From Maylandia zebra (lineage: Eukaryota > Chordata > Actinopteri > Cichliformes > Cichlidae): 64,000 bases of DNA. A program made the position numbers and the translations under genes. The stretch covers positions 645,001 through 709,000 of the forward strand of contig NC_135181.1 in NCBI RefSeq assembly GCF_041146795.1, read 5' to 3'. Shown piece by piece: positions 1 to 64,000 of the stretch. The notes under the pieces are model-generated. The model was not told where the DNA came from. It saw only the letters and a program-made list of their open reading frames with translations, and made no database searches. The first letter of the stretch is position 1, and every line of letters starts with the position of its first letter.

Positions 1-2490
1 TAATACAGTGTTTTGTGTTTTTTAACTCAGGACCGCCACAGGCACAAGAAACGTGTTATTTAAATGTGCTGTATTTTGTCGGTGACATGGCTCTGTTCTG
101 GGGATATGTGGAAAGATCCCAGCACAGAACCATCATGACGGGGTCAAGGCATGAGGAGGAGGTGGTGGTGGTTTGGGCGAGGGGGTTGCAAAGTGGCTTG
201 CAGTGCAACTGTAGAGTACATAAAGCAGATAAGCAGCTTATTTCCTCTATGAGGTTTTCAGCAAAGACGTTAGCAGTGATGCGATGATGTGTGCGATCAG
301 ACTTTTTATATAATCCTGTCGACTCTGGGGTTTCAGAGGATATACAGTACACAAAAAGACACACACATGCTAGCTTCTCCATGTTTCTCACTGTACCGGC
401 AGCTGATTGGCTCTGGCAGGTGAAATTATTCCCACAAAGGGTGTATTAGACAAAAAAAGGATCTTTGTTCTAATGCAGAGCACTGTCTGGACCTGGATCC
501 AGACTGAAGGGATTATTGTGCTTTTGCAGGCTGCAGTCTCAGCTGTGCTCGTGGAATTACAAAGATTAATTTGAATAGGGTCAAGACTTAGTTTCATGAC
601 TAAGGGCTCATACCGTAGAGTGACTCCTGGAGCAGTTATCAGACCAGCTGAATGGTTGCGCACATGAACGGGTACTTCCTGTTAGGCAGCAAGTATAACC
701 AGAGCATGGTGTGGAATTACAGTGTTTAATGGTTCCAGTACAGTCGAGTGACGGTCCTACATTTGTCCAACACATATGATCCAGTTTGACACACACACAA
801 ACAGGATATGCCACCTTTATGAAAGTTTGACATAAACAAGTATTCAGAGAATTGCAGTGGTGTTCCCCAGCACTTGCACAACACCCACACGTCCTCGCCT
901 CACCACCCCGACTCGCATATCTTTGTGAGGAATGACACGAACACCAAGCAATGCGCCCACACCCATTACCTGTTTAACAGCCCCATCCTGTCACGATGAC
1001 CTCCCGGAGCCCCGCTCTGTACCTCTCAGCAATTTTCCTTTTGCTGATATTCAAATGAGTTATGCTCAGCAACACAAAGTGAAATCAACAGCCACTCTTC
1101 CACAGCATTTCAGGTATTTGGACCATAGCCACGAATGCAGCAAACAAATAACTCTCTTCGCTTCCATTTGAAGAATACTAAGTGTAGAAGATTACTCATT
1201 ATCATTGAATCTCTGCATACAGAGCTCATGAACAGGCTGCTGGGACACATATTTAGGTGATGTATTTCAAACAACATATACTTAATCGCTTTCGTCCTGA
1301 GACTTCCAGCAGAAAGATCGAACAAGTTCAGAATCGTTTGGGAAAAAGGCCCAGTTGTGCCCAAGAGCTACAAAACCTGCCCAGTAGCACTTTTAAAGGA
1401 TGCAGTGTGAAGTTTGTCACGTGGAGCATGTTTACTGTGCACAGGAAACGTGAACAGACATAAAGACCCATCCAAAGGAGAAATCAGCACAGAGTCTTTA
1501 TGAATCTGCTTTGGGACAGAGCTCAGCTAACCTATCACAGACAAGTCTACATGCTAGACAGCCAGTGCACTCACAATCAAATGAATACAGGTAAGGAATC
1601 AAATATTGTTCACTGCTGCTAAACGTGGACTTTCAACCTCAAAAGTAACCCAACAAGAGGAAACCACCGTACCCAGCCAGGGTCCAGCACACAAGCCTGT
1701 TAACAACCGCAACTTTTCATTCATGCCATCCTTTTCTAAGAAGTCAAACAACCACATATAAAGTGGTGACTCACTGAACCTGACCTTTGTTACCTTTGGA
1801 CAAAGTCGACTCCCTCCTCTTTGAGATAAGCTGACAGTAATGAGGGTGGCATGAATTTTCTAATAAAACTGGAGTAGCAGAGCCTCACAAAATGTGGAAG
1901 TATCCCTTTAAAAGGAGCCTGACTCGCTCCCATTCTGGGCCGTCCCGTAAACTCTCACAGGGGGAAACTTTCTTCACATAATAGATACAAAAGGTGCGGC
2001 CGCAGCCTCAAAGTGCTCGACATACAGTCTGTGTAGCGGAACAAAGAATGGCCGAAACCTCAGATACAATAACCTACTTTCCTCAATGGGAACAAACAGG
2101 GTCGACAAGATATAGTGTTTAGCTTCCATTATAATGCCTGTAAACACACGTCGCTCACAGCCCGCTCCACACAACCTCCAAAGTTTATCGTGTTTCTGGT
2201 CTCTCACGTGAATTTCAGACGAGGACAAAAGCGCGTTAAGTTGATCTTCTCTGAACGTGATGTACAGTATAAATGTTTGTGTTCTCGATACGTTTCCAGC
2301 AGCATCCAGAGACGATTTTAGGTTATCGTGCTCCTGGATTACTCTGAGCCTCTGTGACCAGTTACATGGGAGGGTGACTCACTGTGGAAAACTTCACTCA
2401 GCTGTACTTAGCACATTAGAGCAACTATTTCTTTCATGAATCAGCAGTTAAATCTTCAGATATACCAGACCGGAAGAAGTTTCAGAGTAT
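1..2490. other. Non-coding stretch, no gene recognised
   Basis: I see no exon with recognisable protein similarity on either strand. The open frames here are short and have no coding character. The sequence is AT-moderate single-copy-looking DNA downstream of paqr8, which is transcribed leftwards, so the right edge may include alternative 3' UTR of that gene. Confidence 0.6.
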
Positions 2491-2496
2491 TTTATT
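2491..2496 (-). terminator. paqr8: Candidate polyadenylation signal of paqr8
   Basis: The plus strand reads TTTATT, which is AATAAA on the minus strand, about 125 bases downstream of the paqr8 stop codon. Position and orientation fit a 3' end, but a longer 3' UTR is equally possible. Confidence 0.4.
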
Positions 2497-2620
2497 CTTC
2501 AAGTATTTCCGTGATAAGATAGTCCTTTATCTGAATCTTTTAGACAAAAGTAAATATATGTATTTGGTTTTGTTATTAAAATAATTATGATTTGCTCTTT
2601 GATTTTTCTTCGTTGCGCTC

Positions 2621-3684
2621 TCACTCGTCTTTACTCTGCAGTGCCTTGCTCATGTGCCTCATTGCGATCAGCGCCGTCAGGATACAGCACACGAACAAGA
2701 CGGGGAAGGATACGCACGCCCACCACAACTGCCGCTCCCCAAATAACTCCACCACTGTATCCCTCCACCGGGCGTAGTCCTGGAACAAAGCCTCCAGCTG
2801 GGACAAGGTGCACAGGGACAGAAGCACGTGGAAGATTTGATGACCCTGGCCTGCAAAGTCACAGTTGCCTGGAAAGAAGCGCTCAGGGATGGAGCAAGAG
2901 AAGAAGAGGGCAGACAAGAGGAAACAGGCAATCTGGAGAGCGTGGAAGGGTAGCGAGGGCTCCTGTGACCAGGAGACAGTGAGCAGGCGGTGGGCTACGG
3001 GGCTGATATCCAGCACGTACGCTAGGCCGGTGGGGATCAGCTGGCACACTTTACGCTGAGGTGGATATGGCCACCTGTACCTGAACTTGGCGTAACAGCA
3101 ACCGGTGCAGGAGAGCCACCCAAAGAAGGCGGCGCCAGGCAGAAAGATTACCCCAATGCGTTCTCGCCACGCTGGCTCAGACGCGTAGAAATAGTGGCCG
3201 AGCGAGCACCCATACTGATACAGGCCACACCCACGTAGTCCAAGAAGAAGAAGTAGTGCGCGCGTTCGGAGTGAGATTGCAGGAGATGAGCCGCCACACT
3301 GAGGTACAGATATGTGAGAGATGACACCAAGAACAGGAGCAGAGGTAGCGAGGTAACGTCATCCAAGGTGCACCCCAGGGTGTCTACATTGGCCCACCAG
3401 CGGAGCAGCAGGACAGGACCGGCCAGCAAGTGGGTCCACACGTTCAGGGACTCATTATGTTTCCGGAAGAGGCTGAGGAGGTAGCAGCGCCAGTCTTGCT
3501 GGACAGGACGGTATCCTGACAGGATGTAGGGTTCCCGGAACAGGCTGGGTACCTGGGAGGCAGTGACGGTGGGGCTGGGCGGCAGTAAAGAGAAAGGGAG
3601 GAAGTCTGAGAGGTGAGGGAGACGACGCGGGTGCTTGGTGCTCAGTGCTATGGTGCTGAGCCGCTGCAAAACCTCAGTCGACAT
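2621..3684 (-). CDS. paqr8: Membrane progestin receptor beta (PAQR8), single coding exon with a one-base frameshift
   Basis: This is a seven-transmembrane progestin and adipoQ receptor family protein that binds progestogens at the plasma membrane. The start (ATG at 3684-3682) gives an N-terminus MSTEVLQRLST that resembles vertebrate PAQR8. The family signature HNESLNVWTHL lies at residues 76-86, followed by hydrophobic segments. The downstream half carries DISPVAHR and GQGHQIFH, the conserved C-terminal helices, and ends in KDE plus TGA at 2621. The frame breaks after residue 154 (LDYVGVA): relative to the expected VYQYG segment one base is missing between 3222 and 3223. The whole span is 1064 nt; one extra base would give 354 codons plus stop, the length I know for human PAQR8. 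No other lesion is visible, so a sequencing or assembly error is more likely than a decayed gene. PAQR8 is intronless in its coding part in vertebrates, as here. It is divergent to mcm3, as in human. Confidence 0.9.
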
Positions 3685-5302
3685 CTTGATGATGAAGAAC
3701 CAGAGGACAGAGCACCCTGTGGGAGAGATTAGATTAATGCAGGCTTTAAAGCAGAGGACTCAACGCGTTAAATTAAACCTCACGGGAGCACGCGGTGCGC
3801 TTTGATGTCACATTCAGAAGACATTTTTAGATGTGGATCAGCGGCAGGAAGCTGGGGATAAGATACAAAACAAAACAGATGAGGGGATCAAAAATCTCAC
3901 AAAACCAGCCAAAAACATGCCAACAGAGACTGGTTTGGAAAACTCTGGAACCAAGCCGCTGCAGTTGGCAGTGTTTCCACTGTTGGTCCAGGCTTGTGTG
4001 ACATTCCAATTAAGAGCTTTCAGTCGCCAAAAGAAAAACGGCCAACAGGAGACCTTTAATTACGTAAGCCAGACATTCTTCTCTTTTTGTGTCATGTGCA
4101 CCGGAAAAGCAGCTATGCAGTCAAACCTGTAACCATCACCCACCTGTGGTGGGAGGAATGTTGTCACAAAGCAACCCAGCACCTCCGCAGACAGCACGCA
4201 CACCCGCCCATGCAGAACGCAGCTTCTGAATCTCCTCCTAAAAGGGTGCGCCCCTCTCTGCTGGCCCCCTCTCTGTTTCCCCTTGACCATGAACACCAGC
4301 ACCCATTTAGAGCTTCTGAACGGCCTTTTGACCTGAGCCGCTTTCTGTGAGGAGCCCATTCAAGTTTGTCCAAGGTAACCCCGCATTAAAAAAAGGGAAA
4401 GAGGGGTAAGACGTCTCTTTTTTTCAACATTAAAACGAAGAAGCTCCGTGAGCCACACAGAAAAAATAGACTGCACTTCTTCCATCATATATGCATTTAT
4501 ATGACGACAGAAAAAAGAAACATACCTGCAACACAGGACACCTGTTGCCCGTCTGGACTCACGCGTCACTCCAAGAAGGTGGAATAAGACGTGTGCAGCA
4601 GCGCTTCTTCTCATACAAACACAGGGGGAGAACTACCACATGCTGGTTTAACGAGATGTTTCCGACGCTGCAGGGCGAAGGGAAAAGGCCTCAAACTACT
4701 GACCTGAGAGGCCGGAGGGGTGGGCGGGGTCAAAGTAACCAGAAACGCCCTCAAATGTAGTCGCCAACGCTTTGAGGGCTGTGACTGTTACACTCCGGAG
4801 CTCAGTGTGCCCGCGGTGTCTGTACTCACCTGCTCATTAGAAGACCAGTTTATCGGCACACTTATTAAAACACGTGTTGTTATTATTTTTATCTGGATTG
4901 TTTTTGTTTGTGATCATTAATTATTATTAAGTTGACAATAATTGTTTAAACGACTGAAGGCACATCATGGCCAAAGTCATACCGTATACATGCACGTGTG
5001 TCTCCATCTACTGGTCTGCACTGCGCACTGCACTAAGGCGGTTTGCACTCAGACGTAATGAGAATGTGACAGTATCCTGGTAACCTGAGGTGATCACATG
5101 TCCAACTTTATGTGGCCAACATCTTTAACCAAAATCAGGTCTTATTTGCTGTTATTAGTTGAACTTATTAGTCCAAGCGCCATGTTTCCCACCTTTATAA
5201 TGTCTATGATGGTTTCTCCCTCACACCCAAACTCTAACCAGTGAGTGTAACAAGACTCATAAGACCACTTATACAGATATTATTGTATTTGGTGAGGGAG
5301 TT
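3685..5302. other. 5' flank of paqr8, no further exon identified
   Basis: This lies upstream of the paqr8 start on its strand and should contain its promoter and any 5' UTR exons. I could not pick out a specific splice pair. No other protein-coding similarity or repeat boundary is recognised. Confidence 0.5.
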
Positions 5303-5404
5303 AAGATAAGATAAGATAGAACTTTATTAATTCCTCGGGTGGGTTCCTCTGGGAAATTCGACTTCCAAAAAAAAGCACAGCAACGACCGAAGTTACAGAA
5401 TTGT

Positions 5405-5480
<76 letters not shown>

Positions 5481-7829
5481 AATACAGAGACAAATATAAA
5501 TAAAATATACAAAGGGGATAAATAGAATAAATAGGAATAAAAAATAAAAATACAAGTGAATTGCACATTTCAAGTATTGAGTCTATTGCACTGTTGACTA
5601 TTTACAAAAAGTATTGCACAAGGTATTGTACAGTGAGGTGCAGAGGCACTACAGCTTAGTTGTTCCCTCCTTTGTCCTCCTGTCTCCCCTCCCTCTCCCC
5701 TCCAGAGAGGAGTTAAACAGTCTGATGGCGTGTGGGACAAAGGAGTTTTTAAGTCTGTTAGTTCTTGTCTTTGGGAGAAGCAACCTGTCACTGAACAGAC
5801 TCTTCTGGTTGTTAATGGCCGTGTGCAGAGGATGCCCAGCATTGTCCATAATGTCCAGCAGTTTCTTTAGTGTCCTTTTCTCTGCCACTGTCACCAGAGT
5901 GTTCAGCTTCATGCCGACCACAGAGCCAGCCTTCCTGATCAGTTTCTCCAGCCTGGATGAGTCCTTCTTTGCTGTGCTGCTCCCCCAGCACACCACAGCA
6001 TAGAAAAGTACTCCAGCAACCACCGACTGGTAAAACATCCTCAGGAGCTTCCTGCAGATGTTAAAAGACCTCAGCCTCCTGAGGAAGTACAGTCGGCTTT
6101 GGGCTTTTTTATACAGGTACTCTGTGTTGCATGACCAGTCCAGTTTGTTGTCCACCCACAGCCCGAGGTACTTGTACTTGTTGACCACCTCCACCTCCTC
6201 CCCCTCTATCTGAACCGGCAGTGGACCTTCTCTGGACCTCCCGAAGTCCACAACCAGTTCCTTAGTCTTTGAGGTGTTGAGTTGCAGGTGGTTTGTGTGA
6301 CTCCATGCGACAAAGTTCCTCACCAGACTTCTGTACTCCTCTTCCTGATCATCCCAGATACACCCCATGATGGCCGTGTCATCTGCAAACTTCTGAATGT
6401 GGCATAATTCAGAGTTGTAGCAGAAGTCAGAGGTGTACAGGGTGAAGAGAAGAGGGGACAGCACAGTTCCCTGTGGTGCTCCTGTGCTGCTGACCACAGT
6501 GTCAGACGTGATGTCCTTCAGCCTGACGTACTGTGGCCTGTCGGTGAGGTAGTCGGAGATCCAGGCCACCAGGCAGGGGTCCACCTCCATCCTGTTCAGT
6601 TTTTCTTGAAGCATACAGGGCCGGATGGTATTAAAGGCACTGGAAAAGTCAAGAAACAGGATCCTGACCGTGCCTTTTCCCCCATCCAGGTGTGAGTGGG
6701 CTCTGTGTAGGAGGTACAGGATGGCATCCTCCACTCCGACACCCGCCTTGTATGCAAACTGTAGTGGGTCCTGGGCATGTTGTACCTGTGGTCGGAGGAG
6801 GTTGAGGAAGAGCCGCTCTAGAGTCTTCATAAGATGTGACGTCAGTGCCACCGGTCGGAAGTCATTCAGCTCATTGGGCCGGTTCCTTTTAGGGACCGGG
6901 ACGATGCAGGACGTCTTCCAGAGGGCGGGCACTCTCCCCAGTCGCAGACTGAGGTTGAAGACTCGTTGTAGCGGCTCCCCAAGTTCAGCAGCACACGCCT
7001 TTAGCATCCTAGGACACACCTTGTCTGGGCCTGCTGCCTTTCTGGGGCAAAGCTTCCTCAGTTGCCTCCTGACCTGATCCACTGTGACACTGGGAGATGT
7101 TTGGGAGGAGGGGAGGGGGGGAGATGTCTTGCTGCTGAGAGAGGGATTGGAGGAGGGGGGTGTCATGGTGTCAGGAAGGGGGGGAAGCGAGGGAGGTAGG
7201 AGAGTGGGGAGAGGACTCTGTAGTGAAGGTGAGGGTGAGGGTGGGGGGGTTGTGGGCTGGTCAAACCTGTTGAAGAAGTTGTTGAGTTCGTTTGCCTTCT
7301 CCACAGTCCCCCCCCCCCCACTGTGCTTTTCTTGGTGTTGTGGCCTGTGATGGTTTTCACACCATTCCAGACCTCCCTCATATTGTTCCTCTCCAACTTC
7401 TGCTCCACCTTCCTCCTGTAGGTGTCCTTTGCTTCCCTCAGGCAGCGTTTCACCTCCCGCTGTGCTGCTTTCATCTCCTCCTTCACTTTGCTCCTGAAAG
7501 CCTTCTTCTTCATGTTGAGGACAGCTTTGACTTCCTGTGTTACCCACGGTTTGTTATTAGGATAACACCGTACCGTCTTAGCAGGGGCGACCGTGTCCAC
7601 ACAAAAGTTGAGGTAGTCTGTAAGACAGTGTGTCGCCCCCTCTATGTCCTCACCATGTGGGCTCAGGAGCACATCCCAGTCTGTGGTGTCATAGCAGTCT
7701 CTCAGAGCATCCTCCTTTTCTGGGGTCCATCTCCGGGTGGAGCGCGTTGTGACAGGCTGCCTTTGGACGAGGGGTGTGTATTGTGGCTGTAGGTAAACCA
7801 GGTTGTGGTCTGACTTCCCTAGTTGCACT
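5303..7829 (-). mobile_element. Rex1/Babar-like (CR1-group) LINE, 5' truncated, near full-length RT
   Basis: On the minus strand the element begins inside the apurinic endonuclease domain (KSDHNLVYL, conserved SDH near 7810). It runs through a linker with basic residues into a reverse transcriptase: RKAAGPDKVCPRML, the FLDFSSAFNTI block, APQGTVLSPLLF and the catalytic FADDTAIMG. A thumb and C-terminal region follows (LQLNTSKTKELVVDF) and the stop is at 5649. The 3' UTR contains a (CA)n tract and ends in a GATAA-type tandem tail at 5303-5318. The endonuclease frame (7163-7828) and RT frame (5649-7547) are offset, with the shift falling at a run of Gs (plus-strand C run near 7308-7319). Otherwise the RT frame is open for about 630 codons. 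The family name rests on remembered motif resemblance and the tail type. Confidence 0.85.
5418..5477. repeat. (CA)n microsatellite in LINE 3' UTR
   Basis: An uninterrupted dinucleotide run preceded by (TA)n, embedded in the 3' UTR of the LINE. Confidence 0.95.
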
Positions 7830-7929
7830 CACGTTAAATCTTTGTCCTACATGTGATCATGCTGAATCGGTTATAGCAACATTTTCCACACCTATGCCTC
7901 GGAGCACAGGTGTGAAGTTCCAGGGATTA

Positions 7930-8595
7930 CAGTCAGTGCTGTGAAAACGTTTTTGCTCCCTCCCTGATTCGTGTTTGCATTTTTGTCACGTTTGAGATCA
8001 TCAAACTAATATTAGACATAGATGGCCAAATACAGAATGCAGTTTATAAATGATGATTTCATTTATTAAGCAGAAACAAAATGCTATCCAAACCTGCCCT
8101 TTATTAAAAACTAAGTGCCCCTCGGTGAGTTCACTCTCGTTAACCACACCCAAGCCTGACTAGCAGGTGACCCAGCCCTACTGCCAGACCTGTCGAAGAA
8201 ATCACTTAAACAGAACCTATCTTACAAAGTGAAATAGGATAAAAGATATCAAAACCAAACCAAACAAAACCCACGTCAAGCCATCACCTAAAGAAAGTCA
8301 TTAACACGCAAAGGTTAAAAAGCATTTTCTAAGGCTTTGGGACTCCAGAGAACCACAGTGAAGGTCATTAAATCCAAATGGAGAAAACTATAAACAGTGG
8401 CCAGGAGTGGCCCACCTACCAAAGTTGCTCCAAGAGCATCAGCGACTCATCCAGGAGGTCACAAAAGAACCAAAAAAACATCTAAAGAACTGCAGGCCTG
8501 ACTCACCTCAGTTTAGGTCAGAGGTCATTCAACACCGGGCAAAAAAGGCATCCATAGAAAGGAAGTATTTCAGTGTTATTGCTAACTACTCCTAA
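7930..8595 (+). mobile_element. Tc1/mariner-like transposon fragment
   Basis: The start CAGTCAGTGCTGTG follows a TA dinucleotide, as expected for a Tc1 terminal repeat at a TA target. The body continues with sequence typical of fish Tc1 ends, then matches the N-terminal half of a Tc1 transposase at DNA level: CCAGGAGGTCACAAAAGA, then ACATCTAAAGAACTGCAGGC, then GGCATCCAT. Stops and indels break every frame. The 3' half, including the DDE core, is absent. I call it a dead, 3'-truncated copy; there is no matching inverted repeat downstream. Confidence 0.75.
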
Positions 8596-9387
8596 GCTAA
8601 TGTTGTGTTCAGCCTTTACAATACAAATGAGACGTGCATGATCCCTAAACCTCGTCCCCAAACACACAACTGTCTGCTGTACCTCAGCCCTCCTGAGATA
8701 AGTGACAGATCAACATTTGGTAAGTTCCCCAGACAAAAGACACAAAACAGCCGGCTATGAGATGGAATTATAAACTCACTGAAAACCAAGCAATCAAAAA
8801 ATAGGACAGAACAGGGAATCACGCCCACATTTACACTAGAGGGATAATATTAAATGAAAAAGATGAAGAATTCTGCAGAAATGACATGCGTGATGCTCAG
8901 AATTTGTTGGCTTGATGTGTCGTCCTCGTGCCCCACAAACATGTTTTTGGTTTCTGGCCACACTTTGGTAATTTGACACTAAAATGATTCCTGCGAAATT
9001 TCAACCCTTTAGAAACAGTAAATGATTTTGGTGAGGAAATGATGATCACAGGAGAAGAATTAAAATAGCATGATCCAAATATAGGATAATCTTTTGGGAA
9101 CCTATTAGTCAGTGCATGATGCCAGCATTCAGATTAAAAAAAGGAAAAAGTAATTATTCTGATTATAATACCGATGAGATATTCGTGATTGCAGAGTGGA
9201 CCAAATATAGCAGGTGAAATTACATTTAAAGGACTTAAATGGGTGTTGATGCTGATGAAAGACATAAAACTGTCTGTGATGATAGATAAAACATGTTATT
9301 CACACCTGAAATGCAAAGCAGTGCAGATTAGAAGGTATTTGTAAAAACTAGCAGGCAAAACAACTGGTAAATACATTAACCTTGTAT
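8596..9387. other. AT-rich intergenic stretch, nothing recognised
   Basis: No coding similarity is seen on either strand. It may include the 5' part of the adjacent hAT-like copy, but no terminal repeat was found. Confidence 0.5.
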
Positions 9388-9998
9388 ATAAAATGTATAG
9401 AAGTCCATTACTGTATATAGTAACTGTTAAGTCTAATATACCCTAGTAAGCTATAGTACTTTTTCCTTTGGGAACCATCTGTGCAGTTCTGTTGAAGAAA
9501 GATGTTGAATCTATTTAATTATTCTTGAAAAATAATTTATTTCTGTGCATTTTTTTTTTCACATTGCATCAAATTAAAGTTGATTACATCGATTAAGCAT
9601 CATGAGGTGGAGGGTGGTTCCCTTTTTTTTTTTTTTTTTGCTGGGAGTTTGCAAACCTATTAGTTAGGTTGCTTAATATTTCTGCTAAGTACTCTTTAAA
9701 ACACCAGAATAAGGACGATGTAGTAGGTTTAAGTTTATTAGATTGATCAGTGTTGCTGAACTATGAAATATTTTGGGTGCAGTGTATTTTTTGCATACAG
9801 GTATAACAGAATAGCTTTAGTGTTTTGTTTTGTTTTTTTAAACTTGAGTATGAACTTATACAAAAGCAAGATATTTAAAAAAAAAAAACAGTTTTATTGA
9901 TTAAAATCACACTATATCAGATTCATATCGGTATCGGCCGATATCCAAATTTATGATATCGGTATCGGACATAAAAAAGTGGTATCGTGCCATCTCTA
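9388..9998 (+). mobile_element. Partial copy of the hAT-like element also found in mcm3 intron 5
   Basis: About 600 bases match, with few differences, the right part of the element at 13720-14322. Shared landmarks are GTATATAGTAACT, the poly-T tract, TTAAGCATCATGAGGTGG and the ATCGG-rich 3' end closing in GTGCCATCTCT. The copy is in the same orientation. Its left portion and 5' terminal repeat are not visible, so it is truncated or a deletion derivative. Confidence 0.8.
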
Positions 9999-10499
9999 AT
10001 TGGAACTAATGAATTTTTCCAAAATGTAAACTCCAGATCATGAAAATCATCAAGTTCCTTGAAGTCTATAATGTTTGGTCAAAGCACAGATATCCACATA
10101 AAAATAAAAAATAAAATACTGAAAATAGTATATTACTATTTATTATTATAGTACACAGTATGTATGCAAGTTATTATTGTTCATTTTCAGTCTTATTTTA
10201 TATGAAAACTTTTAATTAAATGCAGATTGTCTGAAATGATGCTTAATGTTTATCAGTGGAAGAGTAAAATGTAACTTTAATTTGAAAGAACACATGCATG
10301 CTCCATTTGTCGTTCTTCTTATTAAAAGTCTTGCTATGTTTTCTTATTACTGTTTATATATTTGACACTAACAGCTTTCTCTTAAAAGCTTCAAATAAAT
10401 GCAAAAGTCCCACTAAAAAATGTAAACATGTGTCTATGTCGCCATCTGCTGGGCAAACATGAAAAAATCATTTTGTTCATTTTTAACAGCCTGCCACTT

Positions 10500-10764
10500 C
10501 CTGATGGGTTTTCGCGGGAGTTTCTCAGGGGGGCGGAGTCACGTGGTAACACGAGGCCCGCATTGGACAGTTGCACGTTTACCCGCCGACTATGTAAAGC
10601 GGTGCGTGCCGAATTGACCAATCGCGTGTCACGCTGAGCTCGCGGGCGGCACGTAGTGGCGCGAAAACCCTTCAGTTGTGCGGCTTGACTGGAGCGGAGC
10701 ACTCGGAGCGGAAGGCTGTGCGGCATTTTACCGACTTTTCAGTAACAATAACAAAGCGCGCATA
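10500..10764 (+). promoter_or_regulatory. mcm3: mcm3 promoter: E2F, CCAAT, GC-box, E-box
   Basis: A GC-rich, TATA-less region sits immediately before the mcm3 start. Visible sites are a perfect E2F site (TTTTCGCGCCA on the minus strand, 10657-10667), a second E2F-like TTTTCGCGGG near 10509, CCAAT boxes at 10618-10622 (plus) and 10562-10566 (minus), GGGCGG at 10531-10536 and the palindromic E-box CACGTG at 10540-10545. E2F plus CCAAT control is the known architecture of S-phase MCM genes. The transcription start is inferred to lie between about 10670 and 10750. Confidence 0.75.
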
Positions 10765-18097
<7,333 letters not shown>

Positions 18098-18405
18098 GAC
18101 AGAAATAAAATTACTTGGACTTTTAAGAAGCCGTGGATCATAGCGCCCCCCGGCGTTCATCGGACACGTCATCTGTCGCCTCATCGCGTTTGCTTTGGTT
18201 TCAGCAGCTCGGCTCTGCAAACTGGGATGAAGATAAAGTCGTATTACTTCCTGCACTTGTTTCAGTTCAGTGGTGGAAACGTTGCCTTAGAGCGTCTTTG
18301 GTCGCTGCTCCCGGCGCTCTAAGGTTTTTACCTGCGTTTGTCTCTTCTGGGCTTGTATATAGTTGACACGTGTTGTTAAATAACTGTTGTGAAATATAAA
18401 AAAAT

Positions 18406-18411
18406 AATAAA
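18406..18411 (+). terminator. mcm3: Polyadenylation signal of mcm3
   Basis: AATAAA lies about 310 bases after the stop codon, in an A-rich 3' UTR end. An earlier AATAAA at 18104-18109, just after the stop, is a second candidate that would give a very short UTR. Confidence 0.55.
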
Positions 18412-21400
18412 ATGTCATTGGTGTGAAAAAAGGCTCTTGATTTAAGACTGAAAGCGCCGTACCTGTGCACACACGTGGGGGAAGTGGCTGCATGTGTGGT
18501 GCTGGTAATCTCTCCTGCAGGTACACAAGTGTTTACAAGAAGCATTTTAAAATCCCCGATCAATCCACACCTCGGTGTGTGTGGGTGGCAGCTCCCACGG
18601 TCGACACAGACCTCAGAACTGTTTAGGAAGTCGGCGTTCAACCTCACCCTTCTCACTTTTTCATTCTGGTTATGTGCTGGTGTCAGTTTCTCAGGTTTGC
18701 CAAAGGTCAGATGTGGCAGCGCCTCACAATCACTGCTCTGAGAATAAACTGAACTGCGGCTGCGATCGTGCTGAAGATAAGAGTGTGAACTCGACCCGCC
18801 TCAGCAACAGCGTTTCGTTTCTCTGCCACCATCCAGGACGCGGGGCCTTGAGGTCTGAACTCCTACGCCCGATTCAGCCCGTGACGTGTCAGTCGCCGTC
18901 GTTCCTCGCAGCTGCAGCCACAGTTCGATCGTAACAAATATTATTTTAAATGGGGCGATTATTCAGTACCGGGTTTGGCATCTTATATTGTCCTGGTCTA
19001 CTCTGAGTATTTCCACACAGAAAATAAAAGTACAGGTGAAATGAAACTGTAAAGCTAATCGGAGCATGTTTGGTGTGCAGACCACAGGCTGCAAAGAGCA
19101 GATTTGGGTGCTGTTTGCAAAAACCCCAAAGATCGAAGCAGAGAAATCTTTATTAACACGAATATGGTGTTAATGTTTCTTCTTTGTAGTTTGAGAAAAA
19201 GGAAACGTGTGCAGCATTTTGTATGAGCACATTTCTTACTCCTGTGTGAAATATCGTGTTTGGGACGTTGTCTGCACGACACAGATGTGTGACCGTGTTT
19301 TACACACAGCTGCAGACGCTCGCCGTTTTACCTCTGACCTTATCTCCTCGTACATCGCGCTTTGGATCAAACCTCCATACGACCTGTCGCCCAGTTTTTG
19401 TGTAATTTGGCGAAGCTCAGCTTCTTCCTTCCTCAAGAACGGCTTCGTGCGAGCCTCCACCCCACTGAGAGCATTTCTGAGCAGCTGAAGGATGTTTTGC
19501 TGGTGTCTCTCCCGTTAAGTACGTGACTTTAGGATACTTCTCATTTCTACAAGGACTGGATTAAACATAAAATCAGCCAATGAGAAAAGAGTTTTTTGAA
19601 AGACCTTCAGAAATAGAAAATATAAATACATTAGGGCTGAAGACTTTGTTTTACAGTACTGTAAATGACTTTGCAGTGTCATTCTTATAAATCTGATATC
19701 AAATCATTTATATATAAACTTTACGTGTATCAGCTTTGTGGTTATGGTAAACCCAGCGCCTCATTTCACATAAAAAGCGTGGGATTCATTAGTTGACCTC
19801 ATTGACGTGTTTTCAGTTTCCATTGCACGAGTCCATCAGCGGCTCAGCGCTGCTCTGTAATTCCCTTTAACTCACTTTTTTTACCCTAGCTTTCAGAGCC
19901 ATACTTGTGAAAGAAGCCATATCAATAAATAATCTTGAACTTGGGAATAATTATGCTGTTTGACTGTTACATAACCCGCCATAACTGAGAAATACATTTG
20001 GCTGCTGTGTCTGAGTAAGGAAGTGATGCTTGTTCAAAGAACATAACAATACAAAAAGAAATAATCTGTTCATCCTAAATCCACTGAGACTTGAATCAGG
20101 TCTTTTATGGTGAGTGTGAGGCTGTTAACACTGTGGCACTCGTTTGTTTCAACCTGATTTACACCAACTCCCATGTAAATGGGAGCGCGTGCTTCCCTTT
20201 AACTCCCCGCTCTGTGGTTACATTATTAAAATAGAACATCTTAAAATTGTTTGTTTATATGGAAAAACGGCTACACTCGCCGACTGCACCATAAAGTGAA
20301 CAGCCTGGCCATAACTTCACTTCAGTTGATATCTCTCTAAAACACTGTGTTTGGGACACTCAGGCTTTGGTTCATTTTTAAAGGTTTGAAACATTAGAGA
20401 ACTCAGCTTGGCTTTAATTGGAAAGTTTGACACAATGGGATAATAATTAAGTTGTTATTTTTTTCATAGTGTGTCAGTTGAGAAAGCAAGTGTCCGTCTG
20501 GTGTGTCCGCTGTAAATATAAGCTAGTTAGCTTTGTTTAGCTTAGCTTGGCTTGTTTTAAAGACTGGAAATGGGAAAGTCCTCAAGTTAATCCAGCTAAA
20601 GAAGTTTACAGCACATTAAAACACACAGCCTACCTCAACATGGACTGTTTATACTTAATGTACAAATGAAACAATCAGAATGTCAGTTTTGGCAGATTTG
20701 AACTGCCATAGCTTGCCATAGCTTTATGCTAGGTAAGCTAACTATTCCTCTTTAATTAATGAATATCAAGTAGTATCAAAAACTCTCAACAATTCTTAAA
20801 TTGGTACGACAGCCAATAAATGGACTTTATAGATATGGCGTTCCTGGGCCTGCGCTCTCCTGGAGATCTTGGTTTTGGGATCTGCGGGAGCCGCTCGCCT
20901 ACTTTGGGGCCACTGCACCGAGGCCTCCAGTTACCACGCAGACCACTGCTGCCTTCACCCTCGGTCCTTCTCCAGCTTCTCGTGTTCATTCTTCCCGATG
21001 TTGCTATCAGTTGGTGTTGCTACATCTATCACTAGAGCTGTTTGTCCGTCTGTATCTGGAAGTCCAACGGGATCTTAGCTCGGCCATTCTCAGTCAGAAA
21101 GAAACTTCTTTATTTAAAAATGAAGTTTTTTAAAACCCATGTTTGATTGTTGAGTTTCTATAGTACTGTTGGTTTGCCTGATTTTAGATGGCTTTGTGCT
21201 TTTACCTGAGCTATCTGGGCCAAACTGGGGCTTCTAAAAGCACTTTACATGAAAGCTAAAGAGCTTGGAAAGAAAGCTTCTTCGGTGTTCTTCAGAAACC
21301 ATTTCTCCTAACTTCACTATATATGTTACACAAGGAGAGAAGATGTTATCACATGGCTTGCATTTAAGAAGTATGTTGATTCATTACCAGAAGCTGTGTC

Positions 21401-21592
21401 AGCATTTCCTTGACCTACATTGTTTAGAGTGAGTTTGTGCGTAGGTGTAGTTACTAGCGTACCATTTTCTATGTTTCAGAAAAAACAGAAAAAGTTGATG
21501 CAGTTCAGCTTAATTTGTTTGTTCCTGTTTGTTTCTTAAAGTGATAAAAGTTACAACTTGATGTGAGTCGAGATAATCAGAGCTCTGCGGAT

Positions 21593-21651
<59 letters not shown>

Positions 21652-22259
21652 CACACACACACACAGAGTAATTGTCACTATTTCACTTTGCTTTTTGATA
21701 AACGAAATTCCTTGCAACTGCATTTGAACACCCGTATCACATTTTACACCTTGAATTTGACTTTCACATCAATCCCTGCTAATTTTGTTTGTTGCTGAAC
21801 ATTTCCCCCGATGAAACTGTGAAGCAGATTATAATTTTCCCAACAACTTCAAAACGACGGAGGGGTGCAGGACAGCTTCCACACCTTTGTCTGACACCTT
21901 CTGAAAGTGTCAACATTGAACGTTTGTGCAGGGCAATTATACTTTCTGTAGCAGGTCAAAATGGGGTCAAATGAAAAAAAAACCCCCAAAGACCTTAAGA
22001 GTTTTGAAGATTTCATAGTAAATATGCTACATGATACAATCACACATAACACGCACAGTTAGTCGGCACGGAAACAAAACTCTTTTCGAATATCAGCCGC
22101 GTTTCTTCAGAATCGGTGACAGTCAGAGCGGAAATGCATCTCACATGTTGCCAGCACACCAACTCAGTGTGCCGGCGTATAACCGCTGCTCGACTGCAGA
22201 CGTTACAGGATACCACAGGAGGGCTTCACAGTTACGCTGGGCTTTGAGGCAACACAGTC
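18412..22259. other. mcm3 to il17a/f intergenic region
   Basis: No second IL-17 gene or other exon was recognised on either strand. The segment at about 20780-21110 is GC-richer than its surroundings and looks like a dispersed retroelement relic, but I cannot name it. The right end should contain the il17a/f promoter and 5' UTR. Confidence 0.5.
21597..21665. repeat. (AC)n microsatellite
   Basis: Nearly perfect dinucleotide run with one GC interruption. Confidence 0.95.
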
Positions 22260-24961
22260 ATGCTGCTGGTGAGTCGAGCTGCTTTATCCTTAACTTTTAT
22301 CGGTGATTATTAAATTAGAGCCACTTTTAGACAATGTAATGTAAAAAAGTAGCACATTTGATTTCTGAACACTTATTTCATGACGCTGTCCCAAAATCAG
22401 GATGCCGACATTTTCCCTAATCTGTAACGCACGGCAGTGATTAAAAACAAAATGCCTTTTGGATTTATTCACTGATTATCCAGCCAACTAGGAACTGGCA
22501 GCAGTCGTAAAGTTCTATTTTCTTTGCTCACATGTGTTCTAGCTGATGAAGCACTTTGACACGCTGTGGCCTGCGCGCTCTTGTCTTGCTTAGGTGTTGA
22601 GAGCTTTGCTGGTCCTGAGTTTGGCTCCCCTGCTGCACGGCGCCAGGAAAAGCCAGTCGGTCTCAGCAAAGCTGGGGCCCAGAGCTGGACTGAAGGGCAA
22701 CAGTGTGAGGTTGGTTATAGATCCTTCAGTGCTGCCGCACTTCACCGCAAAATCTCCCTCAAGCATCGCCAACATGTCTCTGTCACCGTGGACGTACATG
22801 TAAGACCCTGCTGTTATTCATCTATGTTTCACTGGGCCATGTTAATCTTTAGGTTACAGTGTTTTTTCTCTGACCCATCCGTCCGCAGTGACTCGTCCGT
22901 GGACTCTCGTTTGCCCAAGCATATCTCAAACGCCCAGTGCCTCACCACTGGCTGTCTGAGTCCACAGGGGGGAGGGGAGGATAGAGGCCTGGAGGCTAAA
23001 CCCATCAAGTACGAAGTTCTGGTCCTCCACAGGTGAGCTGCTGTGGAAAATACTCGCTTTGCACTTGGTTTTGTTTTCATCAGAACAGCTAGAATTGCTC
23101 TTGTGTTCAGTTTCAGTTCATTTGCAGACAGCCCTGATAATAGAAAGAATCCAGATTGAAGCTCGTTGAGCACAAAGTACATAAAGAGACAACAGCCACA
23201 GAAATGTAGGAGCTCAGTGCAGGGATACAGTTTTCACCATCATCATCGGTGAAAGCTGTTCTACCAACGGAGCGCAGTCACAGACAAACACGGCGCTGGC
23301 GCTTGTTGGACATTTCTCTCCGTACTTCACGTCCTGATATGACTGCGCAGGTCTCAAACAGGAAGAAGCAGCAGGTCTTTCCACTTAACCTAGAAAACAG
23401 GAGCCGCTGGGTGTTTCCATGCCGATGCCGACTGACCACATTTTCTTCCTCACAATTTCTTTCTTAATATTTTAAACTTTTTAAAATCATCAGCTAAATT
23501 CAAAAACTGTAGATACGTTACAAAGTGTATCCAATGTTTTTCAATTAGTGTGCGGTGATCACTCGGACTTTAGTTTTCAAAGAAAGGACTCGTTTTGTTT
23601 CAAATGTTATTCGTTTGTTGTTCAATAAATTCTGTGGTTAGTTTGTTTGTCACAATGTGATGCGCAACATTTAGCTTTGAGGGTTTTTTCTCTCCAAAAC
23701 TTTGTCATGAGTGGCATTAAAAATATTTTTTTTACTATTTAGTACTAAACGTTACTTTTAAAAAATACTTTACATTACAGTATTTACAATATTTAATAAT
23801 TTATACTACTACTACTACTAATAATAAATTAATACCCTGTCATTAGCCCTTTGGTATTTTTCCTTTACTTTTACTAAGTTTACTTTTTAATTAAACTATT
23901 TTTAAAACTATTTTTTAGTATTTTAATACACTTTGTGTGGATATGAACTGAAATATAAATCATTTTGAATCTAGTCTTCAAAGAAATCCCAAAGAGCTGC
24001 TTGTGTTGATCTGGACGTCGGACGTTTCGTCGCTCATCCAACTTCCTCAGAACAGAATCCACATTTTGGGATTTCCTTGCCTGGATAAGCATCAACACGT
24101 CTTTAAAGATTGTTTTCTCACACGTTTGTCACTCGGACCTCTTCCCAAACATCAGCGAATGAATGTGGGCGTCTGGTAGCTGAATAATGTTGAGGGTTTT
24201 TTGTTTGTTTTTTTAAAGTTTTGTATTTAGATCAACTATATTCCTCAATTTTCCAAAAGATCCATCAAATGAGTCTGCAGTCACCAGGTATCACTGTTTG
24301 ATAAACACAGTTTTAGAGGGTCCACGAGTGGGCGACGTGGATTCTTCAGCCTAATCTGTAACGTTGTGATCAGGGCCGTCCCATTTTGTGCTTTTGTCAT
24401 CAAATATAGCTCCATATCACCCGGGCTGTTTGGCACTGTTGTCATGCTGCAGAACCAATCAGATCCATCCTTTGTGGCAATCTGTGATAAAAACACAAAC
24501 ATCCTGAAAAACCGCAGTGCAGGTTGTGTACAGTAATGTGTTAGTTAGCAGGTCAAAGGCATTTCTATAGAAGCAGAACCACAGTATACATACAGATGTA
24601 CGTTCTGGTTTTTCACTGTTGTTTCCCATATAAACCACATTCAAGACAAAACAAAGATGTTTAGAAAGTCGTTGCATAGCTTGCAGCCTTTGCAAAATAC
24701 GTGTAACTGAATTAAACTGAGAGCCTTCATTTCATTTATCTCCCCCACATTATATAAAGCCCCTTCAAACACAGTGCTCTCGAAGGGGCTGTAACCTTTC
24801 AGTTATATATTTACAACTCTTTCCTGCATCACCACAGGGTCCTCAAACCGTCTAAGAAAAAAGGGAGGAAGGCGAGGAAGCAGTACATCTTCACACTGGG
24901 GACAGAGGTGATCACAGCTGGCTGTACCTGTGTGAGGCCCACTGTCATACCTCAGGGGTAG
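22260..24961 (+). CDS. il17a/f: Interleukin-17A/F-type cytokine, four coding exons, complete
   Basis: This is a secreted pro-inflammatory cytokine of the IL-17A/F group, acting through IL-17RA/RC-type receptors. Coding exons: 22260-22268 (ATGCTGCTG), 22594-22799, 22889-23032, 24838-24961. They join in phase to 483 nt, 160 residues plus TAG. The first 20 or so residues are a signal peptide (MLLVLRALLVLSLAPLLHG). The body has a potential N-glycosylation site (NMS), then SLSPW and the IL-17 core: Cys89 and Cys94 (AQCLTTGC) and Cys149 and Cys151 (GCTCVRP), the four cysteines of the cystine-knot-like fold. The short first exon is shared with mammalian IL17A. The intron between VLVLHR and VLKPSK (phase 2, 1.8 kb) is extra relative to the three-exon structure I know. 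The location 3' of mcm3 matches human IL17A/F. Which teleost paralogue (a/f1, 2 or 3) it is cannot be settled here. Confidence 0.92.
23985..24065 (-). repeat. Hammerhead-like motif, probable Penelope-type retroelement remnant
   Basis: The minus strand reads CTGAGGA (24050-24044), a short stem-loop GTTG...CGAC, then GAAAC (24028-24024) and an inverted repeat CGTC/GACG. The order CTGANGA-stem-GAAA is that of a hammerhead ribozyme core, with one additional A before the stem. Such motifs accompany Penelope-like elements. The relationship is inferred, and activity is uncertain. It lies in il17a/f intron 3. Confidence 0.4.
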
Positions 24962-25478
24962 GAAGGCGACGACTTGTGATGAACGCATTTCTTTCAGCAC
25001 GCTGTTTTTACCCTGTACTAACCTGCATTCTGCAAGTTTGCTTTAAGTTATAACAGGTTCAGATATGAAAGTAAAATGTGTAACATGAAAGAGTCATTTT
25101 TGACCTGTGTGATGTTTTAGTGCTTGCGTTTCCCCGTCTTAGCTGTTAGCAGTAGGGCTTGCTTTGTGACTCTGATAGCTTTAAACAGCTGCAAAGTGTG
25201 TGTCTGCCCCCTTGTGGTCGCGAGGGCTTTATTGTAACTTTAATCAGAGATGGTAGACGAAAGAATGTGAGCCTTGAATTGTTGTTGACATTATTTGTAC
25301 ATGATAAATAATATTAATTTTGTGGATATGTGTCTTTTTTATATTTGTTCCTATTTTATTCCTAATTCGGTATTTTGCTTTTTACATTTTATACGAACTA
25401 TTTTCATTTCATTGTAAACATTATAATTCATAATTAAAAATGTGTATCTTTAACATCTGAATCAGCTGTGACACAAAT

Positions 25479-25484
25479 AATAAA
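25479..25484 (+). terminator. il17a/f: Candidate polyadenylation signal of il17a/f
   Basis: AATAAA about 520 bases after the stop, within AT-rich 3' sequence. I saw no ATTTA instability pentamer between the stop and this signal. Confidence 0.4.
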
Positions 25485-26515
25485 CTCAGGTCAAATTATC
25501 TTTATGTTAATAAATGCATTTCACAGTATTTTTAATGACAGCATTATTTTTTGTTGGTCGCTCCTTTTTTTGTAAAATATTATAGACTCACATACATGTA
25601 ACTTTCATTTTAAGCTAAATATTAATTGACTATAGTGGCACTCGATGTCCATCTGCAAGCTGCCTTGCAACCCACCTTCATCCCAGCTCATCCTTTCTGC
25701 AAGTAAGTGCTTATGCGATACCCCCAGCCCCTGGGAGACACCTTTGACTGCTTTTTCCCTTGTAGGTAGCAGCTTATCTCTGCCTGCCCCAAACTATGAT
25801 GTAGTTTTAGTCATAATTTAAGCACCTAAACTCATTTAGGGTCAGTCTATTTTTTGCCAGCTGAAGATTATCGAATACTAAATCTGAAGTTGATTCAGTC
25901 GACTAAAATATAAATACATAAAAGTTTGTGTTTTTACCGAGAGTTGCTCTACACGTTTTACAAAGTGTCTTATTTTCTTTGACATCAGTTGCGAGATGTG
26001 TCCACTCTTTGCTTTCTCCTTGGCATCGACATTTTTTATGCTTTTTCAGGAGAAACATAGAGCATGAGAGCTAGTTGTACTTCCACCTCCGTTTCCTAGG
26101 GACTGAATGGTGTGCGTGGTAAACTTTGCTACACGAGGAGCTTACTTCTGATTGGATCACTTCCAAACTCCTCCCACCTTTCTACATGACTTGATTCGAT
26201 TAGATTGAATCTCGTCTCTCCAGAATTTTCTCATCTCATTTTTATTCCGGGACAAAGTCTCGGCACATTTCATCCTAGTTTTTCTACAGATTGCATGCAG
26301 TTGCAAACTGATAGCAGACTGAATGTCTTATGGCCATTTTATCACCACCCTGGTGAACCAACGTCGCTTTGCAAGTTGAATACACAGAGTGGCAATCATT
26401 GTGATTGTGCTGTGATATCCCAGCTACCAGTGTTTGTCTGTCACGGAAATCAGTGTCAAAAATATCACCATCAAATCTGAAAATTATGAGAAAGTTCGAG
26501 TTCAGCCAAGCTGCT
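25485..26515. other. il17a/f to stmn4 convergent intergenic region
   Basis: Both flanking genes end here, il17a/f from the left and stmn4 from the right. No coding or RNA gene was recognised. Confidence 0.5.
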
Positions 26516-26521
26516 TTTATT
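26516..26521 (-). terminator. stmn4: Candidate polyadenylation signal of stmn4
   Basis: Plus TTTATT is AATAAA on the minus strand, 1.1 kb beyond the stmn4 stop. This would give a 3' UTR of about 1.1 kb, plausible for a neuronal stathmin. Confidence 0.5.
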
Positions 26522-27446
26522 GATCATGCCAAATAGGTACAATCAACCCAGCCTTGAAGATATACAGCAACACACAGTTACAGCAAGTACAAAGCCCATG
26601 TACGACTCCCCCGTTACAGCGCAAACATTTGAGACACTTCAATCAAATCAGCATGACCAAACCACTTAAGCACATTTGATCCCCATTTTAATGTTTTAGG
26701 TTGGAATTGCTGTGAAAACCATAAACAATCAGAGACACCAAAGCAAGTCGGTCAGATCACAAATCGACCCACCGAAGCCAGAAATACGTCCAAACTGTGA
26801 ACTGCAGTCAGTCACTGTTTCACCTCCTCGTAATGTGAATGTTTTTACTGTATATGTTCACTGCTCTTCTGGTATGAATACCGTGTGTGCTTTGACTTGT
26901 GCTTAATGAAATAAGAGTGCAATCAGTGCTCTAACTCTAAGAGACTCAAATGCATGTCACTGATCTACGACTACACTACAGCTAAAGTCCCCCCCCCAGT
27001 TATTTGTTTCATATTCATAAAGCATTAGTGAGATTCACAGACAAACCCCAGACGGAGTGAAAGAAACAGTGAGAAGTATGAGCATGTGGACCGAGATCAC
27101 TTTGTGTTTTCATATTTAAAGCTGGTCCTGTGTATTTAATGAATCCTGGTTTTCAGTGGAGTGGAGTTGGTTATGGCTGAGTGAGGCTCTGAAACTACTG
27201 TGTCCAGTCTGAATAAAGCACATCACAGATTTTCAGGTTTTATGAGGTAATGATCACATACTTAGTCTAATTGGAGAGAAACTGCGACTCTGGCTGTGCC
27301 AAACTGGAAGCGTTGCCAAGAAAAAACACAGCTTCACTAAAATCATCTCCTGATGCTGAACACAGAAAACAGGAGCTCTAATTCCTTTTTTTTACTCAGT
27401 CATGATTGGATGGCTGTTCCTCTTTAAAAAACATTAGCGCCGACGT

Positions 27447-27463
27447 CCCCCCCCCCCCCCCCC
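27447..27463. repeat. C17 homopolymer in the stmn4 3' UTR
   Basis: Seventeen consecutive Cs, which would be a G17 run in the stmn4 transcript if the long 3' UTR is used. Confidence 0.9.
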
Positions 27464-27635
27464 TCCCACGTTCCTTTAGAAAAAAGAGAAATTTTAACAT
27501 CAAGAGTGGCTAAACTTTATACAGCTTGCTCAGAATCATCGCAGCATACATCAAATATGAAAACCAAAATCTCCCCTAGTTGCTGTTGAGTTCTTCTTTT
27601 AATGCACTGTTTTCCCCCTTTTTATTTTTTTTCGT

Positions 27636-30600
27636 CTACCGGCAGGCCTCCTCCTTCATCTCCTTGTTCTTCCTCACTTCCTCTGCATGTTTGTCCTGCC
27701 AGACACAGAAACATGAGTGCCATTATCATTTAGGAAGATATTTTCATTAATGAAGGAGACGCCGGCGTAAAGGTTTGAATGAGAGCGAGTGGGGAAGAAC
27801 TGAAAAAACTTTATTTCATTGCACTAATATTCATGGTTGCTGATCAGGTTTGTGAGCAGTGCCAAACCAGAAGAGAAAGTTCAGCTGAAGCTTCGCTTCA
27901 TTTACACTCAAAAAACTCGTGTTTAGCTCTCAGTGTGTGTTTGACGTTTTGCTCAATATGTCTCTCATGTCTGTAACTTTGTAGCTGAAACAGTAAAAAC
28001 ATGAACTTGTTGATGTTCACTCTGTGTTAGACTAAAACCAGCAACGTTTCATTAGTGTTGCTACAAGTTGCCTGGCAACAAGTTGCCTGGCAACAAGTTG
28101 CCTGGCAACAAGTTGCCTGGCAACAAGTTGCCTGGCAACAAGTTGCCTGGCAACAAGTTTGGGTTCAGAAATAACACACGAGACAGTAAAGAGTCGTTTT
28201 CACAGTCTGCGATACACATGGACAAATATCAGTGTAACTTCATCCGAAGCTATTAGCTGGCTGTGAGAAAATATAAAACTGCTGCCCTCTAACTTCAAAG
28301 CTTGCATAAATCCTTTTTAGCAAGAGAAAAAGAAGAAAAACATTCAAAAGTCAAATTTAAAAGACAGTTTGCAATAATGTAGCAAACCTCCCCACAGACT
28401 CCCACGTTTAACTGTCCAACTACGCTGCACCAAACAGCAGGTTTACAGCCCAGTACAAAAACGGTCCCTGCCATATTAACTCTACGGTGGGTCAGGCTCA
28501 TCCATCTGGATACAGATCAGGCTTAAGGTTAAGGGCGTGGCTATTTATGATTGACAGGTGTGCAGGGAGCTGATTCCTGTCTGCAAAAGCAAAATAAAAA
28601 GGAGTTTCTACGTTATCCCAGGATATCATGAAGACTGGATGAAAAGAGAAGCAGCAGAGTTTGTCTCTCCAAAGTTAAACGTGTTCTGTTTGAACAAAGA
28701 CACATAAACGACCTTTTCATGCTGCTTTATTTTACTAAAGTCAAAGATGGGCCAGATTGCCTCCATAGTTAAAGCACAAATACATGTGCATATATAAAAC
28801 ATATGGTTGGCCTGGTGTCGTAAAAGTAACATTAATATGACATTTGTGACAATGCTGTCGAACTACTACATGTCATATGTTACACTGACACATCAGCACC
28901 ACAAAAACCTTGCTCAGCATTATCAGCACTGGATTTTTACCTAACCCCCCCAAACAAAAATAATGGTCCCACGTGGGAGATGAACCCTGGTGTTCTGTGG
29001 CTGTCTGCTGTGTGAGAAACCACACAAAGCAATGATTGTTTGAGATCAGTTTGCAGACCTCCCCTCTAACGGTCGGGAGGCTCGGGGCTTAATCGCGGCC
29101 ACGTTACCTTCTCCTGCAGCCTCTCCAGCATGGCTGCCAGCAGAGCCTCCCTGTTCTCCTTGTTGGCCTCCATCTTCTGCTCCAGCTTCTCCTTGGCGTT
29201 CTTGATGAAGTTGTTGTTCTCCTCAAAAGCTTTCTGGATCACCTCGCGCTCATGCTCTCTCTTCTCCGCCAGGTGCTTCAGCAGCTCCGCCTCCTGGCAC
29301 TGGAGGAAGATGGAGAAGTGAAGGCAGCTGCTCATCCTTTACACAATACTCAGACTGCAGGTGATAAGCAGGCTGTTTGCAGTTTTCACCTATTTCAACA
29401 AAGTTCAACTGTCAAACATGTTCTAGTTGAAGGGTGCAGACACAAACTGAAATGTGTGCGGTTGTCAGCACCTGTAATCTTTGTCCTCAGGTGGGCCAAA
29501 CCTCATAACTAATACATTAGATCACTGTGAGCCAGTAAAGCCAAAGAAATTGGAATTGCCTCGTTTCCAGAGAGCGCTCTTCCATCTCTAACAATCTTTT
29601 CACTCTCCTCACCTTTCCCCTGTTTGTCTCTTGCCCTCGCTCCATCATCCTCTCTGATGGATGAATATGAATCATTGTCTTTGTGTCCTCACAGGATTGT
29701 CTCTGCTCTTTCATCTGCCTCTTTTCATCTCCCCCAGCTCAGTTCCTTCTTTCCGTTAAATCCAATACTCCCTCCCACTTCCCCTTCATTCATTTTAAGC
29801 CTATTTCCGTCTCTCCGATAAATCACACAAAGAGTGCTAACAGATGTTTAACAATGGCGGAACGAGCCACAAACAGCGGATGTTTTCTGGCGGTTCAGAT
29901 GACGCGCCCGCTCCCTCACCTTTCGCCTCTCTTCAGCCGCCTCTAACTTCTTCTGGATCTCCTCCAGGGATGGGTCGCGGCGCTGCGGCATGGAGGCATT
30001 GAGTTCAGGCAAGCCGTCAAAAGACGGGGGCTTGAGGATGACCTCGAAGGCCTGGCCCGATGTGCGTTTGTTCAGCTCGATAACTTCTACGTCTTTGATG
30101 ACGCACCAGGCCAAGTCCACTGCATCTGTGTTGGTGGATAGCAGCATTTACTGTCAGAGCTGAATCCATGACCTCATCTTAGTTTGTCTTTAACATCGCC
30201 ATCATGTTATATTTTAAAACATGGAAACACGTTCAGAGAAAAGAACAAGAACAAAAAGATCTTGAGTCTATTCTGTGTACTGGAGGATGGCTGAACGATA
30301 GCAGCAGGGTTGGTTTTGCTTCTTTTAAATATATATATCTATTTAAATAAACAAACACAAACCCTTCCTCACAGGCAAGCCAGCGTTTTGTTCATCTCCA
30401 TGATTCAACTGAAGCTGGACTAATGTGCTGTATCTCGAGGTTAGAGAGACCAGTCGTCTATAATGAGATCCCTGTAAACAGACCGACTGAACTCACTTTA
30501 TTTAATAAGAAATGTCAACGTGTGCTTTAAAATCGAATCAAGCTAAATGTCTGAGTATTTATACAGTTTCATACATATTAGGGGGTTAATCAGTAATTTT

Positions 30601-31992
30601 TTTGCATTTAAAATCAGTTCGGTCTTTTCACAGATCTTTAATGGTTTGGAAGGCAGTTAAATCATAGCTAGATGTTTAGAGTTGGTGCCATAAATAGAGG
30701 AATGTGTCTTTATGATTACACAATGAGATGCTGCTATAAACATAAATCAAATATTCCTGGGACGGAGCCTCGGGGAACTTTGTAATAAGGAGGAAAGAGG
30801 CCTGGATGCTGAATGATCACTGACTGTGCTCAAAACTCAAACTTTCACGTTTGTAAAAGTATGACGTGGTCAGCTGCACCAAACACATTTCAAATCAATA
30901 AAGAGATTATAAAGGTTCCTTGTGATGTACCAAGAAGTATCCAAGATCTATCGCTTAAATAGCAGCAAACACATTTTATTGTCACTATGCACACGTACAA
31001 AGAGCTGGATAAGAAAGAAGGATGGGGTTCAAACCCACGCGTGCAGAGCACAGTGGATGAGCAGTCCGTCGCCTTGGCCACTCGGACACCTCGTCTGACA
31101 GCTGGAGCGATGCTGGAGCATAAACTTAGGCTGAAATGCAAAATGTCAATGATTTGGAGAGTCTGGTTTACTTTGAGATCGAATGTTTTACTTTAGTCAG
31201 AGATCTGGAGGAAGAACACAGAAAGTGTTTCACTCTGTAGAAATGACGCCAAGACCGAAATATAAGTTATATGTTCAGAATTTAGTTGCAGTTTGCAGTC
31301 ACTCCTGATCTGTTATAACTTTAAAAAGATTCAAATTTAGATAGAGGGAAACAAAACTGCTTCTTGCTCACTTTTAGCTCCAAAGGTGATTATTTAGAAA
31401 GACCCAGAATTAGGACAAAAGGATCAGCGTGCGTCAGCACTGACTGTGGGCCTGGGTTTACTGCAGATCTAATGAGACATCTGTGGATGAGATGTTCTTG
31501 TGTTTGTCTGTAGTTGCTGAAGTTGCTGGTTTTAGACAGACAGGAAGAGAGGAGCTGAAGTTTGAGGAGCATCAAACTTCAGCCACAGAGACTGCTGTCG
31601 GTCTTTTATAAGCGACTGTACCCCTAATAAACACCAGTGCTCGTGCAAAGGAGATTTTTTACCTTCTGCCTTGTAGGTCGGGTTTTCTGCAGTGCGTGGG
31701 TTCAGGCATGAGCAGAACAGAGACACCAGGGGGAGCTCTTTGACCTTCTCTTTATAGGCTGAGGACACACACAGAAGATCAAGCTGAATCATGAGCACGC
31801 AGTCGAGGACTGACGACGTAAGTCATGCTCGTTATGTCATACCAGCGGACATAATAACGACACGCTGCACGACACAAATACTGCATGCTCATATTTGAAC
31901 AGATCGGTCGCAGTATAGTGTTTAAAGCAGAGGAGCAGGGCGTGTGAGGTGAACGGGTTTGTGCTGCGACTGCATTTACCTGCCAGAGTCAT
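27636..31992 (-). CDS. stmn4: Stathmin-4 (RB3), five coding exons, complete
   Basis: Stathmin-4 is a neuronal phosphoprotein that binds two tubulin dimers and destabilises microtubules; it is anchored to Golgi and vesicle membranes. Coding exons in transcript order: 31992-31980, 31758-31663, 30125-29920, 29299-29108, 27695-27636. All have AG/GT borders and the phases agree; the sum is 567 nt, 188 residues plus TAG (human STMN4 is about 189). The N-terminus [19 protein letters not shown] is followed by Cys20 and Cys22, the palmitoylation pair of the SCG10-like subfamily. The stathmin-like domain begins at about residue 47 ([19 protein letters not shown], then KPPSFDG) and continues as the long tubulin-binding helix ([46 protein letters not shown]). 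SFDG and the AVDLAWCVI insert favour STMN4 over STMN2 and STMN3. Intron 4 holds an X-box array; intron 2 holds a tRNA-Ser-like sequence. Confidence 0.95.
28064..28158. repeat. Six-copy 15-bp tandem array of palindromic RFX X-box motifs
   Basis: The unit is AAGTTGCCTGGCAAC. GTTGCC-T-GGCAAC is a perfect inverted repeat and matches the RFX X-box consensus GTNRCC-N(0-3)-RGYAAC at every position. Perfect copies start at 28067, 28082, 28097, 28112, 28127 and 28142; a partial seventh unit follows. The array lies in stmn4 intron 4. Motif identity is directly seen; RFX binding is inference. Confidence 0.9.
31014..31095 (-). pseudogene. tRNA-Ser(GCT)-like sequence, diverged
   Basis: On the minus strand 82 bases follow the vertebrate tRNA-Ser(GCT) plan: acceptor GACGAGG, D arm with CCGAGTGGCCAAGG, anticodon arm GGACTGCTCATCC with anticodon GCT at 31062-31060, a long variable arm (GTGCTCTGCAC) and a T arm GTGGG-TTTGAAC-CCCAT. 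Deviations: the D-arm GGCC is GTCC, the B box has TTTGAAC instead of TTCGAA, and the acceptor 3' strand is CCTTCTT, giving one mismatch and two G-U pairs against GACGAGG. The cloverleaf is mostly intact but weakened, so I favour a tRNA pseudogene over an active gene. It lies in stmn4 intron 2, same strand. Confidence 0.75.
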
Positions 31993-32536
31993 GGTCTCAC
32001 TGCAAATGTTACTCTCCAGGGACGCTGAAGATCCTCCTCACTCTGTCAGAGAGCTGTGCAGGGACAGAGACAGAGAGCACTGAATGCAGGAGCATCGAGG
32101 GCACAATCTGAGAAGGAAGAAGCTGAGGAGACAACAGCGTGAGCCAAAAGTGTAGAGCAGCCAAGTCATGATTATTGGACTCATGCAAAGCTGTTCTAGC
32201 AGAGTCAGAATAAAAAGATAAAGGCGGAGCGTAATGCAAAAATCCCACCTGAGAATAAACTTTAAATTAAAGCTCACATTATCAGATCAGAGCTCTTCAG
32301 ACAAAAACTATTCTGGGTAAAGATCTCTGACCTTCTCAACAACAGTTACCTGACATGTAGAAAAAAGTCAGAGTCAGTCGGGTGTTCCTGCACTTTAAAT
32401 GTTGTTGTTTCACCATTAAAAATGGAAAAAAATAAAGTAAAATGTTCATCAAACAGCAGAATGAAGCTCTGCTGTTCTAGTTCGTCTCAGGCTACTAAAC
32501 TGTTTCTTTTGTTTGTGTGCGTTGAGAAACTTTCCT
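31993..32536. other. stmn4 5' UTR/promoter side, nothing further recognised
   Basis: This is immediately upstream of the stmn4 initiator exon on its strand. No TATA or splice pair could be assigned with confidence. Confidence 0.45.
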
Positions 32537-32843
32537 GGGGTGGCTGTAGCTCAGGTGGCAGAGCAGGTCAGCCACTAACCAGAAGGTCGGTGGTCCGATC
32601 CCAGGCTGCCTCCAGGCTGCATGCCAAATATCCTTGGGCAAGACGACGTTGCCTACTGGTGGTGGTCAGAGCGCCCGGTGGCGCCAGTGTCCGGCAGCCT
32701 CGCCTCTGTCAGTGCGCCCCAGGGTGGCTGTGGCTACAATGTACACACCAGTGTGTGTGTGTGTGTGTGTGGATGACTGAATGTAGTGTAAAGGTCCTTA
32801 GGGACTGAGTAAAGTGCTATACAAATGCAGGCCATTTACCATC
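32537..32843 (+). mobile_element. tRNA-headed SINE with LINE-type tail (copy 1)
   Basis: A tRNA-like head carries A box TAGCTCAGGTGGCAGAG (32547-32563) and B box GGTCCGATCCC (32592-32602). The body contains the CTCTGTCAGTGCGCCCCAGG block and a short TG run. The tail ends AAAGTGCTATACAAATGCAG then GCCATTTACCAT, typical of LINE2-mobilised fish SINEs. It resembles the AFC-type family of percomorphs (inference). Confidence 0.85.
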
Positions 32844-33361
32844 TATCAGATACTGTAAATGTGCAGAAAGTCGAACATCCAGCTGAAGAAGCTGCAAGTC
32901 AAGCATATTTTTCGAGGCGTGGCAGAGAAGCTGCTGCAAACCTTCTACAGACCTTTAAAACACCGCCTTTGCCTAACAAATTCAATAATTCATAATTCAA
33001 CAATAATTCTGTTTTTCAATGAATTTGGCAACTGAAAAAAAGCAGATTGCACCGAGGCACAAAGGCAGCAGAGTAGAACCACCTGCCGTCGTCTCCTCCT
33101 CAGATGGTGATAGGTTTGTAGCTTGAACCTATTCGCTGGAACGTTGAAGACAATATAATTACACAGCAAGCAAGACACGAAGTAGGCAAAGTTCTTCATG
33201 TTTCTCGTGCACGGGAGAGAACCGGACAAACGCCGTTCCTTCGCTTGACCCCAGTTGCTCTCGTCCGCTCCCCCGTAACACTGCTCTTTTATTGAGGTTA
33301 CATGAATATGCATAGGTTCATTAACATACGACATATACATACACACAAAGAGTACCTTGCC

Positions 33362-33430
<69 letters not shown>

Positions 33431-36400
33431 TCAGACATAAATGACAACTCTAAGCATATATGAGTAGATATTTCTAAGCATAAATAACAATCACCAATAC
33501 AAAACCTAACAGATGGTCTCGTCAGCACTGAGCTGTTATAAATGTGTCTCTATCAAAACTTCTATCATTTCTTTAACTCTGAACTGTTTCAATGAGCCTG
33601 ATCGATAATCCAAACAGACACACTTATCTGCCTCATCGGTGCTCTAAAACATTTTGTGTGCTAATTGGATAATCTCATCCTTTTAGATTCTGGGAGTGCT
33701 CTGCACAGCTTACTGACCCTTCCTCGGTCCACTGCACACACTAATTACGTTTGCTTAAATCCTGGGAACCAGTATCACTGGCATGAGGACACACACCCAG
33801 CTCACTGTGAGGTCGAAAACAATAAAGCAACATTTGAACGTCATGTAACAGCTGGGGTCCTTGATACAGGCCTAATTGAGACATTTGCTATCTTCAGACC
33901 TTTCCCACTGTGTTTTAAAGGTAAGTGACGGAGCTCCCACCAGCCAGTGGACAACGTCACCGTGGCTACACCCATCTTTTATATTTGATCTCTGTGTATG
34001 ATGTTGTTCCCTTTAGATTTAGTTGAACTCACCATCTTGAAAACCTAGAGGATGGAGCTTTGTGGGATACACTGTAGCCCAAATCAGGACCTTTTCTCAA
34101 CCTTACATAATAAAAGAAAAGCAAATAACAAGTGAAGTCTAAATTTAAAGGCGCTCTGTCTTCAGACTGAAAGTCAGATGTACTTGGAGCGATGTCTACC
34201 CCACACGCGGCCCCATTACAGTCAGCATTCATCAGTCCTGTTAGTTCTTCTCAATTTCTCATGTGAAGAGTGCCTGCTTGTGTCGTTTCTGACATTAGGA
34301 ACAAACGACTGGCATGTGTCACATTAATGATGTCCGGTCCCACTCTGTTAGTCCATTAAGGCCTCAGTCACGGGCTTAGAGACTGGTCAGTGACAAATGA
34401 GTATGTATTACCTGACTGGTTGCTGAGTGGTTGCTGGAGATTACTGGCAGTCGCCACAGTCACCTGCAAACAACCCAGCCGCATGTAGTGAAGCTTGACC
34501 AAGTGTGATGCTGACTGGAAACCACTTAGTGAGTAGTTGCCGAGGCTTGTAGACAAGTTGCCATTCCCCATGCAAGCTAGGAGTGCAGCCAGAAAGTGAA
34601 ACTAAGCAGAGTCTTTGATCGAAACTTAAAGTGTGGTGTGACGTAGAGAGCACCTATATAAATTATTATTATTATTATTATAAATATCTAGGCTTCCGTT
34701 TGTGCTTCAGACCTGGGGTTGTGTGTTCAGGTCTCCATATCCCAGATATGTAAAATAAAGATCATTTTTAAAGTAAAAGGACCACTTTTGAGCCGTGTCT
34801 TTTTTGGCCGTAAAGAATCCAAAACAACCAAATTTAATACAAGCAAACCTGTATACCAGTTGGCAATTTAGCAACTTCCTGCAACCACTCACACCAGTGA
34901 TGTGTGACTAGGTTCAACCAGATGCAACCAGTTGGGGAATACTGTTTATTTTCTAGTGACCAGTGGTTTCCACTCAGTCTTCAACCAGTTTGCTATAAAT
35001 TAGAATCCCATTTAATATGATGGTGAATTGATATTAAATGATGCTAAACACTGCCAGCACTAGTGCTAGCTGATAACTCCCCGAGCTCCACCTTTTCCTC
35101 CAAATGTGATCACATCAGCAAAACCGAGATAACACAAATGCTAAACTCAAAGCTTTAACATGTTCGTAAACAGCTGAAACTACCTAAAAATTATTTTATT
35201 GTCTTTTGGCTTTTTATCTGGATGCACTAACAATTAAAGGTGCTGGATGTGTTTCAAGCTATGCCAGTTGCCTGTTGAACGTTTACTCAGACAGAAGCAA
35301 ATGAGCATATTTCCCAAAAAGTGTCTGTCTGTCCGTCTACAAATGAGCCTGTCAGCAAGCCTGAACGTCCGTCTCCACACAGAGACACAAGTGTCCTAAT
35401 GAGACAACCCGCATTACCGAGGAAGACAGATAGCTCATTATACTGCAGTGAGCTCAGGCTCACCTGGCCACCCTGACATGGTTCCCTGAGGGACAGACAA
35501 GGACAAACACATGATTTTGCACAGCACACACACACTAATCAAGCAGTAAACGAACTGCTTTGCTGCACTGTTGTAATGCACACGCACACAGGACACACAC
35601 AGCTGCTTCTCATATTATGAAGCCACCCAGGTTGCAGATCAATGCACTGCTTCCTGCAGGAGTAAGAGTGTGTCACTTCGAGTTTGGGAGAGAGACAGAG
35701 GGTGGAAACATTTGGGGTGGTGTTGGTGGGAAATTTTGCTGACAGCTACCTTATAGGCTGTTGAGGTTTTTCATTATCCGACTGTATGATATTCACTGAA
35801 TTTGAATCTGTGCTCCTTAATTGGTAGAGTCTTAAACAAAGAAAAAAAGCAAACAAGCCCCCAAACAACAGCAGCGAGCACCGATTGCTATCAGAAAATG
35901 TATATCCCCCAACTAGTCGGCAGTGTTTCCTGTAAGTCGCTGCTCTGGCTGGTTGAAATCTATTGAAGGTTCTGCACCTTCTTCTTGTCCTGGTGGTTGC
36001 TTTGTTTGTTAGCAGTGTGAATGTAGTTTGGCCGTAAACACTTGCTAACTATTAGCTGAGCGGTAGTAAAACGAAAGAATGAGGTGCACTTACTTACTTT
36101 CAAGGAAAATGGTCCACGTTTGCAGTTTGTGTCACACTGTTCACGGTTTCACTATAACTCAGAGATTATACAAAACCACCACCTGTGTGGCAGCATGCTA
36201 GTGACCAAAGCAATCACATGTACGTTTTTGCCAACCGGTCAAGGAATACACATATTTTCTCAGGCATGTTTGGGTCGCAAGGAAAAAACGGGGCTCACTG
36301 AGAGGTCTCTAGGCCCATGTGACCGGAGCTTTTGGCTCATTTTCCCAGCCATCAACCTCCAGCAACCTTTTATCACTAGTCACTGAATATTAATTTTGCC

Positions 36401-36473
36401 CTCATGACCGATCCAAATGATTCTGGATCAGTCTCATTTGAGCCTCCATTGAGACCATTGTTACATGCACAAT
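32844..36473. other. Intergenic region, no gene recognised
   Basis: It contains a TG microsatellite. At about 34380-34960 there is sequence rich in GGTTGC/GCAACC motifs that looks like an old dispersed repeat I cannot name. No supported exon was found on either strand. Confidence 0.45.
33364..33429. repeat. (TG)n microsatellite
   Basis: Uninterrupted dinucleotide run. Confidence 0.95.
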
Positions 36474-36748
36474 GGGCGACCGTGGCTCAGGGGGTTGGGA
36501 AGCGCATCTGTAACCGGACGGTCGCCGGTTCGATCCCTGGGCTCTCTGTCCTGGTCGTTGTGTCCTTGGCCTACCGCCTACTGGTGTTGGCCAGAGGGGC
36601 CGATGGTGCGATATGGCAGCCTGGCTTCTGTCAGTCTGCCCCAGGGCAGCTGTGGCTACAACCGTAGCTGCCTCCACCAGTGTGTGAATGTGAGAGTGAA
36701 TGAATAGTGGCATTGTAAAGCACTATATAAATCCAATCTATTATTATT
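36474..36748 (+). mobile_element. tRNA-headed SINE (copy 2)
   Basis: Same architecture as the copy at 32537: tRNA-like head GTGGCTCAGGGGGTTGGG with a perfect B box GGTTCGATCC (36527-36536), the shared CTTCTGTCAGTCTGCCCCAG block and a tail AAAGCACTATATAAATCCAA followed by (ATT)n. Body divergence from copy 1 suggests a different subfamily. Confidence 0.85.
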
Positions 36749-37924
36749 AAATCTTTGCCTTGACCACTTGCAGAGAGTCAGGTAAAAGAACTGATGCTAT
36801 TCATGTTTTACGCTAAAGATGGAGCTAACAGCCAGGTAGCTTAGCAAGGAGACCTGAGAGTTGACTGACTCAAAAAACTGACAAGTATGAAACTCATTCA
36901 TAAATTCTTGGTTTTATTGGCTGCTTCAATAACAATACAGCTAAGTGGGAATTAGCACTGAGCAGAGCCACGCTAGATGTTTCCTTTTGTTTCCGGAAAT
37001 TGTGCTAAGCTAAGCTAGCATTGTCAGCATGAATGATTTGTCATATTTTAGAATATTTAATATTTTTCAGCACTTTAACATTAAAATGACATTCAGTTAC
37101 TTATTGATTGATAAAAAAAGAAAGATTGTATCCGACTGTGTGTTTCCTCAGGTCTGAAGAGGTTTTCTTCCTGAGAGGCTTTAAGCCTCGTGGTAAAAGT
37201 AATATTAGGGCACTTTTCTGGTCAGACTTAGAGTAACGAACACTGATTTGATAAAATTTAAATAAATGAATTGGTTATTCTAAATTTAATATACAGTGCT
37301 TTATGTCTATAGAGTGAAGCACAGCACAGTATGAATGCATGGCTTGTAGCTAAAGCGTGTTTACTAACCTCTATATAAATGTGCCACGTACATTTTTATT
37401 TCATATTCTTTCTCAGCATCACTAAATCATATTTATTTTGTAGTTTAGCTGCATAGGTCATATATAACCACTTTCTCCTCCAAATCCTTCTCATCTCACT
37501 GAATTTGTTGTTTAGGAGATCATTTCTGAGAGTCGATTAAATCTGTATAAAACCTTCTTATCTTATTATCGTCCTATTTCAAAACGTTCTCTGAAACTGA
37601 TCGGCATGGTCTGCACATGTCTCGCTCAACACAAACACACATATTCTTTCAGCTGTGATTTGTACTTGAGCTGATATTTGCTTTTCTAACAGCAGTCGTC
37701 TCATTTCCATTTTTCACAGCACTGAGCTCAAGAAGAACGTTTTTTTGTTTCCATGGGAGCAGAATTTCATGTACTACTTGTAATTGTATTTCTTGTTTCT
37801 AATATTATAATATTAATAATAATAACTCTGTACTTGTGTCATCACTTAGCATTGTTCATAGCAAACACCAGGATTGATCAGACTCTCGGAGACAAAACAT
37901 TCCTCTGACATTGGTTTTGTCTTC
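36749..37924. other. AT-rich intergenic stretch, nothing recognised
   Basis: No coding or RNA feature was supported on either strand. Confidence 0.45.
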
Positions 37925-38135
37925 ACAGATTGTTGTCCGTGAAGGTTCTCAGTCATCCAGGTCATCGTAGCCCTGTGGGAGTGTCCCCCAAGAGGGACAA
38001 TAGGGCTTAGATCTGGGATCTCCATTTTCCACCATTTGACCTTAGAACTGAAGAAGCTTTTCGGACGAGAGGTGAAACGTCTTCAAGCAACTTAAAGAAG
38101 TCCAGACGCTTTTCTTTCCGAGCTCCTTAGACTCG
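37925..38135 (+). repeat. Hammerhead-like motif, probable Penelope-type retroelement 3' remnant
   Basis: CTGAAGA (38048-38054) is followed by a six-pair stem (CTTTTC-GGAC-GAGAGG, allowing G-U), then GAAAC (38074-38078) and an inverted repeat CGTCT/AGACG. This is the same layout as the minus-strand motif at 23985-24065. The surrounding sequence is of a type I associate with fish Penelope-like elements; this is recalled, not searched. Confidence 0.45.
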
Positions 38136-38693
38136 ACAGATTGTTGTACTGTTATGTTTTTCTGCTCCTAGAAAGCTGCTATGCATGCATATTAATCAAT
38201 TCACTGGGAGATTACTGCTACAGCAAAGAAACTGCAGACTTAAACCTGATCAACCAGACAAATCTGAACTTCTGACGGTTCTGAGCACATTTTAAATTCA
38301 GACCCTCGCCTGTATGACTCTGCCTTATGCACAAACACATCAAAACACCCTCCATTTTCTCCCCGGTCTCTCTGTCTGCCTCTCCTTCCTTAAATCAGAC
38401 ACAAAGCTGCATTTGGACATATGGAGAATCAATAATAAATGCTGTCTCACGCTCTACACTTTGACGATACACTCGGTTCTCTCCCTTTCTGTCGCCTATC
38501 AGCAGGAACCTTTGCCGCTGCATCATCACTCTGCCTTCCTCACCCTCACCCTGTTCCACCCCACGGACACGCTTGAATACACGCACATGCAGGTACTGCT
38601 CATTCATGCCATGAAAGCTAACCTGAAGAACCCAAAGTGGCACACAGTGCAACACAGATGTGTGCAGCCGTGTGTCTGGCGCTGCAGACTTAC

Positions 38694-38816
38694 CCCCCTC
38701 TGTACGGCGTCTTCTCCGCTGCTGATGTTGAACCGGTGACTACGGTTACCCCGTCTGGCTGCAAGGATGCAGGCGCCAGGCAACAGCATCAGCAACAGCA
38801 TCGATGCTGCCTCCAT
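38694..38816 (-). other. Candidate first coding exon with signal peptide, gene unknown
   Basis: The minus strand has an ATG at 38816 opening 41 codons. The N-terminus MEAASMLLLMLLPGACILAA is hydrophobic and like a signal peptide; a basic stretch RRGNRSHRFN and then EDAVQRG follow. It ends in a perfect donor (GGG then GTAAGT). Just upstream on that strand are two CCAAT boxes (38839-38843 region and 38876-38880, opposite orientations). Downstream exons to the left were not found. I do not recognise the product; it could be the 5' end of a gene with long introns, or chance. Confidence 0.3.
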
Positions 38817-38975
38817 GACATCACCATGGAGACGCCTCATTGGTCTGAGACGCTGCCAGCATCTGATCCTTTCAGCCAATGGGAGCAGACAGGAAGGATG
38901 GTGGGGAGGGACGTCAGCTCTTTGTGTTGTACTGCAGGGTGGGTGGTGGAATCAGTGTTTTAATGTATGGTGCAG

Positions 38976-38978
<3 letters not shown>

Positions 38979-39034
<56 letters not shown>
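38979..39034. repeat. (TG)n microsatellite
   Basis: Uninterrupted dinucleotide run. Confidence 0.95.
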
Positions 39035-39038
<4 letters not shown>

Positions 39039-40805
39039 GTGCATGAGAGAGAGTTCAGGGAAGTAGTGTGAGAAACTGGGGGAGCTTTGTCTCAGCATGA
39101 GGCCCAGATAGGAAGCACGCAGAGCTCTAAATTATTTAGATCCTAACTGTAAATACAGGAGCGAGAAGAAAATCTCGAGCACATGCCGTGTATCACACAT
39201 AGTTGTTATGGCAAGTATTATTATAACCACAAATACCAGTTCTTCTAAAGAGGAGACTGGGGGAAAGCCTCGTAAATGCTGTTATTTTCCAATGTTTCAC
39301 TGCTGTAATCTACAAACAATATGTACCTGCTGCATATAAGCTTTTAATCATACACCTGTGCTCTTCCTATTTGGCATTAAGGCCTTCTAGCAGTGCTCCT
39401 AGTGTAATATCCACAGCATTTTATTCCTGTAGAGGTTAACAGCACATTCTGGGCAAAGAAAAAAATTCTGTGTTGCAGTTTAAGGTTGTATTGCAGCCGA
39501 CTGTAAATGTTAGTTTACAAGCATCGCCGTTCAGCTCCACTGTATTCACAAATAAAAGTACATGACAGTATATTTACAGTTTTTCACGTTTTTCAAAATG
39601 TATTAAATTTTTACAGGGGATGTTTACAGCTACTGTACTTTACGCATGTTTTACTGTAATGCAGCCGCTCTGTGATCGCTGCTTCTATCTTTGAACCTCA
39701 GTATAGTGATCTGTATCTGCAGTCTCAGGCTGAACCACTTAATGCAAAGTAACATTAAATTACACATTTTTCTTTCATGTTTAAGGAAGGTTAAAGGTTT
39801 TGGGCATGTCGTTTATTGATATACTGAAAAGTAAAAAGGACAGGGTGGCTTTGTTAGCTTAGCGTTAGCTTGGCGATCTGATAGCCACACTACTGTATGT
39901 GATGACATCATTTCCACTTGACTGTAATGTTTTTTTCTGTATAATGTTTGGTTCAAAGATAAAGTTTTTACAAATGTTGCATATGAGAAAACACTGACAG
40001 TCGTACTGTAATGTGTGATTGTGATCTCAGACTCCTAATGTTTTTTATCCATATCAGATCACATGACGTTGTTACGTTGCCAACCAACCACCTAAAATCG
40101 CACTTTTGACTGCACTTTATATACACTGGGTTACTGTAGCAGACAGTGCCACGTGATTATGCAACTTTTAACACCTTTTACTGATATGACCCTTAAGCGG
40201 TGTGTACACTACTCTCTGTGGCCACACCTACAAATGGCAGCTAGCTTCCAGTTATCACTTTTTGTAGCATTTCTTCAATTTAACACCTTATAAAAGCATA
40301 GTATGATTTTCATAACAAACAGAATCAGTAATTTATAGTCACAATTTATACGTGAACTCTTGTGACAACATCATGTTGCCTAGCAACCACCTACAAACCA
40401 GCTAAAATGACCCATTTGTTGCATTCATGTACCTACACCATCCTTTCATTAATATCATATGATGCAATATGCTTGATGCTTCGTTAGAATATTTTAATAC
40501 ATTTTGTTGAGACGAATCGTGACAAAGCTCTGTTGTTGGATCCCGGCAGCCACAGACTGCCACAGTGACCGTTGTGTTATTACTGGCCTAATGTGACACC
40601 AGAGTCGCTCTGGAAAGGCCTGCGAATCCCAACGTGATGTTAAACGCTGTTTGCAGAGTGTTATTGCACTTGGTCTCACAGTAGCTCTGCTGCAAAGCTG
40701 GCATGATCGTGTGTTTGGAAAAGCTTGGAGCTCATCTGCGTTTTTCCCCGGGGGAACACCACTCCTACTAAAGCTCCCACTCAAACTTCTTCCTGTAGTG
40801 GATCT
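39035..40805. other. Intergenic stretch, nothing recognised
   Basis: No exon or element boundary was supported. It includes an isolated X-box-like palindrome GTTGCCTAGCAAC at 40375-40387. Confidence 0.45.
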
Positions 40806-40897
40806 GAACGCCTGTTAGCAATGCTTTTGTTATAGAGCCTTGAGGCGACTGTTGTTGTGATTTGGCACTATATAAATAAAATTGAATTGAATTGAAA
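40806..40897 (+). repeat. LINE/SINE 3' tail with (TTGAA)n
   Basis: GAGCCTTGAGGCGACTGTTG followed by CACTATATAAATAAA and a TTGAA tandem end is the 3' tail type of L2-mobilised fish elements. The reverse-complement relative lies at 63890-63950. Confidence 0.65.
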
Positions 40898-41918
40898 TTA
40901 TAGCTGATTCGGACGATGTCAATAACAACACAGCTGTTTTAAATAGCTATGCTGTCAAGACATCAGAGTAATAAGGAAGGCTTGACAGTAGCAAAATAAA
41001 ATGTAAAAGAACAGGGCTTAAGGACAGGACAGTGAATACTGAGAAAACCCTCTGCTGATGCAGCTCACACAAGCAACATGATGTCACCACGGCGTCCACC
41101 AGCACATGAAAGAGCTCACGGCGCAGCAGGAGAGAGAGCGATATGCATGAGGTCACATTAGGGCGTGTCCCGCTGTTGCTGTCTCCTCTTCTCCCCTCAC
41201 CGTGCTGACTGTAAACCAACGTGTGACACTGGACATCACACACATCCTGGAAATGAGCTCATCAGGGGAGGGGAGAGAAAAGAGACACAGAGAGGAGTAA
41301 GGAGTGGTGGAGGAGACACCCTCCAACATCAAACAGATTATTTCAGTGATTCTGGGGGAACAAAGATAAGAGGGAGGGCCCGAGCAGGGGGAAAACAAGA
41401 AGTGCCAAAAAAAGAGGGGCGCCGACAGGGAACACCCACGGGAGAAGTTGGGAGAGGAGCAAGAAAAATGCTCCTGGGGAAACAGCAGGAGGGATCAGAG
41501 GTTTTACAGAACAGCCTCTGTACGCTGGGACGAGCCGGAGAAACGGACAAACTGAATCTTTCCTCCAATAAAAAAACTAAAAACCCATCTCTACCTTCAG
41601 GTGGTGGTGACCTGGTTATAGTCTTCTTCACAGTCAGTCACATATGTTTTTAGACGATTTTGATGCTCAAAAGCAAAACAAGTATGCAGAGAAGGCGGTA
41701 CTCATCTTAAACCAAACTCATATCCTGATAACCACTTAAGGGCCTGCAGTGAACGCGCACACTCTTCCCCACTATGTCTGCACTCTGCAGGTCTGCAGAC
41801 CCTCGTAGCCTGTAAAATATAAACAATTACAGCAGCTCAGTGGCAGCACGAGAGTCTGACATCATCCTCCCGATGAGATCATCCCATAAAACTACTGGTC
41901 TTACTCATTCAGCTAAAC
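40898..41918. other. Intergenic stretch with purine-rich open frame, no gene recognised
   Basis: A 162-codon open frame at 41165-41653 (plus) is low-complexity and rich in G, K, E and R. It shows no domain and no splice or promoter context, so I do not call a gene. Confidence 0.4.
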
Positions 41919-42133
41919 GTGAATGTGTGTGTGTGTGTGTGTGTGTGTGTCCATGTGTGTGTGTCCATGTGTGTGTGTCCGTGTGTGTGTGTGTGTGAGT
42001 GTCCGTATGTGTGTGTGTGTGTGTGTGTGTCCATGTGTGTGTGTCCGTATGTGTCCGTGTGTGTGTGTGTGCATGTGTGTGTGTCCGTGTGTGTCCGTAT
42101 GTGTCCGTGTGTGTGTGTGTCCATGTGTGTGTG

Positions 42134-42169
<36 letters not shown>

Positions 42170-42172
42170 TAC
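41919..42172. repeat. Interrupted (TG)n array with CCATG/CCGTG insertions
   Basis: About 250 bases of TG repeat punctuated by CCATG, CCGTG and CCGTATG, giving a higher-order pattern of roughly 14-18 bp units. Confidence 0.9.
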
Positions 42173-44052
42173 GAGAGACTGAGGAACTCTAGTGGGTGGT
42201 GCAGGTGTCAGTTGTAGGACAATCAGATTAGCTGTAACAAACTGTGCTGTGATGAGATTGAAGCTGAAGGGCTTTTAAAAGCATTGATCTGGACGAGGGA
42301 AAGCCACTCCCACACCAAGTGAAGACTAATCCCTTTTTCTCTGAACTACAGAAAAGTTAAAGCGCCGTTCACCTCGACTCAAACTAAATTTAGCCTGCAT
42401 TAACGCTACGCTAACAGAAGCTGTAAAACAGAATCGGTAACATGACCACATCCTTTCCACTCTGTCGCAGCGCTGCTAATACCAGCAAAGTTGTCCTGAC
42501 ATGTTGTGCAGGCTTCATGCTTGTGCATGTTTGTCAAAGACAGCCTGTCTGCAGCCGGCTGTTACCATGGAAACAGAGAACTGAAAAATGCAGCGAGAAA
42601 GGTGAATGACTACCAGAGAGTGAGTATTTGCTCATGCGCTATTTTTGTGCACAGGTTGAAAACACCTTGGAAACGTGTTGGTTTTAGTGACCAGCAGCGG
42701 CTGCAGGAGCCTCGTGGAGCTGTGTGATGCCTTAAATATGTGGCATTTCATTGGAACTGTGCATCAGCGCGCTCATGTACGCCTATGGAGGCAGAGATCG
42801 TTACACAACTAAAATCATCATTTGCTAAAAATTTCAACTGAAGGTTTTAGTTTGTCACAAATGCTAATCTGACAAACTGTGTTAGCCATTTTAAGATGCC
42901 AGTGCAGTAGCAAGCAGAAGGTTTCCTGCTGTATTTTATCTACCGAAGCATCCAAGCTCAGCACCTGGGTAACGACGGCCCATTTTTAGAGACTTTTTCC
43001 TACTTAGGAAATCCAAATGGTAAAAGGTTCATTCCAAAATCACCATATGGGACTTTTTTTGGACTGTGGCTGAAATGAAACCCAACTCTAAATCTGGACA
43101 GCTTCTGCTGACCTGCTGAGGTCATCAGAAGGTCAGGTTAGGATCTGAGTTGACCTAATCTTGTGCCATACAAGTGTTTTTCTATAAAAGTCCTACAAAT
43201 AAAAAGATTCCAAGTGTTTTGTCTTTTAGTTGATGACACTGTTTCAGTTATATTGTTGGTTTATGATCAGAGCCTAAATAAAATGAATTTGCTAACGATC
43301 AGAAAAATCCAGAAAAATGGAAAAAATGAGGAAAAGGTTCAAAATAATTGTTATTTTGGATGCTTAAAGTCAACAGACTAAACATGCAGATTCGACCCAT
43401 CATCAACTTCATCAGGTCTTCATAAAAAAAAAACACAAAACAGTCCATCTCATATCCAAGTTTGACTGTTTTTTTCTATCAGGGAAACCAAATGTGCCTG
43501 TGAGGCAGATCATTTGTTTCCTGTGTGCTTTCCTGTCGTCCTGGATCTTTTCGTATTTCCTGAGCATGCGGACTGATCCAGGATGCTTGCGTCCCTTAAT
43601 GGGCATAAAACATTTGCAAACGACTTCAGTACAATAACATGGACATCAATAAAGTTGCTTGTTAAAGCACGAAGACTGTGTGAAGCAAACCACATGGAAG
43701 CAGCAGTGTGTCAGTGGGAGAAGCGCTCAGCAGCAGCAGCAGCTGCAGCCTGGGGTAAAGCCACTTTCATTTTCCCTGTGTGGGCGCCATCTTCTGGACA
43801 ACCGTGGTCATGTTTCCTGACGAGGCACAGGATGTTTTAACCCGAGTTTGAACTTGCCCCAGTGAACCTCTTAAACTAAAGCCTCGCTCTTTGGCTCCCA
43901 GAGATGATACATGAGATGGTGAATAGCTGTCTGTGTTACACGGTCACCTCTTGTTGTTTTCCTTTGTCTCCTCTCATTTACCAGAATCCCTCCGAGTGCT
44001 TCCCTTCAGGCCCAGAGTGAGCAGTTCCAGGTATCTTTTCTAATGTTGATAG
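42173..44052. other. Intergenic stretch, nothing recognised
   Basis: No exon, RNA gene or named repeat is supported on either strand. Confidence 0.45.
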
Positions 44053-44060
44053 ATATTCTG

Positions 44061-44569
44061 TGTAACAGTTGGTGAAATGTTAGTATTTGACCACTAGGCG
44101 GAGCTCTTGTAATGATAATGTAACTAACTCATTTTATTTTGTATGTTTTATTTTTGTGTTGAGCATGTTAACATTTTCCTTTTTTGCCTACCGGATTGGT
44201 GTACAGTTAATTTGATACATGGAAAATAGCCGGTTAATTTTGTAAATATAAGGTAAGGGCAGAGGTCACTTCCTGTTTTGGGAAGTAAGGTCAGAGAAGC
44301 TGCTCATGGTGACGGTCTAGCCGTGTGAATGTTAAAGAAGAAATAAGTCCTAAGTTCCAATTACACCGGTTTGTCTACTTGCAGGCCAAAGTGGTATGTT
44401 TGTTTATATTTTGTGAATTTTATATTGTAATATGTTTTAATGCTGAAATATAATTTTCTTGTACATTTGTATTCACCAGTTCTACGGTGTACCTGTACGT
44501 TAAGAGAAGCACAGTAAACATCAGTAAAGAAGAACTCTCGTGTCTCTCGTGTATGTGTACAAGCCGGCA
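44061..44569 (+). mobile_element. Probable solo LTR
   Basis: A 509-bp segment starts TGTAACAG and ends GGCA (TG...CA). It is flanked by a direct repeat TATTCTG (44054-44060 and 44570-44576; ATATTCTG if the terminal A is counted as target). No internal coding region is present. The repeat is longer than the 4-6 bp usual for LTR elements, so the class is not certain. Orientation is not established. Confidence 0.45.
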
Positions 44570-44576
44570 TATTCTG

Positions 44577-45031
44577 GTTTTACTGGTGTACTCTCTTTAT
44601 TTTTTTATTTTCATTTTTTTGCCTGCCCCGTTTGGCTCTTTTGCCATCAGAATTATTGTCTAAAGGCAAAGAAAGATGCCCAACAGATTTACTTTACCAA
44701 ATCAACCAACCCAGCCTTGCTGTATTGGTCTATTTGATTCGCCTTTTATTGTTTATTTTATTTTAATCTGCTAAATACGGGACAGACTTGACTGGGGAAA
44801 AGAAAAGGGAGAAAGAAAGAGGGAAAGAAAAACAGCGGGGAAGAGGAACGGTGATAAAGGGCAAAAAAACCAAAAACCAACAAAATAAGCAGACAAAAAA
44901 TACATCTGTCAATCACCTGGATCACCTGTTGAGAAAGAAAAAAGAGAAAACAAGCAGAAAAAAAAGAGCAATATAATAAACAACATCATTACCATGCTCT
45001 ATGGGAATATAACAGTAAATACTAAATATTA
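44577..45031. other. Low-complexity intergenic DNA
   Basis: A T-rich then A/G-rich stretch (poly-lysine/glutamate open frame at 44788-44976) with no gene character. Confidence 0.45.
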
Positions 45032-45176
45032 AAATGGCCTGCATTTGTATAGCGCTTTTCTAGTCCTTAAGGACCCCACAGCGCTTCACACTACATTCAG
45101 TCATTCACACACACATTCACGCACTGGCGATGGCAGCTACATTGTAGCCACAGCCGCCCATGGCGCACTGACATTG
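45032..45176 (-). mobile_element. SINE 3' fragment
   Basis: The reverse complement matches the body and tail of the SINE at 32537 (CATTTGTATAGCGCTTTTCT and TAGCCACAGCCGCCCATGG on the plus strand). The tRNA head is missing: a 5'-truncated copy. Confidence 0.75.
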
Positions 45177-45329
45177 TTGTGCAGCACGTAAGATCGACAG
45201 CACACAGTGTGCTTTAAGGTAGGAGCCAAAAAGGGTGTAGTTTGTGTGTGTGAGCACCCGTGTGTACACCTGTGAGCATGAGCGCGCTTGTTTTAAAAGG
45301 TTCCTTCATGTAATGATCTGCTAGAGCAG

Positions 45330-45424
45330 GGGTGGGCAATCTCAGTCCACGAGGGCCGGTGTCCCTGCAGTTTTAGACGTGTCCTCGAACCAACACAGCT
45401 GATTTAAATGGCTAAATTAGCTCC
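45330..45424. repeat. Half of a common fish repeat beginning CAGGGGTGGGCAATCTCAG
   Basis: CAGGGGTGGGCAATCTCAG followed by GAGGGCCGGTGTCCCTGCAG is a dispersed fish repeat end that I recognise by sequence. It is cut off at about 45424, where the MITE-like element begins; the other half is not found nearby. Confidence 0.5.
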
Positions 45425-46070
45425 TCAACGGCTGTATCCCAATTCAGGGTCTGCAGCCTTAAAGTACGCAGCCTCAACGATCCTCAAGGGCCATGTACTT
45501 AAAGACCACTAAGGCCGGAAGTGCGAGGCTTGTGAAATGGGACGGTCTAGCCTCTGTTGCGCTGCCCAAGTTGCCTAGCAACCATGATACTAACAGCTGG
45601 AAACGTGTCATACAGCTGTGTTTGACAGAGATGAAGGAGAAATCTTTTGTTCATTCGTTTGTTTGTTTCTACATGAGCTTTGATCATTCTCTGATTAAGC
45701 TCAGCTATTAAACAGCGAATATTTTAAAGTAAAGGCTTTAAAACCAAGTTAGTACAAACGTCACTGATGTCACATGACTTTGCCGACATGTGGCCACCAG
45801 TAATGTTTTCATGTTCTTCATTATTAAACATTTGCACATAAATAAGTGACATCATATTCAGTACTTACTTAAAGTTTACTCTTCGGCCGCCCCTCATCCG
45901 CCGTTTTTTTCGGCAAAATTATCCACACCCACCGCCGCGCTATGCATTCTGGGATATGTTGGGCCACGAAGTCTACACCGCCACGTCCTTAAAATTCAGG
46001 GAACTTAAGGACGCATTTGAGGGCCGCATTTCGAGCAGCCTTCGAATTGGGACAGCCTTCGTCGCGTCGC
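45425..46070. mobile_element. MITE-like element with imperfect terminal inverted repeats
   Basis: The left end reads GGCTGTATCCCAATTCAGGG. The right end, reverse-complemented, reads GGCTGTCCCAATTCGAAGG, so the two are inverted repeats with small indels; both continue with GCAGCC/GCTGC. No transposase is present. The superfamily and target duplication were not resolved. An X-box palindrome GTTGCCTAGCAAC lies inside at 45570-45582. Confidence 0.6.
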
Positions 46071-46074
46071 GGTG

Positions 46075-48165
46075 ACGATCGGAGCAATTAATCGGGAAGA
46101 CTGTAGATTTTGACCAGTTCATTGAGTAATCTGATATTCTTGCAAAAGAGTTTATCAATGCAATCACCCCAGAGATATTGGTTTGTGAGTTTTGGAGAAA
46201 AAGTAACACATCATCCGCATAAAGGCTGATTTTATGTTCCACGTTCTTGCATTTTATGCCCCTAATTACTGAATTCTGTCTAATTGCTGCTGCTAGTGGT
46301 TCAATAAAAATTGCAAACAGTGAAGGGGAGAGTGGGCATCCCTGCCTGGTGCCCCTCAGGAGACAGAAGCTGGAGGATGTCTGGTCATTTGTTCTAACAC
46401 AAGCTGTTGGGGAATTTTATAATATTTTTAACCAGTTGATGAAAGAGGATCCAAAACCAAATTTGTGTAAAGTTGCAAATAGAAATTTCCAGTTAACTCT
46501 GTCAAATGCTTTTTCTGCATCTAAAGAAAATATTGTAGTTTCTAGGTTTTTACTGTATGAGTAGTCTATCAAATTAAGTAATCTACGTGTATTTGTTGAT
46601 GAGTGCCGACCTTTTATGAAACCAGTTTGGTCAGGATGAATTAAGAGGGGGGTTATTTTCTCCAGTCTCTTTGAGAGAGCTTTGCAGATTATTTTAAGGT
46701 CTACATTTATAAGGGATATTGGACGATAGCTTGAGGGATATACAGGGTCTTTGCCTGGTTTTAGCAGGAGATTAATGTTTGCAGAATTCATATTTGATGG
46801 AAGTCTGCCCTTTTCTTTAATTTCCAACAACGTTCTGTAGAAAACTGGTGCTAGAATCGACCAGAATTCTTTGTAGAATTCTGCAGGAAAGCCGTCTGGA
46901 CCTGGAGCCTTATTATTGGGCATACTTATCAGGGCTTCCTGGAGTTCACCTGTGTCAGTGGTGAATCCAGTGCCATTGCTTGAGTGTCTAATAATTTTGG
47001 AAGAGTTATGTTGTCCAAAAACTGATCAATTTCTTTTTTAGATGGGTTTATTTGTGGTGAATACAACGTTTTATAGAAATCCCTGAAAATGTTGTTTATT
47101 TGTATCGGTTCATATAATGTGTTCCCAGATGAATCTTGAACAGCACATATAGTTGTTTTTTCTTTATTTATTTTTAGCTGGTTTGCTAGAAATTGACCTG
47201 ATTTATTACCATGTTCATAATTTTTTAGGTGTAGTCTTTGTACTAAGAATTTTGTTTTTTTATCAATTATCTCATTTAATTCTAGTTTTGTTTTGCGTAT
47301 TTTGTTCAATGTTTCCTGATCTTGGTGGGACGCGTAGGCTTCTTCTAGTGATTTGATGTTTTTTTCTAATTCCTGAATATTTTTGTTTTCTTTTTTCTTT
47401 TTATGTGATGAGAAAGAAATTATTTTACCTCTCATCACAGCTTTCCCTGCTTCCCATAGAACAGAAGCTGATGTTTCGGGAGTGTCATTATAGTTCAAAT
47501 ATGAAGTCCACTCTTTTTTAAAATATTTAATAAAGTCTTCATCTTTAAGTAGTGATATATTAAATCTCCAGTTTTTACTTGGCGTAGTATTATTCTTGTG
47601 CATTAGTGTTAAAGATACAGGAGCATGATCGCTGACAGCTATAGGATGAATCTCAGTGTCTGAAATGTCGTTCAGCAGTGAGCTGCTGACCAAAAAATAA
47701 TCCAGACGAGAGTAGGAGTGATGGACATGTGAGAAAAAAGTATATTCCTTACTGGTGGGGTGAAGGGAGCGCCATGCATCGCAAAGACCAAAGTCACTCA
47801 TATACTGTTTGATTATATTTGTGGACTGCCAATTACGCTGAGTTCCCGCTGTGTTGAGCCTATCCATGTCTTCATTTAGTCCAAGGTTGAGGTCGCCTCC
47901 AAGAACAAGTGTGCCATCTAAGTGTTCAGAGAGTGCACTGAAAAAACCGTGAAAGACTGAGGGATCGTCAACATTTGGACCATATACACTTGCAATACAT
48001 AGCTTTTTATCACGTAGATAGTTTAATGATTTGGCCGGGGAAGCTGCACTCTGGGCCTTCTTCATCACGAGATCCTGGAAGCACTGATCGATGTAATCTT
48101 GGAGAGCCTCTAAACTCTCCCCGTTGTTCTCCAGGGTGTTGGAGATGATTTAGACAAATGTTGTT
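46075..48165 (-). mobile_element. L1-like LINE fragment (endonuclease C-terminal part plus RT), inactive
   Basis: The minus strand reads endonuclease motifs (SVYGPN, GGDLNLGLN, SRLDYFLVSSSL, SDHAPVSLTL), then a coiled linker, then RT motifs: NNKAPGPDGFPAEFYKEFW, YRPISLINVDLKI, QTGFIKGRHS, SLDAEKAFDRVNW, GTRQGCPLSPSLFAIF and YADDVLLF. Frames change between 46929 and 46923 and again near 46417, and the 3' end beyond the YADD region is lost at the junction with the MITE-like element. The 5' end is also missing. About 38 in-frame residues upstream of the endonuclease part (48067-48160) do not look like L1. Confidence 0.9.
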
Positions 48166-49050
48166 AGTTATAAGACAATTGATAAGTGTATTTGGTAATA
48201 CTGAAGCTTAAAGGAGTTCGTTCAATTCTAAACTACCATTCGCTTTAATTTTCCGCCAAAATCTCCGGCGTCTGACGTCAGTTACAACATGAGTCACTTA
48301 CCGCCCTCTTCTCTGATGTGTGCTCTCTTTATGATGCTCAGACAGGCGGTGCATGTGTGTGTGTGCAGTCCCTGTGCAGCAGAGGTCAGAGGTGACAGCT
48401 ATGACTCTCCAGAGTGAGGTTGGAGCAGTCCTCAAAGACAATGCTGATACAACGATTTTCTATAAAAGTGACACCGGCTCATCGCTCTCTGTAATCTGCC
48501 TCCTGTGAACAGTGACTGTGAGACAGTTTGCATTTCCACTAAACGTGATGAACATCTCCTGTGTTTGCAGATGATGGTGGTGAGGAGAGGAAGCAGAGAC
48601 TGATGCTGGTTTTACAGTGTTCACAATGAAGCTACAGCTGTCTCTCGCTCTGCTGTGAGATGACTAATGAACATGGAGGTTTCTTTTTTACTCGTCCCTT
48701 TCTTTGTGTTTCCAGGTGACAAATGACTTTGGCATTCAAACAGATAACGTCACTATCATATCAATGGTTTACCTCGCTGTATAACACAAGCATTAGTTTA
48801 TTGCACCAACAGATCATCAACCTGACAAAATTCACCAAGCTGACAGATACGTGTGGACAGCACAAGTATTACAAAGCAGGACTACATGTCTGTTTATTTG
48901 CTTTATAGCGTCTTTGCTCTTAACACCTAATGCCTCGTTCTTCACGCCCGCCCAGCGGGGTGATGACGGGACCCCATCAGCCGTTTACACCTGAGGTTTA
49001 AAAAGGCTTTAACTCATCCAGGACCTTAAATCCCTGTGTCAGAGCAGAAG

Positions 49051-49100
<50 letters not shown>

Positions 49101-50307
49101 ACTTTATCAGACTTTCATTATGACATTATTAGTAGAAGATAAAACCCTTGTGCTTCTAAAGTCAGCGTTTGCTTTGAGACAGAACGTGTCATTGTGTCGG
49201 CACCGGCTCATTGGTTGGCACTAAAAAACTCAGTTTGACTGAATTCAAGTGCAAAATGTGATCCGGTTGGCACACGGCTGCAATGGGACAACATGTGACG
49301 TCTGTGAATCCTTTCCAGATACAGTGAATATAATGTGTTTACCTTTTCATTCATGCAGCATTTTTGCATAATGATGTATGAAATGAGTTCAGTCAGGTTG
49401 GGTTGCTGTGACTTACGCAAAGATCAGGAAGCGTTTCACGACTGATGAAATGTTGGCACGATTTACTATACTTTGCTTCCAAGCAGCCAGACTTTGTGCT
49501 GATGTTTCCCCAGGCTTTGTGAAGGTCTAATCCTTCAACCTGACCATTTACACCAGTGACACATTCACACACAAACTGTATTTAGAAGCACTTTGTTGCT
49601 AGCAGCCTGTCACAAAAACAGATCATCTGTTTCCATTTCTTTGGTTACATCTTTGAAGAAATGGCAACAATGACACCGTCTGACCGGCGTGAAAGAACAC
49701 CGGTTAGATGGTTCTCAAAGAGCTCTTAGCTGAAAACTTGGCATACCTCAACACAGAGTGCAGTGTGTCCTTAAAAAGATGAAGTACAGCCACATGAGCT
49801 GATGCTGTTGTACTGGTGTGTACTGGTCCCAGTAAAACAGCTCACTTTATTACAGATGCACTGATGTGAGCTTCCCTGCTGCAGTTGAGCATCAGTGCAG
49901 GAAAGTGTTTCCTGACATAATAATGATCACACACAATGATGGACACTTTCAATGACTCGGCATTAATGTACCTTTGAGCATTAGCAGGAGTCACCGGTGG
50001 CCTATAACAAGCTGCTCTGTAAGCCTATGACTGTATTATCTAAAGAAATGTCAGAGTAGAACGAGTGGTGGTTTCCTGAGTGTGTATGATTATGCTGAAC
50101 CCGTGTTTTTGAATATTGAGTCAACAGATTATTAAACAGTTTCTCTAATAGCTTTGGGTTCATCTAAAGTGAAATGTTACGCTTCTCAAACGAGACCATG
50201 ACTTGTTCCATCACTACCCTGCAGATGCTCCTCCAGGGCTTTGGGGGTGTTTCAATTTCAAATCACACTGTAGAGAAGGTGTCGCGAAATCAATCAATGT
50301 AGAGCAG
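48166..50307. other. Intergenic stretch, nothing recognised
   Basis: It contains a (CA)n tract at 49060-49098. No exon was supported on either strand. Confidence 0.45.
49060..49098. repeat. (CA)n microsatellite
   Basis: Uninterrupted dinucleotide run. Confidence 0.95.
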
Positions 50308-50954
50308 TGTCACAAACCACGGAGGCCCCAGAAAAGTGCAATCAAACGGTCAGTTTATTAACAGCCCGGAGAAAACATCAGCATATGTCTTCTGACAAAA
50401 ATACAGTGAGACACCAAATGAGTTGAGGCCTCAGGCCTGACACATTCCTAGATTATATGTGTTATATGTGTTGTAAGCATGCATGCAGTCAACCTTCTAT
50501 GTTCTCATCTTCCCTCAGCATGTATCACCTGGACAGTCACGCCAGTGAAGCTTAAGACCCTTAATGGACGGAACATCAACTCTGAATAAGCACAAATGCA
50601 ATGTGTATAAAATACTTCTGGCTGTACCTGTAATAAAAGTTAACATAATAGAAGGATCCTTAACTAAACATCCTCAATAAACAACTTTAATGCAATATCA
50701 ATACTGTGAGAAATATTATTAAATGGAATAATGCAGTAAAGAATGTTATTAATGCAATTATAATGATTCAAGTTATATGGCAGCAATAAAAGAATTTCTG
50801 GATCTCCACAAAGGCCACGGCAAAGATGACCCACTTACCTCGCACCGCACCATCAGCTCACCCTTACATCCATACGGACACCATATGGAGATGGAATCTC
50901 TTAGAAATCCTCAAATAAATCAGCTATAACATTCAGCTCTCCTCTGCAGAAGCA
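50308..50954 (-). mobile_element. Possible solo LTR
   Basis: A 647-bp segment with TG...CA termini is flanked by GAGCAG on both sides (50302-50307 and 50955-50960). On the minus strand an AATAAA lies about 45 bases before the 3' terminus, as expected for an LTR R region. No coding region is present. The 6-bp duplication could be coincidental. Confidence 0.4.
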
Positions 50955-52683
50955 GAGCAGGTCAAATCTATAACTGAAGCTGAAACTCAAGCCCTGAATG
51001 TTGATCAGCACGCTCCTCTCACGCTCCAGGGTAGCCAACAATGAGAGTTTCTGAGCAGTAACATGGACACGATGGTGTTCATCAATTCAGACCAGACGGA
51101 CCGCAGCTTTTTCCTGTGCTGCCATCAACATCTCCACACTGCTACAGCATTTGGTGTTTCATATTAGTTAGTGTTTAACAAACGAGACATATTCTAGCAT
51201 TCCTTATTCTCTGTCATATAATTAAAGACTGGTTTGTGCTCGTTACTGTGGTCGAAATATCAAATAGCAATGTCCACAAATGTACAAGTAATCAGTATGA
51301 GCTCAAAGCTCAGCTTCAGACTACTCTCAGGTCAGACATTTTTTCTAATGTCGGCTCTGTGTGTCGTCATAAAGAGGTGATTTCCCTGATATAGACGTCC
51401 AAGGTTAGCGAGCTAAGACAGCCTGTTTGAGACAGTGGATGAACTTCACTAAAGAGCTCCTCCCTCTCGACTCTGCAGCACTGTGTGGGTGTTTCTGTCA
51501 TCGTTTCAATAGGATTGGATGTAAAAACAGACAGTTATATTTTCTTATTGATAAACGCCTTTTATTCACAGCCACAAACCTTCCAATGACAATAATAATC
51601 CCGCCCACAGCAGCTGTAACAGATGAAGCGAGCGGCCACAGAGACTTCCTGTTAGAGTCACCTTCAAACACCACAGCAGCTGCTGATACACACATGAACG
51701 TTTCTGCTGTGGTTCATTAACAACACTCTTAACAGCTGGTTATCATTCGTGAAAAGCTCTAAGAGTAAATCACTGACTGACTAATTAGAGTAGCACAGTT
51801 TTCATTTCATTTCAGACATGCAGCGGCGCAGTAAGGGCATGCAACGGAGACTTCAGGAATATTAACAGTCCAGATTAAGTCAGTATTTATAGCTGGAATA
51901 ACTCGACTTGGATTTCCAACTCAGGAAGTCAGAGCAGCGCCCAGTTAACAATCCAAGATGGTGGCTGTGAACGTAAACAGCATTCAGACTGTAAAACGAC
52001 TGTGTTACAGCTGTTGTGTGTTTGTGACTTGCTAATAAGCCGTATCCAGAGCACTGAGCAGCAGACACATGATCGTGCTGCAGTGGTGCTTTTAAATGCA
52101 AACAAACAAGTATTGCAGTGTTTTGCTAAAGATACATGAACGCTAAAAAGCGAAAGGTTTTCGTGCTTTTCTGACTTTGCTGCTGGAACCGGAATCGATG
52201 CTGAGCCAAAACGATGCAGCCATGACCATAAAACAGAAGCGAGTGAAGCTGAAAGAAACTAAAATTCTCCATAAACCTGAGAGGCTGCAGGATCGGGCTC
52301 ATAACACATCAGCACTCGCCTCTCTCGTCACGTTATCTGCAGTTTCATCCATTGTTCAGATAATAATCCTGCCCTCAGCAGTGTTAACAAGGCCCGTAAT
52401 CCTCTAAAAGCCTTCTCTTTTGACTCTTGCTAAGTGACCTGTTATTTTTAGAGCAGTCACTGCCGGGGCATGCTGGTGTTTGCTTTAGGATAAGTAAATG
52501 TGCATCTCAGGCTGATCAACGAGGCTAATCAGTTAAGAAGAGAACGGAGAGACTGACAGCACTCCATGGAAACCGTACCTCGCTTTGTTCTCTGTTCCTC
52601 TACCAAGTGACAATTAAGTGGGGTGAGAGACCTTCAAACAGCAGGAGAGAGAGAAACACTAACAGAAAGAGAGCGATGAGTTA

Positions 52684-52687
<4 letters not shown>
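50955..52687. other. Intergenic stretch, nothing recognised
   Basis: No exon, RNA gene or named repeat is supported. Confidence 0.45.
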
Positions 52688-52719
<32 letters not shown>

Positions 52720-52769
52720 ACACACTCACACTCACACACACACACACACACACTCACACACACACACAC

Positions 52770-52803
<34 letters not shown>

Positions 52804-52816
52804 ACACACACACACT

Positions 52817-52891
<75 letters not shown>

Positions 52892-52940
52892 ACACACTCA
52901 CACTCACACACACACACACACACACTCACACACACACACA

Positions 52941-52985
<45 letters not shown>

Positions 52986-53029
52986 ACACACACACTCACA
53001 CACACACACACACTCACACACACACACAC

Positions 53030-53095
<66 letters not shown>

Positions 53096-53145
53096 ACACA
53101 CTCACACTCACACACACACACACACACACTCACACACACACACAC

Positions 53146-53179
<34 letters not shown>

Positions 53180-53188
53180 ACACACACT

Positions 53189-53235
<47 letters not shown>
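52688..53235. repeat. Long (CA)n/CTCACA composite microsatellite
   Basis: About 550 bases of CA repeat regularly interrupted by TC (CACACTCACA). The resulting 210-codon His/Thr frame is an artefact. Confidence 0.97.
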
Positions 53236-53237
<2 letters not shown>

Positions 53238-54902
53238 GACCTGTCTCCTCATCTCCCCCCACCTGTTTGATAAGTGGCTTCTTCCTCCTGCTACTGTAGC
53301 AAAGACATATTTTAGGCCCACATCCACAGTTAGAAACAGGTCCAGGTGGTGACCCGCTGAGCAAACGAAGAGTCAGGTTCACGCTGCTCTGACCTTTGAC
53401 CCCTGCAGGCACATAGGTTTTACATGCTCTCCAGAGAGGTACAGGGTCTTTCTTCTTGAAACTTCTTCTGTTGGGTGTTTGTGGGGTGGGGGGGCGACTA
53501 CTACTGAGGCCCAGTTAACAAAAAGTAGCCTGGGTGTACGGCTGCTGTTAGCCTCTCGGCTGTGGGGCTGTGTGATTGCACATATAAATATCTGTTTTCA
53601 AATGTTGGCTTACAGGAAATGCTGCTAGTCTGCAATAAGGTGTAAACGGCTACTTTTGGATTTTTCTGCCCAACAACTAGAGTTGAGTCTGAGAAACAGC
53701 TCTACCGTCTCAGTCAAGAGTCTGTATTTTATTTTTAGATGTAATCATATTTCCACCAATTGAGTCGTGCCCCTCTAATTGTGTAAAAATTCTATGCACT
53801 ATTTCTCCTGCCAAAATCAACTTGTACTTCTTTTTCTTGCATGGGCTCGAATTATTTCATCTCACTGTAACATGTGGTTTGAATCAATCAAGCTTCTATA
53901 GCTCGTGGCAACATGTGACACGCTGACCTGTAACGTAGCGGTACACGAACATGTGAGATGTTGTTTCCCAGTGTTGGTTCAAATCTCTTCCACTATGTTT
54001 TTGGCACCTGTGAGGGAAATATACATTTATATATATGTGCATAGAGTGCATTAAAGAGGACAAATAAGTAGACAAACAGGGTTCTTATTGTCACATGTAG
54101 CTGATCTTCCAGGAATAGAAAATCTTTCCTCCCTGAGGCACAAAGCTAGACATGACGCGCTGGCATCTTTTGAAAAGACTGTAATGATATTATGCGAGGA
54201 CAGGAAAAAGCAATTTACAGGCGTCAGTGATAACAGGAAACCTTCTGAGGATCACAAGTCTCCTCAATTTGCAGAAACTGGGTTGGATTAGTTCAGCCTG
54301 CTCTCAGGGGCAAACAGGGAGAAGTGAACTCCACCTCTCTGATCTTGAGGCCTGTCGGCTGACCGCCACACTCCCATAAACTAAGGCCAGACCTCTGCCA
54401 CGCCTTTGATCGCTCTACACCTCGCAGAGCTGCTTCCCATATATCACTGCTTTGAAGGAGCGCTCAGTGATTTTATGATTTACTGCATTCCTCGTGTGTT
54501 TGAGCAGTGTTTTCTTAGCAGCAGTTGGTAACTCTTCAAGCGCTCCTCATACACAAAAAAAAGGTACACCATTGAAATAACACCTCTAAATAAGAGCCAA
54601 ATGTAAGTGCTGTTATTTGTAGTGACATGTATCACATGACTTGGTGGCACTGTCACTTGGTGTTCGCTCTCTCTGTGTAGAGTATCACTTCCTGTTCCTG
54701 CTCAAACACAGTGGTGTTTCTGAGTAGCTTATCTGCTTAGCAATTTAATTAAAAACTGTAAGATACATTCTTTTCTCATAGTATAATCTTCACGTGCTTT
54801 ATCCGAAGCACACTCTCTGTGTACTCACTACCTAACTTATAGCCAAAGTATTCACTCACTGTGTCTCTACAGTTTTGGTAGCTTAGCTTAGCTCGTAGCA
54901 CC
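53236..54902. other. Intergenic stretch, nothing recognised; right end is probable LINE 5' UTR
   Basis: No host exon is supported. The last 100 or so bases before 54903 (TTAGCTTAGCTCGTAGCACC) are likely the 5' UTR of the L2-type ORF1 that follows. Confidence 0.45.
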
Positions 54903-55763
54903 ATGGCTACTTCACCTGTCCCTCCTGCACTTTCTTGCTCATTGTGTCAGATGTTTAGTTACTCCTCGGCCTCCTTTAGCAGTAATGATATCTGTAACAA
55001 ATGTAGCATATTTGCAGCTTTGGAGGCCAGGATTACTGAATTGGAGACTCGGCTTCGCACCCTTCATTCACCCATAGCTAGCCAGGCCCCTGTAGCTGGT
55101 GCAGCCAAAGATAGCGTAGGCCCCGCTAGCTGTTCCCCGGCAGACCCCAAGCAGCTGGGGAAAGAGGGCGGCTGGGTCACGGTGAGGAGGAAGCATAGTC
55201 CTAAACAGAAGCCCCAGGTACACCACCAACCCGTTCATGTGTCTAACCGTTTTTCCCCACTCGGCGACACACCCGCCGGGGGTCAAACTCTGGTAATTGG
55301 TGATTCTGTTCTCAGACATGTGAAGCTAGAGACACCGGCAACCATAGTCAATTGTCTTCCAGGGGCCAGAGCAGGCGACATTGAAGGAAATTTAAAACTG
55401 CTGGCTAAGGGTAAACGTAAATTCAGTAAAATCATAATTCACGTCGGCAGTAATGACACCCGGTTATGCCAATCGGAGGTCACTAAAATCAATATTGAAT
55501 CGGTGTGCAACTTTGCCAAAACAATGTCGGACTCTGTAGTTTTCTCTGGTCCCCTCCCCAATCAGACCAGGAGTGACATGTTTAGCCGCATGTTCTCCTT
55601 AAATTGCTGGCTGTCTGAGTGGTGTCCCAGAAACGATGTGGGCTTCATAGATAATTGGCAGGAGGGCCTGCAGGGGGCACAGGGGAACATAAAGTATGCC
55701 TCCCTGACGCACATGAAAGACTGTGACAGTGCGGCTCTGTGCAGAAGGGCTGCTGCAAGCTGA
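54903..55763 (+). mobile_element. L2/CR1-type LINE ORF1 with zinc-finger and SGNH esterase domain, 3' truncated
   Basis: This is a 286-codon open frame. Residues 12-34 have a CxxC...CxxC pair (CSLC, CNKC), then a short coiled segment (41-54) and a basic linker. The SGNH/GDSL hydrolase domain follows, with block [10 protein letters not shown] (Ser135) and block III HVGSND (Asn184). It reads FSGPLP and FIDNW and then departs from the family, ending in a short unrelated tail before TGA. The catalytic Asp-x-x-His block expected shortly after FIDNW is absent, and no ORF2 follows, so the copy is cut at about 55660. Such ORF1 proteins are known in L2 and CR1 LINEs. Confidence 0.8.
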
Positions 55764-56649
55764 AGCAGGTCAGATGAATAAGTGGAGGAGAGATGGATGG
55801 ATGGGTACCCCGACCTAATGCCCCCCCCCCCCCCCGACTCAGACACGTGTCAGAGAGCAAGCCTGGTTAGCTGACGTTTAGATGGAGCCTCGTGTTTCAG
55901 TAAAGCTATTCAGCATCTCAGGGCCCGAGACATTCAATAACTGTTTCAGATTGCTGCTAAAGGAACAATTTCAAATGATTTAATTGCTCATTTACCTGAT
56001 ATAATCTCAGTTGTTCTGATAAGCCCATCCATCTGGCCCAAGGAGAAAAACACCAAAAAGTGTTTGGTCAGGTCTGGTTCCAATCACTCTCAGAGCTCAC
56101 TGCAGCTGCTTCCCGAAACTCTGGCTTATCGTGTGCTGCTTTTGTTTTTAAAGGCTGATTATTTCCTTTTTACTCACTGCCTCCTTTCACCAGCAGCTTA
56201 AATGTTTCAAGATGGACAATCAATTAAGACGGGAGCAGCACAGGAGTGTGTGTCTGTGCATGTGTGTGTGCGTGTGTTTGCGTGTTTCTGTGCATGTGTG
56301 TGTATACATAAAACACCACAGACAGTTTTATATGGATTTAGTTTAACAACAATAAGCACATGATTTAAAAAGACTGATACACATATAAGAAAGATGTAAT
56401 ATTAAAATGGACAGCAATGTCTGTCTGCTCTGGGTAGAGCTCTGGGTAGCTCCCCAACTGGGTCTAGACTGGGTCTAGAGAGTATTTTAAATTCAGGGAA
56501 TTTAAAATAGAAAGTAGCTCGTCCACAGAAGGACTGGTAGCTCCCCTTATGATAAGGGTTCAGATCACGCGAACAGGTGTGAAATGTGTGTGTTTAGTTA
56601 GTTTGTTTGTTTGCTTGTTTTAATCAATTTTAAATCATGCTTTTTATTT
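55764..56649. other. Intergenic stretch with a C homopolymer, nothing recognised
   Basis: A poly-C run lies near 55820. No exon is supported. Confidence 0.4.
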
Positions 56650-56745
56650 GTTTTTGTTTCTAATGTCTCTGTAAAGCACTTTGAATCACCTTGTTGTTGA
56701 ATTGTGCTATACAAATAAATTTGCCTTGCCTTGCCTTGCCTTGAG
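56650..56745 (+). repeat. LINE/SINE 3' tail with (TTGCC)n
   Basis: TCTGTAAAGCACTTTGAATC followed by TGTGCTATACAAATAAA and a TTGCC tandem end: L2-type 3' tail. Confidence 0.7.
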
Positions 56746-56885
56746 GGAAGTCGATACTCTGGGTTTTTACATGGGGGGTTACACATACTTCTTCCGTGAA
56801 GTTTATGAAAATCCCAGATATGTAAATGGAGTCAAGACAATATCCACAAAAACACCTTAAAACTATTTATTGTATGATTATCTCT

Positions 56886-56942
56886 TCTAAGAAAACAGGG
56901 CAGTTGCCCCCCTCATGCCCCCCTGTAGATCTGCCCCTGTGC
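56886..56942 (-). repeat. hAT-like terminal fragment (CAGGGGCAGATCTA)
   Basis: The reverse complement begins CAGGGGCAGATCTACAGG and is G-rich, similar to 13568-13640. Only an end is visible. Confidence 0.45.
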
Positions 56943-57904
56943 TTTAGGCTGACCTTGTAAGAGAGTTACGTTAAATGCGCAGTGATGTTAAAATGTCCAA
57001 CTTTACATAGTTAAAAAGCTTCAGTTTTGGTTTCTTTGTTTTTTTCCCCCCTTTTCATAAAAATCATCCACTTGGATAAAAGATGAAGAAGAGTAGCAAT
57101 ATGGTTCTTGCAGACCTCCCATCAGTCTGTGTTTCAGTGAAATTCTGCTGTGTTATTAATCTGTTACTTAGCACTAATGAGTGTTAATTTCACTGACCAC
57201 TAGTGCTCATCATAGCTTTTGTCAAAGACTGTTTTCCCTGACAAAAACATGACTAAACTAAATAAAAAGTAATACATGACTATCGAAACTATGATGAAAT
57301 GTACGGACACTTTCATCAATGATTGAAAATGGGAGGAAAATATTCTACAGGGAGATCCTATCCGGTCGTAAAGTGATGACGTGACGAATCCTACTTCCGG
57401 GCCTAAAGTAGTCTGCGTTTAATATGGCTTTTGTGTTGTTAACATGTTTAATGTTTTGTATTTTCTTCTATTTAATCTCAAAAAGCTCCTAAAACAGTCA
57501 GTGATCACTGTAGACCTCCCTCGGCTTTTATTACCACTAATCATTTATTTAAGCTCAGTTTTTAAAACCTTAGGATGTAACTACAGCCCAGCCCATGCAG
57601 CAGTATATTAATGACTAACCTCGTATTGTGGATGGATTATCTCAGTTGTTCTCCTGGCTGAAGTTTGGTCCTTTTACAGCATCCTGCCATGCGATTACAT
57701 TTGTTCCTGACCACCGAGAACACTCACGTTAACTTTTATCGAGTGGAAAAAAAGTTAGCTTGTTTATATTATGCTAACATAGCTGTGTCGCTAGCGGTCA
57801 CGTAGCACATCATTATATACCAGCTAGCCCAACTTCAGTAACCCTACAAACGTCACTGCTGTTTAGTTTTCTGTTTAGTTTCTGTTTTCTGTTTAGTTTT
57901 AGTT
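56943..57904. other. Intergenic stretch, nothing recognised
   Basis: No exon or RNA gene is supported. Confidence 0.4.
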
Positions 57905-58315
57905 TTTGAGAGCATCCTCACTGGATGCATCACCACCTGGTATGGCAACAGCACCGCCTACAACTGCAAAGCTCTCCAGCGAGTAGTGCGGTGCTCTGAA
58001 CGGATAATTGGAGGTGAGCTTCCCTCCCTCCAAGACATCTACAGGAAGCGCTGCCTGAGGAAAGCGGGGAGGATCATCAAGGACTCCAGTCACCCCAGCC
58101 ATAAACTGTTCAGACTGCTTCCATCAGGAAGGAGGTTCTGCAGCATCCGGTCCCGTACCAGCAGACTGAGAGACAGCTTCTTCCATCAGGCCATCAGACT
58201 GCTGAACACGTCATAGACACCTCAGCTTCACTACTGGAACTTCAACATTATGCACTCCACACTGTATATAAATGCCACTTGTTTTGCACATATTCAACTC
58301 TGTATATTTTATATA

Positions 58316-58352
<37 letters not shown>

Positions 58353-58398
58353 TTTTTTTTTTTTTTTTTTTTTTTACTATTTAATTTGTAAAAATGTG

Positions 58399-58441
<43 letters not shown>

Positions 58442-58672
58442 AGGAAAATATTTAGTATACACATCCAGAAATGCATACACTATTATATATTGTACATATA
58501 TTTATTAGTTTCAGGTTGGCCATTCTTGTATTTTGCTCGTTTGTGTTGTTGTGTTTGCACATCTCTGTTGCTTGTGGGGCTCGCACACAAGAATTTCACT
58601 CGCATGTGCTGTGCCAGTGTGCCTGCACATGTGATGTGACAATAAAAGTGATTTGATTTGATTTGTATTATA
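57905..58672 (+). mobile_element. LINE ORF2 C-terminus and 3' UTR with (TGATT)n tail
   Basis: The open frame reads ILTGCITTWYGNSTAYN, KALQRVVRCSERIIG, then LPSLQDIYRKRCLRKAGRII, KDSSHPSHKLFRLLPSGRR and FFHQAIRLLNTS, ending at 58216. This is the C-terminal tail of a CR1/jockey-group fish LINE ORF2. The 3' UTR includes (ATT)n, a poly-T, a (CA)n run at 58402-58439 and an end GACAATAAAAGTGATTTGAT in tandem TGATT units. It is 5' truncated; the RT catalytic core is absent. Confidence 0.8.
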
Positions 58673-59482
58673 GTATTCCATATATTCCAATATGATAATG
58701 TTCATGTTTAAAAAAACCTTTTTATTTGATGCTGACTTCAGACTCGTACTGGTTTTGTTTGATATAAAATAAAGTGATATAGAAGGTTTCCAGAGGATGG
58801 AGGTCTAGGAACATTTTACTATACATGTACGTATGTAGCCTATCCTTTCCCTAACAGGAGCGCCAGTCTAACAAAACTTTCCACAAACATCGTCACATAT
58901 ACAGCGAATGTTAAGATCTATATGCTTTTCAAAAGGATTTATAATTTATGATTTTATTTATATTTATGATATATAAATATAATTCTTTTGATTTTTTTCC
59001 CCCCATCATCCCTGTCAATGTGATGTCACGTCTCCCTGTTTGTGTTGGTTTAACGCGTCATCTTCAAGTTACACAACTTAATGGACGCTAAAGTTGGTAT
59101 CTGTGATGAAGTTTTCATCAAGTCACCATCTGAGATAATAGAATATAATTTGTCTTATTAAATAAAAAAAAACATCTTTTAATAAAATATCATCTCCCGA
59201 CGATGTAACTGATTTTGTAAGCTCTCGTTTTCTCTCTACAAGAAGATTTCACACTGTTAGCTGAAGTTAGTTGATTTAATAGTTCAGTTTATTTCTATCA
59301 CTGGTCTGTCATGGCTAATGCTAGCATGCTAACCAATTAAAATAAAGATGGATTTGTGAAAAAAGAGGTTAACAGGAGTCAGTGAGGTTTCTACATTATT
59401 ATTCAAGTATTTTCCAGTATGTGATCCAGTCAGGTCATGATTCAGCTCATTCTCAAGTAGTGCCAAAGCCACAAGCATCACA
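58673..59482. other. AT-rich intergenic stretch, nothing recognised
   Basis: No exon is supported on either strand. Confidence 0.4.
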
Positions 59483-60189
59483 AACAGTACAATACAACTT
59501 TATTTATACAGCACATTTAAAAACCAACGTTATACCAAAGTGCTTTGCAATAAAACAGCAGGTTAAAACATGAATAATATAAGACCATTAACAAAGTACT
59601 GAATATGCTAACAGGTCAATGGCACTAATTACACAAGAATGAAAGTATCAAATCAGACTTGCTAAGAACACACAGGTTTTAAGTAGAAGGAGATATACAG
59701 AAAGAGAAAATTAGAATTGAGTATAAAATACAGGTGTTAACTAACCGGGAAAGAAAGATTAAATAAGTGAGTTTTTAATCGTGATTTAAGTGATTGGATG
59801 GAGTCAGACGCGCGAATAGCAATGGGAAGGTTGTTCCACAGGTTAGGTGCAACCAGTGCAAACGCACTGGTCACCTCTGGTCTTAAGCCGAGATCTAGGC
59901 TGTACCAAGAGTAATTGGTCAGATGATCTGAGGGCTCTCCCAGGGGTGTATGGTCTAAGAAGTTTGGCGAGATAGCTAGGTGCTGTATTATTTATAATTT
60001 TGAAGGTAAGCAGCAGTATTTTAAATTAGATGCTGTATTTGATGGGAAGCCAGTGCAAATCAGCAAGGACAGGGTTGATAGAGGTAAACCTTCGGGTACC
60101 AGTCAAAAGGCGTGCCCCGGCATTTTGGACAAGCTGTAATCTATGGAGAAGAGCAGCGTGGAGACCAAAGTAAAGGGAATTACAGTAAT
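59483..60189 (-). mobile_element. L2-type LINE, 3' part, interrupted by a Rex1-like insertion
   Basis: The minus strand translates to the conserved L2 ORF2 C-terminus: RLQLVQNAAARLLTG-like, LHWLPIKY, APSYLAKLLRPYTPGRALRS, SRLKTRGDQ, then after a frameshift FALVAPNLWNNLPIAIRASD and SLKSRLKTHLFN. The 3' UTR ends in TTTATACAGCACATTT-type sequence on the plus strand. The upstream part of the same copy lies at 61291-61480. Confidence 0.8.
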
Positions 60190-61290
60190 AAGATAAGATA
60201 AGATAAGATAACCTTTATTAGTCCCACACGTGGGAAATTTGTTTTGTCACAGCAGGAGTGGACAGTGCAAAAGTTATGAGGCAAAAATTAGAATACAATA
60301 AGAATAAATACAGTACACAGCTGTACAGAATAGAATAGAATAAAATACAATAAATATACAATAAGATAAAAATAGAATACAAATACAAATACTATATACA
60401 ACTGAGTAAAAATACAACGATGACAGAAAAGATTATTGCACTTAGTGTTATTGCACATGTGTGGATGTGTGTGCTTGATCAGTTAAAGTCTTTGTTGTGG
60501 AGTCTGACAGCAGTGGGGAAGAAAGACCTGCGAAATCTCTCCGTCCCACACCGTGGGTGCCGCAGTCTCCCACTGAAGGAGCTGCTCAGTGCTGTCACAG
60601 TCTGCTGCATGGGGTGGGAGACGTTGTCCAACAGGGATGACAGCTTAGCCGCCGTTCTCCTGTCACTCACCACCTCCACTGGGTCCAGAGGGCATCCTAG
60701 AACAGAGCTGGCCCTTCGGATCACCCTGTTCAGTCTCTTCCTGTCCCCAGCAGAGATGCTGCCGCCCCAGCAGACCACACCATAAAAGATAGCAGAAGCC
60801 ACAACAGAGTCATAGAAGGTCTTCAGGAGTGGGCCCTCCACCCCAAACGACCTGAGTCTCCGCAGCAGGTACAGCCTGCTCTGCCCTTTCCTGTAGAGGG
60901 CGTCTGAGTTATGAGTCCAGTCCAGTCTGTTGTTCAGATGAACACCAAGGTACCTGTAGCTGTCCACAGCCTCAATGTCCATACCTTGGATGTTCAGTGG
61001 TTGCAGTGGAGAATGCTTGTGCCTGCGGAAGTCTACCACCAGCTCCTTGGTTTTACTGGCATTGATCTGGAGGTAGTTCAGCTGGCACCAGTCCACAAAG
61101 TCTTGGGTCAGACCTCTGTACTCCTTGTCGTCCCCATCAGTGATGAGGCCGACTATTGCAGAGTCATCAGAGAACTTCTGCAGGAAGCACTGGGTGGAAT
61201 TGTGGGAGAAGTCTGCAGTGTAGATGGTGAAGAGGAACGGAGCCAGAACCGTTCCCTGTGGGGCCCCGTACTGCAGACGACCCTGTCTGT
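60190..61290 (-). mobile_element. Rex1-like LINE, 5' truncated, inserted in L2
   Basis: The minus-strand 205-codon frame (61096-60479) begins within the RT palm/thumb (LNYLQINASKTKELVVDF) and continues YRYLGVHLNNRLDWT, LYLLRRLRSFG, FYGVVCWGG and a C-terminal tail. It is followed by a 3' UTR and a tandem GATAA tail at 60190-60210. An adjacent frame still shows ADFSHNST-type and GTVLAPFLFTIYTADF-like sequence near 61210-61260. The element is flanked by AGTAAT on both sides. Confidence 0.8.
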
Positions 61291-61480
61291 AGTAATCTGG
61301 AGGTCACAAAGGCATGAATAAGCTTTTCAAGATCCTTATGTGGTACGTAATGCTTAGCCTTCAAAATAAGACGAAGTTGGTAAAAGCTATATTTGACTAC
61401 AGAGGACACAAACAGGCACAAAGCTGACTTCTTAGCATTAAATGATGCAACATTTGTAAAAGCACAGTCAGACAACAGAT
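61291..61480 (-). mobile_element. L2-type LINE, upstream half of the interrupted copy
   Basis: The minus strand reads FYQLRLILKAKHYV then HKDLEKLIHAFVTSRL, the L2 segment that directly precedes the DYCNSL region. That region resumes at 60189, on the other side of the Rex1-like insertion. Confidence 0.75.
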
Positions 61481-62399
61481 CAGCACAACACGCTTTTTCA
61501 TTAAGACCTCAGAAGTTTAACTCACAGGCAGATTTTTCCAGGTGATTAATCGATGTGGACTCATCACAACTGCTTGAGTGGGTCTGTGTGTGTCTAATAT
61601 AACCACAGGTAGTGTGTCAAGACATAGATGCCAACCTTGTGTATCTGTGATGCCAGCAGTATCTGAATGACCTCACTGCCACATTTACACTGTTATTATG
61701 ATTATTATGATAGCGTCCCTGTATTTCACTTCAGAGCTCATCAGGACAGGTACTGATCTAGAAAGTGTTGCAACCCAATGAGCAGGGCTGTTGTGATTGT
61801 AGCATATCCACTTTAACCTCTTAGTGATGTGTATGTAACAGTACCGTGTTAGGCAAAACAAACACATTTCATTCAGGTTTTATTTCGCAAGACTGAATCA
61901 CATCTGGCACAAAGCTCCTTTTGTTAGACGCTGAAAAAAACAGACTATTGGAGATTCGAGTTTTTCACCTGACACCCACCGTAACTATCAAGTGACCACT
62001 GCCCCCCCAGACATTAATACAGCAGCTTTTCAAACTGTCACTGTGGCAGCTCGAAGGAATGATTATACTGCACTACAGGGAGTGTGCTCCAGCACTGGGT
62101 TTTTATTGGGCAGAGGCTTAGGAGGGCAGAGTGTGAAATGTGTGTATGAGTATTTGAAGTCTGTTACGGTGTCTGTCGGGTCTATTACTCAGGGAAGCTG
62201 TGCTTTGTGAGGTTACTGTTGGTGTGTGTGTGTGTTAAATTAACTTCTGTCTACTTCCATTTAGTCTCGGGGCCTAAATGTAATGGACAGCTTACAATGT
62301 TGCTGCCGACCTCCACACTCAGCGTCCTCCGACTACTGATCTGAGCTCAGCAGGACTCTGCTTTTCAGCACAGCATGGACCCTGCTGAGGCTGAATCCT
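61481..62399. other. Intergenic stretch, nothing recognised
   Basis: No exon or RNA gene is supported. Confidence 0.4.
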
Positions 62400-62750
62400 G
62401 ACCATCCATGCACCCATCAATCCATCCATCTACCCATGCACCCATCAAGTCAAGTCAAGTCAACTTTATTTGTCAATTCTGCCACATGTACAGGACATAC
62501 AGAGAATAGAAATTTCGTTACTCTCAAACCCTAGTGATTAAAAAATGCAAATAAAATAATTAAAAAGTAAAAATGTAAATAAATACAATACAATTTTACG
62601 TATAACAAAAAAAAAAAGCTATGCAATATACAATATACAATATTCAACCCATCCATCCATCGGTCCATGCATCCATCCATCCATGCATCCATCAACCCAT
62701 GCACCCATCCACGCATCCATGCATGCATGCATGCATCCATCCACCGGAAG
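62400..62750. repeat. CATC/CATG tetranucleotide array interrupted by a LINE 3' end
   Basis: Degenerate (CATC)n and (CATG)n repeats occupy about 62400-62447 and 62641-62745. Between them is a minus-strand LINE 3' tail (see next entry). Confidence 0.85.
62448..62640 (-). mobile_element. LINE 3' UTR fragment with (CAAGT)n tail
   Basis: On the minus strand it ends GACAAATAAAGTTGACTTGA in tandem units. It shares a GTACATGTGGCAGAATT-type 3' UTR with the family at 57905-58672. Very short, 5' truncated. Confidence 0.65.
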
Positions 62751-63887
62751 CTAATTTCTGCTGCTTGTATCTTAACTAGTGTCTCATTCTCTTGGTCACT
62801 ACCCCCAGCTCATGGCCATGATGAGGGGTAGGAATAAGGATCAACCTGTAAACTGATTGCGTTGCATTCACATTTATGTAGATCTTTTAACCAGAATATA
62901 CGTGCAGAGTGACCACATCACTGCAGACGTTGCAACAATCTCCCACTCTGTTCTACTCCTAACTGAGAATTTTCATCACTGTATTATTATTTGCACTTCA
63001 GTATAATATTAAGTCCACCAAAGGGATTGATTGACTGATTAACTGAAGCCATTCTGCTGCAACGGCTGGTCATGAGGTGTTAATTCCTTTTCCATGGGTG
63101 ACTCTTCAGATCTCAAATTTCCTTAACCTCTTCCTGGTAATTTGTGATATATTTTTAGTTAAGAGTAGGAATCTTCTTATATGCATTTTGCCTACTTCGA
63201 TTACCAAAGTGTAAAAACTTTAAAGAGAGAGAGGAAAATGAAAGAAACGTAATAGGAAAAGTTATTGGAAAGGTAACATCATGCAGTTTTTTATAGTCTT
63301 CCTATTTATCTAACATAAAGCCAACAATAACCCTAAACAGGACCTCCTGTGACCTGGTGGATGTTAAGTGGTTAATTATGTTTAAGTCTATTTGTGGTAT
63401 CCCTGATTTGGCTGATACGGCTCTTATCTCTGTCTGAGCTGTTTTGGTATCACCTGAAACAACAGTCGTCGACAGCTGTGCTCCTCCACGGCTTCCTGGC
63501 TGTGATCATGATGTGACTCGGTGGAACTCACGTAGATAAATATTGAGCTGGAATCCACACGTCTGTGAGCAAACCCACAAAGACAACACAACGACGGGCC
63601 ATCTGACAGCGGCAGCAGCAGCGACGGGTGTTTAACACGAGCCTTTTGTAATGAGCCCCTGCAGTGTCATAACGTCCCACTCTGGAGACCACGTATGATC
63701 AGAGACGCTGCACAGGAGTAGCACTGCCCACCGCTGTAACATCATCAGACTTTTTATGAAGACATAATGTAGACATAACACATACAGTGACAAAAACAAA
63801 GCTGGGTGAGGTGACTGGGTTGGCGTCTGCATGTACATGCAGCTTAAACACATCAGCTTCTGACACAAGCGGGTTATGATCCTGAGT
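62751..63887. other. Intergenic stretch, nothing recognised
   Basis: No exon or RNA gene is supported. Confidence 0.4.
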
Positions 63888-63960
63888 TCAGTTCAGTTTT
63901 ATTTATATAGCATCAAGTCACAACAGCAGGCACCTCGAGACAGTAAGAACACAGTCAGAG
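63888..63960 (-). repeat. LINE/SINE 3' tail, same family as 40806-40897
   Basis: AGTTCAGTTCAGTTTTATTT followed by ATATAGCATCAAGTCACAAC is the reverse complement of the 40806 tail with substitutions. Confidence 0.65.
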
Positions 63961-64000
63961 TGCAGCAGGTGACCAAGAAGTGAAAAAGATCCACATAATA

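Follow-up and report, generated by a model that had tools for sequence, protein, structure and literature searches.

A 15-bp intronic minisatellite of X-box-like palindromes in stmn4 of Maylandia zebra and its predicted hairpin

Intron 4 of stmn4 in the cichlid Maylandia zebra carries a tandem array of short palindromes resembling the RFX X-box, and the question raised by this locus is whether such an array serves as a regulatory element or is a structural repeat. Both alternatives had been proposed in a sequence-only reading of the window, by which we mean the whole stretch of 64,000 nucleotides analysed here. In our analysis the structural minisatellite turned out to be the better supported of the two, whereas the regulatory element gained no support.

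The array and its host gene

The host gene was established from a splice-joined frame together with phmmer. Five minus-strand coding exons with GT/AG at all four junctions gave a joined frame of 188 aa: the coding part of exon 1 with the start codon (31980..31992), coding exons 2 (31663..31758), 3 (29920..30125) and 4 (29108..29299), and coding exon 5 with the stop codon (27636..27695). When this product was compared with solved structures by phmmer, 22 distinct sequences were matched, each of them named stathmin, Stathmin-4 or stathmin-like domain, and one of them, 5xaf_E (Stathmin-4), spanned residues 1-188 of the product with an E of 1.1e-92. Because the exon model and the Stathmin-4 match fix both the gene and its junctions, the array could be placed in intron 4 of stmn4, in agreement with the label given to it earlier. 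This last coding intron is 1412 bp long (27696..29107, minus strand), its GT donor adjoining 29108 and its AG acceptor adjoining 27695; the array is separated from exon 5 by 367 intron bases and from exon 4 by 948. In intron 2 of the same gene, a tRNA-Ser-like stretch was noticed by eye (31010-31100, minus strand), perhaps a decayed tRNA or the head of a SINE, for which window-wide runs of Rfam at the gathering threshold and of ARAGORN returned nothing.

In a minisatellite, units of about 10-60 bp follow one another head to tail, and by this definition the array is one. TRF reported it at 28063-28159 with a period of 15, 6.5 copies, 100% matches, 0% indels and a score of 194, and direct extension of the period-15 identity gave the same 97 bp with no mismatch. 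The perfect six-copy array that the sequence-only reading had claimed for 28064..28158 was therefore real and extended one base further on each side. The unit is CAAGTTGCCTGGCAA in the phase that starts at 28064, and each of the six full units holds the X-box-like palindrome GTTGCC-T-GGCAAC, found both by exact match and by the consensus scan at 28067..28079, 28082..28094, 28097..28109, 28112..28124, 28127..28139 and 28142..28154; the 13-mer GTTGCCTGGCAAC is exact at all six starts. It had been called a perfect palindrome, which was right for its 6+6 arms and wrong for the central T, which has no partner. The spacing of about 1.4 helical turns between sites also stood, as 15 bp makes 1.43 turns of a helix with 10.5 bp per turn, and by the same arithmetic neighbouring sites are rotated by about 154 degrees relative to each other.

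It was clear from the shuffle controls that such a series of sites is rare. The sequence GTTGCCNGGCAAC, with at most one mismatch, gave 8 matches in the window, a number reached in 0 of 100 dinucleotide-preserving shuffles (mean 0.16, largest 3). Together with the Markov control described below, this ruled out a chance origin of the array. With a transposable-element origin in mind, intron 4 was searched against the window by self-BLAST (E up to 1e-3); only the intron itself and shifted self-matches of the array were obtained. The flanks GTTGCTACAA and AAGTTTGGG might be decayed edge units with small deletions, an impression gained by eye only, on which we make no claim. Many further tandem repeats were present in the window (29 TRF rows, some of them overlapping), among them a (CA)n-type array of 549 bp at 52687-53235 in which CT interruptions recur.

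Match of the unit to the RFX consensus

GTNRCC-N(0-3)-RGYAAC is given as the RFX1 consensus in a passage of PMC3414849, where it is cited to Emery et al. 1996. A match to it had been proposed for the array, and our consensus scan found it in all six full units, on both strands and at all 12 arm positions, which is the likeness of the stmn4 unit to the RFX X-box. Two single sites outside the array, elsewhere in the window, also fitted the consensus. In 60 first-order Markov sequences modelled on the rest of the window the mean number of matches was 0.92 and the highest 3, so a general enrichment of X-boxes in the window was unsupported (two outside sites against 0.92 expected and up to 3 simulated). 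The match appeared in 182 of 400000 shuffled units (about 0.05%) and in 51 of 400000 random 15-mers, rates which are post hoc, as any one of many factor families might have been chosen. By these rates the RFX match is not a consequence of palindromy, and a functional X-box could thus have seeded the array. An NFI site was considered as well; the NFI motif is TTGGC-N5-GCCAA, and the GGC/GCC spacing of the unit, judged by eye, does not fit it.

Among open-licence PMC papers, GTTGCCTGGCAAC was found in a single one (PMC4221739), where the 13-mer is part of a primer for cloning the ciliary gene Fltp of the mouse, with TGTTTAC next to it; neither RFX nor X-box occurs in the main text of that paper. 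Because the unit fits the RFX1 consensus and its 13-mer is present in this primer, it seems probable that an RFX protein could bind a single unit in vitro. Simultaneous occupancy of all six would need near edge-to-edge packing on faces rotated by 154 degrees. The TGTTTAC of the Fltp primer is forkhead-like; an exact-match scan of intron 4 detected no CCAAT and no match to any of four forkhead heptamers.

A homotypic enhancer, in which RFX1-4-type dimers would sit on several units and drive stmn4 or a neighbour in a neuronal or ependymal, copy-number-tuned manner, was judged unlikely. The six consensus matches and the 13-mer shared with Fltp speak for it, as does the over-representation of palindromic X-boxes among dRFX-regulated genes reported in part of PMC2375033. 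However, the spacer of the unit is a single T (1 bp), in place of the 2 bp of the canonical form GTTGCCATGGCAAC, and an extract of PMC11344851 gives GTTGCCA-TGGCAAC, with two spacer bases, for most RFX family members. The excerpted text of PMC3414849 has Rfx factors typically using a single upstream site, paired with a forkhead motif in one Drosophila target set, whereas stmn4 has six sites in tandem, all within its last coding intron, where the exact-match scan gave neither CCAAT nor any of the four heptamers. RFX or GLI motifs were insufficient for reporter expression according to a passage of PMC12119339, and of 20 open-licence PMC papers naming both stmn4 and RFX, the 10 that were listed had neither term in title or abstract. 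The broader proposal, that a lineage-specific, dense array of X-boxes with variable copy number is an RFX-driven cis-regulator of stmn4 whose expansion creates a tunable neuronal or ciliary element in one step, seems quite unlikely to us. An intronic silencer or decoy would instead use the half CCTGGCAACA, on which RFX1 or RFX5/7-type complexes would repress or be titrated. This half is one base off CCTAGCAACA, the variant that the same extract of PMC11344851 gives for RFX5 and RFX7, and CCTRGCAAC is carried by six of six units; yet RFX5/7 sites are described there as often near a CCAAT box, which intron 4 lacks by exact match, and we regard this reading as very improbable.

Predicted folding and growth of the array

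Since each unit differs little from its reverse complement, a strand of the array is predicted to fold on itself, giving a hairpin that takes in almost the entire array and is interrupted solely by T-T mismatches (A-A in the opposite strand) and by mismatches of two bases. For the plus-strand DNA the predicted energy was -42 kcal/mol, whereas shuffles averaged -19.86 (z -8.02) and none of the 200 was as stable. Shuffled letters make a poor comparison for a tandem array, so arrays of shuffled units were added as a fairer control; of 2000 such arrays, 25 equalled or exceeded this stability, which makes the fold unusual at about the 1% level. The hairpin- or cruciform-prone nature suggested earlier was in this way borne out by prediction. 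The predicted energy deepened with copy number, from -3.7 for one unit to -42 for six and -146 for 20, and palindromic arms of at least 6 bp were seen in only 1569 of 100000 shuffled units. An inverted-repeat finder with a minimum arm of 12 returned none for the array, the unit arms being 6 bp and thus below that minimum.

The array is probably a young, hairpin-prone intronic minisatellite whose unit also happens to be a plausible RFX site. It would have started as one 13-bp palindrome of X-box type and may have grown via replication slippage or repair. The hairpin would let the nascent or the template strand slip by whole units, and such slippage, if general knowledge of hairpin-forming repeats applies here, would add copies and keep them alike; in a review (PMC12887540), cruciform-forming inverted repeats are said to hinder the progression of replication forks. 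The perfect identity of the copies over 97 bp and the palindrome in every unit argue for the minisatellite, as do the predicted fold, the many other tandem repeats of the window and the bacterial array described below. On the other hand, the absence of sequence drift is likewise expected under selection, which counts against a neutral reading, and slippage is proposed from the identity and the predicted fold in one sequence. Little or no effect of the array on stmn4 is expected, a regulatory role being less likely than neutrality.

Two further explanations were weighed against the young minisatellite. The intron transcript may form a long imperfect hairpin that affects editing or the way the last exon is spliced. 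For the minus-strand RNA of the array the predicted energy is -63 kcal/mol (z -7.55, a stability that none of 200 shuffles reached), and its distance to exon 5 given above would suit such a role. However, the plus-strand DNA folds alike, which follows from the self-complementarity of the units, and the fold hence does not speak for a role in RNA; moreover, the donor and acceptor of intron 4 are of the GT/AG type, and no Rfam family was found at the gathering threshold anywhere in the window. An RNA-level element was accordingly held to be decidedly unlikely. An assembly artefact or a mis-sized array was thought most improbable of all: tandem repeats are generally error-prone in assemblies, but an array of 97 bp fits within ordinary reads, and there were no Ns anywhere in the window.

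Collection scans showed that a similar array also exists in a bacterium. With centre and linker bases left free, a three-unit pattern had one match among prokaryotes (84,980 species, each represented by a single genome), in an Anaerolineae MAG. There, the 15-bp unit GTTGCCGGGCAACAC is repeated in 4.3 copies (1155-1219 of locus L001) with the half-sites GTTGCC/GGCAAC, and the open frame across it reads as TLPGN repeats. The same 8-kb locus holds a second palindromic 15-bp array, three copies of GGTTGGGTACAACCC at 6167-6211, with an open frame of VVPNR repeats. Bacteria are not known to possess the RFX family, and an array with these shared half-sites can therefore arise without RFX. This shows the possibility and not the mechanism, being one match in a large scan, and a coding role may hold the bacterial array in place. 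We do not regard it as a homologue of the stmn4 array, as centre and linker differ and the open frame reads a pentapeptide repeat. In viral contigs, the 28-bp two-unit sequence had 0 matches, and a variant in which the centre and the linker were left free had none either.

Known systems and other features of the window

The stmn4 array resembles MNS16A at TERT, described in part of PMC5438627 as a polymorphic and functional VNTR with GATA1 sites in the promoter of an antisense transcript, in its short unit, its head-to-tail copies and the factor-type sites within the repeat. It differs from MNS16A in being intronic and in having a palindromic, RFX-like unit, any polymorphism or function of it being putative. 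With hairpin or slipped-strand repeats (non-B DNA) it shares a predicted hairpin that grows with copy number and in which T-T and AA/AA mismatches recur regularly; the unit of the best-known hairpin-forming repeats is, however, 3 bp, against 15 bp here, and hairpin-proneness is a prediction for stmn4. Four 14-mers spanning the array unit or its linker were found, on either strand, in none of the open-licence PMC papers, and no paper joining RFX with a minisatellite or tandem-repeat array was found there, as judged by titles and the starts of abstracts. If functional, the array would offer a natural copy-number series in which to study the number and phasing of RFX sites that an enhancer requires. 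Should it be neutral, it would be a warning that hairpin-prone palindromes can amplify consensus sites of a factor without selection for binding.

The two matches to GTTGCCNGGCAAC outside the array, among the 8 obtained with one mismatch allowed, were single X-box-like sites of GTTGCCTAGCAAC at 40375 and 45570. The first (40375-40387) has unrelated flanks, and self-BLAST of 40100-40700 gave no further copy in the window. The second lies within 45437-46052, where imperfect inverted repeats (18 nt, 78% complementary) bracket about 600 bp; this segment has the look of a short inverted-repeat transposon, by which X-box-like sites could be spread. When 45300-45900 was searched by self-BLAST, the sole match apart from the query itself was one of 24 bp at 40926-40949. 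The putative transposon adjoins a minus-strand frame (45973-46416) in which a YADD reverse-transcriptase motif was seen by eye.

A Pfam scan took in six frames of the window, two of which had no match. LINE-like frames were present on the minus strand at 5652-7553, 46932-48149 and 60482-61303, with RVT_1 in the first and the last and an endonuclease/exonuclease/phosphatase domain in 46932-48149. The minus-strand frame at 2624-3358 carries an HlyIII domain (Pfam, E 1.1e-30), and is probably a gene for a PAQR-type membrane receptor.
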